Source: Hexactinellida sp. DTS-2022
Taxonomy: Eukaryota > Porifera > Hexactinellida
DNA length: 64,000 nucleotides
NCBI GenBank assembly: GCA_028753945.1
Contig: JAPNXP010000008.1
Location: 2,232,001-2,296,000 of the forward strand
Direction of reading: 5' to 3'
Position 1 is the stretch's first letter. Every line of letters begins with the position of its first letter. Positions 1 to 64,000 of the stretch are shown here, in pieces. Position numbers and translations under genes: made by a program. The notes below the pieces were generated by a model, which was not told where the DNA came from, made no database searches, and saw nothing but the letters and a program-made list of their open reading frames with translations.

Positions 1-64
1 CTATAGACTGAAACGTCAGAAGCTGTTAGAAAAATCATAAATTTTGTTATTAGCTATACACATA

Positions 65-629
65 CACTAACCGGCCAAAAGTATTTGAACAATGGGGATT
101 TTAATGCACACACAATACTCGTCTGGTTAACTTATTTACGGCTATCTACTCTACTCTGAAATAACTATATATATCTTAATATAGATATACATTACAAAAT
201 ATTGTGATTTCAATTCAATTTTGAAAATATCCAAGAAGTGGCATATGTGTTTCTGCCACGTGCCACTTGTGGCATAAGTGGCACAAATTGAAATGTGGCT
301 GTATCACAGTGGAAAATATTCGGATTGATTTGAAATTATGCACTTAGAGTAATCAAACCATGTGGAATTCAAATCTGCTATCAGAATAAATATATTAACA
401 TTGCATCTTAATGATAACAAATTAATTATTTAATTAGCTAATTAAATATTTAATGAGTTTAACGCCTCCATAGAAATGTATATGTGAAAGTTTTGCCGTT
501 TTATAATACTTTACATATCGTTTCATGTAAATATGCATTTTGTAGCATCTACTAATGTTATTATGCTTGTATAACCTCAAATGTCTATATGCAAATTATT
601 GCTGTTCAAATACTTTTGGCCGGTTAGTG
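65..629 (+). mobile_element. Tc1-type MITE, copy 1 (complete)
   Basis: A 565-bp non-autonomous element with inverted ends starting CACTAACCGGCCAAAAGTAT, flanked on both sides by TA (63-64, 630-631), the Tc1/mariner target site. The GGCCAAAAGTATT core is typical of Tc1-type ends. There is no coding capacity. The interior (about 130-330), with its paired CCACTTGTGG blocks, resembles part of the Ginger-type elements elsewhere in the window. A second complete copy lies inverted at 23981-24541, and partial copies at 31905-32389 and about 32790-32985. Confidence 0.85.
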
Positions 630-778
630 TAGATAGTGTGCAGATATATAACGATTTACTTGTATTATGCCTACCAAATTAGAGAGTAGCATAAAAGTAT
701 AATATTATTATTACGAATCCGAGGAAATTCTTAATTTAGTCGAACACAAAATTACTTAAGCAACCTCCCTAGCTTGCT

Positions 779-1522
779 TAAGGCTAATCAATATCAGAAA
801 CCAAAATGAATATTTATGATCTAAAATACACTCATTTTACAGTTTATTGCATTAAACACTACATCTATATATGTAGTATATAGATCCAGAAAAAAAATTT
901 ACTAAAATCGGTCTAGAACTAAAAATTTTGGTATTTTTGCTTTTTTTATTAATATTAACCCCTATTATGACGAAATTTTTCAAAAAAACACTAAACGGAC
1001 AGAGAGAGTTTGCGCCAACAATCGCCCAGAAGTTTATATACCAGACATCATGTTAAATCCTCTTCTCTCGTATAGTTTATGAGTAGATCTGTGATTTGTC
1101 GGGTTGTATAAGCTTTTCGATGCATTCGTCACCTTTTACGACCAAATCGTGACGAAATTCCATGAAAATCCAAAAAAAGAGGGGTTTTTTGACCGATTTT
1201 TTTTTTAAACATTAAAAAAAAAACTACTTCTAAATTTGATAGAGCTTATACAACCCGACAAATCACAGATCTATTCATGAACTATACGATAGAATAACAT
1301 TCAACTTGATATCTTGCATATAAACTTTTGTGGGAATGTTGGCGCGAACCCTCTAGGGTATAGGAATTTAACATTACGAAATCTAAAAAATCAATTTTCA
1401 AAAAAAGTATTTGTAAAATGGAAATTTCAATGGTTGTTTCATTATATACAATGTATAAGGGTTCTACAGTAAAACAATGGATAAGCTGAGACCATAATTT
1501 TTTGCTGATATTGATTAGCCTT
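779..1522. repeat. Foldback element (long imperfect inverted repeat)
   Basis: The outer arms at 779-797 and 1504-1522 are inverted copies. The inner arms at about 1008-1115 and 1240-1355 match well in inverted orientation, including the block ATCTGTGATTTGTCGGGTTG (1088-1107 region). The two halves could fold into a long stem. No open frame of note lies inside. It is probably a non-autonomous DNA transposon; no target duplication was identified. Confidence 0.65.
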
Positions 1523-1525
1523 AAA

Positions 1526-1557
1526 GTTCGTACTTAAGTTCGAACTTAAGTACGAAC
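1526..1557. repeat. Perfect 32-bp palindrome
   Basis: Sixteen bases from 1526 are followed at once by their exact reverse complement (centre GTTC/GAAC at 1541-1542). It sits at the edge of the foldback element and just before a P-like relic. Confidence 0.9.
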
Positions 1558-1604
1558 TAAAACCTTAGTGAATACCAAACTTAGTGAATACGGCCCCTGA
1601 TGGC

Positions 1605-2499
1605 GAAGTTATTGGATGGACCATCGTCATCTAGGAATATTATTGTCGAGCTCTCAACTAATTCTGTTTTGGATTGCTATATATGTGATTTCTGGAATAA
1701 TAGCTGATTGTTCTGTTCAATTGATGGCTGCCACTTCCTTAAGAAACTTGTATTTTGTAGTTGTTAACGGTTTTCCAGCAAAAATAGTTAAAAAATATAG
1801 CTCAATTGTTATTTCTAAAGGTATGGACAAACGAAAACTGAAAAAATTTAGTAAGTAATACTGCTATAATTTTGATATTCGTCTGTTCGTATAGTATTTC
1901 TTGCTTTGTATTATCTTTATAGGGAATATTGTAAGATTTCATCTGGTGGACTGGATTGTTATCTGGAGGGCTAGTTTGATTTTCACTAAAGAACCTATGC
2001 ACACTCGGTGCTGATTAATAATATATATATATATATATACCTTTTATATATATATATATATATACACACACCGCTAGAAAGTGTTTCTCAATCTCACGAT
2101 TAGGGACACAATTTAAAAGCTAAGCTTTTTTTACAACACAATTTAGGTAAAAAAAGCTCAATTCCCTATAAGGAAATCCACCATAAAAGTGTGTTTTTAT
2201 GGAGTAATTGGGGACATTTGTCCCTAAATCCGAGATTTAGGGACATGATCTGGACACTTACATGTATTTTATTGCTGTTAGGATTTAATATTAAATCCTA
2301 AATTTGAATTTCTATATACATTCTATGCGAAATGGAGACGAAACAATAATTATACAGTCTAGAATACGGTATTATGCCCTACATTAACCTATTAAAACCT
2401 TATATCGTTATATTTTGTAATAATATAGTTAGGTCGACTCCGACATTCCTGGTACAAAATCCACAAGTTCCTGTGAGGCCCTATGAATAGTAGGCTATG
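1605..2499 (+). pseudogene. P-like transposase C-terminal relic with right terminal repeat
   Basis: Frames around 1607-1858 encode the end of a P-element-type transposase: LLDGPSS, NIIVELSTN, and the final block DKRKLKKFS. They match the C-terminus of the element at 14104-17973 (LLVDGPSRRLLVEL, IDKRKLKKFS). The segment is frame-shifted and only about 85 codons long. A degenerate P-type right terminal repeat ends at 2499 (GGCCCTATGAATAGTAGGCT then ATG), comparable to the right end at 17945-17973. The left part is missing; the join is near 1600. It is a dead 3' fragment. Confidence 0.7.
2017..2069. repeat. (TA)n microsatellite
   Basis: Two TA-repeat runs separated by a short CCTTT interruption, followed by a short CA tract. 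The sequence is simple and has no other content. Confidence 0.9.
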
Positions 2500-2529
2500 A
2501 CTAAGTTAATTCTAGTGGAACCCAACAAA

Positions 2530-2670
2530 TTAGGTTCGGCTGAACTAAACATTCTAAATCGATCCATATCATCTCTGCTCGAAATGTAAGTGATTAACAT
2601 AAATTGGTGACAGTTGAAATTCAGCAGGGGAAATTTTTTTGCGCCTAGTTCAGCACGAACCTATTAGGTT
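2530..2670. repeat. Short foldback with TAGGTTCGG arms
   Basis: TTAGGTTCGGCTGAACTA near 2530 is repeated inverted near 2645-2665 (TAGTTCAGCACGAACCTA). It looks like a small MITE, but no target duplication was identified. Around it, 2500-2900 shows nothing else. Confidence 0.4.
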
Positions 2671-2901
2671 CGGCCCATTGTAATTCAATCCGTTAAAGTT
2701 AAAGAATGCAATGTATGTGTTGTGTCAGAAAGTTTAATAGATAGCGATTTAGCCGTAAATTTTCATCAATATATAATCGACTTTTTGGAAAAGTTTCACA
2801 ATATGTGAAACTTTTCGGGAAACATGTTTTATACTAGGTGAAGTTAAAAAATACCTAACTCGCCCGGGATGATTTTCCGAAAAATGGGAAAGTTCGACTC
2901 C

Positions 2902-3220
2902 CAGTGTTCGGAAAGACCGTCCTTTTCTAGAAAAGACCGGGGCAGGTGAAAAACAAACGCCCTTTTCTGGACTTTTCTGCCATTTTCTATTGGCTGGCCT
3001 ACGCGTAATTAATATACGTATTTCGGTGTATTTAGTAGGAATCCACTCTCAAAAGTCCTAAATTTTACAATCGTTGGCACTGGAAGTGTAGAATCTCTTG
3101 AAAATATCTGTCTCTTGCATATAGAAGATGACCATAATTGGGCCTATAGTGTTGCCATATATGGTCAAAAGTGTTTTTACAAATCTACTACCCTTTTGTG
3201 GTCTTTTCTGGCAAACACTA
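2902..3220. mobile_element. hAT MITE with 8-bp target duplication TCGACTCC
   Basis: The inverted ends (CAGTGTT... and ...AACACTA, with nearby GAAAAGACC blocks) are flanked by perfect 8-bp duplications TCGACTCC at 2894-2901 and 3221-3228, the hAT signature. It is 319 bp and non-coding. Confidence 0.85.
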
Positions 3221-3336
3221 TCGACTCCACTGATGAATAAGGAATGAGAATAGTGAAAATAAAAGCAAGTAAATTACTATTAAATACGTCTGCACAGCTG
3301 AAATTTGTATTTGTAGTATAAACCTAGCTTTTGATA

Positions 3337-3596
3337 CCGTATTTACTCGAATAGTAGCCTAGGCGATTATTGTTTTTTACTCCATTTTTCGACCAATAAT
3401 TTTGAGCAATTTTCCAGAATATCACATTTTATTACAATTTATTTATGATAATCGGTTGATGATCATATTGTAAGTTATATTAGATATAAATGTTTACTCC
3501 GGGTAGCAGTAATAAATTTTTATTTACTACTTTAGGGGGGCGATTATTGGAGGTAGGCGATTATTCGAATAGAGGCTACTATTCGAATAAATACGG
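3337..3596. mobile_element. TA-target MITE with CCGTATTTACTCGAATA ends, copy 1
   Basis: The ends CCGTATTTACTCGAATAGTA and their inverted copy are flanked by TA on both sides (3335-3336, 3597-3598). It is 260 bp with a GGGGGG interior block and no coding. Related TA-flanked elements with CCGTATTTCCCCGAATAAG-type ends lie at 10047-10284 and 59122-59371. Confidence 0.8.
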
Positions 3597-3615
3597 TAAT
3601 TTTATGTTATCTATC

Positions 3616-4207
3616 TCTATATAAAAAGCGCAATTGTGTCTGTGTGTTTGTTTGTCCAGAATTAATTGGAAAGACTACGAGTCCCAGAAAGCTGAAAATT
3701 TGTATACAGGGTTAGTTTTGTACTGCGACAACGATCTATTGGTTTTTGAAGAGAAATATTCACATTTAAAGGTTACAAAATATGTTAGCCAATTAAATTC
3801 GAGAGTTTATATGGATTATCAGATTTCTTCAATTAGTATAAATAGATTGTGCATAATAGAAATATTTTATGAGGCTGCAATCTGATTGATTGAAAATAAA
3901 TTAATTTAACCAATCAATCATTTGTCTATTTTAATGCATGTTTTTCGTTTAGTATTATTTGGATTCGAGCTATCTTTATCGTGCAACTGAATTTTATTGA
4001 GCTACTAATGGGAGGATTTGAATTTACCAAATAAATTACATTGTATAGCATTCTTATTAGGGGGACTTTATGAGGAATATATTTATACACCCCAGAGATG
4101 TATAATTCTGAATGAATAGTTTCAAGGCGTAGTAAAGCCGCGCTGCGGCCGTCAATTGAGGCGTGAAGCGCCGAACCCTCGCAAAGCGACCGAGACCGAA
4201 GGGCACG
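3616..4207 (+). mobile_element. Helitron-like element A
   Basis: The left end TCTATATAAAAAGCGCAATT is followed by a GTGTGTTTGTTTGTCC tract and a CAGAAAGCTGAAAATTTG block, typical of animal Helitron 5' ends. The right end has GC-rich hairpins (GCGTGAAGCGC, then CGCAAAGCG) and finishes GAGACCGAAGGGCACG at 4207, followed by T. No RepHel coding is present. Element B begins immediately downstream, so A and B are head-to-tail. Boundaries are inferred by analogy with the copy at 37390-38763, whose ends are proved by an empty site. Confidence 0.65.
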
Positions 4208-5182
4208 TATATTAAAAGCGCAATTGTTGCGTGTCTGTTTGTTTGTTTGTGTGTTTGTCCTGAATTAATTGGCAAAACTACTAGTCCCAGAAAGCTGAAA
4301 ATTTGTACATAGGGGTAATTTTGTACTGCGACAACGATCTATTGGTTTTTGAAACAAAATAACGGGATTGTGACGTCATAAATGAACTTATTTTGGAATA
4401 ACTCTTTCAGTTTTTATCCGATTCGTCCACAATTTTAGATGGTAAGACAACATGAAATGAGACACACGTAAACCGATTTATGGGATTGTGACGTCACTTA
4501 GGAACTAATTTGGATTCAGCTCTTACATTTTTGATTCAATCGGCATACACTTTTGTCACATTACAAAACAGAATGTGTTGTATGTCTCTAGAAATTTTTA
4601 TAATTTTCTCATTTAATTTGAGCCAGGCAATAACAAAAATGTAACCTCCAATTGCTGCGTCATTGCACATATTGAAGTTTCATGATTTAATCTGCACCTA
4701 TATTATTTCCGAAATTGCATACTTGATTAATCTAGTTTGGCTTCCAGTTTATTTCTATTCGTGATTTATTTAGCTTACGTCAATCGCATAAGTATGCATA
4801 ATAATATTATCAACGTAGTCAACTATTTACTATACCTATATCTTCTGCATAATAATAGACATTGATGATGCAGCGAATTAATAATAATTAAACAATTTAC
4901 TATTCAGTAAATCCTGGGTTAGTAATATTAAATAACCTGAATTAATTAATTTATTAGTTGACATACTTGGGTCCCAAATAGCAGCATACTGAATTGAGTA
5001 CCTTTAATTTACAAATTACTGGTTTAACCTAATTAATATGAGTGATATTTGAGGAAAGTAAGGCCGCGAAGCGGCCGTTAATTAATTGTGTTGCGTAGTG
5101 TGTAACACGATCGAACAAAAGTCGCGAAGCGACTTTTGCAAGAGAGTGATCCGTCGCGAAGCGACCGAGACCAAAGGGCTCG
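4208..5182 (+). mobile_element. Helitron-like element B
   Basis: It starts TATATTAAAAGCGCAATTGT, directly abutting element A, and repeats the same 5' region (AATTAATTGGCAAAACTACT, then the CAGAAAGCTGAAAATTTG block). The 3' end carries the hairpins GCCGCGAAGCGGC (about 5062) and GTCGCGAAGCGAC (about 5121 and 5153) and finishes GAGACCAAAGGGCTCG at 5182. It is non-autonomous, with no long frame. The internal AT-rich 4400-5040 holds nothing else recognisable. Confidence 0.65.
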
Positions 5183-5319
5183 TAGTATAAAAATTACTTG
5201 CTGATAATTTTTTGTGCATTAATTCATTGAGGAACGCTAGAGTTACCATATTACAAAGGGAACCAAAAACCAATTTTATTGAAAAGTTCGGGAACCACTG
5301 CTACAACTTACGTTGATAT

Positions 5320-5731
5320 AAGGGTTTCCAATCCAATCCAATCCAATCCAATCGAGCCAAATTCGGACTATCGGCAATCCAAATTTGGACAATCGATTAT
5401 TCGGATGACAATCCAATCGCAATCGACAATCCAAAATATAATCGATTTTTTCTATCGTTTACTCCTCAGTATTATATCAAAAAGAGTTATGTTTCATCAT
5501 ATGTTCAAACTTAAAACGTATATTATTGGGTTTAATTGACGAGCAATTGAGCATTTTTGATTTTGGCATTACGTATTTAGAAATTAAAAACAAACAATCG
5601 AAAAATCTTGAAAATTCACCGATTGCAATCCAATCGATAAAATCGAAGCATCCAATCGACAATCCAATCGATGAAAAATGCAGCAATCGGCAATGGAAAA
5701 TCTTCTCGATTGGATTGGATTGGGAACCCTG
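5320..5731. mobile_element. hAT-like MITE rich in CAATC repeats
   Basis: The ends AAGGGTTTCCAATCCAATCC and its inverted copy GGATTGGGAACCCTG are flanked by a near-perfect 8-bp duplication (GTTGATAT 5312-5319, GTTAATAT 5732-5739). The interior is full of AATCCAATC pentamer-like repeats on both strands. Apparent reading frames here are products of that repeat. Confidence 0.65.
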
Positions 5732-5889
5732 GTTAATATGCATCCAATTACTTTCAGTATACACTCAAACGTCCCTTATCCAGACACTGTCGTCCGGAGG
5801 GTCACTGTAACTAGGAATTTCACGAAATCAGAAATACAATGGCTAGTATATGTGCTATCTCAAACTGTCTGATTCATATATTCTAGTTT

Positions 5890-6245
5890 CATTCAATAAT
5901 CAAAATTGATGTTTTTAACGAGTTGTAGATAATTTAAGATATTTATAATTAGCTTGGCTTTTGTGTATGCATAAATAGGCAAACAAATTTAACGAAAATT
6001 CAAAATCAACCTAGAAGTTACCAGTCAACGAGTTTTATAGGTAAACAAGTATGCTGAGCACGAATTTCGCATTTAGAAATTTAGAATATGAAAAACAAGC
6101 TAAAAATATGGAAATCTTATAAAGGGATATATTTAACGCCCCTTTCTACCATTTTCCATGGTATAAAGGGTGATGAGTAAGGCCGCACAGCGATCGTTAA
6201 CTTTAGGACCGATCCGTCGCAAAGCGACAGAGACCGAAGGAAGAG
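5890..6245 (+). mobile_element. Helitron-like 3' fragment C
   Basis: This carries one inverted copy of the minisatellite unit found in the Helitron at 37390-38763 (GTAAACAAGTATGCTGAGCA, about 6040-6060). It is followed by the family 3' hairpin region (GTCGCAAAGCGAC, about 6218) and the end GAGACCGAAGGAAGAG near 6245. The 5' end was not found, so it is a 3' fragment or a diverged copy. Confidence 0.55.
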
Positions 6246-6285
6246 TATATATAAAAATATATATAATATACAGTCGACTCCGAAT

Positions 6286-7169
6286 TAGAGATGCACCGGG
6301 TCCACTTTTTTTATTCCGGCCGGATCCGGATCTCGCCGGATCCTGGATTTACAGATCCGGCCGGATCCGGATCCGTTTTTGCATATTCCACCAGTCTAAT
6401 ACGGGCTAGTTAGATGATATAAACACGATGTAGGGAATACAAGACTCTAACATATCTTACGATAATATTAAAGTATTATAGTTGTCACATAATCAAAATC
6501 CAGCTGACAGTTTTTAAGTACGTACCAACTGAAATATAATAGATATATTTTACTAGAGAATAAAAATCGGTAGGTCTTTCCGAGGAACTTCTTATCTAAT
6601 TAGTTATTAACCGAATTATTTATAATGCATCTGATAGGGGGGGAAATCGATATAAGAGAATAGTGCGTATTATCCGAGAGTACATATTAAGCCGAGTAGT
6701 AACTAAGCAACTTCCACTAAGTAATTTCTATTAAAAATAATACATTTTTTAAGCAAAGCAAATCAAACGTGAGTTCAAAGTTTCTTATCCATATTTTCCT
6801 CAATCTGTCAATAAAAGTCATTTAAATAGTTTATGTCTCCTATTACTTCATAAATTAAAATAAATTTGAAATGGCGTAGAGTATGTCACTATTGAATAGT
6901 TTTTGTAATTAATTAGAGTATACTTATTGATTGATGGAATCAATTAAATAGTTTCTACGCGTACAGATTCGGATCCGGTGGATCCGGTAACCATATCTCG
7001 GATCCGGTGGATCCGGTAACCATATCTCGGATCCGGTGGATTCGGTAACCATATCTCGGATCCGGTGGATCCGGTAACCATATCTCGGATCCGGCCGGAT
7101 CCCGGATCCTCCACAAATGGGGAAATCTGGCCGGATCCGGAACCGGATCCAGGATCCGGTGCACCTCTA
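6286..7169. mobile_element. hAT element with GGATCCGG subterminal repeats, copy 1
   Basis: An 884-bp non-autonomous hAT element. Its ends TAGAGATGCACCGG and CCGGTGCACCTCTA are flanked by perfect 8-bp duplications CTCCGAAT (6278-6285, 7170-7177). Dense GGATCCGGCCGGATCC repeats lie inside both ends and could be transposase-binding sites (inference). Copies 2 and 3 lie at 26008-26835 and 60438-61324. The proline/glycine-rich frames here are translations of the repeat and are not genes. Confidence 0.85.
6971..7086. repeat. 29-bp tandem repeat inside hAT copy 1
   Basis: Four full 29-bp units, each beginning GGATCCGGTGGATCCGGTAA, one with a single substitution. Copies 2 and 3 of the element have only one unit here, so the array expanded in this copy. 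Confidence 0.85.
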
Positions 7170-7784
7170 CTCCGAATCATAGAGCCACATTTTAATGCTC
7201 CTCTCTGAACATTTCATAAATTGAGAGTACAGTGTTTTTCTACAGTATACAATAAGTACTAGCTGCACTGAAGATTTCGACTCAATCGGGACTATACTTT
7301 GGTGTAATAGCCTTTGAAGATTCCTAAGTCATTGGGGGGCCATGTACATGCCATAGGTTCATGCCAAAGCCAAAATCTAGGAACTTTGTTCATGATCTGT
7401 CAACAATGCTCAAATTTCACCAATATACTATTATAGGATAATAATAAATTTAGAAATTTTCAAAAAATCAACGTAATCTGTTACAATTGATCCATAGAGA
7501 ACTATAATGATATTAAATGAGGGTAAGTTAAACTTAATGTTACATTCTATAGATAACTTATAGGAAGGAGCGCCCCCCCCCCCCCTTAGCGAAATAAGTG
7601 AGGGGGCGGTGCCCCCCCAAAGCATCACTGGTTGGTAAGTATATTATTATACTCATGTAGTTGAGTGGAGTCAAAAGAGGGTCACTCGATTGGGTAAGGA
7701 CACAATTGGAGAATTGAATTTTTGAAACATTCCTGATACAATAGAGCGTTGCTATGGAATAATTTTTCCAAATATGGTCACGTG

Positions 7785-8021
7785 CAGGCCTTCATCTAGC
7801 CCTAAGAGATCCGCGCACCCAAAGTGATGTTCATTTTACAATCGCGCACCCAAATTTACCAAAAATAGGACATTTATCAAAAAAAAGACCAAAATTAGTA
7901 TTAAAATACTTTGGGTGCGCACTTCGCACCCAAAATAATTCCAATTTCACGCACCCTTCCAGCAATTTTTCTTGAAATCACGCACCCCTGGGTGCGCGCC
8001 GCGCACCCAGATGAAGGCCTG
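7785..8021. mobile_element. hAT MITE with TIR CAGGCCTTCATCT
   Basis: A 237-bp element with ends CAGGCCTTCATCT and AGATGAAGGCCTG, flanked by perfect 8-bp duplications GTCACGTG (7777-7784, 8022-8029). The interior has repeated CGCACCC blocks near both ends. Its ends resemble those of the MITE at 22761-22945. Confidence 0.9.
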
Positions 8022-8444
8022 GTCACGTGATATATCAAATTATCGGAAATTTTAATTCGAAACAGAATTTAACTGTAGACTGCCTACTGATACACGTTGT
8101 GCCAGGAGGAAAACAGGTCGATCAAATAATTCAAATTTCAAGAAAATTGGGATTTAGACATGGTTTTGTACTCTCTATCGATTTCATTCAAAAAATCAAA
8201 ATTTTCAGAAATTGTTATGATGACGTAGCAGAAAAGTGAACTGCTCCACTTGCCCGCCACTTGCTTTTCTAAATTATAAATGTTCTAATTTCACCGTAGA
8301 AATACCCGAAAGAAGATATTAGACTAAATAATATCTATTTTAGTATATTTGGTTTGACTAATACAGAGTTGTGATAGATATAACTCAAATATATGTAATT
8401 TTTCGTAATCCATGGTTCATCAAAAACAAATTTTTCTCCGATTT

Positions 8445-8768
8445 TTTTAAAAAGATGTAACTTTCGTTTAGTGAATCGGATTTGTTCAATTTTTGAGATC
8501 TGATGACTGATAAGATAGTCGTCATTATTCAAGTTTAAAAACAAAGGATTACTTACATGTTAACGGCGTTATATCGATTTAAAGAGAAAGTATGTGACAT
8601 CACTTTTTGTCGAAATCCTTTAGTAATTTTTTTCAAAAATTCTAGAATGTTGATATATTATTGTGCTCTTGTTGGATTTCAAATTATTAGGTTCTAAATA
8701 TTAAATTCAAAGAACTACAGGGTATGCTATTTTCCTGAAAATCACTCCGGCAGTCTACGGTTAACTAT
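8445..8768. repeat. Dispersed repeat, inverted copy at 63684-64000
   Basis: This segment (from GTAACTTTCGTTTAGTGAATC to CCGGCAGTCTACGGTTAA) recurs in reverse complement at the very end of the window with moderate divergence. Neither end shows terminal repeats. It may be part of a larger element cut by the window edge. Confidence 0.7.
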
Positions 8769-10046
8769 AAAAAGATGATATAATTTAATTTGAACAAGTT
8801 TTTATCGAGACAAGTCCGGCGAACACTACCAGACGTGGTTACTTTGGCGAACTGTTATGGCCGATATAAACACTTTCAATTACTTCAATATCCAAAAATG
8901 TACGCACTACATCATAGTATATGTGTACAAATTTTGGTGCTTTTATTAAAAAAATGAACATTCAGTTTAAATTTGATGGCCATGCCTCTGGACTACAGTC
9001 ATATAAAAATCTTGTGAAATTTCCGGTATAGTCAGAAATTCATCTAAGGCCTGTGTATACCGGCCTGAATTACGAAAAAGTGTCGTTTAGTTTTTGATAA
9101 AAATTTCAGGGTCGATTTGGACGCTCAAAATCTAATGAATTATGCAATAACAAAGTATTCTTCCAAAAAAAATGAATTTCCATCAATACCAGGGAAAAAA
9201 CCAAATTTGAGTATATTTTCTATCTACACATGTAAAAACCATTCAAAATGAAGTTCAGGATGAAAGTAGAAGGATCCATGAAAGACATGAAAGAAAAATC
9301 TATTTTTTTATCATAGATATGTGATATTGAAAAATCACTTGTGAATAATTTTATTAATGAAGTTAATTAGGTTTTTCCATTAGAACACTAGATTTTCCAC
9401 ACTAGTCCTTGAGATCTCTTCGAGCTGGTTCCAAAACCGTAAATTTTCGATTTTACGACTACAGATGCCAGAGTTTTGGATTTTTCGCCGGCCAAAAATA
9501 TAGATTTTGGGAAATGAAGGTTCTAATATTGTTAAGTGAAATTTTCGACGCAAAATACCTGAAGTGACATATATAAAATGCAGAATTTTCAGAGAAATAT
9601 GCAAGATAAAATAAATAGATTTGGAAAGCAGGTAGTCACATGTAAACAATTGGAAAAATGCAATAAACTTGTCAACGACCTTTTTGGGAATTTTTGCAAA
9701 TTTGTAAACTATTTCTAGTATACACAGGCTCAAAATTTAGAAGGTAATTTATTTTAATGTTTAATTAATTAATTAATAGCGCACATCGCTTGCTAGGTCG
9801 CATCGCGACAAAACACATACACACACAAACCGCTTCACGGATTGTGTGTGGTTTATACCTCAAACATTAATTATTCTTGAAATGGGCCTCTAAGGTCAAA
9901 TTCAACAATGTGTAATTTCGTCATGTGGTAATGTCCGTAATGAGTAAGCATATTGATAATAAGGTGTATGTCCGCATCATTGATGTACATGCTCTATTAA
10001 ATTTCCAGATTTTAATCTCTTTGAGGGTGCGAATTATGAGCGATTA
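8769..10046. other. Stretch without recognised genes
   Basis: AT-rich. An open frame of 117 codons on the minus strand (9380-9733) has a low-complexity, hydrophobic translation and matches no family I know. A short run with GC-rich inverted motifs and CACACA lies near 9780-9850. I support nothing else here. Confidence 0.5.
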
Positions 10047-10284
10047 CCGTAGTCCCCGAATAAGCACCCGGCGCTTATTGTTTTCGAGGGCCAAAATTAT
10101 CCTGAAATTTTTGTGAAAATTCAGAATATAATATTTAGGTCGGTTCTAATGGTTTCCACCAACAGTATACCTACCGAAGTTGCCAAAATCAATGGAATTA
10201 CATTACAGTGATCAACTAATGTGTATAAATTTTATCATACCAATGTCATTTTTATTGACCCGGCGCTTATTCGGGGAAATACGG
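10047..10284. mobile_element. TA-target MITE with CCCCGAATAAG ends, copy 2
   Basis: The ends CCGTAGTCCCCGAATAAGCA and inverted GCTTATTCGGGGAAATACGG are flanked by TA (10045-10046, 10285-10286). It is 238 bp and non-coding. It is close in sequence to 59122-59371, including the CATACCAATGTCATTTTTATTGACC interior block in inverted orientation. Confidence 0.85.
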
Positions 10285-10324
10285 TAAGTGAATTTTAACA
10301 ATTTTTTATATTCTCATGATGAAG

Positions 10325-10520
10325 GGTAGTTCCTTGGTACCTTCCGCCTAAATAGCTTAACCACAAATCTGAGATTCTCAAAAGTGGTTCTAATGGACTC
10401 GAAATGGTTGATTACCCGTATACAACCCAAATAACAACAATAGGAGGCATAGTTTATCCTAGAATGAAAATTAGAACCTGGCCTCTGTGTTTTATTGCCT
10501 TCTCGGCGAGATATACTAGC
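10325..10520. mobile_element. Half of a P-type foldback MITE
   Basis: It matches the right arm of the element at 36231-37002 (CGCCTAAATAG, CTCAAAAGTGGTTCTAATGG, GCCTTCTCGGCGA) but lacks the terminal CATGGCC end and the other arm. It is a truncated copy. Confidence 0.7.
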
Positions 10521-11466
10521 TTGTTATCTTTTATTTATCTTATAAATATATCTTCTATAGTACATTCTCTAACTATAAGCAGTCCCGGCGCCAGAGGGGA
10601 GGACAGCCGCCTCCCTTAGTTTAAATTCTGCCCCCACACAGGGGTAGCAGGATTTTTAGATATTCTCAAGTAATCATATGTGATAACTTGGCCCAGGCCA
10701 ATCCCTGGACTCATGCCAAGAATCCTGGAAATTTAGTCATTCCCCTAGACTAATTTCGAGAGGCTCGAGGTCTGTGCATTATATTTTAGGCGCGTGAGAT
10801 TCTGAGACGCCTATGTGACACACTCTATACACCATGGATGTGCTATTACAAATTATACAGTGATATTTTGAGACGCTATAAAAGGAAATTTTGGCTTATT
10901 TTTACTTTTTAATATGAATTTAAGAATAAGATAATTTTGAGAAGCGTAAGATTTTGAGACATTGTATTAACAAACCATGGATGTGCTATTAGAAATTATA
11001 CAGTGATATTTTGAGACGCGCGAGATTTTGAGACACTACTATAAAATGAATTTTCTACTTAATATCACTTTGTATTATGAATTTAAGATTCTTACAATTT
11101 TGAAACGATAGTATAGATAAACCATAGAGACATAGATGTCAAATATATATTGTTTTGAAACGCTGGTATATAACAATTTCTTACTTGATTACCTGTTTTG
11201 AACGTCTTTCATTCTATTTTATATTCTATCCGCGATATTTATCCCTTTTTAATTAATTAACTTAATTACTGATAATTATAGCAAGTTATACCAGTAACCC
11301 AATTTCCAGTGTATATCTGATTTGACTAGTTTTTCCCAATCTAATAATTTCCAATTCAGCAAATGGTTATAATACTAACAATTGCATTGACACAACTTTA
11401 ATTAATTATAAACAAAAACAACTATTACAAACAAATAAAATAAATATTGTAAATTAATTTAAATGA

Positions 11467-11650
11467 AGAGCATCCTTATATGTAGACGGTCTATTTCTAG
11501 ACGGTCTATAAAAGCCCATACAAATAAGCCAAAAATTTGTAGACCGTCTATAAATTCTGTAGACCACTTGCCCTGCTTTTTATGGGTAATACTAATGTAT
11601 ATGTAAGAAAACCTGGTCTAGAAATAGACGGTCTACATATAAGATATCTC
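11467..11650. mobile_element. hAT-like MITE with GTAGACGGTC subterminal repeats
   Basis: A 184-bp insertion in Ginger copy a, flanked by perfect 8-bp duplications TTAAATGA (11459-11466, 11651-11658). Copy c keeps the uninterrupted site (about 34180-34195: TTTAAATGAAACATAA). The inverted ends contain CTTATATGTAGACGGTCTAT. It is non-coding. Confidence 0.85.
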
Positions 11651-13313
11651 TTAAATGAAACATAATATTATAAATAGATAAACTAAATAAAAAACTCAAT
11701 ATACAAAACATTAATATAAAAGCCCCAAATTCGGGAGTAAGAAAGAGAGAGGAGAGGGTGTGCCTTTATCAGGGACAGAGGAGCTTTTTTGAATAACCTT
11801 CGGGTAAGGTGGATCCTTTGCGAGAGCTACAGTAGCGCTATTACGGGCTTATGTGTCTCTATAGCACTGATGGGCTGGTTAAAAGATTTGTTGCTTTTAA
11901 GCCTACAGTTCGTTTCGAACTAGGTGGGTTGTAGAAGGGGATATTTTAACTCTCCGAGGATTATTGTGGGGGAGGAGGAGTATGAGGTGGAGGAAGAGGG
12001 AGGCCAGGAGGCGGAAGCAATGGAGTAGTATTACTGTAACATGTAAATTAGATAGGTTTGTTAGCTATTACTTATAGTTATTTAACTTTGATAGCCAACA
12101 TACGAAATTATACTACATGTACAGTGTACACAGTGTCATTTACGTCAATAGCCAACACTACCTTATCTGATTACGATTAACAAACAAAACGACATTTTTT
12201 TAATGTTTAAACCTTTTTATTTCTCCTGAATTTCAATAATATATTCCTAGATTTCTTAAGACTTATGGTCACTCCCAGTAATTAATTTAGAAATGCATCG
12301 AAATAGACAATTACCATCTCATTCGATATGTTCCGTTACACAATGTTCAAAACTGCTAAGCAACTTCACAACGCTAATATATATGGTTTTCTGCAAACTG
12401 ATTCAAATGATATCCCCAACATTAAGCATTTACTACGCTGCCAATTTTCATCTATCACAGTGATCCTTGGGTCCATCGGTTGTCGTATGGATTACGGAGC
12501 GGAACTGCGTCGTGAGATGATTCCCTTAGCATTGTGTTTAGATACTGCATTCCCTAAAATATTAATTTGTTTACAATTTAATTAATATAAGAATAATTTT
12601 AATGTTATACCCCGCTTTCGAATGCACGTATAGACTGAACGAATAAACTCATTTAACTGAATTTGAGTTGTATGAGTGTATTGTTAGATTATTTTAACTT
12701 ACCACGAAATACAGTACTTTGTGTGTGTATCTAGCACGTTGGGTATCTGTATAGCTGGGGTAGAGATCTGTTGTCCATCCGAGTATAATCTCCATAATAT
12801 CAGTCTTCTACAATAGATGGGTAAATTATAATTTGTAGTTATCGTATGAATCATTGTTAACTTACAATTGTGCGCTTTGTATAACAAGTGGTGCAGCTCT
12901 TCATGTAGAGGAATCATGAAGGTCTGCCCAAGTATATTCTGCTTCAGGAGTTCCTACAAATGACAACATTGTAAGAGAATAAAATAAATAATAACAGCTC
13001 AATCACAATGAATTTACCTGTAAGGTGTTGATTCCGATGCTAGTTTCGAGGCCCACTTACTTATTTTTCTTGGGACTAGAGGATCTTTCGAAGCAAGGTC
13101 TTGTGATATGGATTGGATACTCTTGTCCTTCTTCGTTCCTAATTTTGTTTTAGAAATTGTAATATGGCTTTCTGTTGCTTTCGACACCGACGGTGTAAGG
13201 CCCGAGATGTTTCGTCTGCTTTTTTGATTTGGGCATGTGTTTTAGTTTTGGCATGTTGGTATAGAGGATCTTATCAACCTTCTTTAGAGGGGCACTAATT
13301 ACAGAGAGAATAA

Positions 13314-13622
13314 TTATAAAATAATTATAATCGAAAGAATTAATATTAGTAACAAGATAGACTGTGTGATAATTATGTAAGAATTTAATATCGTCATCAG
13401 TTCAACTAACCGATTGGTGTTAACTCTCTTATCATATTGTATCTTCTGCTTGAGTTGTTCAAAATTGATGCAGTCCATAGCTGATTGCTGTGTAGAAGTT
13501 CGAGACTCATCGATGTTGTAAACTGCTTCGAGGGGATTATCAGGACTTGGGCAAAAAATGTCGTTTATTCCTTCGATATCATCTAGTGGATCTGTGAGTT
13601 CAGAAAAAATCGATTCTTCCAA
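13314..13622 (-). pseudogene. Ginger-type gene fragment after the integrase core (copy a)
   Basis: An acidic open frame (SELTDPLDDIEGINDIFCPS and onwards) matches the segment following the integrase core in copy b (23280-23460) and in copy c (37017-37220). The region is part of a broken integrase-like gene. I do not recognise a domain in this acidic stretch itself. Confidence 0.55.
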
Positions 13623-14383
13623 ATCAAAGTCTTCCTCATCGTTGGTAGCAGGTCGTTAATGGTGGACAAGAGATCTTGATGCCGGGACTCTCTTCCCCAC
13701 ATAACCTTGAATGGAGTTTGTCCGAGGTATCTTTTCTTGCAGCAGTTCATTGCAAGCACAGCCTGTTTCAGCAGTTTGGACCAATGATCCCCTATCTAGC
13801 TCTCCATTTTAATAAGTTTTCAATATGGATAATTCGTGAATTGTTCTTAAAATTATATTATAAATACTAACTGTTTCAGAATCTTGTTGTGCGCTTCGAC
13901 TATTATTTTCCACTGAGATACAGACATACAGTCACATTTCCTTATGTGCCACTTGTCCCACAAGTAGCACGTGACATAGACACAGATGCCATTTCATGGA
14001 TAATTATTGGATAAACATGTGTTATGATATTTTAATTATATGGGAATCCTTTTATAGAGCTGAGCTTTGTAGAGACAGATTTTTCCCATACTAAAAGCCC
14101 AGGCATAGCCTACTCTATATAAGGCCTAACAGTAGATGTACCATGGATGCGGTAATAGATGGACTTTAGGAATATAATAATCTTATGGGAGTGAACATAA
14201 AAGCACTTAAGTGCATCTCAAGTCAAATATTTCCCAACCAAGTTTATCCTGTGAAGAATAAACCCATACATTTATTTGGAATTAATATATTTTAATGATA
14301 ATAAGTAAACCTACATACAAAATACAAACATATAAACTACTGTAATACACAACACATATACGAAACACAACATGTCTTGGAAC

Positions 14384-14419
14384 TCCTCTCTCCTATCTCT
14401 CTCTCTCTCTCTTTCTCTC
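14384..14419. repeat. (CT)n microsatellite
   Basis: A pyrimidine tract of CT repeats inside P2 near its left end, downstream of the transposase stop. Confidence 0.85.
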
Positions 14420-14524
14420 TCAAACTTGACAATTATGTATACTTGATAGCGCGAAATCTAAGATACAAATATAAAGAAATTAAGTACTAACAACAATAAA
14501 TATTCTGTAATGGTAAATAATAAT

Positions 14525-17500
14525 TCATGAGAATTTTTTCAATTTACGTTTATCGATACCTATTTGAAGCACAGAGGAGTTGTAGTTTTTAATTTTATTG
14601 GCAAGAAAACAATTAGCAGCAGTAAAGATTAACTTGCTCAAAATACTCCAACTGTACACATCGCAATTAACACAATTTGATTTCCAGATAGCAATATCAT
14701 CATCATTTTCCATGTATATCAAGGTGAGTTCTACTAATAACCTTCTAGAAGGACCGTCTACAAGCAAAGTCAACAGCTGATTATTATTTTCTATTGCAAT
14801 CATTATCTTCCATAAAGTTATAACTGAAGTAAGCACAGGCTCGGACGGATACTTAAGTCCGCCACGATCTGTTAATTGTAAGAGCTTAAACTCAGTATGT
14901 GATTCAACATCAAAAACAAATTCTTTATCATAAGTTAAAGTATCAGTGCACACATGGCATTCCGGAGATCTTTTTAAGAACTTATGGACCGTATAGCCTG
15001 CGATAAAAGCTAACGACTGAAGGATTTGTTGAGAGCATTCAATGGATGATAGATCGCCAATTTCATCAAGAAAAGGCATTACAGCTATTCCATCATCACT
15101 AGATGTATCAGAGGGGGTAGAAAAAGACTTTACAAATGTCTGAATCGTTTGGAAAGCGTCTTGTTGGTCTGCAAACTTGTTTAATATACTAGAAAGTTTC
15201 AGACGACGCTCGGTTTCAAGAATCTGAAGGTAAGAAATATGGTAATTCGAACCCGACATCATACGGTAGAGTCCAAAATGGTGTTCCAACGGGTCAGTTT
15301 GTAAAAAGGATGATAATACGTAGGAAAAGCCACAATTCTCAGTTAGATGGTTAGTTATAAGTGGTAAGGCAGTACAGGCGTGTCTGAAACTAGTATACGT
15401 TTGCTTACTCAATTTACCCGTTTTGTCTGGTAAATCCGGCCAAGCATCTAGCCAAAATACTATACGTGTCAAAAATAAAAATCGTTCATCGTTTAAGATC
15501 AACGGTCTTGAGAGGCTATCATTTGAACGGGTCCCTTTGAACGGCGTATTGATATTGAATATTTTCCAAAGAGTAAGAAGGATACTTACGAAACTAGATG
15601 TATTATTACGATACTCCGGACAACGACTTTCATTTTGGATTTCAAGAGCAGATAGTGTAAGTTCGCTAACAACCTTCAAAACCAATTTGACATTTTGCCT
15701 TTCTAAACTAGATGGAAAACAAGCTTTTACAGTCAAGTGAGGGGCTAGTTTTGCTAAACTGTATCGTTCAGAATTGTAGAGAAGGCGTACATCTTGAAAG
15801 GAAGCAGAATGGACACTGTGGGGGTAGCTACATTTACCAATGTCAATATGTTCAAAATTTGGAAAACGAAATGTTTTATCAAATTTTTTCTGATTTAACC
15901 AATTATTGCGTATACTTTTCAATATATGGACAAAATCAAATGTAAGGAAGAGGAGAGGTCTATTTTCATCAAAAGGGTGGGGTACTCTAGTTTCCAGCTT
16001 TCCACTAAGAGAAAACAATTTAAACAAGTTTACATTCAATGGGTAGAAATCATTTGGACCTTTAAACCACAATGTTCAATATCGATCATACAAGATTTGA
16101 TAGTGGGAAAGATTTTTTTAGCTGAGATAGATGCACATGGTAACAAACGGGTAATACAAGACCATTTCCTATGGGGTCTGACTGAATGGTGGAAAATGGT
16201 GGAAAACATCCGAGAGTGGTGGAAAATGGTGGAAAATGGTGGAAAACTACTTGACTGAATGGTGGAAAATGGTGGAAAATGGTGGAATTTCTGAATTTTC
16301 GTCGAAATGACTGAATGGTGGAATTTCTAAAAATCGACTGAAAGGTGGAAAATGGTGGAAAATGACTGAATGGTGGAAAACGGTGGAAAACGCCTGAATG
16401 GTGGAAAATGGTGGAAAAACGGGGGCTGACTGAATAGTGGAATCTAGTGGAATCGAGTGGAATTTGATTAAATTGTTAAACACTACGTATATGCTATAAG
16501 CTACGTGTGTATCATATTACGTTAATTTTCGCCCTTGTAAAATTGTTTGCAATGATTGAACTAGTGTTGTGCACAAGCAATATCAGTAAGCAATATCAGA
16601 TTTAACATGGATTTCATCCATTTGAATGATTACATTTTTTTCCTCGGAACTAAAGCAAGATGTAGCCTGGGTGAGATAAGTGCAAAAATCATTTTCAAGA
16701 CCGAAGGAAGAATACAACTTATCTAATGTATGGACATGTGGTAGAGTAATACATTCTAAACCCTGAAGATAGATATAACAAGCTGGAGAAATGAGATGAG
16801 TCTTAATGGACATAATTTGTGTTATTATATTGTATCTTCGCCTGTTTTTAGGAATAAATGTATTATCTAATTGACAGAGGATAAATTGAAGCTTAGCTAA
16901 ATCTGAAGAATTGTATGTAGGTCCGTCGATACGCGCTAAATCATCAATAACATTATTTATATGTTTTTTGGCAAGAGGAATATTGTATGAATGTGAGTTA
17001 CAACTAGAATCAGAGACAGATTTTAAGGAGATTTCATGCAGTATAGATTCAATTTGTCGAATATCATTAATTGAATTTACCGAAAGGGGAATAATTTGTC
17101 CATTGGAACCAGGCGGATACAGATAAAAAATTATTTACTTCCAGATATAAATCGACAAATACAGTCCTATCAACCATATTGGGTTGAATGAACCTAGTAT
17201 CATGAATATCAGGATGCCATACTAACCAATTATCAGGTAATGCAATCAAGATTAACTTAGCTTTTAGATCCTGTAAATTTCTGATGACGTACTTATGTTT
17301 CTCCTCGCTCTCAGATAGTAAGCTAAGCTGTAGTGTCTGATTCATAAATTCTTCTTCTTTTGCGTCATACGACAAGCGAGTCCGTTTGGTTGTTGTGGTT
17401 GAAGAGTAGTAGGATGGACAACCAGGAAGTAAGCAGGGAACTGCGCCGTCTCTCAACTTGGGCTTTGCACGAGGTATTTCAGTGAAAGTTCCGTCTCCAT

Positions 17501-17711
17501 TGGGAACCTTGTGAGAAACTTCGACATCTTCTTCTCGAAAGTGCTTCACGCATACGTTGACTACCTTCAGGTCATCAATATCCTCTCGGTGAAGAGCCCG
17601 TATCCAAGCTTGTCTGAGTTCTGGTGGATGTTCAGGCATCCTGAATATAGGAACTCGATCATCTGGGCTGTAGTTACTTCTGCATCCGGGGGCTGAGCAA
17701 CTGCTGGGCAT
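14525..17711 (-). pseudogene. P2 transposase (THAP + P-element DDE), broken
   Basis: It starts at MPSSCSAPGC (17711), where the THAP Cys pair begins; the frame is open upstream to 17762. The THAP domain has C-x4-C early, then VCVKHF and a DGAVPCLLPGC motif (AVP box). The frame changes near 17100; the middle continues with SPACYIYLQG and the catalytic-type IIQMDEIHVK (about 16600). About 45 codons are then replaced by a minisatellite (16150-16580). LLPCASISAKK resumes at about 16165, and the frame changes again near 16025. The last 515 codons are open: FDFVHILKSIRNNWL (GTP-binding/insertion region in P transposases), QTDPLEHHFGLYR with the third acidic residue, and a Cys pair (CHVC). It ends IDKRKLKKFS. 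Loss of the three-frame continuity indicates a pseudogene. Confidence 0.85.
16150..16470. repeat. Minisatellite of GGTGGAAAAT units inside P2
   Basis: More than 15 copies of a roughly 10-bp TGGTGGAAAA unit, grouped by recurring GACTGAATGG spacers. It occupies the place of part of the transposase DDE region, so it arose or inserted after the gene was active. Confidence 0.85.
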
Positions 17712-18370
17712 AATGTAAACGAATCTAATAGTTAGAAGTGAATAGGAACAGTAAGTGGACAAGAAAATGACAAAATACTTAAAAAGAGAGACTAATAATA
17801 AATAAAAAATTAAACTTACTATTTAGTGGGGTAGTTGTAACAAAAAAATGTGGTTCATTATAAATAGAAATATGGGTTAAAATATTGTGGTTGGTTAAAT
17901 ATTACCATCTATTAGTGCATCCCTAGTCCATAATTTCAAGGTTACTGTTAGGCCTTATATAGAGTAGGCTATGGCCCAGGCTTACTTTCTAAAGGTCAAT
18001 TTCAAACTCTGGAAAAAAACTGACCTTTCTCAGTGCATGAATACACATAGTGAAAACTGAACTCTACAAAGCTCAGCCATGGCCTACTAAATACACGGCC
18101 TGCTAAGTTCCCGAAATGAAACATAAAATAGCAGGCCATTATCTTATGCAACCATAATCTGTTTTTATGTTAAGTATATATACTTTTTAAGTCTGAATCA
18201 TTTATTATACATGTATATATTGATTTTTGTATACATTCTATTCCATTGCACTGCGCTGGGCGGGTTATTAGCATATGCGGGGGATTGGGACCAAATTTCG
18301 ACCAGCGCAGACCTCTAATATAATCATACTTCTTTCTTTTACCTATAATTATTTTTTCTCTATTTAGCAT

Positions 18371-20503
18371 ATGCCTGAAAAGTGCTCAGTGGTTGGATGT
18401 AAATCTGGTTACCTAAATGGTCCTACAAGTCCACGCTTTAGATTTCCTTCTACATCGCTATATGAGCTTCGTACCAAATGGATTTTATTCTTAAATCGGC
18501 CAGATTATGAAATAACTGCTAATTCGCGGGTTTGTGCTGATCACTTTGAGGCCCAATACATTAAAGTAAACGAAACTAGAACCCGATTAGTTCCCTTTTC
18601 TCTAAATCCTATTCCAACGATCCACCCACTCTCAATCCCTAAAAGCCAGGCAGTAGTTCCCATCCAACCACGCAAGCCACCAAAAGTGCGTGTTTTCCAA
18701 TTAGATCAACTTGTTCCTTATATGGAAAAGAACATCATAAAGAATTTTGATGATGTAATTAGGTTCCTGACGAAGAGCCCGGAATATCAAGACTTTACTT
18801 TTCACTCAACAGAGGACTCAATTACTGCTTACCATCTAGTAATCGATGCTGGAATCGCACGTATCAAAGAATGTATTTCTATCGACAAAGCCTTTCATGT
18901 CACACTTAGTTTTGAAGGTTCTCAAATTCCTCTCCCTGAATACATCGATAGAGCTACAGGATCTAAGCTTACTCATTTGTATCTACTTGAAAACCTCCCT
19001 AATTATTTCAGGAACGTAACTTCAAATTTCGACATTCAGGTGATTAAGGAGTTACTAAATATTTGTTACATTAGACCTCGTGGTAGACCTAAGTATACAT
19101 CAAACATTTTGAAGTTTGCACTTCTTCTTCGGTACACATCTAATTCTGCCTACCAACTTTTGAAGAAATACATTCCATTGCCTAGTCTATCTCTACTTCG
19201 ATCGTTGAAGTCACCTACAATCGATAATTGTAAAGCACTTTCAGCTCTCCGTGACAACGATTTAATCGGAAACGATATGATCCTACTCCTAGATGAAATG
19301 TACCTCCAACCTCAAGTGAATTTTGACCGTAAAACTTTAATTGGATGTGATCAAGATCTTGATCTATTCAAGAGTATCCTTTGTTTTATGGTTATTTCGC
19401 TAACTAAGTCAATACCATTTATAGTGTCAGCAATACCTATCGTGAGAATCTCCGGGTATATAGTACATTCTAGCTTAGAGAAATGCATATATCTTCTGAC
19501 TAAAGCACAGTTTAACCTTCGTGCGATAATCGCAGACAATCATCCTACCAACGTCAGTGCTTATAAACAACTCAGACACCTACATGGAATTCGTGATAGT
19601 GATCATGTTATTTACAATCCTTATGACTCTGAAAAGACAATTTACCTACAATTTGATACTGTGCATTTACTAAAGAATATTCGCAATAACCTACTAGCCG
19701 TGAAATGTTTTAACCTTCCTGAGTTTAAGTTCTCATCTCCTAATATTAGTCTTACGATTTCTGCTGGTTTAGTTACTTGGTCATCTTTTCATAAGATTCA
19801 TGAACAAGATCTTCGTCTAGCTGCACACCTTCGAGCTGCACCAAAAATTAACTATTCAGTACTACACCCGGGAAACAAAAAACAGTCAGTTCCTCTCGCA
19901 CTAGCTATCTTTGAAGAAACAACTGCATCTGCTTTTAGACTCTATCTACCCGAAGATAATACAACACCCAGCTTTTTAGATCTAATTCACACATGGTGGT
20001 TGGTCGTTAATTCTAAAGAACCTTACCATCCCAACATAAGAGGAAATGCATTAGTTTTCGGTGATTGTAGGCCTGAATTTTTAAGAGCTATGAACTCGTG
20101 GTTAACCAAATGGGAGACCTCAACAAAATTTGGTTTATCAAGACAAACTTTCTCTGCTTTCAGGCAAACTAATAATGTCATAGCAGATCTATCTTCTGAT
20201 TTACTTTCTGATGGATACAAATTCGTTTTAACGGGAAGAATGCAAACTGACTGCTTAGAAAGAAGATTTTCACATTATCGTCAAATGAGCGAAGGACGTT
20301 TTCTTGTTAGCCTCAGTGAAGTAATTAGTTCAGAATCTATTATCAAGATGAAAACACTACTTCAACATAAACTCGAAATTAGTGCATTGACAAAGGAATC
20401 AAACCAAGAATATGATGAAAACCTTCTTGAAGAACAAGTTTTAAAGCTACAATTTATCAATTATGAAAATCTTCTTTTATCCGAGAAATCACACCAAGTG
20501 TAG
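18371..20503 (+). CDS. THAP-domain P-element transposase (P1), interrupted near the C-terminus
   Basis: 710 codons from MPEKCSVVGC. The THAP domain is residues 1-86: C5, C10, W37, C55, H58 (C-x4-C ... C-x2-H) and an IPTI box at 81-84. Then come the P-transposase parts: LLLDEMYL with D308, IIADNHPTN with D389, FDTVHLLKNIRNNLL (insertion/GTP-type region, about 430) and TDCLERRFSHYRQM with E630, matching the catalytic D-D-E pattern. The frame stops at 20501, but the next frame continues the family's C-terminal part at once (VAYISGFISYTLL, CIECINLL; 20504-20770). A second frame change near 20725-20775 leads to the likely C-terminus (to 20935, KSVKRQKVT). The family's protein is about 850-900 aa; this copy is therefore close to whole but damaged at its end. 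No intron is evident in this copy. Confidence 0.85.
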   Translation: MPEKCSVVGCKSGYLNGPTSPRFRFPSTSLYELRTKWILFLNRPDYEITANSRVCADHFEAQYIKVNETRTRLVPFSLNPIPTIHPLSIPKSQAVVPIQPRKPPKVRVFQLDQLVPYMEKNIIKNFDDVIRFLTKSPEYQDFTFHSTEDSITAYHLVIDAGIARIKECISIDKAFHVTLSFEGSQIPLPEYIDRATGSKLTHLYLLENLPNYFRNVTSNFDIQVIKELLNICYIRPRGRPKYTSNILKFALLLRYTSNSAYQLLKKYIPLPSLSLLRSLKSPTIDNCKALSALRDNDLIGNDMILLLDEMYLQPQVNFDRKTLIGCDQDLDLFKSILCFMVISLTKSIPFIVSAIPIVRISGYIVHSSLEKCIYLLTKAQFNLRAIIADNHPTNVSAYKQLRHLHGIRDSDHVIYNPYDSEKTIYLQFDTVHLLKNIRNNLLAVKCFNLPEFKFSSPNISLTISAGLVTWSSFHKIHEQDLRLAAHLRAAPKINYSVLHPGNKKQSVPLALAIFEETTASAFRLYLPEDNTTPSFLDLIHTWWLVVNSKEPYHPNIRGNALVFGDCRPEFLRAMNSWLTKWETSTKFGLSRQTFSAFRQTNNVIADLSSDLLSDGYKFVLTGRMQTDCLERRFSHYRQMSEGRFLVSLSEVISSESIIKMKTLLQHKLEISALTKESNQEYDENLLEEQVLKLQFINYENLLLSEKSHQV

Positions 20504-20938
20504 CATATATCTCTGGATTTATTTCATATACTTTACTCAAAGATGCTTCATGCATAGAATGTATAAACCTTTTGCAGCAAGATCCTATAGTGACTCAATA
20601 CCTCAAAGATTTGGATAGAGGGGGTCTTACTTTACCGTCTTATTCCCTTAATCATTATGTGGAATCTGCATTTTGTGTCCTTGAAGCTAGTGAAACTGAA
20701 ATTGTCCAAACTGCATTTCCCTGGAAAAACACTAAGCTTGAGATTATTACAGGAAGTCTCAGAAACCTGGGATAGCGGTTTTGCATGCATCTTGCATACA
20801 CAACAAGTCCGAAAAACTGTCAACAGAATTATTGCCAACATTTATTACAACAACTTGCGTAAAGCCATCAATGAGAGCGTACGGAAAGACCAAGTAGCAG
20901 CGTTCAAATCGGTAAAGCGTCAAAAAGTTACTTAATAT
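20504..20938 (+). pseudogene. C-terminal remainder of the P1 transposase in shifted frames
   Basis: Two consecutive open stretches carry P-transposase C-terminal features: CIECINLLQQDP, YLKDLDRGGLTLPS (compare LTDRGGLKYPSEP in P2), then VRKTVNRIIANIYYNNL to the stop at 20936. The order and spacing match P2 and the relic at 26930-27801, so these are the missing end of the same gene. Confidence 0.75.
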
Positions 20939-21959
20939 CAATTATTAATATTCTAGTAGTTATTCGATTTTAGTTAGTCTATAATATTATGTATTGATTA
21001 ATACAGCAGTTCAACCCATCTTCAATATCAATCGATATTTAATTCATTAACGTTGAGTTAAAAACTTTTCTAAGTTTAAATAAGTAATTTAATAAAGTAA
21101 ATAAAGTGGCCTGCTATATTATAGTCCATTTCGGGAACTTAGCAGGCCGTGTATTTAGTAGGCCATGGCTCAGCTCTATATAAGTAATTTCTAATTATAT
21201 TACAAGATAAAGTCATTTGAAAGTAGTTTAATTCAGCAGGCTTTATTACGCAAACGAGAAGTATATTGTAATACAGGAATAAAACTTCGGATGTTTACAA
21301 TGTTCAAATGAATCGAGATCGGTAGGAAATTTTATACAGTATGAACAAAATTCAGAATCCGATCCCGTACAAAGATGGACTATCCTTTATAATAATGTCA
21401 CTGTAAATGGCAAGTGGTCCGGCCATGACCGATCCACGTGCTATCTAGGAAAGTATACCGAATAATTAAACTTGAATATTCTTGGGAAACGCCTGCCCAT
21501 GTGTATCTTTGCTGAACTGAATGTAGGGTCGCATTTATTCCGGGATGACCGACTTCGCGAATAAAGTGAATGATTTAGTCATATTCATTTGGATTCATTT
21601 CAAAAATAAGAAAGGATTTCATTGTTTGTTTGTTGTAAATGAATAAGACAATTAATGTATATATTAATTTTCTTATATAGTTAAATAATTTGATTATTGT
21701 ATAGGGTTTATCTATATTTTGATTTCAAAATCATAGTTTCTTAAATTCATAATAAAAAGTAAATAAGCCAAAAATTCCTTTTATAGCGTCTCAAAATATC
21801 ACTGTATAAATTTATACAGTGATATTTTGAGACACCACTATATAAGGAATTTTTGGCTTATTTTACTTTGTATTATGTATTTAATTCAAGAATACTATGA
21901 TTTTGAGATAAATAAACCTAATATATGCATTAATTGTCTTATTCATTTACAACAAATAA

Positions 21960-22415
21960 ACAATAAAATCATTTCATATTTTGAAATTAATCCAAATGAA
22001 TATGTCGAAATCATTCACTTTATTCGCGAAGAAAAGTATCCTGAGACATCTCAAGCTTCACGTCAGACAAAATGGAACTACAAAAGAATATTGTCTTCCT
22101 ATTTTATTGGAGATACCAACAGACTTTTCAAGGTAATATTGACTTCCTTATTCCCCTAGACCATTTTTAAATATCCCATGGTTTAATTGGATTCTCCCTT
22201 TAGAGAGTAAAAGTGGAAGGCACAGAGACAGATTTGGCAGTTCCATTGCAGTCTGAGTTGGACAACATCCATGAGAAGTTCCATAACCAAGTCGGTCTCC
22301 CGGAATAAATATGACCCTACATTCAGTTCTGCAAAGATACACATGAGCAGGCGTTTCCCAAGACGTTAAAGAATATGTGAGTTTAATTATTCGGTATACT
22401 TTCCTAGGTAGCACG
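21960..22415 (+). pseudogene. Ginger-type integrase, N-terminal exons (copy b)
   Basis: The first frame carries EYVEIIHFIREEKYPE and a WNYKR block, resembling the segment ahead of the zinc-binding H2C2 region in Ginger/KRBA2-type integrases. A splice-like boundary lies after FIGDTNRLFK (about 22135). The following stretch has NIHEKFHNQVG, the expected His pair of an integrase N-terminal zinc finger. The same exon is present on the minus strand at 45643-45843 and in copy a near 21580. It is broken and not expressed as one protein. Confidence 0.55.
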
Positions 22416-22760
22416 TGGTTCGGTCATGGCCGGACTACTTGCCATTTACAGTGACATTATTATAAAGGATAGTCCATCTTTGTCCGGACCACTTCTGTAT
22501 TTTGTTCATACTTTATAAAATTACCTACCTATCTTGTTTCAGTTGAACATTCTAAACAACTGAAGTTTTATTCCTGTATTACAATATAGTTCTCGTTTGC
22601 GTAATAAAGGCTGCTGAATTAAACTACTCTCAAATGTCTTTATCTTGTAATATAATTATAAATATCATAAAATTGTGATTTTAAGTAATGTTTATCCAAT
22701 AATTATCCATGAAATGGCATCTGTGTCTATGTCACGTGCTACTTGTGGGACAAGTGGCAC

Positions 22761-22945
22761 CAGGGTTTCATCTAGGCGTATGCGACGCGCCTCCAGGCGC
22801 GTATTTTCAAAAGGAAACTTTTCTAGGCGCGTGAAAATCGAGAGATGCTCCCATAGACGTAATACAAATTGAGCATTTTAGGCGCGTGTGAGCGAGCTCA
22901 AACTTAATCTAGGCCCGCGGGAAATTTTGCCTGGATGAAAGCCTG
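22761..22945. mobile_element. hAT MITE in Ginger copy b
   Basis: A 185-bp element with ends CAGGGTTTCATC and GATGAAAGCCTG, flanked by perfect 8-bp duplications AGTGGCAC (22753-22760, 22946-22953). Copy a has the empty site (13940-13975 region, one copy of the octamer). The GGCGCG-rich interior is non-coding. The ends resemble 7785-8021. Confidence 0.9.
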
Positions 22946-23084
22946 AGTGGCACATAAGGAAATGTGACTGTATGTCTGTATCTCAGTGGAAAATAATAGT
23001 CGAAGCGCACAACAAGATTCTGAAACAGTTAGTATTTATAATATAATTTTAAGAACAATTCACGAATTATCCATATTGAAAACT

Positions 23085-23888
23085 GATTAAAATGGAGAGC
23101 CAGATAGGGGATCATTGGTCCAAACTGCTGAAACAGGCTGTGCTTGCAATGAACTGCTGCAAGAAAAGATACCTCGGACAAACTCCATTCAAGGTTATGT
23201 GGGGAAAGAGTCCCGGCATCAAGATCTCTTGTCCACCATTAACGACCTGCATACTAACGATGAGGAAGACTTTGATTTGGAAGAATCGATTTTGTCTGAA
23301 CTCACAGATCCACTAGATGATATCGAAGGAATAAACGACATTTTTTGCCCATCTCCTGATAATTCCCTGAAGCAGTAGCAACATCGATGAATCTCGAACT
23401 TTACACAGCAATCAGCTATGGACTGCATCAATTTTGAACAACTCAAACAGAAGATGCAATATGATATGAAAGTTAATTAATTAATTAACACTAATCGGTT
23501 AGTTGAATTGATGACGATATTTAATTCATACATAACACACAGTATATCTTGTTACTAAAGTTCTATTCATTCTTTCGATTATAATTATTTTATAATTATT
23601 CTCTCTGTAATTAGCGCCCCTCTAAAGAAGGATGATACGATCCTCTATACCAACATGCCCAAAACAAAGAAGCAAACGAAACATCTCGGGCCTTACACGG
23701 TGTCGAAAGCAACAGAAAGCCATGTTACAATTTCTAAAACAGACTTAGGAACGAAGAAGGACAAAAAGATTCCAATCCATATCACAAGACCTTACTTCGA
23801 AATATCCTCTAGTCCCAAGAATACTAAGAAGAAAGTAAGCCTCGATACTAGCATAGGATCAGCACCTCGAGAGGTAAATTCATTGTGA
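23085..23888 (+). pseudogene. Ginger-type integrase, core end and C-terminal GPY-type module (copy b)
   Basis: SKLLKQAVLAMN and LGQTPFKVMWGK are typical of the end of an integrase core (the region holding the last acidic residue in Gypsy/Ginger-type integrases). They are followed by an acidic linker. The module at 23655-23820 contains KHLGPYTVSKATESHVTI and IPIHITRPYFE, the form of a GPY/F domain known from Gypsy and Ginger1 integrases. With TIR rather than LTR ends, Ginger is the better fit; kinship to LTR elements is expected. Treated here as a fossil. Confidence 0.6.
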
Positions 23889-23980
23889 TTGAGATGTTAT
23901 TTAAATGATAAAATAATGTTAATAGTAAATATTCCTTTTTTAGATGTATCAGAATCATTTCGGATTTTCCACGGAATCTA

Positions 23981-24541
23981 CACTAACCGGCCAAAAGTAT
24001 TTGAACAGCAATAATTGGTATTCCGACATTTTAGGTTATACCAGCATAATAACATTAGTTGATGTTACAAGTGGCTATTTACATGAAACGATGTGTAAAG
24101 AATAATAAAACAGCAAAGTTTTCGAATTTACATTTTTATGGAGGAGTTAAACTCATTAAATATATAACTAGATAATTAAATAATTAATTTGTAATCATTA
24201 AGATGCAATGTTAATATATTAATTCTGATAGCAGATTTGAATTCCACATGGTTAAATTACTCTAAGTGCTTAATTTCAAATCAATCCGAATATTTTCTGC
24301 TGTAATACAGCCACATTTCCAATGTGCCACTTATGCCACAAGTGGCACGTGGCAGAAACACTCATGCTACTTCGTGAATTTTTCAAAATTGAATAGAAAT
24401 CACAATATTTTGTAATTTATATATATAATAATATATTTATAGTCATTTCAGAGTAGTTTAGATAGCCGTTAATAATTTTTCGGACGAGTAATGTGTCTGC
24501 ATTAAAATTCCTATTGTTCAAATACTTTTGGCTGGTTAGTG
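23981..24541 (-). mobile_element. Tc1-type MITE, copy 2 (complete)
   Basis: A 561-bp copy of the 65-629 element in opposite orientation, flanked by TA (23979-23980, 24542-24543). Copy c of the Ginger element has the matching empty site at about 35750-35775 (one base differs at the TA), which proves insertion after the Ginger copies formed. Confidence 0.88.
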
Positions 24542-24960
24542 TATATTTCAACACCTTAATAACTTAAAGTAAACTTCCGTTTGCACATCTACAGTCTAAT
24601 TCACACTCATTGTTATTCTCGCTTTACACCTTCAATTTACGTCAATCCAGAATATTTGTAACATTCCGTAATATTTTTCTTACAATGTTGTCATTTGTAG
24701 GAAATCCTAAAGCAGAATATACGTTTGCAGACCTTCATGACTCCTCTACATGAAGAGCTGCACCACTTGTTATACAAAGAGCACAACTACACTCCCAACA
24801 CGATGTTATACGAGTATTTGGATAGTGGAGAAGAAGAGGAAGTTGTAAGTTAACAATGATTCATACAATAACTACAAATTATCATTTTAACCATTTATTG
24901 TAGAAGAGAGATATTATGGAGATTATACTCGGATGGACAACAATTATCTACCCCAGCTAT

Positions 24961-25537
24961 CAGGGTAGGGTTCAAGTACAATTTACTTAAGTACTTCTGT
25001 AATTAAGTACATTTTTTTAGTACTTGTACTTGTACTTAAGTACTTTCACCATTTTCCCGTTGTACTTATACTTGTACTTAATTACTTTCCTCATTTTCTA
25101 AAGAACTTGCACTTGTACTTGAGTGCTTGTTACTCGTGACTTTTTTATCATTCAATATATTTCTAACACACATCATTGATGTTCCTCAAATCCCATCTCA
25201 TATAAAGTAGTGTTACTTAATACTTAGTATATTAGGAATTGTGTTCGTGTCAAGGACTACTGCTACTTTAAATTAAATAAATTTGGATGATACTATATAA
25301 ACTATGTATTTAGCAACTTCTACTATTATTACGAGAAATTTATCATAAGAGCTTGGGAAGTACTTGTACTTGTACTCAAGTATTTTCGTAAATTTTTCAT
25401 TGTACTTGTACTAAGTACTTTAAGTTCACCTGTACTTGTACTAAGTACTTTAAGTTCACCTGTACTTGTACCTGAATATCTGAAAAGTAGTAGTACTTGT
25501 ACTTAAGTACTTTCAAATGTACTTGAACCCAACCCTG
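24961..25537. mobile_element. hAT MITE rich in GTACTTGTACTT repeats
   Basis: A 577-bp element. The ends CAGGGTAGGGTTCAAGTACA and inverted TGTACTTGAACCCAACCCTG are flanked by perfect 8-bp duplications CCAGCTAT (24953-24960, 25538-25545). Copy a has the single octamer (12755-12765 region). The interior is packed with ACTTGTACTTAAGTACTTT-type repeats near both ends. It is non-coding. Confidence 0.9.
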
Positions 25538-26007
25538 CCAGCTATACAGATACCCAACGTGCTAGATCACACACAATTTACTGTATTTCGTGGTAAGTTA
25601 AAATAATCTAACAATACACTCATACAACTCAATTCAATTAAAATTCTATGTTTGTTTTGTATATCAAAGCAGGTTATGACATCAAAATCATTCTTATATT
25701 AATTAAATTATAAACAAATTAATATTTAGGGAATGCAGTATCTAAACACATTGCGATGAGCATTCTGCTACGTCGTTACACACATACGAACGAAGGCTAA
25801 TTAAATTAAAATTGGGGCCGATTGAATGGATATAGATATGCGGTTTCCACTGTATGGATGTAGAGATAGGGCGGCTGTGTGAGGAAAGGAGGAGGCCCCA
25901 AAAGTAATTGGCTAATACAATCAAAACTGATTGAAAAAATAGTTACCTTTTATTTATCTTATAAATATATGTATATCTCTTTCTAGAAATTCTCCTCGTC
26001 TAAGTAT

Positions 26008-26835
26008 TAGAGGTGCACCGGATCCTGGATCCGGTTCCGGATCCGGCCGGATTTCCCCATTTGCGGAGGATCCGAGATATGGTTACCGGATCCACCGGAT
26101 CCGAATCTGTACGCGTAGAAACTATTTAATTGATTCCATCAATCAATAAGTATACTCTAATTAATTACAAAAACTATTCAATAGTGACATACATACTCTA
26201 CGCCATTTCAAATTTATTTTAATTTATGAAGTAATAGGAGACATAAACTATTTAAATGACTTTTATTGACAGATTGAGGAAAATATGGATAAGAAACTTT
26301 GAACTCACGTTTGATTTGCTTTGCTTAAAAAATGTATTATTTTTAATAGAAATTACTTAGTGGAAGTTGGTTAGTTACTACTCGGCTTAATATGTACTCT
26401 CGGATAATACGCACTATTCTCTAATATCGATTTCCCCCCCCCTATCAGATGCATTATAAATAATTCGGTTAATAACTAATTAGATAAGAAGTTCCTCGGA
26501 AAGACCTACCGATTTTTATTCTCTAGTAAAATATATCTATTATATTTCAGTTGGACGTACTTAAAAACTGTCAGCTGGACTCAGTTAGTATTTTGATTAT
26601 GTGACAACTATAATACGTGACAACTATAATACTTTAATATTATCGTAAGATATGTTAGAGTCTTGTATTCCCTACATCGTGTTTATATCATCTAACTAGC
26701 CCGTATTAGACTGATGGAATATGCAAAAACGGATCCGGATCCGGTAAAATCCGGAACCGGCCGGATCTGTAAATCCAGGATCCGGCAAGATCCGGATCCG
26801 GCCGGAATAAAAAAAGTGGATCCGGTGCATCTCTA
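26008..26835. mobile_element. hAT element with GGATCCGG subterminal repeats, copy 2
   Basis: It is an inverted copy of 6286-7169 with ends TAGAGGTGCACCGG and CCGGTGCATCTCTA and the same interior (CTCGGCTTAATATGTACTCT, CCCCCCCCTATCAGATGC). No matching 8-bp duplication is visible at the two ends, so its flanks have probably been rearranged. Confidence 0.8.
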
Positions 26836-26929
26836 ATTTCGGTTTATATCGAATAATGTCAGGAGCCAACTAACACATTTATTATTGCCAAGTCCTCGAG
26901 ATTGAGCTACGGCTCAAGGTCTCTACTAT

Positions 26930-27801
26930 ATTAAATTTATTTTCCAATCTACACTCAAATGAATTAACTTTGGCCAATTTTATAAGCTCATTTTCTGCGA
27001 CAACTGGTGACACTCAACCTGATACCAATACTCCATATGATATCAATATTTACTCGTCTGTAATTCTTAAATTGTCTGATATTTTCCTGGATACTGAATC
27101 TCTAGTCTTTAGCCTTTATTGGAGGTTAGACTGTTCAGCTATTATGGAAGCATCTTAGTCCTTGCACTAATTGTATGATGTATTTGACAAAGGATAAATA
27201 TCTTCATTTCGACGAACCTCTGGATTCAAAATACAAAATTTTAGATTTTATTGATCGAGGAAATCTGAAGTGGCCATCTGATGTTTTTCTAGAAGCTGTA
27301 GTATTAGTTTGGAAAATATTTAGAGTAATTGAGTTGGATAATGATCTGCTTCTTCAATTCGCTGCTGGATCATCAAGAAAAATTCTTGTGAACCTCTCAA
27401 TAAAATCGCTAGAAGATGTTCAATGCGAACATTGGAGAAACAAATGCCCAAGTTGCAACCTCTTTGGATGGGATTATCTTAAACGAATTTTAACCATCAC
27501 GTCTAACTGCTTAATTGCCAATAAAGTTAAAATTTCAATTCTACCGTCGTATCACTATCAAGAGAAAGGCAAACTACTTGAAAGCTCAAGAAACTAACTC
27601 GTCCCAGAACAACTGACAGTAAAGTTAAGAGCGCAAATAAGTCTAGAACCTCTTGATTATAGAATTATTATTCAAACTTAGTAACTATTGTTAATGTGTC
27701 TTTATTATTGTAATTACTACAATATTGAATTCAATTACGAGTTACGACTTCTTAAATATCCATGGTTTTTTACTGTTGGGCCATATATAGAGTAGGCTAT
27801 G
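26930..27801 (+). pseudogene. P-like transposase C-terminal relic with right terminal repeat
   Basis: A 140-codon open stretch (27175-27597) matches the P2 C-terminus in order: KYKILDFIDRGNLKWPSD, VVLVWKIFRVIE, AAGSSRKILVNLS, CPSCNLFGWDYL, TSNCLIANKVK. The frame before it (26970-27158) is the preceding, weaker part. A P-type right end, ACTGTTGGGCCATATATAGA to CTATG, closes it at 27801. No left terminal repeat or 5' coding part was found. It is a 5'-truncated copy, probably more recent than the relic at 1605-2499 because the open frame is longer. Confidence 0.8.
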
Positions 27802-29453
27802 TACAAACATATAATTACAGATATCTGATAGGTAAGAATTAGCTAAACTACAAAACAGGGACGGGCAATCCTACTGTGAAGAGTGCCAAAATAATAATAT
27901 AGACTACGGGGAACGCCTTAGGTAAATCAATGTGATTTACTGAGTCCCTAAATATGAATTCCCATTCCCCATTCGCCAATAATAAATTTCATATGGATAA
28001 AGTTAACTAATCTAGAGATTTTAACAATATTACCATATATGGAAAGGTGTGAATATCGCATAACTTACATTCCACTAACATTTTCGATAAACTAATATGA
28101 CCGTTGGACTCCCAAAATATGATTTCCTATACGACAATGATACATTTCCTGTGTCTAGCATTAGCGGATTACGCGATATCAATAAGTAACTATACTATTT
28201 TAGGTCTATGCTAATTTTACCGTAAAACGAAGTTTACAGTCCCTATATTAAAGAAGTCCCTGCACAGTGGGCAGAAAGGGCAGATTAGGGGAAATAGACA
28301 TTTTGGTAGTAGTTAGCCACAAATGAAGTATTATTGACCTATAGGTTATTGGTTGCTGCAAACCGAATCGCATAATCAAAAATGATGTATGCAATCTCAA
28401 AACAGTAGTTTTGGACGATCAAATGTATTGTTTTAATTACTAGTTATATTTTTGGTTTAGTAACAATCCTTTATTATTCACCCATGAATGTTTATATTAA
28501 ATCTTAACTTGGGAAAAATATTTCAAAAAGCATATCATATTCCAGGATAATATGATATTGCATTCAATTTAAAGAAGGTAGATGGATGCTGAGTGAAACT
28601 ATCACATGTGCAAATACCCTTAAGAACTGTAGCTCGTTCTTAGTAGCATAGTTGTCAATTGTGGAACATGTCTAGCTCCTGAATTTCATCCGAACCGAAT
28701 TAAATTATCTTACTGAAATTTTAAAAGCATGAATGAATTCAGAACTTGAAGTGCTGATTGATAGATTTTAGCATAAAATATCATAAAAACATTGTTCTTC
28801 ATTAGAAATAATAAAATATATGGAAACATTGGAACTTCTATTGAAATCTAAAATTCTAATTTTATTAAATTTTCTTAATTGAAAGGGGTTTTGGTAGGCA
28901 GAGACCATAGTTCAGCTGGGAAAGTTTTCCGTCACGTTCCGTCACTTAGCAACCAAGTGCATTTGATAGAGAATTTTCTCTAGTTAAATATAAACTGATT
29001 TAAATTTTGGGCCAAAATAGGCCAAAGAAGTCCGAAGACTAAATATGGGAAATAAATGTATTTAATATTTATCTAGAGTGGGATTGATAAAATGTATGCT
29101 CATCTAAAAGCATGAGGTAGCTAGTTTACTAAATGTTTCAGTATTAATCTACGATAAAAATTGATTCGAATAAGCTTATGATAGTGCATATCTGCTGCTT
29201 TTATATTGTTAGAAATACTATGAAACTTGATAGCATAATAGAAACTCCTACAATCGCTTGGAATTCGTATATGATGACTGCAACTAAAATTGACATATTT
29301 TCACTACCAATTGGAATGTGCTAAAGGTAATTACATTTCTTTGATCCTTAGGTATCTTAGAAATAGATAATATATCAATTTCACGAATAAGGTTGCATGA
29401 AAAATAACGCTATTTCCACTGGTTTGCCCACTGTGCCTTGGTGTAGGTAAACC
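27802..29453. other. Low-repeat stretch downstream of the nuclear receptor
   Basis: AT-rich, without terminal repeats or open frames I can support. It may contain the 3' flank of the nuclear receptor gene, which ends at 29698 on the minus strand. Confidence 0.5.
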
Positions 29454-29546
29454 CAGGGCCGGCGGAAGAGGGGCGGCCTGGGCCGCCCCACTTGTTCTGT
29501 CATAATACAAGGCCGCCCCACCTCTCACGAGCTTCCGCCGGCCCTG
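29454..29546. mobile_element. Mini hAT MITE with TIR CAGGGCCGGCGGAAG
   Basis: A 93-bp element with GC-rich ends CAGGGCCGGCGGAAG and CTTCCGCCGGCCCTG, flanked by perfect 8-bp duplications GGTAAACC (29446-29453, 29547-29554). Related ends occur at 52503-53213. It lies 150 bp downstream of the nuclear receptor stop. Confidence 0.92.
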
Positions 29547-29697
29547 GGTAAACCTAACTAAGTGTTTCTGATTTCGGTACAAAGAACAGTGATTAAAAAA
29601 AGATTATAAGGACAACGTTAAACTCTAATCATTATTATTGGAATAGTAATCATCAGAATAATACAGCATATTATGTAGAGTCTGAACAAAAATAACA

Positions 29698-31188
29698 TTA
29701 GCTGTCAACTTCTTCTACCTCTTGCAATAAACTTATCAATAAAAAAGCATCCATAGTAGCTTCACTTTCTTGTACATATTGTTCAAGCCTAAGTTGATCT
29801 GTAATTTCTGTAGCAACTTCAAAAAGTGGAGTAAGTAGTGATAGTATCTCTCCAAATCTACAAACACCATTTCCAGTGGCTAAGAATAGTTGCTCAAATC
29901 TTGCTCGCCTCATAATGCGAACAACCTGTTCATTTTCTATTCCAGTTGAATCTGCATTGTATAAAATTATCTCCTTCATGATCCGATATTCACATCTATT
30001 GAGATTTAAATATCTCAAAGGACGGACAAGTTTTTCAATTGTTAGTTTCGTCACACATGCAACAGCGCTGTTAGGATGATATGGCCTGATAATTTTATTG
30101 ATATGATTAAAATATAAAGCATTATCGTAATGAATCGAGGCTCTTGCAAAGCCCAGCATCACAAGTTCGACAACTGTATATCGTAGTAGTGATTTTTGAT
30201 CATTTTGAGATAATTTGCAAAATTCTAATGACTTTTTAGACCATTTAAATAAATCAAGAATTCGTGATTTCAAACTATCTAAAACCTCCTCTATGGAAGC
30301 CATTTCATAGTGACTACTTGAAAGCAAACCTGTATTGTTATGATTAATCCTAGCTGACAATTTGAACTTTTGGTCGAATGAACACCGAAATTCAGAGTCA
30401 AAGTGAAGGGAAGAAGCAGATTGATTTGTATCTAAAGATGGCGTTGTAGTAATACAGAAGTTTGTGGTATTCGAAGCGTCCTTTGATGAATGTAAAATTT
30501 CATCTGAAAATATGGTCTTTTGAAATGAAGGTCCAGTACACGAAATATCACTAGGCATTACTCCTGGATTACATATCATGGGGAAGAAATGATTGGAATT
30601 ACTCTCGTTAGAATTAAAATGTAAATTATTAAAATTATTTTCAATTAAATAATAATTGTTATTATCAGATGCTTCAAACGAACCATTGTTAGAAGGGGCT
30701 AATACACGATTTTTACTTAGAGAATTAATAAGAGAACTCGAAAAAAGTAGGTCTGTAGTCAAATGTTCCTTCTTGTTAGCTAAATTTGCTGATTTCTGAC
30801 AGAAATGCAAAGTATTATAATCAGAGACTGAATGTGGATAGATAGGATTATCTTCCAAATGGGATTCTGGTTTCACGAGATGTTTCGTCTTTCTGAAGCT
30901 CTTAAGCTTTACAGCATCCTTCTTCATACCAACTTGGATGCATTTTCTCAATCTACAAGCTTTACAAAAATGACGAGATAACTTGTGTGTAACAACACAT
31001 TTATGGTAAAATTTGCAAGAAAAAATCTTATTTAATTGAATAGATCTTCTGAAAAAACATTTACATGCTTCACAACAATAAACATTATAGTGCATCCGAA
31101 ATAAACTCCCAGGGAGAGTTTCATCTTCACAAACAGCACAGATATGAGACTTATCACTCGAGTTAAAAAGATTAAATTTATTTGCCAT
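29698..31188 (-). CDS. Nuclear receptor (C4 zinc-finger DNA-binding domain plus ligand-binding domain)
   Basis: 496 codons from MANKFNLFNSS, one open frame. DNA-binding domain, residues 17-91: finger 1 C17-C20-C39-C42, finger 2 C58-C64-C75-C78. The P-box region CEACKCFFRRSI is followed by CKACRLRKCIQVGM. Finger 1 has 18 residues between the second and third Cys (usually 13), and finger 2 has 10 instead of 9, so both are expanded. A long Ser/Asn-rich hinge covers about 92-295. The ligand-binding domain is about 296-496: LFKWSKKSLEFCKLSQNDQ (helix 3 to 4-5 signature), then helices 7-11, ending in an acidic tail (LLQEVEEVDS) where an activation helix might lie. It is a nuclear transcription factor; the ligand is unknown. 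Its general look is NR2/HNF4-like (inference). Absence of introns is unusual for the family and could mean a retrogene, but the frame is intact. Confidence 0.92.
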   Translation of the reverse strand: MANKFNLFNSSDKSHICAVCEDETLPGSLFRMHYNVYCCEACKCFFRRSIQLNKIFSCKFYHKCVVTHKLSRHFCKACRLRKCIQVGMKKDAVKLKSFRKTKHLVKPESHLEDNPIYPHSVSDYNTLHFCQKSANLANKKEHLTTDLLFSSSLINSLSKNRVLAPSNNGSFEASDNNNYYLIENNFNNLHFNSNESNSNHFFPMICNPGVMPSDISCTGPSFQKTIFSDEILHSSKDASNTTNFCITTTPSLDTNQSASSLHFDSEFRCSFDQKFKLSARINHNNTGLLSSSHYEMASIEEVLDSLKSRILDLFKWSKKSLEFCKLSQNDQKSLLRYTVVELVMLGFARASIHYDNALYFNHINKIIRPYHPNSAVACVTKLTIEKLVRPLRYLNLNRCEYRIMKEIILYNADSTGIENEQVVRIMRRARFEQLFLATGNGVCRFGEILSLLTPLFEVATEITDQLRLEQYVQESEATMDAFLLISLLQEVEEVDS

Positions 31189-31482
31189 GGAATAAAACTA
31201 ATTGTCTAATTAAAACAAATAAATAACCAGCTGTAAGTGGCAGTTCAACATCTGTACGCGAAATGGGCGAATATTAGATAACCCTTCCTATCACAAAAAA
31301 TTTACCCGCCTTAGAAGTCATTGAAAAGTTAATGAAAACCCATAGGCCTAAGTAACAATTTTCGTTAGAAGTAGGATATTCAAAATTTGTCCCATAGAAA
31401 CGTGGTCTATTAAAAATGTGGATCATTTAACTTTGAAGATGAACATTTTATAAATAAAATTTGAAGTAGGCCTTGGATGAAG

Positions 31483-31565
31483 CATGGCCTCCTTAATATA
31501 CGGCCGTTATATCACCGAGAAGGCCAAAAAAAAAGGTCAGTTTATAAATTTCATTCTAAGCGAAA
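31483..31565. mobile_element. P-type foldback MITE fragment
   Basis: It starts CATGGCCTCCTTAATATACG and continues ATCACCGAGAAGGCC, matching the left arm of 36231-37002 for about 80 bp, then stops. It is a truncated end. Confidence 0.65.
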
Positions 31566-31569
31566 CTAT

Positions 31570-31730
31570 GCTAGAGCACTGCGCGGGGCGGGTTAATAAA
31601 TTCGGATTGCGGAGCCCGCAACCCGCGGGTTCTTGCGGGTCAAAGGATCAAAATGTTTGCGGGGCGGGTCACGGGATCGTCTTGCGGGTCGGATGCGGGT
31701 CAGCGATGGTTTACGCAAGAGTTCTCGCTA
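31570..31730. mobile_element. GC-rich hAT-like end fragment
   Basis: TAGAGCACTGCGCGGGGCGG is followed by repeated GCGGGTC motifs, unlike the AT-rich surroundings. This is the look of a hAT-type subterminal region. No partner end was found, so the family is only inferred. Confidence 0.4.
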
Positions 31731-31904
31731 AGGATTATTTGGGTGCGCAGTGTCCACTAATTGTAACAATTTCCCCTCATGCTCAATATTTCCTAAACAA
31801 AATTAATGATTAATATAATCGTAGCATGGCAGAAGTCTTGCGATGGAACGAATTGTACGGTTAATTATTTCGTAATCCCGAATAAAAAACTCGTAATTCT
31901 GCTG

Positions 31905-32389
31905 TTTAAACTACTCTGAAATGACTATAAATATCTTGCTATAGTTATAAATTAAATAATATTTTGAATTCACTTGAATTTAGTTAATATCCATGAAGTG
32001 GCATAAGTGTATCTGCCACGTGCCACTTGTGGCACAAGTGGCACAAATGGGAATGTGGCTGTATTACAGTAGAAAATAAACGTAATCATTTGAAATTATG
32101 CTCCTAGAGTAATTCGACCATGTAGAATTCAAATCTGCAATCAGAACTTATATATTCTCATTCCATCTTGATAATCAGAAATTATATATTTAATCAGCTA
32201 ATTATATAGTTAATGAGTTTAACACCTCGATATAAATGTAAATTCAAAAAATTAGCTATTTTATTATACTTCACATATCGTTTTATGTAAATAGCAGTGT
32301 TGATGCATCTACCAATGCTATTCTGCTGATAGAAGCTTGAATGTATAAATACAAATTATTGCTGTTCAAATACTTTTGGCCTGCTAGTG
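31905..32389 (+). mobile_element. Tc1-type MITE, copy 3 (left end missing)
   Basis: It matches copy 1 from its CTACTCTGAAATAACTATA region to the right end (TTCAAATACTTTTGGCCTGC then TAGTG), followed by TA at 32390-32391. The first 100 bp or so are absent. Confidence 0.8.
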
Positions 32390-32394
32390 TAGTA

Positions 32395-33442
32395 CAGTAT
32401 GTTCTCTCTAATAGTCCACCATTGGGCAAATGGACCCAGGTGGACTATTAAAGTATTTAGCCTTAAGTACATCAAAGGCAACACATAAAAAATACTAACA
32501 TAGTAATAAGTATTAGTACAAGCAAATATGATTGAGGTTAAGAGTTTGCAATCTGGATAGTAATATCCGGATATTATCCGAATATTAAAGCGATCACTAT
32601 CATCGATATCCGGATAATGATTATTCGGATATCCGCCTGATATAATTAAGAAAGTTATTTGTGTAGATTTTTCTATGGAATCATGTTGTACTATCACCAA
32701 TAATATTTTGATAAGATTAAACTATTTTCAGTTATTGACGTGCTTCAATCGTCAGATAATATTTTTTTTTTAACACCTTATAGACTCACATATGCATAGA
32801 TACTTATGCCACTTCATGGATATTGTTTAAAATTGACTTAAAATAACAATGTTATGAAGTTTAGACTTTAGCATATATAATTAAAGTCATTTTAGAGTAG
32901 TTTAAACAGCCGTAAACAAACTATTAGAAGCATATTATGTCTGGAATAGAATTCCTGTTGTTCAAATACTTTTGTGCTGGTCAGTATATATTGAGACAAA
33001 TAACCAACTGTGCTAATATTACAACGTGCACTGCAAATAAACGAATTTCCAGATAGCTAGATAAATACTATCCGGCATCCGGATATTTACGAATGATGGA
33101 TAATTCCAAACCCTAAGTGAGGTTATATAGCAACTGTAAGTTGGTTCTACGGATATATCGTCTATCTACCAGTCAAACTTTAGTTATATGTCCCCGTGTG
33201 GACATATATAAATAATATCATGCTATTGAAACAAACTTGAAGATACAATATCTAATTAATAGAAACATGAAAGAAATGTAACCGATTACATAAGTGACTA
33301 GTAGAGAATTAGACATTAGAAAGTGGATTATTAGATCCATAAATTTGGAAGGAAACGAGTATGACTTAATATTCTGGTCATGATTGCACAACCAAATTCA
33401 AGTGAACAAATAGAGAAGTGGACAATTAGAGAGAACTGACTG
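32395..33442. mobile_element. pogo/Tigger-type element
   Basis: The ends CAGTATGTTCTCTCTAATAG and its inverted partner (GACAATTAGAGAGAACTGAC, TG) are flanked by TA (32393-32394, 33443-33444), typical of pogo/Tigger elements. It is 1048 bp without transposase. Within it are a partial Tc1-type MITE and scattered ATATCCGGATA motifs (32560-32640, 33065-33110) that may be another degraded insertion. Confidence 0.75.
32790..32985 (-). mobile_element. Tc1-type MITE, copy 4 (partial, nested)
   Basis: It matches the right portion of copy 2 (ATGCCACTTCATGGATATTG, then TAGTTTAAACAGCCGTAA, then GTTGTTCAAATACTTTTGTG) and ends near GGTCAGTATA. It lies inside the pogo-type element. Confidence 0.7.
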
Positions 33443-33584
33443 TATAGCATATCCATGAGAGTGAAATCAAAATGTAAATTCATTCAGAGATTTCGCCGCC
33501 GATTTACATTGACTAACTGCCAAAAAAGTATTTGAACAACATAAATATATACAATTAATTAAAACACAAGCCTGTATATATATA

Positions 33585-33715
33585 CAGTGTACTCCGCTTA
33601 ATTGGGACACCGGTTAATCGGGACAGCCGCTTAATTGGGACAACTCCCCAAAAACCGAATCCTTTCCATAGCTAATACTAAAAATTTAGGTTAATCGGGA
33701 CAAACTCCGCTTAAT
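33585..33715. mobile_element. pogo/Tigger-type fragment
   Basis: It starts CAGTGTACTCCGCTTAATTG after TA and contains repeated TTAATCGGGACA blocks. It breaks off where Ginger copy c begins. Related CCGCTTAATCGGG blocks recur at 43975-44113. Confidence 0.7.
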
Positions 33716-36230
33716 AGAATTTATACAGTGATATTTTGAGTCGCACGAGATTTTGAGACATTACTATAAAAGTAATTTTCTACTTAACATCGATTTTATC
33801 ATGAATTTAAGATTCTACAATTTTGAGACGATAGTTTAGATAAACCATAGAGACATAGATGTCAAATATATATTGTTTTGAAACGCTGGTATATAACAAT
33901 TTCTTACTTGATTACCTGTTTTGAACGTCTTTGACTCTATTTTATATTCTATCCGAAATATTTATCCATTTTAATTAATTAACTTAATTACTGATAATTA
34001 TAGCAAGTTATACCAGTAACCCAATTTCCAATATATCTGATTTGACTAGTTTTTCCTAATCTAATAATTTCCAAATTCAGAAGATGGTTTTAATACTAAC
34101 GATTGCAGGGACACAACTTTAATTAATTATAAACAAAAACAACTATTTCAAACAAACAAAATAAATATTCTAAATTAATTTAAATGAAACATAATAATAA
34201 ATAGATAAACTAAATAAAAAACTCAATATACAAAAAAATTATATAAAAACCCCAAACTTTCCATCTTCCTACATTGCCTCCGCCTCCTGGTCTCCCTCCT
34301 CCTCCACCTCCACAATAATCCTCGGAGAGTTAAAATCTCCCCTTCTGCAACCCACCTAGTTGAAACGAACTGTAGAAAGGCTGAAAAGGAACAAAATTTT
34401 TAGACCAGCCCATCAGTACTAGGGAGACACACAAGCCCGTAAATAGCGCTACTTTAGCTCTCTCAAAGGCTCCACCTTACCCGAAGGTTATTCAAAAGAG
34501 CTCAATGGACACTCGCATTACCTCAGTCCCTGATAATGGCATACCCTCTCCTCCATCTCCCTCCTCTCCCTTTCTCACTTCCGAAAATAAATTAGTAGTA
34601 AATAAAGTAGTAAGATATAAATTAGAGAGGTTTGTTAGCTATTACTTATAGTTGGTATTTAACTTTGATTGCCAACATACGAAATTATAATACATGTACA
34701 CAGTGTCATTTACGTCAATAGCCAACACTACCTTATCTGATTATGATTAACAAAAACAAAACTTTTTTTTAAAAATGTTTAAACCTTTTTATTTCTCATG
34801 AATTTCAATAATATATTCCTAGATTTATTACGACTTATGGTCACTCCCAGTAATTAATTTAGATATGCATCGAAATAGACAATTACCATCTCCTTCGATA
34901 TGTTCCGTTTCACAAGGTTCAAAAACTGATAAGTAAAAACAATGCTAATATATGGTTGTCTGCAAACTGATTCAAATGATATCCCCAACATATCGCATTT
35001 AATACGCTGCCAATTTTCATCTTTCACAGTGATCCTTGGGTCCATCGGTTGTCGTATGGATTACGGAGCGAAACTGCGTCGTGAAATGATTCCCTTAGCA
35101 TTGTGTTTAGATACTGCATACCTAAAATATTAATTTGTTTACAATTTAATTAATATAAGAATAATTTTAATGTTATACCCCGCTTTCGAATGCACGTATA
35201 GACTGAACGAATAAACTCATTTAACTGAATTTGAGTTGTATGAGTGTATTGTTAGATTATTTTAACTTACCACGAAATACAGTACTTTGTGTGTGTATCT
35301 AGTACGTTGGATATCTATATAGCTGGGGTAGAGATCTGCTGTCCTTCAGAGTATAATCTCCATAATATCAGTCTTCTACAATAGATGGATAAAATGATAA
35401 TTTGTAGTTATCGTATGAATCATTGTTAACTTACAACTTCCTCTTCTTTTCTACTATCCAATTACTCGAATAACATCGTGTCGGGAGTGTGGTTGTGCGC
35501 TTTGTATAAGAAGTGGTGAAGCTTTTCACGTAGAGGAATCATGAAGGTCTGCCCACGTGTATTCTGCTTTAGGATTTCCTACAAATGACAACATTGTAAG
35601 AAAGATATTAAGGAATGTTACAAATATTCTGGATTGACGTCAATTGAAGGTGTAAAGCGAAAATAACAATGAGTGTCAATAAAGACTACACTCAATGAAT
35701 TACTGTAGATGTAAAAAACGGAAGCTTACTTTTATGTTATTAAGGTGTTGAAATACAGATTCCGTAGAAAATCCGAAATGATTCTGGTACATCTAAAAAA
35801 GGAATATTTTACTATTAACACTATTTATCTTTTAAATAACAACTCAATCAAAATGAATTTACCTGTTAGGTGTTGATTCCGATGGTAGTAAAGAGGGTTA
35901 CATTCTTCTTAGTATTCTTGGAACTAGAGGATCTTCGAAGTAGGGTCTTGTGATTTGGATTGGAATCTTTTTTCCTTCGTTCCTAATTCTGTTTTAGAAA
36001 TTGTAACATGGCTTTCTGTTGCTTTCGACACCGTGTAAGGCCCAAGATGTTTCGTTTGCTTCTTTGTTTTGGGCATGTTGGTATAAATGATCTTATCATC
36101 CTACTTTAGAGGGGCACAAATTACAGAGAGAATAATTATGAAAGTAATTATAAGCGAAATAATTAATCGAACATTAGTAACAAGATAGACTGTGTGTTAT
36201 GTATGAATTATAAATCGTCATCAGTTCAAC

Positions 36231-37002
36231 CATGGCCTACTTAATATACGGCTATATATGTCGCCGAGAAGGCTATAAAACAAAGAGGCCAGTTTCTAAT
36301 TTTCATTCTAGGATAAACTGTCTCCTATTGTTGTTATTTGGGTTGTATATGGGGTAATCAACCATTGCGAGTCCATTAGAATCACTTGAGAATCTCACAT
36401 TTGTGGTTAAGCAATTTAGGCGCCATTTAATGATGACGGTAACGATTTTTGGTAAATGAAATAAAATTCAAATATCATAAATTTCAGTTACTTCCTACTT
36501 TTTAATAATTTTATAATAGGAATTCTAAAATAGGGATATATTCATGCCCCAAAGGCTACTAAATCACAAAATGGCGACATTCTAAATTTACAAAAAATTA
36601 TAATGCAACCACATGCGAAAATACAAGTGTTATCCGAATTACAACTTACAATTTTCGTCCATAAAGCGTATATAATTGCTGGTTTATTTATATTCATTCT
36701 CATTAAATATTCGGAAAATGTATTCTAAGTATATTACCAAATTATTTTTATTTTCTTGTAGTTCTTTAGACTCGAATTGTATATTTGTGGTGTCATCATC
36801 AAATGGCGCCTAAATAGCCTAACCACAAATCTGAAATTCTCAAAAGTGGTTCTAATGGACTCGCAATGGTTGATTACCCCATAAACAACCCAAATAACAA
36901 TAATAGGAGACATAGTTTATCCTAGAATGAAAATTACAAACGGGCCTCTTTGTTTTATGGCCTTCTCGGCGACATATATAGCCGTATATTAAGTAGGCCA
37001 TG
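36231..37002. mobile_element. P-type foldback MITE
   Basis: A 772-bp element with about 210-bp inverted arms beginning CATGGCCTACTTAATATACG, flanked by perfect 7-bp duplications GTTCAAC (36224-36230, 37003-37009). Ginger copy a retains the empty site with one GTTCAAC (about 13400). The ends are close to those of the transposon at 18078-21167, so that family's transposase probably moved it (inference). The middle, 36446-36790, is AT-rich and non-coding. Confidence 0.9.
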
Positions 37003-37973
37003 GTTCAACTAACCGATTAGTGATAACTTATAACTTTATTAGCTTTATTATCATACTGTATCTTCTGCTTGAGTTGTTCAAAACTGATACAGTCCATAGC
37101 TGATTGATGTGTAGAAGTTAGAGATTCATCAATGTTGCTAACTGCTTCGAGGGGATTATCAGGAGATGGGCAAAAAATGTCGTTTATTCCTTCGATATTA
37201 TCTAGTGGATCTGTGACCAATGATCCCCTATCTGACTCTCCATTTTAATCAGTTTTCTACATGGATAATTCGTAAATGGGTCTTAAAATTATATTACGAA
37301 ATACTAACTGTTTCAGAATCTTGTTGTGCGCTTCGACTATTATTTTCCACTGAGATACAGTTTATAATGTTGTGATATTTATAATTATACGAGCCTTTCG
37401 GTCTCGGTCGCTTTTCGACGGATCGGTGCTTCGCACCTTAAGTTTACGGCCGCTATGCGGCCTTACTCCTCACCCTTTCCACCAGGGATGATGTTATATA
37501 CAGCCCTTCATACATTTTTGCATAGTTTCAATTTGTTCAGCTTTAATTAAATAATACCCGTTGAAAGCAATCTTGTAGGTTAATTTTAAATTTCATTGAT
37601 TTGTTTACCTATTTGGATAAACAACAACAAATATTCATATTGAAAATTATGAGTGCGAAATTCGTGTTCAGCATATTTGTTATCCTATAATACCAGTTGA
37701 AAGCTAGCTTCTAGGTTTATTTTAAACTTTCATGAAAAAATTTGTTTACCTATTTTTTGGGAAACAACAACAGCAACAACTATTCATATTCTAAATTAAA
37801 TGCGAAATTCGTGTTCAGCATACTTGTTTACCTATAATACCCGTTGAAAGCTAACTTCTAGGTTGATTTTGAATTTTCATTAATTTGTTTACCTATTTTG
37901 TGTCAACAACAACAACAAATATTCATATTATAAATTTCTAAATGCGAAATTCGTGTTCAGCATACTTGTTAAC

Positions 37974-38166
37974 CAGGGTATTATACAGGAGTAGAATTGA
38001 ACACTCCTAACTGTCCTAAGTTCACTAGAGAATGAATTTTGTACGCCTAAAAGGTTAGTTTTGTATTACCCTATGGGGACTTTCGGCAGTTTTCCCGCTC
38101 CTAAACGCAAACATATACCAATTTATACGACTCTAGGCGTATGGCACGCTCCTGGATAAACCCCTG
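37974..38166. mobile_element. hAT MITE nested in Helitron D
   Basis: A 193-bp element with ends CAGGGTATTATACAGGAG and CTCCTGGATAAACCCCTG, flanked by perfect 8-bp duplications TTGTTAAC (37966-37973, 38167-38174). The neighbouring minisatellite unit has the uninterrupted site (CTTGTTTACCTATAATACCC). Confidence 0.88.
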
Positions 38167-38276
38167 TTGTTAACCTATAATACCCGTTGAAAGCTAACTT
38201 GTAATTTCATTTTAAATATTCATAATTTGTTTACCTATTTTTGTGTAACAACAACAAATATTCATACAGTGGAACC

Positions 38277-38587
38277 CCGCGTATAGGGGCATCTCCGTCC
38301 AAACGCTCAGCGCCCCAATACGAGGGAGTACCCCGAGATGCGGGATTCTAAGAGAACTCCAATATGTTTGGTTAAAGCAATTAAGTTAGCACCTACACAA
38401 CAAATCATTCACATATAGTCAAAAACCTAGAGTTAAGGCTAATATTTAAGCTGTGTCACTCAAGAGAAAATAATTTTCGGTGGAGTGCCCCGATAAGTGA
38501 ATGGCGCCCCGATACGCGGGGTTATTTTTAAAGGGAAAAAGCAAATTCCCAACCTACGCGCATGCCCCGATATGCGGGGTTCTACTG
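38277..38587. mobile_element. pogo/Tigger-type MITE nested in Helitron D
   Basis: The ends CAGTGGAACCCCGCGTATAG and inverted ATATGCGGGGTTCTACTG are flanked by TA (38275-38276, 38588-38589). It is 311 bp and non-coding. The equivalent site is intact in unit 3 of the minisatellite (AATATTCATATTATAAATT). Confidence 0.9.
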
Positions 38588-38850
38588 TATTAGAAATTTG
38601 TAAATGCGAAATTCGAATTCAGCATACTTGTTCACCCATTATAACATTTGTTTACTTATTATAACATTTGGAACTTAGTCTCTATCTCTATTATAAATGC
38701 GGTTTCTATTCCCCATCACTCTAATACAATCCGACAAAAACAATCGAGATTTAATAATATAGATTAGAAGATCAAGTCATTTGAGAGTAGTTTAATCCAA
38801 CAGGATTTATTATGCAAACGAGAAGTATATTGTAATTTAGAAATAAAAAT

Positions 38851-38964
38851 CCAAAATTGCAGCCTGTGCCGACGCATGATCCTTTGGTGGCACTATATTT
38901 TGTTGTTGGTTTATTGATAGTGCCTCCAAAGGAACATGCTGTCGGCACAGGCTGCAATTTTGGA
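38851..38964. repeat. Array hairpin, unit 1
   Basis: The outer arms (CCAAAATTGCAGCCTGTGCC and its complement) and inner arms (CCTTTGGTGGCACTAT and partner) form about 45 paired bases around a short loop. The same hairpin occurs at 40460-40562 and 41951-42053, with compensating and non-compensating differences. Confidence 0.9.
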
Positions 38965-39397
38965 TTTTTTTTTCGCCATGTCATCATCACTATGAAGGTG
39001 TTAAATTATTTCAGAAATGTGTTTCAGAAGGCAACGACCCTTTAGAGTGGTGGAAGTTTCCTTAAGCTCACTTCATTAAAGAGATATTCAAGTTTCAGTA
39101 GAATATAATCTGTAATGACTCAGCATTTTTTAAGTGGGTGTTGGGTCATCACCCAACATTAACTAACCCATTTTAAATATCGAATTAACAAAATTGTAAA
39201 AACACATTTTTTTAACGATGTCATCATCACCTCAAGGTGTCAAGACCCACTTGTATAGGTGGCACGTGTCATAAGGACCAATTGATATATTGAAAGTTTG
39301 TTTCTATCTTCTATGATCTCTGAGATTTATGATATTTAATTAATTAGTATAAATAATTATTAATATTATTTATAATATGACACCAATTTCAATGTCA

Positions 39398-39725
39398 ATG
39401 TTGCAGTGTATACCCGCACATGGTGTGTGCGGGCACACACTGGTGTATATCCGCACACAATCAATGAATTAGTCTGGCTAAAATATGTTGTTATATGATG
39501 AAAATAAAACTCCTACACTTGTGAAAGGGACTATAATGGATTAAAATGTGCAGAAAAGAAAAGCAACAATAAAACACCAAACCTTCCAACGTAATAATTT
39601 GCAATAATAATAAATAACTAATCTCGCTAATAAACTTATATTAATAAAACCAACGTCATATAGTGTGTGCGGATATACACCAGTGTGTGCCCGCACACAC
39701 CATGTGCGGGTATACACTGCAACAT
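39398..39725. mobile_element. Element with about 60-bp perfect terminal inverted repeats
   Basis: Arms of about 60 bp starting ATGTTGCAGTGTATACCCGC match perfectly. Each arm also contains an internal hairpin (CCCGCACATGGTGTGTGCGG). The roughly 200-bp AT-rich middle is non-coding. Units 2 and 3 of the array lack it. No clear target duplication, so the superfamily is open. Confidence 0.8.
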
Positions 39726-40136
39726 CAACATACAATTATTAAGTTCAATTATTTTGTCATAAATAATTAATTAATTAATTTATCTATCAAATTTCAATTC
39801 CGCACACTCGATAACCTCTAATATACAAATTGGAAGCTTCTATATAAGTTAAATACAAACTGAATTATTTATAATTAATTACGTCAGTATATTAACAGTG
39901 CAATTATATTCTCGCAGAAGTAAATATAATCACATAATATGTCGTTGTTATGAAATATATAATCTTAATTTTCAATTGCAAAATAGAAGCCAGCTTGAAT
40001 TCACAAGTTAAATCAATATAATTATAGCAAGTTGAAACAATAGTGAAAGATTTAACAAGTTAAATCAATATAATTATTACAAGTTGAAACAATGGAAATA
40101 GATTTCACAGTTTTACTGAAATTGAAGTGTGAGTAA

Positions 40137-40340
40137 ACAAAGAAATTTCAACCCCCATTTGTGGCAGAAATTAAACCCCTTATTGAAAGATTTCTTCTCC
40201 CATCAGACGCAGAATTTTACGGTGAATCCAAATATGAAATAAAATTTGCGGGTTTAGTAAAACATTTTTTGAGTTATGGACCAGACAAATTTTTAAAGGT
40301 GTTAAAGATGTGTCAAAAATTTGTTAACGAAAAATCGTAA
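40137..40340 (+). other. Conserved 67-codon frame in array units (also 41628-41831 and 43067-43270)
   Basis: The frame runs from just after an upstream stop to TAA and has no ATG near its start in unit 1. Its translation contains VAEIKPLIERF, LLPSDAEFYGESKYEIKF, SYGPDKFLKVLKMCQKFVN. Unit 3 has METAEIK-like MAEIKHIFENI at the equivalent place and one internal stop, with mainly amino-acid-changing differences. It is preceded by a short frame starting MEIDFTVLLKLKCE and a GTGAGT sequence. I do not recognise the family. It could be a captured exon or the end of a retroelement frame. Confidence 0.4.
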
Positions 40341-43300
40341 CCCCAGGTGCAAATTAGACGGTCCCATCGCACCTACATGCCAAGTTTCAGCCCATCAACA
40401 ATTAAGCTCTGGCCAGGGCACCGTCTACGGAGAAAAAAATAATAATAATAAAAAAAAAAATTGCAGCCTGTGCCGACCCATGTTCCTTTGGTGGCAATAT
40501 ATTTTGGTGGTGGTTTATTGATAGTGCCTCCAATGGAACATGCTGTCGGCACAGGCTGCAATTTTGGATTTTTTTTCGCCATGTCATCATCACTATGAAG
40601 GTGTTAAACTATTTCAGAAAAGTGATTCAAAAGGCAACGACCCTTAGTGAGTTGGAAGTTTCGTTTTAGCTCACTTCATTTGAGAGATATTCAAGTTTCA
40701 GTAGAATATAAAATGTGCTGAGTCAGCATTTTTTAGGTGCCGTTTGGGTATTCACCCAACTCCTACCAACCCATGCGAATTATTTAATTCACAAAATTGT
40801 AAAAATACATTTTTTTGACGATGTCATAATCACCTCAAGGTGTCAAGACCCACTTGTATAGGTGGTACCTGGCATAAGGACCAATTGATAAATTGAAAGT
40901 TTGTTTCTATCTTGTATCATCTCTGAGATTAATGAAATTTATCTAATTAGTATAAATATTTAATTAATTTATTAATTATTTAACACCATTATTATATACA
41001 GATAAATTAAGTTCAATTATTTGCAATTATTATTAATTTAAATTGAATTTCACTATAATATTTGAATTCCACGCACTCGATAACCCCAATAATCTATTTG
41101 GAACCATCTCTATACGGTAAACACAGAGCGAATTAATTAGAATTAAATATGTCAGTACATTAATTGTGCAAGAATGCAAGAATAGTCTCGCCGAAATAAA
41201 TATAATTACTTAATCTGTCGTTGTTGTGGTATGTAAAATCTTAACGGTTCTATCATAAACCGTCTTTAGTTTAATGCCATTCATTCATTACTTATTGATA
41301 ATAAATTAAATTATTAGTTATTTATTTTAGCAATGTTATCCACGGTGATTTGAGTTTAGTCAACAAATTCCTTATATCATTATATTTTATTTAATCCATT
41401 GTATAGTAATACTACAATTAAATAGAAGCCAGCTGGAATTTATAAGTTGAATCAATATATTTATCTCAAGTTGAAACAATAGAGTAAGATTTAACAAGTT
41501 AAATCAATATAATTATAGCAAGTTGAAACAATAGTGAAAGATTTAACAAGTTAAATCAATATAATTATTACAAGTTGAAACAATGGAAATAGATTTCACA
41601 GTTTTACTGAAATTGAAGTGTGAGTAAACAAAGAAATTTCAACCCCCATTTGTGGCAGAAATTAAACCCCTTATTGAAAGATTTCTTCTCCCATCAGACG
41701 CAGAATTTTACGGTGAATCCAAATATGAAATAAAATTTGCGGGTTTAGTAAATCATTTTTTGAGTTATGGACCAGACAAATTTTTAAAGGTGTTAAAGAT
41801 GTGTCAAAAATTTGTTAACGAAAAATCGTAACCCCAGGTGCAAATTAGACGGTCCCATCGCACCTACATGCCAAGTTTCAGCCCATCAACAATTAAGCTC
41901 TGGCCAGGGCACCGTCTACGGAGAAAAAAATAATAATAATAAAAAAAAAAATTGCAGCCTGTGCCGACCCATGTTCCTTTGGTGGCAATATATTTTGGTG
42001 GTGGTTTATTGATAGTGCCTCCAATGGAACATGCTGTCGGCACAGGCTGCAATTTTGGATTTTTTTTCGCCATGTCATCATCACTATGAAGGTGTTAAAC
42101 TATTTCAGAAAAGTGATTCAAAAGGCAACGACCCTTAGTGAGTTGGAAGTTTCGTTTTAGCTCACTTCATTTGAGAGATATTCAAGTTTCAGTAGAATAT
42201 AAAATGTGCTGAGTCAGCATTTTTTAGGTGCCGTTTGGGTATTCACCCAACTCCTACCAACCCATGCGAATTATTTAATTCACAAAATTGTAAAAATACA
42301 TTTTTTTGACGATGTCATAATCACCTCAAGGTGTCAAGACCCACTTGTATAGGTGGTACCTGGCATAAGGACCAATTGATAAATTGAAAGTTTGTTTCTA
42401 TCTTGTATCATCTCTGAGATTAATGAAATTTATCTAATTAGTATAAATATTTAATTAATTTATTAATTATTTAACACCATTATTATATACAGATAAATTA
42501 AGTTCAATTATTTGCAATTATTATTAATTTAAATTGAATTTCACTATAATATTTGAATTCCACGCACTCGATAACCCCAATAATCTATTTGGAACCATCT
42601 CTATACGGTAAACACAGAGCGAATTAATTAGAATTAAATATGTCAGTACATTAATTGTGCAAGAATGCAAGAATAGTCTCGCCGAAATAAATATAATTAC
42701 TTAATCTGTCGTTGTTGTGGTATGTAAAATCTTAACGGTTCTATCATAAACCGTCTTTAGTTTAATGCCATTCATTCATTACTTATTGATAATAAATTAA
42801 ATTATTAGTTATTTATTTTAGCAATGTTATCCACGGTGATTTGAGTTTAGTCAACAAATTCCTTATATCATTATATTTTATTTAATCCATTGTATAGTAA
42901 TACTACAATTAAATAGAAGCCAGCTGGAATTTATAAGTTGAATCAATATATTTATCTCAAGTTGAAACAATAGAGTAAGATTTAACAAGTTAAATCAATA
43001 TAATTATTACAAGTTGAAACAATAGAATTAGATTTTACACTTTTACTGAAATTGAAGTGTGAGTAAACAAAGAAATTTCAAACCTCATTTATGGCAGAAA
43101 TTAAACATATTTTTGAAAATATTCCTCTCCCATCAGACGCAGAATTTTATGGTGAATCCAAATGTGAAATAAAATTTGGGGGTTTAGTAAAAGATATTTT
43201 GAGTTATGGACCAGACAAATTTTGAAAGGTGTTAAAGATGTGTCAAAAATTCGTTAATCAAAAATCGTAACCCCAGGTGCAAATTAGACGGTCCATACGC

Positions 43301-43385
43301 ACCTACATGCCAAGTTTCAGCCCATCAACTATAAAGCTCTGGCCAGGGCACCGTCTACGGAGAATAAAAAAATAAAAAAATAAAG

Positions 43386-45270
43386 GCAGTGATTCTAATA
43401 CTGGGCCACTATACTATAGTATAGTCGGCACAGTAAAAATTCAGTTCTTCAAATTGTTTTGGTGGATTAGTATACATTTACTTAGAATGCATCATAACAT
43501 TTAAAATGATTCAAAATTAAGGGGCCACTATACTCAAGATTGAAATTGAGATTAGAATGTTTTCGGATAGTACCCAGTAAATACAGCTACACTAAAATTT
43601 TCAGGTGAATCTGACCTCTACCTTTGAGGTAGCGACCATTTTAGAGTTCAGGAATGTGTGTATCATCATGCAAAGGTCATTTTTCAAATCAAAATTATTT
43701 ACATTAGGTTCAACTATTCCTAATTTGGTTCAAATTGGTTGAAACCAACTCTAAACTAATGAGGACATATGTAATTTCGGATGATTCTTCAAAATAACAT
43801 CGACGATTCATACTTTGGGAGCTATAGCACTTTAAAGTCACAGTTCGACCTCCAAATTTGAATGTTTGGACGAATTTTGTAAATTGGCAGTCGGAGTAGA
43901 ACTTCAAACATATAGAATAATTAATGGTAGAATTTAATTTGAAAAATCCTCCGGAATTATATAGGTTTCTCCGCTTAATAAGGTCAAAATTTCACCGGAT
44001 TTATGGCACATAATTACAGTTTGGGTTAAAATATTTTCGGTTAATCGGTTTCTCCGCTTAATCGGGTCAAAATGACCTGGTCCCGAAGTGACCCAATTAA
44101 GCGGAGTCGACTTTATGTCTTCATTAGTTTAGACTTGGTTTCAACCAATTTGGACCAAATTTGCAATAGTTGAACCTAATGTAAATTTATTTTGAATTTA
44201 CTTTTCACACTATTATGAGCGTAATCCGTTGAATTTATATATTAGCAAACTTTTGGATAATGGTTTCAATTGTTCTTCTAATAGGATTGCAATAGTGCAT
44301 GGATGTGATTAGAAATTTAGTGCTAAGCTGAAGAGTCAATATTTCTGGAGTTATAAATTTGCTAAATCATCAAAAAGATGCACATTTCAATGCCCATATA
44401 TGGTCATTTTGAAACGGCGCGGGTTGGGGTCATAAATGTATTATATTTATCAACTAATAGGAAGTCATGTAATGCGAGCATTTTGCGCTCAAAATTTCAA
44501 TTGTAGGTGGACGGATGTATGAGATTCAAAAAATATAAATAACAGGACCACCCAACACACAGGAAAATAAACTCATAGAGGTTTATTTGGTACAGGGGTT
44601 ACAGATTTGGACCGAATTATTTGAAACCAAGTGTAAACCATAGAATACAGATTTAAGGTATAATTCCTTGATCTAAATTTTGCAATGCAAACTTTCAGAG
44701 TTGTAGCCCTTTGGAGTCAGGCTTGGCAGTCGAAATCGGACTTCTAATGACTATAACTCGGAATTTTAATATTGGAATGTGGAAAATTTTGCTTTACGCC
44801 ATAAGTACATATTCAAATATACTATTGTATGAATAACAAAGTATTTGAAAGCAAATTGAGACAGTTCGATCCTACAAACTTTGTATCACATTTGAAAAAA
44901 GACACCGTTCATGATGACCTTCACATTCCTGGAAATTAGAATGGCCGCTAAAGTAAAACTAGACTTCAGATTCACCTGAAATTTTCAGTATAGCTGTACT
45001 TTTTAGGTACTATCGAAAAACAATAGAATCTCAATTTCTCTGACAGCGCAGTGCGATTGAAGGATAATTATATTTCCACAAAATTTGGCCAAATAGCAAT
45101 GATTTCTCGATTTCACCGAGCCCTAGTGAGTTCAATTCTACTCAGAATTTGAAAAATTTGCCAGATTATCTTCCCGGTTTGTATAACCAGGAATATGAAA
45201 CAAACTCAAAAATTAGGTTTTTGCAATCTTGAGTATATTGCACCGTTAAAATAGCCCATTTGAATAATAA
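43386..45270. repeat. Long inverted-repeat block
   Basis: Arms 43540-43690 and 44890-45045 (ATTTTCAGGTGAATCTGA and partner) and 43690-43765 and 44112-44190 (GGTTCAACTATT, GGTTGAAACCAA and partners) are inverted copies. The central part holds a pogo-type fragment with CCGCTTAATCGGGTC blocks (43975-44113). The 44190-44890 stretch is unpaired and may be another insertion. No coding frame is supported. With the tandem array it forms the block that splits Ginger copy c/d. Confidence 0.6.
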
Positions 45271-45642
45271 ATATAATAATGTTCAAATGAAACGAGATAG
45301 GTAGGAAATTTTATAAAGTATGAACAAAATACAGAAGTAGTCCGGCCAAAGATGGACTATCCTTTATAATAATGTCACTGTAAATGGCAAGTGGTCCGGC
45401 CATGACCGAACCACGTGCTACCTAGGAAAGTATACCGGATAATTAAACTCACATATTATTTAAAGTCTTGGGAAACGCCTGCCCATGTGTAACTTTGCGG
45501 AACTGAATCTAGGGTCGTATTTATTCCGGGATGACCGACTTCGTCATGGAACTTCTCATGGATGTTGTCCAACTCAGACTGCAATGGAACTGCCAAAACT
45601 GTCTCTTGCCTTCCACTTTTACTCTCTAAAGGGAGAATCCAA

Positions 45643-45843
45643 TTAAACCATGGGATATTTAAAAATGGTCGAGGGGAATAAGAAAGTCAATATTAACTTG
45701 AAAAGTCTGTTGGTATCTCCAATAAAATAGGAAGATAATCTTCTTTTGTAGTTCCATTTTGTCTCACGTGAAGCTTGAGATGCCTCAGGATACTTTTCTT
45801 CGCGAATAAAGTGAATGATTTCGACATATTCATTTGGATTCAT
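45643..45843 (-). pseudogene. Ginger-type integrase N-terminal exon (copy c/d)
   Basis: A frame with EYVEIIHFIREEKYPE and SSYFIGDTNRLFK matches the exon at 21975-22140. A GT-like donor follows at the same place as in copy b. It lies near the element's 5' end. Part of a broken copy. Confidence 0.6.
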
Positions 45844-46070
45844 TTCAAACTAAGAAAGGATTTGATTGTTTATTTGTTGTAAATTAATAAGACAGTTAAT
45901 GCATATGGTAGTTTTCTTATATAGTTAATAAATTTGATAATAGTATAGGGTTTATCCATACCATATTATGATCTTCAAATCATAGTATTCTTAAATTCAT
46001 AATAAAAAGTAAAATGAGACAATTATTCCTTTTATAGCGTCTCAAAATATCACTGTATAATTTCTAATAG

Positions 46071-47071
46071 CACATCCATGGTTTGCTAATAGAATGTCTC
46101 AGAATCTCACGCGTCTCAAAATATCATGCAACAGCCCTTTAAGTGGCTTTAACTACCTCATTTATCGTACAATTATTAACTTTCACTGTTTGACCTTTTA
46201 TAGAATAAGCTATGATCTGGGCTACCACATTATCAGGTTAACCTCGATAATGCGTTAGCCCAGGGAGCACTCTTAAGGGCTCAAAATTCGCGACTCATTT
46301 CGAGGCAAAATTACCAAAATTATATACTGATTCGATTGTGCTATGCAGATTCCGCGATCTGATCGTGTTTTCAAGTTAACCTCGATCATGTAGTTTTGTA
46401 TGCATTTGAAATTGGCGAGTTCGTCGAAATAGTTTTATATATTGCACGTGAATCTTTGTGGGTTTTGTGATCAAACTTCAACATAGAAATTTCATTGTCT
46501 AATTGAAGGTTTGTTTATATTATGTCTAGCTTCTTCAGAGATCCGACGCGATCCATATAACGAGTAATTAGAAATAAATATCTATCAGTAGAACTTCAAT
46601 TTTTAATACTTTTTGGACCTGCACAAATTTGCAAACCTTATTTTTTCCCCCATTATTTTTGATATTCGCAAATTTTGGACTAAACCCCCATTTATATTTC
46701 TTTACCGGGATAAATATTATATATATATTTAAAGCGTACAAACAACTTCCTTAATTCTCACAATATGTTCTATCTCACGTTGTGCCCTGCCAGAATGATG
46801 ACCTCAGTTTAAATTCAATATAATAGCGATTATTTGAATTTACATGCTTCAAATTTTCTGAAGAATTCACTCTGCATTTATACGTATATTACTAGTAACT
46901 CGCTTCGGTTAATTTGTTCCAATAATGAAATTAACTGGTATCTATAATTGAGAATAAACTCAGATTCATAAATACATAGATAAATGAGGAGTAATATTAT
47001 AAACACTTATGTATAATGGTAGTCATGAACACAACCACAAGGAAGCACAATGAATTAATCCCTTGTTCAAT
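46071..47071. other. Stretch without recognised genes
   Basis: The first 60 bp repeat Ginger terminal motifs. A weak P-type terminal match (CTGTTTGACCTTTTATAGAA, about 46168) and a CAGGTTAACCTCGATAATG block follow. The rest is AT-rich with nothing I can support. Confidence 0.4.
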
Positions 47072-47527
47072 CTATAAGCCGCTTTTCCTCCTCCCTATCC
47101 TCTCGAATTTTCTCAACTCATTCCTGATCGATTCATTGACCTCCATTAAGTGTTGTTTGAAGGTAATGAATGCCTCTTGATCCTCGCTCCTCTGTTTTTT
47201 GAAAACTCTAATTGTGTCCCTATCTTCTTCCCATTGCTGCCTAAAAAGGCGTAGAGCTTCTCTATCATCCTCCCTCTGCTTCTTCAAAACAACTAATGTC
47301 TTGCTATCTTCCACCCATTGATGTTGCAATACAGCAATCATATTGCGATCTTCCTCCCTCTGTTCCTTCAATACAGCTACTGTATCCATACTTTGCTCTA
47401 TCTGGTGTTTCTGTAGGGATATAGTATTTCTATCTTCATCCCTGTCCTTCATTATCTTATCCAGAACGGTCAGGATTTTGGCAACTTCTTTACTGATATC
47501 ACTGAGATATTCCATCTGATTTGTCAA
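47072..47527 (-). CDS. Coiled-coil protein of 14-residue repeats, possibly one exon
   Basis: 151 codons from MTNQMEYLSD to a stop. Residues about 48-130 are tandem 14-residue units of the form xLxxQRxEDRxxIx, with alternate units replacing QR by QW (EQREEDRNMI, QHQWVEDSKTL, KKQREDDREAL, RQQWEEDRDTI, KKQRSEDQEAF). The period is therefore really 28 residues (84 bp). Strong charge patterning and spaced Leu/Ile predict an alpha-helical coiled coil. The C-terminus is basic (RRKSGL). Upstream of the second Met the sequence TTTGACAAATCAG could be a splice acceptor, so this may be the last exon of a longer gene. No signal peptide or membrane segment. Family not recognised. Confidence 0.6.
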   Translation of the reverse strand: MTNQMEYLSDISKEVAKILTVLDKIMKDRDEDRNTISLQKHQIEQSMDTVAVLKEQREEDRNMIAVLQHQWVEDSKTLVVLKKQREDDREALRLFRQQWEEDRDTIRVFKKQRSEDQEAFITFKQHLMEVNESIRNELRKFERIGRRKSGL

Positions 47528-48822
47528 ATAATAAAATATAAAGTTCGTTAACAGCTTAAATTGGCGTCAATTAAAACTTAAAGGCGACTTATATGCAGTT
47601 TACGCTACCTACGAGTACATTTTGCCAATTGCTACAAAATAACACAAAGAAAATATTTTGTCTATATACGCTTGATTAAGCGCCCAAGGATATGCAAAGG
47701 TCTAATGTACAATATCTCGACTATTTTGACTTCTATATGTACGAGATTTGGGGTGCGGAGCATAGTGTTTCAGTGGTTCAGAATTTCAGATGGATTGTTT
47801 GCTGTAACTGACATAATTTTTGGTGATTTTCCTTGAATATACCTGGCCCATTTGTTAGTTTGGTAATAATACCAAAATTGATCAAAAAATCATATAGAAA
47901 GAGAAAATTCGCAAAGTTAGGGCAAATAATCTATCCTTGGGGTACTATTTCTAACATACCCCCTCTGAATACTATTCTCAGACTCCCGTGCACCTAGAAT
48001 TAAAACTTACTAGTGAAAAATCCCGCAATACACGACTTCCTATGCATCCCTATTACATTTTGTGACCCTCAGACGCCCGTTTAGAAAATGACCATATAAG
48101 GGCATGGATATGTGCCACATTTTGATGATGCAGCAATTTTGTATCTCATAAACTAGAGACAGTAGAGCTTAGCTCCAATCGATTATTCACATCTATATAT
48201 CATGCATATATCATTGGAATAACAAATGGGATTATAATCCAATTAGTTACCATTCTAAGAAGTCCATGCCCATATATGGAGGTGTCATGTGACCATCACT
48301 GACCTTCGATCATGAAAATCAGAGTTGAGAAAGAGCTTAGCTCAAACGTGCTAACTCTATCAGTAATCGTTTTCGAGGAATATGAAACACTTCAATTATC
48401 TTCTAACCATTTTATGTCAGAATTATTGAATGTTTGTGTCACTATTGTGTCCCTCTACACCCTCTTCTCCACATAATATTTTCTAATACCGACTGTGGAA
48501 AAAACTAGAGAACTCCGTAATTATTTTTGATATCAACTTGAAATTTCTGGGAGATGTTGTTTATATATATACTGTATGTAAAAAACGTTCAGAGCGTTTC
48601 CATACTTTTTTCGAATTTCGCAAAGTTGTATGGCCACATTTCTCAAAAAATAGGGAAATTCCATCGAAAAATTGATCTAAATTTTAATTCCTAATAAATA
48701 ATATATATTTAGATAATATTGATGATTTTCTCGTCCACGCAATTTAAATGCATATTGATTTGACGAGTTATGAAGTAAAAACAAAGTTTTTCATGATATC
48801 GTGATTTTCCACTAGAGAGATA
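47528..48822. other. Stretch upstream of the coiled-coil gene, no gene recognised
   Basis: AT-rich and largely unique. It would hold the promoter or upstream exons of the coiled-coil gene, but I cannot identify either. Confidence 0.45.
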
Positions 48823-50197
48823 CAGTGCAACCTCTATAAGTGGGGTCTCTATAAATGGGGAACCTCCATAAGTGGGGAATTTTTTTACCATATTCGTATA
48901 TATCCATACAAATCAACCTCTGTAAGCGGGGAAGTGGGGAATGGGGGACCATAAATTTCAACGAGTTTTTATCTCCATACAAAACAACCTCCATAAATGG
49001 GGGGAATGGACAAATCCTGATATGATTCTTATAAAATAATACAATATTTCCAATAAATCGACTCAAAAGTTCTACAGAAAAAATATTTTCGATTGATCTA
49101 CTCTGATGTTTTTAGAAGAAATCACCTAGTGTAGATCAGCAGTTAACTAAATTGTCATAATATACAAATAAGAACTAGAACGTGCATTAAGGAGATAGAG
49201 GCTCAAATTGATATCTATTATTAGATAATGCAAAAATTCTTGTTGAAGCATTCCAACTATACTTTTATACACTATCTATCCAATTCCGCAAGAAAAATTC
49301 GATTCGGACATTTTTTTTACATTTTTGACCCCACGAAAGGTCCAAATCATATTTTTATAAAATAATATGGCCATAGAGTAGTCAATTATTGTAAATTTAT
49401 GAAAAAGGAATTTTTTTAGTTTAGCCACTCCTAGTTATACTTTTACATGCCACCTATCCAGATCCGAAAGAAAAAGTTGATTCGGACATTCTTAGTACCT
49501 TTTTGACGTCACTAAAGGTCAAAATCACCGTCATTTTGTACAAATACCTTCCGTAAGAATTTCCCGGGAGTGACCTTGTTTATGTAGAGGATATCTCAAA
49601 AGATATAAGTCGGAGAAAAAAAAACTATCCCTCAAAAATGATCCTTGTTAGTAGAGCTACCAGATCCGCCGTGTCGATTTTCAACTGTAATACAAAGTTA
49701 TAGAGTTAATAATTAATCAGAGCCAAATATTGGTATAATTTGAGCAATTATTTGAAAATCTATAGAAAAAAATAATTAAATTGATTCTGAAAAATGTACG
49801 TGGCGGATCTGATGTAACTAATAGTAAAGAGTTAAATTGGCACTATTACAGAACTTGCGCCTAATAGAGTAAATTGCTAGCTCTTACATTATCTAGTATG
49901 GATTCACTATTAGGCTAAACTTTGACTATGCATATCCAATTCAAATTTTTCGATTTTTGAAATTCGGAGTATCTACGTCCTTCTTAGAATAAGTTGTACT
50001 GTCCAAAAACGCAATAATAATTGGGGGTAATCGGGTGTCGAAAATTTGAGCCTCTATCTCCTTAATGTGTGTGTTATATGAATATTTTGTATAATATAGC
50101 ATATATAATGTTTTTCCAATTGAATTTTATAACCGGGGAATGGGGGGCAATTGAAATTTTCCCCGTCCCAGCTCCCCCACTTATAGAGGTTCCACTG
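48823..50197. mobile_element. pogo/Tigger-type element with nested foldback
   Basis: The ends CAGTGCAACCTCTATAAGTG and inverted CCACTTATAGAGGTTCCACTG are flanked by TA (48821-48822, 50198-50199). Subterminal ATAAATGGGGAACCTCC-type repeats are dense. There is no transposase. A separate inverted-repeat insertion occupies 49184-50067. Confidence 0.8.
49184..50067. mobile_element. Nested inverted-repeat element
   Basis: The ends CATTAAGGAGATAGAGGCTC and its complement face each other inside the pogo-type element. It is 884 bp, AT-rich and non-coding. The target duplication is unclear (TG at most), so the superfamily is unknown. Confidence 0.65.
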
Positions 50198-50904
50198 TAT
50201 ATGGCTGGTATTACATAGCAACGCTATATATGTTTTCATTGAAAATAGGCAAGTGTTAGAATGAAATCAAGGATGTTAGCTATTTTGCATATACTATACA
50301 GTAAGGTAAAGGAACTGATATACTAATTGAATTGACATCGTCAAAGGTATTGATTTTACCCATGACGTCACAGTCATGAGAAGTTTAGGTAGCGTTAAGG
50401 TTTAATGCCAATTGGGACGAATTCTTAGCTGTTAACAGCAAATAGTTAGCTGTTAACAGCAGATTCACAACCCCCTGTTGCTCCTTTCAGTGGCGCAAAC
50501 ATGGGGGGGGGGCGCGGGGGGGCTGCGCCCCCCCAGTAAAAAGTTGAAAGGGGGCAAAATTAATGGTGCGGGTGTTACAGTGCCCTCTGGATAAAAAATA
50601 AAATGTTCAATATAATTTAGGATAGTAAATATACGTATAATTCATTCAAAAAATGTCATTTGTTGCAATCAATTTTTAAAATATTATAAACCATATATTT
50701 TATATACATAGGTCATTTCAAAAGTACTGTTCACCAATCATATTGATGTTATGCTCTATGGTTTGCTAAATATGTAACCAGCAGACATCCAAAAGGTTGT
50801 TTGTTCATGGCTACTTTTTTCCTTATACAAATGAAGGGGGAAATACATAGGGTAGAGTGAACAGGCCAAAAGGGGAAATTACATAAAAAGGTTAAGAACC
50901 CCAG
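50198..50904. other. Mixed stretch with GC-rich block
   Basis: A run of G and C (50500-50540, after CAGTGGCGCAAACATG) looks like the end of a hAT-type element. GGTTAAGAACCCCAG at about 50889-50903 is a typical inverted hAT end abutting the P-like relic. The two may belong to one insertion, but no flanking duplication was confirmed. Confidence 0.4.
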
Positions 50905-51036
50905 TTTTAAAGGATCGTTTTGTATCCTTGATGTCAACAAGTACTGTAAACCATATTTGGTACAAAGCATATCAACATGCAAGGGCAGTGCGTTGCAATT
51001 GTGTTTCAGATGTCTGAGGTGACAATTTTCCTTTAA

Positions 51037-51734
51037 GGTTCAGGTATACTCTAGAGCACTTCTACCAAAAATATTTACCTCATTTACTTGAAATTTTTAC
51101 TGCGGATTTGAATCATCCTTCTATTTGCAAAAATGCAATAATATTTCAATGACAAGTAACTGGGAAATTTTAGGTTTTCAAATTTACTCATTTGTGTAAG
51201 AGATTTTTTAGTAATAATGAACCTTACAATAGTAAATACTGTTTAAATGCGTTTATCTATATCTTGTTTATCCTGCATCGTCTGGGATTGTTCAAATTTA
51301 ATATATTTTTAATTTTCTTGATTATTACGTGATGTCAACTTTTTAATCGAAATTTTCCTATCCAAAATCCGCAAAGCTCTGCAAATATTTCTAATTTAAT
51401 AAATCGCAAACGATACAGGATGGATCTAGACGAGATCTATCCGAAACCGTTGAGATTTCGATTCTACGTGCAAAACTGAAAAAGTTTCTTATCTACACAA
51501 ATCTGAAAATGTTAGAATTGCGATAGCGGGTTTTGAAAAAAAAATTTTACATCAATTATTCCTAGATTGAGGTGACCAAAGTGTGCTAAACTGGAAAAAT
51601 AATAGGAATTCTTCTTAGAAATCTCTTGAGAGTACTTATTGGTATCAATACAATCCAAAAATGCAATAAAAGAGAGATAGACAATGATTCGGATTTTATC
51701 TAAATTTTCGAATTTTGTAGAGTATACCTGAACC
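51037..51734. mobile_element. TTAA-target MITE in P3
   Basis: The inverted ends GGTTCAGGTATACTC and GAGTATACCTGAACC are flanked by TTAA on both sides (51033-51036, 51735-51738). This is the target of piggyBac and Kolobok elements. It is 698 bp and non-coding. It interrupts the P3 frame after a conserved FWKNLPTV block. Confidence 0.82.
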
Positions 51735-52502
51735 TTAACAGTGGGAAGGTTTTTCCAAAAGTCTAACCAGTTAACTACATTTCGTCGGAACAAGATTCGA
51801 GAGTCGTCTGGAGAAGTCGTCATTAAAACGTATACCTTTCCCGATCCAATTTACATTAAACATTTTCCAGATGTCATTAATTCAATTCAGAAAATCAACA
51901 GTTTGGTTCTGACTTACACTTTTCCTTTCAAAATTGAGAGCTAATAGGCCAGCTGAAGTTGACTCGAACATTCTGCACATTCTGTCTTTACATTCTGTCT
52001 TTCCAAGCTAGATGGCCAACAAGCTTTGGAAGTTAATTTTGGAGCTCGTTTAAAAATGTTACATCTATCAGATTTGTATAAGGTCCTAATGTCATCACAA
52101 ACTGAATAGCATATTGTAGGATACAAAGATTTAGCAAAATTAGTTGTCTAAATTTTGAGCACTGAAGTATTGATCGATACTCTCAAATAAGCCTGAGATT
52201 CATCTTCAGCAGATGTATGGTTAGGAGTGATACAATCATTAAATTTAGGAAAAATAAATACTTTCTCGTAGTCTTTCAAATTTAACCTATTATTTCGAAT
52301 TGATTTTAAAATATGGACTATATCAAAAAAAAAAATAAGGTCTCTATTTGGGTCACAAGGATGTATAACTTTAGGTTGCAGTGTTTTGTGATTTAGTGAA
52401 AGAAGTTTATATAAACTGACATTTAGGAGGTAATTGTCGGTACAGACAGCATCTACATATAAATTACAACTTTCAATTTCGAAATTGTCTTAATAACAAA
52501 AG

Positions 52503-53213
52503 CAGGGGCGGCTGAAGCGATCATGCTGGTCAGGTCATTGGCCTGCCCACTTTTATCAAGTGGCCAGGCCGATAGCCTGATCACTCCTACATCACTAGTT
52601 ACGCCGGTTAAGCCCAGGGCCGGATACCTAAATTTCTGGTGGGGATTTCGAGCGAGCGTAGCGAGCGATTATTAGGGGGGTCACGGGGTGTTTATCCCCC
52701 CTGGATTTTTTTTTTACTCGGATGGGCTCCAATATCGATATCTACCGTTCGATATAAACCTTCAATAAGGTCTAGGTGCCGACCAAGTTCCTGCAGGGTG
52801 AGAACAGAATATATGATGTACACTGTTAATGCTAGATAACAAAATCTAAGGTATCAAAAGTTTCTAAACTAAAATATATACTGTAAATGCCAGAAATTTA
52901 AAAGATCTTCACCAAAATCATTCAAAGTAAGTGAGGTGCATTAATGTAGAGGGTCTACGAAATCTACGAATTAATGCTAAATTGCAGAATAGTGACAATA
53001 ATCGCATGTGATGATAGGTATACTGGACATAAGTTAGTATAAACAATACCAAAGGTCGAATAACATCTACTTTGATTGAGTTTATTTGATTAGTTTTACC
53101 AAAATTATATATCTGAAAATCTAGTGGGGGGTATGCATCCCCCCATCCCCCCCTGGATCCGCTACTGGTCAAGCCATGGCCTAACCACTTTTTAATTGCT
53201 TCCGCCGGCCCTG
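52503..53213. mobile_element. hAT-like insertion in P3 (outer element)
   Basis: The ends CAGGGGCGGCTGAAGC and GCTTCCGCCGGCCCTG match the small MITE at 29454-29546. No 8-bp duplication is visible, so one flank may have changed. Another hAT-like element is nested at 52615-53167. Confidence 0.65.
52615..53167. mobile_element. hAT-like element nested in the outer insertion
   Basis: The ends CAGGGCCGGATACC and GGATCCGCTACTG are flanked by 8-bp repeats with one mismatch (GTTAAGCC 52607-52614, GTCAAGCC 53168-53175). Runs of G/C lie at both ends. It is 553 bp with no supported coding. Confidence 0.7.
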
Positions 53214-54603
53214 CAATGGGTAATAGTGCAGCAGCAGAGCTAGAACCAAGAGGGACTAGCCATACAATGGTAGATAACTTAGTCATTAAACTAGATACCA
53301 TTATAGAAAATACTGTGGTGGGTGGGTCTTCCGGATGATCAATAGAGCCAATAATTCTACCACCTTTATAACTAGCATCGCTACGTATATGAACTTCGTC
53401 TTCTGAAGTATAACATGCCTCTCTAAATCTTTGAATGTAGATGAAAATTCATTAAGTACACCTAAATATTCACTCTCTAGACCAATTGAATTTATAATTT
53501 TGAGTAGATTACGTTCATGAGGGAGATTCAAACAATTTGAGAATTGGATTAGCCGAAAACAAGCGGGAGAAATGCCGTGTACTTGAGGGAAAAAACCTGC
53601 GTTGTCACGCTATAACGGCGCCCATATTTTGAAATTATTAATTGTCTCAATTGATCAAGTAGAAACATAATCCCAATTTTGGGTAATATAGGTAAGTTCT
53701 CGATTTGGGGTCTCTGAAATTCTATATCTTGAACACTCTGCTCTATTAGTTCAATGGCACTTTGCAACTCAATAATAGCATTTTCAACATGCGTTTTAAC
53801 GGAGGGTTGGCGTTGGTTGGGTTTGCATTTAGGACTAATAACTGGGAATGTTTCAATTCTACTAACAATGTCTCAATCTGGCGGATGTCATTAATTTTGT
53901 TGAGAAATAAATATATTTGGCAATGTGTTGATCAAAACCATTAATCAATAAACATTGGTCTATTACAAGTGAACATTGAATCGAAGGTTGGTTATCTAAA
54001 GTGGTGATTTTTAGAAAAAACAAGGTGTCAGTGTCGGGTTTGTGGACGACCCAAATATTAGAAAGATCGATGCAACTCAGCTTATCAACAACATCACTAA
54101 GAATACTGATTGAGAACTAATCTATGGTAGATGTATTGTCCACTATGCTCAGATTGATTGCAGTTTGAACCATTGTCAGCTCTCTATCGTCTCTCGAAAT
54201 TCTTTTTGTCTTATCTTTAGTGTTTGTCAAGTAGCTGGGGCAGTTCGGGAATATAGTTGGTACAGCAGTCTTCGTCAGGGACAATCGGTATCGTGGTGCC
54301 ACAACCATCTTCTGCCATCAAAATATTCGAATGTCCTTTCAATGAATTCCTCTTTGAAGTGGAGTATACAAACCTAAGAAATGATTCAATAATTTCGAAT
54401 GTGAACTAATGATTAGTTTAAAATATGTGTATAAGAGTATTTACCTTTATATATTTATATTGTTCTGGTAATCTTCTACAGGTCTTGGAATGACTCTAAA
54501 CCATTTTTCACGAAGTTGTTCATCCTTGGGAAAACTAAATACTCTTGTGAAATGATCTTCTCCCCGATAATTCGAGGTACATCCTGGTACGATACAACTC
54601 ATC

Positions 54604-56016
54604 TCGTTGATAGTGAAGTTAGAACAAGTGTGTATAGTAGATAATAATAATAATTTCAAAATCGCTTATTTATGTTGAATAGTTAATTTAATCAATTAAT
54701 CAAATAGTGTTAGGATCAAATAATGTTAGAATAAGGATTGATTTGTGTTTGAACCTAGTGTACACTTGTTATTTTTTATACTACTTGTCAAGCCTATTTA
54801 TAAAAAGTGATCTGTAAGTGTATATAAGAGTTGTACATCTCAGTTATATTATTTTTGATGGCATAATCATGACTAGATCAGGAATTGGTTGCAATTTAGA
54901 AACCTTGGTTCCTTTTTGAATTTTTGATTTACCAAAGTGTATTTCTTGTTGAATAGATATTTGATAATATACAAAATTTATGCAACCTCATTTCAGTGAA
55001 CAATAAAGACGCAAATGAATTTCTCAACCAGAGTGAGAGTAGTTCAAACGCCGCCTGAAAATACATCAACATTTTGAATTTGAATGAATCCACGTTTAAG
55101 GGTGCTTCGACCGAAATCACTATTAGCTCTATGAGATATTTCTAGTCTTTGATCATTTGTTAACTCTTTGAATCGAAAGTTTCGAAACATAATTGCTTTT
55201 CAATTAACTAAGAATATCTCCATTTCAGTGTAACTTTCATTGTTCTATTTTCGGCATGCTATTGAATTCTTCAGGAATCGGGCTTCCATAGCAATAACAC
55301 TGTAGTGTTGAAATTGACTTAATTAATTTGAGGAAACTATAGAAGCTAGAGTTACAAAATCTTCCTGGTTATTTCTTAACCACTATTAGAAAAAGGTGAT
55401 GCACTTCTGGATAAATCGGGTCTGTGTTAAGCTTCCTGGAAATGAAAACGAAGCGAAATAGACAAAAATACTCAATAAAATGCGATATCTTTGCCTTTCT
55501 TGGGTCAAATATATATGAAACGATTGTACGATTAGCACCAAGTTGCATGATAAATTTACTTATACTAAATACAGGTATCTCCCTAAATTTCATAGCTCTA
55601 GACGTATTCTTTCGTTTGGAAAATATTCATCGAAGTGTAAATTATGGGTTTTCAGATACCAGTGAGTAAAGTTAAATAAATAATTCTTTCAGACAAAAAT
55701 ATGATTCACTGGTGTTTCATCCCGGTTTAGAATCTTCCGTTAAGCTACCGTTCGCTAAATCATTTAAATATATAATTAGCTATAATTAATCTAATTCCAT
55801 ACAAGTCGCTCCGTTTTATCTGAGTCCGCATTCTTTTGGGACATCCTTCCCGGAAATAATACAGTGATAACGTCGTGATTAATGTTGTAATATGTATAAT
55901 ATGTCTACACTAGTTGGGATATAGTAAGTATATACTAAATATTTATTAGAATTGACTTGAACTATATCATATAGTCAATCAATCTGTAGATAATGCAATA
56001 AGAAAAGAAAATATAT
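54604..56016. other. Stretch without recognised genes
   Basis: AT-rich. No P-type terminal repeat could be found upstream of the P3 THAP start. Short open frames near 55369-55669 overlap on both strands and match nothing I recognise. Confidence 0.45.
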
Positions 56017-56087
56017 GCAGATCATGGATTGGAACCCATGATCAACTGATTGTTGGCCATATATGCTAACCACTGAGATATATGTGC
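56017..56087 (-). tRNA. tRNA-like relic (pseudogene or SINE head)
   Basis: On the minus strand, 71 nt carry an A-box-like CTCAGTGGTTAGCATA and a B-box-like GGGTTCCAATCC with tRNA spacing. The T-arm region forms a strong 8-bp stem (GATCATGG with CCATGATC). The outer stem pairs at only about five of seven positions, and no sound anticodon arm can be drawn, so it is not a working tRNA. No A-rich tail was seen to prove a SINE. Confidence 0.4.
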
Positions 56088-56384
56088 TTATTAATATTAG
56101 TTTATATGATAGAATTATTTAAGTGCACGATATATTACCCAAAATTAAAAGAATGTCAGTTGCGATATTGAATAATGCTGAATTATCAATAATGACGTCA
56201 TTAAATTGGCATTCTGAAGACATTGGATAATTTATTTCAAAGATTTTTCACTTCTCAAATAATTATATGATATATTAGCTTCATTTCAATGTATAAACTC
56301 GCTTTTCAATTTTGCAAATAAAGCGTTTAAATTGTCAGTCGAAGCATCCCTAATTCTCTGAAATCCAAATTCAACAAATTAAAA

Positions 56385-58147
56385 TTGTCAAGGGTAAACT
56401 ACGTGAAATCGAAAAATATTGATGCCTGGAATACTCAACCTTTTGTTCCAGTTGAAGCACAGGATCTCAATTTTCCCAAGAAACGGAAATGTGTTTCTAC
56501 TGATGATTCACTCGTCACTGTAGCCACTGAAACTCTTTGCAGAAATTGCAATAGTCAAACTGCATGCTTAAATTGCTCCGATGGGATTTTTACTGAACAA
56601 AATTCTGACCAGCGAAAACACATCAGTGAGTTGAAATTGGAATCCCGAAGGTCTAGGCTCAAAGTCTTAATGCAGCCATTAATTTTATAGCTAGTCGTGA
56701 AGATGTTAACGGAAAGGATATTGGAACCTATGCACTCAAATTAATTTCTAATGTTGAGCATGACAGGAAGGTATCTAATGTCTGTTCTGAAATTTTCGAA
56801 ACAGGTACTTTTGCACAGCCCCTGAAACACTTACCAATTGAAAAAATTGCTTTCTTCCTTGATAGATTGGAAATTGGTAAAAAAAACACTCGAACATTCG
56901 AAAATTATGCAATACAGAGGGGATTATTTTTCCAACATATAAAAAAGTTGCTTCATTTCGATCCGAAATCTCTCTTTCATATTGAATTAAATTAATCGAA
57001 TGTGATGGGCAAATAGTTGGTGCAGGTTACTCTTATTTCGAGATCATACAACACACCACTGAAAAGATTCTAAAAATGTTTACAGTAGATCCAGGACAAT
57101 ACCCAATAGAAGTAGAAATTGCAGATGGGCTCGATGGTTCAGGTAGTCATAGAATCTACAACCAAATAAGCAACAACCCCATTTTTTCAACCAAAAACTT
57201 TTACTGTTTGCTTTCAATGTACTTTCGATTAAGGACAGAAACTCTACTACACCATGGTACAACAACCTTCCGAATTCACCTTTTACCACTCGACCAGTTA
57301 GTTTGTTGGCCAAGAACGAATCTATTGATACAGTTGAATTTCAGATGAAATAATTTATCAACCCTCCAACAATGCAACTCGAAAAAGATGGCATGGAGTT
57401 ATCAGGTGGCCACTGTATTGTTATAGTACGTCGTATGTCAAAAATATTGAGTAGTGCTGGTGGCGTTTCTTGCCAATTATGCACTATGACACATGTTCAG
57501 CTCAAAGACCTTGAGCTAATAAGATCTGGTTTCCCGATTAACCGCTAGATTCAAGATGCGATTGCACTGTTTAATGACATTGATCAAGAAGAATTTCTAA
57601 AGTTAGATTCTAATTCGAGATTTGGTTTAACTTATCCACAAAACTTCTACTTTAGATATTATCCCGGCATCACCTCTCCATAGCTATTTATGCGTATTCC
57701 GCTGGTTGATGTTGCTTATATATCACCTCGATGCAGGGTCACATAAATGGTCTCCAACATCTCCATTGATACAGACATCCATGAAACGAGTTAGAGCTAT
57801 ATTAACAGAAAAAACCGGTTTTCAAATTGATCTTCCATCCTCCGATGGAGGTACCACTACAACTGGAAATGTTGCAAGAGATTGTTTTTCTGATAAACGC
57901 CACTTCTCGAAGTGGGCAACCTCTACCATTAGCGAGAAAGATCGAGAATTAATCCAAATATTACACCAAAATCTTTCCGCTATTTTAAGGTTATTTAACA
58001 GCAGCCACAAAATCGATACAACACAATTTAATGTACATACTTTGCAATGCTACTTATGAATATATTGCAGTAACATTCCACTGGGCTAATATTACCCCAT
58101 CACTCCACAAATTGCTGGCCCATTCCGCAGACTGTTTCCTTGGATAA
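56385..58147 (+). pseudogene. RAG1-like transposase relic
   Basis: Consecutive frames align in order with the RAG1 core. These are a helical stretch (56669-56995), EVEIADGLDGSGSH at about 57112 with D (57124-57126) in the place of RAG1 D600 (CDGMGD), and SLLAKNESIDTV (about 57300) in the place of the second acidic site. CQLC follows at 57471-57482 (RAG1 zinc ligands C727/C730), then DQEEFLKLDSN, HLDAGSHKWSPTS and SDGGTTTTGNVARDCF (compare NGNFARKLM). Last comes LHKLLAHSAD at 58103-58132, with two His spaced as RAG1 H937/H942. It ends before the third acidic site (E962). At least five stops or frame changes separate the pieces, and no RAG2-like gene is present. Transib is the main alternative; the CQLC and the His pair favour RAG1-like. 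Confidence 0.72.
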
Positions 58148-59121
58148 AGGAGAAGCTATATATGTATAGGCCAAAATTAATGTATTTAGTTGACATAATC
58201 ATTCTATGGTTTAATCCTGTTTATATTAGCAATTACTTATCCTTATTTAATAACTATGATGCAAAGTTTCGACAATTCATGGTATGGGGGAATCTTTCCT
58301 GGGGGGGGGGGGAATCCCAGGGCCCCCCCTCTGTATCAAACCCTGATCTAGAAAGAAAATTCTCATTCGAAGTAAACATATAAACATAAAAGATATTCTT
58401 GTTAGGTTGACAACTCAGAGTGATCCCATACTCGCTAACTACCAATTTTCAATTATCAGCAAAAATATATATTGAAAATTTAACCCAACAGGATCTTATT
58501 GTGGATAACTTAACATTGTGTAAGTAAGATCAGCAAGGATGTAAAGACTGCATGTTATGAAAAATTACTTGATTAATAGAGGTTATTTCCATTGCTAGAT
58601 AAGTTTAGCTTACTTATACATGTCTGATAGTTTATATGCAGTATATGTAGTAGTGATTCATACTTGATCATTTATTGTAAATTATGATTACGTTATGTTT
58701 CAAACAATTGAAATCGTACAACTAAAGTAAATGTCTCAATAGATTCCTAGACATCGATAACCTATAGGTTGGTAGTATATTCTACGGGTCTATCTCGATC
58801 CATCAAGGAGTTATCCAATAAAAACAAATAAGTGTCCATTTATGATGACGTCATATCTCACACATTTTAAGCTATACAATTAAAGTAAATGTCTCAAAAG
58901 GTTCCTAGACATCGATAGCCAATTAGTTGTTAATACTTTTCGAATGGCTAGCTGTGCTCTAAATACCTAATCGTTGTAAACTCCAAATTTTCCAACTGGA
59001 CATAATTCGAGGGTGCTAAACGTGAGTAATTTCAAGCATAATGACCCCAATAAACGTCCCGTTCCATGTGGCGTTATGCATATTTATCTGGCCTATCGCG
59101 TTATCTGGATTAGCTCGAATA
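58148..59121. other. Stretch without recognised genes
   Basis: It contains a G-run and C-run block (58298-58331) that could be a MITE end, and a duplicated block (AAAGTAAATGTCTCAA near 58723 and 58876, each followed by TTCCTAGACATCGATA). Nothing else is supported. Confidence 0.5.
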
Positions 59122-59371
59122 CCGTATTTCCCCGAATAAGCGCTGGGTCAATAAAAAATGACATTGGTATGATAAAATTTAATTACATTAGTTGATCACT
59201 GGAGTCAAATTCCATTGATTTCGGCAACTTCGGTATGATACTGTCTGTCGGTGATAACAATTAGAACCGACCTAAGTACTATAGTATTCTGGATTTTTCT
59301 CAAAAATTTTTTAGGACTATTTTAAGCCACGAAAACTATAAGCGCCGGGGCGCTAATTCGGGGAAATACGG
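59122..59371. mobile_element. TA-target MITE with CCCCGAATAAG ends, copy 3
   Basis: The ends CCGTATTTCCCCGAATAAGC and inverted CGGGGAAATACGG are flanked by TA (59120-59121, 59372-59373). It is 250 bp, closely similar to 10047-10284 in inverted orientation. Confidence 0.88.
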
Positions 59372-59846
59372 TATATCTTCCTGGACCCTTGATGTCTGCG
59401 AATTCATCACATGGAGATAAACATAATTCGAGAGTCATTTCGAGCACAAAATGACCAAGCACATACCATTACTTTTAATATTATACAGAGTTCTCTAGCG
59501 TGTCGAGTTATCAGCGTTAAATTCGATGAAATACCATGGACCTCAGTGAATGCGACAAATTCTACACCTGGAGCTGAGCATAATTCGCTACTACTAAAGC
59601 TTACAAGACTCAATTCAATCTAAAATTATGGCAAGGAAAGTCGCTCTCTATTTGCGGTATGAAGATTCCTCAAGGTCATTCCATTTTCATTTTAGACTCC
59701 ATCAAATAAGTGGAAATCTTTAAATTCGGCAATTTCAACACCTGGATGTGAGAACAACTTACAAATTACTAACGTTGAAACCGAATACTAATATAATTGG
59801 TTCAACCGAATATTATTTGCCGAATAGTTTATTTTTGGTTACCAAC

Positions 59847-59891
59847 ATGATATGATATGATATGATATGATATGATATGATATGATATGAA
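59847..59891. repeat. (ATATG)n pentanucleotide microsatellite
   Basis: About nine uninterrupted ATATG units. Confidence 0.95.
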
Positions 59892-60437
59892 TGATTATGA
59901 TATCACTATTCTGTATTCGGTCTCCCGAGCTAATATCATCAGTATTCGTTTTCGGTTGACGTAACCGAATATTATCGAGCCATTTGTAAATACGCTCCTA
60001 ATCCTGGTTTGATCCAATTTTTATACGCCTAAATCTCAAATTAATGTTGCGGTATAGGAGAAGATACCAATTTTTCGCGCTTACTCACCCGAAGATATGT
60101 ATTCGTATTGGGTAGGGAAACTATTCATGAATTATGATATTCGGTTAAAGCGGTTTCAACCTTGCCAAATTACATATTAATTCATTATTTCATACTTTAT
60201 TTTACTTTTTTGATGTTATTTATATTCTTTCTTGTATGCCCAACTAGCCAAGTTCTGCTCCTAATTCACTACTGGATATTGCAATGTTCAAAGTGGTATT
60301 ACTATATTTCACATTCATTCAAGACCGCAATTCCTTGTTTAGAAATGTAAATTGTTTCTGCATAGGAATGGTAATTATTTTCAGTATTTATTTGATGACC
60401 TCACTATTAAACATCAGCGGCGGAATCCAACGAAGAT

Positions 60438-61324
60438 TAGAGGTGCACCGGATCAGGCCGGATCTCCCCATTTGTGGTGGATCCGGAATCCGTCAGATTC
60501 GAGATGAGGTTACCAGATCCACCGGATCCGAATCTGTATGCGTATCAACTATTTAATTGATTCTATTGATCAATAAGTAACCTCTAATCACTTACAAAAA
60601 CTATTCAATAGTGACATACTATACGCCAATTCAAATTTATTTAATTTTATGAAGTAATAGGAGACATAAACTATTTTTAAATATCTTTGATCGACAGATT
60701 GAGGAAAATATGGATAAGAAACTTCGAACTCAAGTTTGATCTGGATTGCTTAAAAATGTATTATTTTGAATAGACAATTACTTACAGTGGAACTCGCTTA
60801 GTTACTACTCGGCTTAAGACGTACTCTCGGATAATACGAACTACAGTCAACATCCGGTAACTCGAATGCCCGTTAACTCGAACATTCGTTATCTCGAACG
60901 AATTTTCATTTCCCCTTAGTCAACATCCGGTAACTCGAATGCCCGTAACTCGAACATTCGTTATCTCGAACGGATTAATCATTCCCCTGAGGGTTCGAGT
61001 ACCGGATGTTGACTGTATCCTCTAATATCGATTTCCCCCCTATCAATTGCATTATAAATAATTCGGTTAATACCTAATCGGATAAGAAGTTCCTCGGATA
61101 AGACCTACCGATTTTTATTCTCTAGTAAAATATATCTATTATATTTCAGTTGGACGTACTTAAAATTTTACCGTGTATCATCTAACAAGTCCGTATTAGA
61201 CTGATGGAATATTCAAAAGCGGACCCGGATCCGGTAAATCCGGTTCCGGCCGGATCTGTAGATCCAGAACCGGCGAGATCCGGATCCGGCCGGAACCAAA
61301 AAAAGTGGATCCGGTACATCTCTA
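60438..61324. mobile_element. hAT element with GGATCCGG subterminal repeats, copy 3
   Basis: An 887-bp copy in the orientation of copy 2, with ends TAGAGGTGCACCGG and CCGGTACATCTCTA. It is flanked by perfect 8-bp duplications ACGAAGAT (60430-60437, 61325-61332). It has one 29-bp internal unit (copy 1 has four) and a pogo MITE at 60844-61015. Confidence 0.9.
60844..61015. mobile_element. pogo/Tigger-type MITE nested in hAT copy 3
   Basis: The ends CAGTCAACATCCGGTAACTC and inverted ACCGGATGTTGACTG are flanked by TA (60842-60843, 61016-61017). The left terminal region is duplicated in tandem (60844-60906 and 60918-60978). hAT copy 2 has the empty site. Confidence 0.9.
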
Positions 61325-62646
61325 ACGAAGATGACAGCGAAAATTCTCGAATCTCTACATTGATAAACATTGATCAACAAATCTAAATATCCTCAAGGAT
61401 GGATTATTTGGATACTTTATAGTACATTTATGTTGTCTTGATAATCTGCGAATCTCTCAATCAACTGTATATGTTAAAACTGTCAGATATGGACAATGAT
61501 TGATAGTTCGTCTAAAGTTTGACATTATTTACCACTTGTACATAATGATCCCAGGTTTAATTGAATGTCTACTCTAGTGCATTGGTTAGAGTTTGGGGAT
61601 ACTTACCAAGTTCAAACCTAAACTAATTTTCATACTCAAGTATTGCACTCCCTAAACTTGTAGAGTATGACCGGCGGATGTGAATTTTCCTAGTATTGTA
61701 ATCATTTATACAAATTGATCTTATTGAACACAATTTTGGATTATACAAACAGATGTCAGGGTCAAACTACAAAATGTATTGGTTTGTCAAGTGCTGTAAA
61801 ATAAGAGTGCAATCAAACAGTCTAATATTCTCAAGTTGTAAAAGAGGAAAGATTATATCCGTAAAGATAGAGATTAATTTATGGAAATTATCAGCAGCTT
61901 GAAGTCCTATGAAGATGGGCCATCCTGAGAATTTTTGAATTACACATTATATGTGTTTGTGTGCTCCTTTGAAGTTTTTCCTGAATTTAGACACAAGACA
62001 ACCTCCTGCTTTTATCAGATAGGATATGATGCCTATTTTAATAAATGAATTGTATAAAACCTCGGATTTGTACCCCGAAACAAATCTGAGCTGTACAGCA
62101 AATCTAAGCTTTACAGAAGGACAAATCTCAAATCTGAGCTGTACAGAAGGATCTAGCAATATATTACTTTAAATTTTAGCCAATTGGTACTTAACAACAA
62201 AGCGAATAACCATAATGTTCCTACACCTGCCCCAAAGAAGCTCATAATAATTGCTTAATCTTAATACTTCTACTATCTAGTTTACATGTAATGATAGACT
62301 TGAGCTTGAATTTAGGCTGGGAGACAACTATGAACCGTATTTATATAGTATTCCCTCACTAGCCGAACGGGAGATCCAAAACTATTTCGTAAAATTTGGG
62401 AAAAAATCTTAAATATTTGTATTTTAAGTACAATGGAATTATAAAGAAATATAGGTAGCTTACTATGTATAAATTTTAGGTAGGATTAAAAGGTTTGGAC
62501 AAGTTTTGCTAGGATTATCGGGGTCTCATTTTATGAAGGCCAATAGAGAATGTATTACTTCACTAATCGTAGCAGTTTCTTTTTTGAATTGGAATAGCTC
62601 TTTCGGATTAGCTAAGGGGTACTGTACTACTTTGATATGTGTAGTT
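61325..62646. other. Stretch without recognised genes
   Basis: AT-rich, with a small local repeat of AATCTGAGCTGTACAG near 62085-62150. No terminal repeats or open frames are supported. Confidence 0.5.
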
Positions 62647-63290
62647 CAGTGGCTCCCAACCATTTTGAGTACTGTATAGTCCTAATGCATTTCAAGGTAA
62701 CCTAAAGTACCACCTACTACACATTCAATCGTGGTAATCCCCAGATTATGTTTAATTGAGCTAAAATAGGAAGGGTATGTCGACATGTGCATATATATGT
62801 ATATATCATTAATTAATTATATAATGACGAATCAATTATAAGAACTAATGTTTATGGACTTTACCAAAACTAAAACTAAAACTACTGAGCCTGTTTCTCA
62901 CATAAAAGTTTTGTGAGTCTCGGAGAGATTGTGGTAGTGGCGGCGCCGGGGGGGGCATGGCCCCCCCCTATTTTTAGGCTGCCCCCCTAGAATAACATTG
63001 TTGTATAGTGTGGCCCCCCCTGAAATCCCCCCTGGCCCCCCTAAGCTACCCTACCTGAAAATCCTGGCGCCGCCTCTGGATTGTGGCAACAGCTGTGACC
63101 AGGTTAGTTTCCAGGTTGAGTTTGTTCCTGTTCTTAGTCTTGAGGCGGGTCAATGCAGAGAATGTCACCTCACACAAGTATGTAGATTCAAAGAGCAACA
63201 GTTCATTCAAGGCATGTTTTTTCCCAATTCAGCATACTCTTTCCCCACATTACTCCAAAATTGGGTAAGTGGTGTGCTTGAGTACTACAT
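62647..63290 (-). pseudogene. hAT (ZBED5-like) transposase C-terminal relic with right end
   Basis: On the minus strand, about 65 codons (63280 down to 63087) read EYAELGKKHALNELLLF, STYLCEVTFSALTRLKTKN and LNLETNLVTAVATI, the dimerisation domain at the C-terminus of ZBED5/FAM200-type hAT transposases. After the MITE at 62935-63078 the frame resumes with SPRLTKLLCEKQAQ and a stop (62882-62884), the usual end of this family. A hAT end, CAGTGGCTCCCAACC, lies at 62647. Upstream coding is absent, so it is a truncated copy. Confidence 0.8.
62935..63078. mobile_element. GC-rich hAT-like MITE inside the hAT relic
   Basis: A 144-bp element with ends TAGTGGCGGCGCC and GGCGCCGCCTCTG, flanked by perfect 8-bp duplications GATTGTGG (62927-62934, 63079-63086). 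The interior is C/G runs. Removing it makes the transposase C-terminus continuous. Confidence 0.9.
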
Positions 63291-63444
63291 CTTTATCCCC
63301 CCTATCTGTGGACACGTCTATAAGGTTTTATTGAAGTCTGGCAGGAATACTGTTGTTAATGTCCACCTAAAATGGATTACGTATCAAGTCCCGTTTGGAT
63401 GACTTGTTTTCAGTGTTAGGGAAATATGAGTTGTAAACTCCGGT

Positions 63445-63520
63445 AATCGGACACTTCGTCTACGGACATTTCGTCTAACGGACATTTGGTATAATGGACA
63501 TTTCATATAGTGGACATCTC
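63445..63520. repeat. Short tandem repeat of GGACATTTCGTCTA units
   Basis: About five imperfect 16-18-bp units. It looks like the end of a pogo-type MITE, but no partner end was found. Confidence 0.6.
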
Positions 63521-63683
63521 GTAAATGATAGACATTATAAGCCAAGGGATTTCGTGATATATCATAGAAAAATAACAAAGGCAATGTATTTATATCTGAA
63601 TTCTTAATTAAATCTATGTTTAACTAGATTATTGTATGCAAATACGTATATCTGATTGTCCAGATAGTATATTATCAATTAAT

Positions 63684-64000
63684 TAACCGTAGACTGCCGG
63701 AGAGATTTTCAGGAAAATAGATAACCCTGTAGTTCTTTGTATTTAATATTTAGAACCTATTAATTTGAAATCCAACAAGAGCATAATAATATATCAACTA
63801 ACTAGAATTTAAAAAAAGATTTACTCAAGGATTTTGACAAAAAGTGATGACACATACATTATCTTTGAATCGATATATCGCCGTTGACATGTAAGTAATC
63901 CTTTGTTTCTAAATTTGAACAATCAAGACTATCTTGTTAGTTATTATATCTCAAAATTTGAACAAATCCGCCTCAGTAAACGAAAGTTACAACATTTAAA
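63684..64000. repeat. Dispersed repeat, inverted partner of 8445-8768
   Basis: It is the reverse complement of 8445-8768 with scattered differences and small gaps, and it runs off the window edge. Confidence 0.7.

Follow-up and report, generated by a model that had tools for sequence, protein, structure and literature searches.

The damaged transposase gene in the window

In the 64,000-nucleotide stretch analysed here (hereafter the window), tblastn with related proteins revealed, on the plus strand at positions 54996-58466, a transposase homologous to the catalytic core of RAG1, whose pieces lie in order although frameshifts, stops, a deletion and an insertion have disrupted the gene. Its translation passed through eight blocks in frames 0, 0, 2, 1, 0, 1, 2 and 0, with four in-frame stops. 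At the DNA level, homology to L028, the nearest fetched copy from the same genome, spanned 54764-58993. A first-pass annotation, made from the letters alone, had placed a RAG1-like transposase fossil at 56385-58147; this interval captured the middle of the gene, but fell short of the start of coding at 54996 and of the full homology; an insert at 55100-56350 splits the gene.

The copy begins with a 5' non-coding remnant (54764-54995, plus strand), of which 54764-54945 was 76% identical to L028 2797-2983, and an 80% block begins at 54984. Its true 5' end was not found, a search for the L028 5' end (400 bp) in 53001-54990 giving nothing above shuffles. The first transposase coding block (54996-55099, plus strand) starts with VNNKDANEFLNQ, contains one in-frame stop and corresponds to residues 1-40 of P0009 (tblastn, E 1.3e-6); the DNA of 54984-55099 was 80% identical to L028. 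There the gene is interrupted by the foreign insert (55100-56350, 1251 bp), which has the ends GGGTGCTTCGAC and inverted arms at 55096-55114 and 56335-56353, is flanked by a TAA duplication (55097-55099 and 56351-56353) and is absent from L028; we take it to be a Harbinger-like MITE nested in the transposase gene. The main transposase remnant (56354-58131, plus strand), delimited by tblastn and translation, runs through frames 0, 2, 1, 0, 1 and 2 with three in-frame stops, and 56351-58131 was 90% identical to L028 3342-5111. It is followed by 216 bp (58132-58347) that found no match in L028 on DNA comparison and replace 97 bp of it (L028 5112-5208), and then by a C-terminal coding remnant together with a 3' non-coding part with internal repeats (58348-58993, plus strand), which aligned to L028 5209-6003 in overlapping blocks (58348-58935, 85%; 58682-58993, 89%). 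In a by-eye comparison with the right end of L028, a decayed right terminus was recognized at 58961-59000 (plus strand), where the inner block AAATACCTAATC is kept and the terminal heptamer is gone. Neither a heptamer nor a target duplication was seen at the window copy itself.

The four motifs on which the annotation had relied were all present, on the plus strand and in order. ADGLDGSGSH (57121-57150), assigned by eye and by alignment, contains the first active-site Asp (equivalent to D701 of BbRAG1L), and the motifs CQLC (57471-57482; Cys zinc pair), GNVARDCF (57865-57888) and HKLLAH (58106-58123; His zinc pair) were located by eye. According to the sequence, alignment and translation, the active-site Glu equivalent to E764 of BbRAG1L is kept within LLAKNES (57318-57320, plus strand). 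The alignment gap and the translation located at 57432-57437 (plus strand) the junction of a short in-frame deletion in which the second active-site Asp, equivalent to D811, is gone; this position held D in all 27 sponge-type rows and a gap in the window row. The last active-site Glu (equivalent to E1063) was lost with the replacement at 58132-58347, and the window row is gapped there as well. With D, E and H kept and the second D and the last E lost from the five active-site positions, the window copy, as judged from its sequence, cannot work as a transposase. In the relatives, D, E, D and H were found in 27 of 27 sponge-type rows and the last E in 26, the other row being truncated.

A Pfam search recognized none of the eight transposase pieces of the window and returned one sub-threshold, unrelated match (E 0.19), so the RAG1-like call of the annotation was not a trivial one. 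Rfam gave nothing in the window at gathering scores. Two neighbouring observations were also made. A short Cys-rich stretch, CRNCNSQTACLNC, lies at 56540-56580, ahead of the NBD-like block of the copy; a portion of this stretch (CLNC) recurs in P0002. An ORF at 54447-54665 on the minus strand, immediately upstream of the dead element, encodes a THAP domain (Pfam, E 1.1e-7) and could be the gene of another transposon.

Relatives of the copy and the structure of their ends

The window pieces joined in order matched 66 proteins (best E 5.5e-242), among which the 11 with an organism label were all from the glass sponge Oopsacas minuta; going by these names, the host of the window is most likely a glass sponge too. 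The Pfam annotation of the 66 consisted of PF26100 alone or of nothing, whereas most of the RAG1L proteins matched in a separate search bear several additional domains next to it. In the window's genome (112.4 Mb, 18 contigs), a search with one C-terminal piece (57631-58059, 142 aa), in which 150 of 400 candidates were scored, yielded at least 150 matching stretches, the window included and a few copies giving two stretches; the best other match was 75% identical with E 1.9e-62. So many matches from one piece alone, and at such an E value, indicated that the homology is not due to chance. The annotation's claim of a broken RAG1-core relative in an animal-type genome was borne out. The annotation had also proposed a search for intact relatives, and 13 of the 150 scored stretches were found to lie in open frames of at least 700 aa without internal stops.

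For closer comparison, 20 stretches of 9.5 kb were fetched, selected for a high-ranking match, a long open frame or a near-identical partner. L025-L027, being one duplicated segment, were counted once, which left 18 independent places. These three places belong to different contigs and share 99.99-100% of their letters along at least 9.4 kb, with an array of ~166-bp tandem units at one end; they may represent a recent duplication of large size, a sizeable mobile unit with a Transib copy inside, or an assembly effect.

Twelve elements, 2975-6100 bp long (nine of them 2975-3665 bp), combined two ends with an ORF of 708-743 aa. In 11 of the 12, the transposase was the only ORF of at least 100 aa, and L031 adds a 102-aa ORF inside a foreign 3-kb insert; no RAG2-like second gene was found in any of the 12. 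The annotation's statement that no RAG2-like gene lies nearby thus agreed with what could be read from the ORFs of these related elements rather than from the window copy. A genome-wide search for the RAG2 family gave no match either, but its controls stayed silent too, so that it carries no weight.

Blocks of L031, L032 and L039, at three places, were 98.7-99.8% identical, and those of L029 and L030 98.4-99.0%. Such near-identity at different places suggests that the family has been mobile recently in evolutionary terms; the word fossil is therefore apt for the window copy, but not for a family with uninterrupted, nearly identical copies. In addition, several subfamilies of the window's genome paired in the tree with different Oopsacas or other proteins (e.g., L037 with P0031), which speaks for a long residence of the family in one host lineage.

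The heptamer CACAGTG is that of the RSS, the end signal used in antibody genes. When ends were searched for on both sides of the coding part at the 18 independent places, without regard to the flanks, CACAGTGG, which includes this heptamer, was found at both ends in 15, while L023 had neither end, L034 the left one only and L040 the right one only. CACAGTG-type inverted ends, which the annotation had suggested looking for, are thus present in the relatives, and the window copy's own heptamer was not found. Exact 5-bp target duplications flanked 13 of the 15 two-ended elements; in L037 the flanks matched in four of five letters, and L024 had no duplication in register but a 4-letter repeat one step off. 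As a control, left and right flanks of different elements matched exactly in only 2 of 182 pairings. L028 itself carries CACAGTGG ends and an exact TGGGG duplication, and the left end of L014 was predicted from its right flank CTCCA and then found, with CTCCA on both sides.

Past CACAGTGG, the left and right ends differ, yet they share an inner block (like GAATAGG), which in most elements is located at position 21 in left ends and at position 30 in right ends, i.e., 13 or 22 bp after the heptamer. We analysed this offset in 12 elements (11 autonomous representatives and the non-autonomous element of the window). At each offset from -16 to 16, the best-matching 14-mers of the two ends were scored and summed over the elements. 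The sum was highest at offset 9 (118), with 88 as the maximum elsewhere; 300 shuffles did not exceed 85 and 200 random re-pairings did not exceed 107, the latter maximum being high because the inner block is common to subfamilies. An offset of 9 or 10 with at least 9 of 14 matches was obtained in 11 of the 12 elements, two of which (L032 and L036) tied with another offset; the offset was 10 in L033 and L038, and L035 was weak (5 of 14). The left end of L014 departs from this arrangement, its offset being ~14 as estimated by eye. As a hold-out, 11 further loci were inspected, and eight had a CACAGTGG right end with the block motif at position 31 (six) or 32 (two), counted to the first A; they amount to five new end types, with L008 and L017 as well as L014 and L018 sharing ends and L007 repeating L022. 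The left ends also carry an A-rich stretch, which we note beside the vertebrate-type nonamer.

Placement and rival readings

The transposase of Transib is related to the catalytic core of RAG1, and Transib is the RAG1 superfamily. When profile A1, built from 18 proteins (13 sponge-type and 5 others), was run on solved structures, HzTransib scored 205.8 bits, BbRAG1L 125.4 and RAG1 77-85, and the RAG1 nonamer-binding domain (3gna) was matched weakly (E 0.031). A profile of 27 sponge-type rows alone gave 196-408 bits on 26 Transib-type proteins and 162 on HzTransib, against 48-107 on 18 RAG1L proteins and 44 on vertebrate RAG1. The Pfam RAG1 family (PF12940) scored 18.7-23.8 bits, below its cut-off of 25, on four of six sponge-type relatives and exceeded the cut-off on two of three others. 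The annotation had allowed for an adverse outcome in which all pieces would fall into Transib with no affinity to RAG1; the placement in Transib was confirmed, but an affinity to RAG1 remains, since Transib is itself the RAG1 superfamily and since PF12940 gives these sub-cut-off scores.

The distance from the Cys zinc pair (CxxC) to the active-site His was 64-66 residues in 22 of 28 sponge-type rows, including 64 in the window row; in the other six, the spacing pattern caught an earlier LH (three) or was not found (three). For comparison, RAG1 has 63 residues in this interval, the measured RAG1L rows have 58-65 and HzTransib has 28. The region concerned corresponds to alpha11-alpha12 of the zinc-binding domain, which is lost in Subgroup II (PMC9435367), and judging from the sequence (the spacing and the residues aligned with profile A1) the sponge-type proteins keep it. 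None of the 12 sponge-type rows of one clade (one of them truncated, and L034 with an odd C-terminus) showed the CTT1 zinc knuckle (CxxC...H...C), which 14 of the other 15 rows possess. The window copy grouped with this CTT1-less clade in the 74-row tree. Within the clade, L021, L022 and L036 have exact duplications and uninterrupted ORFs, so the loss of CTT1, it seems, did not stop movement. The N-terminal 100 aa held 0-2 Cys in 9 of the 12 related elements, and a RING or Cys-rich domain is thus not evident there.

In the 74-row tree, all 28 sponge-type rows, the window included, formed one group (100/100), and RAG1L and RAG1 formed a group of their own without the sponge copies, at 100/100, in both the 74-row and 26-row trees. 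The sponge group joined Transib-type proteins (most with CTT1; one, P0161, from Hydra) to the exclusion of HzTransib, with support of 94/89 in the 74-row tree and 96/95 in the 26-row tree. These trees are unrooted and contain HzTransib and RAG1 as long branches, one Subgroup II sequence and no Chapaev; bacterial relatives were sought as an outgroup, but none of 107 pattern matches was confirmed in a profile A1 scan of genome contigs, and the trees therefore stay unrooted. Taken in the narrow sense of RAG1L, the RAG1-like label of the annotation was not supported, as the profile bits favour Transib-type proteins and RAG1L and RAG1 stand apart, with the caveat that an arrangement keeping sponge and RAG1L sequences on one side of a branch was not rejected by the AU test (26 rows, p 0.143). 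Membership in the Transib superfamily is thus firmly established and a likeness to Subgroup I is put forward with moderate confidence, while membership in RAG1L is not claimed.

On this basis, the feature in the window is very probably a dead copy of a cut-and-paste Transib DNA transposon belonging to a lineage seen only in apparent glass sponges. It could alternatively be what remains of a genuine RAGL transposon (RAG1L plus RAG2L) after loss of the RAG2L part, which would place RAG proper in a sponge. Such an origin would accord with the RAG1L-like CxxC-to-His spacing of the window row, with the CTT1 knuckle of related copies and with the grouping that survived the AU test, but RAG1L and RAG1 form their fully supported separate group, the profile gives RAG1L proteins much lower scores than Transib-type ones, the 12 related elements lack a second gene save the 102-aa ORF in the foreign insert of L031, and an N-terminal RING or Cys-rich domain is not evident in nine of them; we consider it highly improbable. 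RAG1L had been entertained as the main reading and was set aside on account of the separate group, the lower bits and the single-gene elements.

That the copy belongs with the insect-type Transibs (Subgroup II) or with Chapaev, instead of with the CTT1-bearing Transibs, also appears very unlikely: HzTransib is indeed the best single solved-structure match of profile A1, well above BbRAG1L, and the window's own clade is without CTT1, but HzTransib fell outside the sponge plus Transib-type group in both trees (which held one Subgroup II sequence and no Chapaev), the region missing in HzTransib is kept in the sponge-type proteins, and the knuckle is present in nearly all rows outside one clade. 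That the locus might be a domesticated host gene or its pseudogene, and not a transposon copy, could draw on the heptamer and duplication not being visible at the window copy. This reading is largely refuted, and hardly credible in our view, given the ends and exact duplication of L028, the at least 150 family matches in the genome, and the fact that the window copy reaches the same right terminus as L028 with the inner block surviving.

For the preferred Transib reading, the following mechanism is proposed. In intact relatives, a single RNase H-fold transposase (~710-740 aa) with a D-E-D-E active site would bind two unlike inverted ends, consisting of the CACAGTG heptamer and the inner block ~13 or 22 bp further in, nick at the heptamer and cut the element out; joining at a new site with a 5-bp stagger would then give rise to the 5-bp duplications. 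The homology, active-site residues, zinc pairs, ends, duplications, single-gene anatomy and near-identical dispersed copies were read directly in the relatives, while nick-hairpin chemistry, the pairing of unlike ends and present-day activity are attributed to the family by analogy with the biochemistry of Transib and RAG.

Known systems and possible further traces of the family in the window

HzTransib, like the sponge family, has a single gene and generates 5-bp duplications. This Subgroup II member (PDB 6pqn) also shares the catalytic core of the Transib superfamily, but its Cys zinc pair and active-site His are 28 residues apart, as against 64 here, and it falls outside the sponge group in the trees. 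The Subgroup I Transibs described by Tao et al. (2022; PMC9435367) are similar in their single transposase, the CTT1 of many copies, an alpha11-alpha12-like region, the 5-bp duplications and the asymmetric ends, which all Subgroup I Transibs possess (PMC9435367). The sponge lineage is distinguished from them by forming its own clade, by its exact CACAGTG ends and by the CTT1-less sub-clade to which the window copy belongs. Its copy number is also far above the typical figure for autonomous Transibs, of which an animal genome usually has a single copy or a few at the most, according to Kapitonov and Koonin (PMC4411706).

The RAGL transposons, e.g., ProtoRAG (BbRAG1L, PDB 6b40), resemble the sponge family in their RAG1-core homology, in the CCGHC/CTT1 knuckle that many sponge-type copies share, in asymmetric ends starting with CAC and in 5-bp duplications, whereas the sponge family is without RAG2L and the long N-terminal region, gives a weaker profile match and falls into a separate tree group. 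The spacers of ProtoRAG are 27/31 bp (PMC8289069). In AanRAGL of Aureococcus, the two end blocks are spaced 4/13 bp and hence 9 bp apart (PMC9435367), which is the offset found in most sponge elements; AanRAGL differs from them in carrying RAG2L and in its terminus CACACCC (PMC9435367). The Oopsacas genome paper (PMC10280926) reports transposition-related orthogroups and 15.44% DNA transposons, its main text being without the word RAG1; PMC7204232, PMC8355894, PMC10282587 and PMC11844651 are cited alongside. We found no report of Transib in sponges, including glass sponges (Hexactinellida), in the open-access papers searched, which were covered mostly at a level below full text.

The family is a new lineage within the known Transib superfamily and is of interest for its copy number and end structure, the window copy alone being an ordinary dead transposon of an interesting family. 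A wider interpretation, which we advance tentatively as one possibility, is that this may be an old, high-copy and recently mobile glass-sponge Transib lineage near the RAG1/Transib fork, with perfect CACAGTG heptamers, a 12/23-like asymmetry of the inner block (13/22 bp) and no RAG2, one clade of which lost the end-binding knuckle CTT1 and yet kept moving, as RAG1 later lost its own. If this were true, such an old RAG2-less sponge lineage would be a model, provided by nature, for the precursor state of the RAG transposon and for the way in which a single-protein ancestor distinguishes one of its ends from the other. With at least 150 stretches and many diverged subfamilies, the genome provides natural replicate sets of ends and transposases, which could be used to test 12/23-like asymmetry without RAG2 and whether CTT1 is dispensable.

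Apart from the dead copy, the window contains a non-autonomous element on the minus strand (28263-29435) with CACAGTGG ends, right-type at 28263 and left-type at 29435, whose flanks CCCTG and CCTTG agree in four of five letters. One end has the inner-block motif at position 22 and the other has it twice, at 22 and 31; none of 300 single-letter shuffles of the window yielded such an end pair. The element had 58 full or partial matches in the genome; those at 97, 96 and 85% identity run the full length between identical edges. Three full-length copies, the one in the window among them, were inspected for an exact 5-bp duplication and none had one, the other two being without any 5-letter duplication in register. 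A lone CACAGTGG is located at 305-312; the window has three exact matches to this sequence, none of which is a nearby partner for it. At 17028-17102 on the plus strand, tblastn detected a 25-residue scrap resembling the C-terminus of P0038 (E 9e-4), perhaps another remnant.
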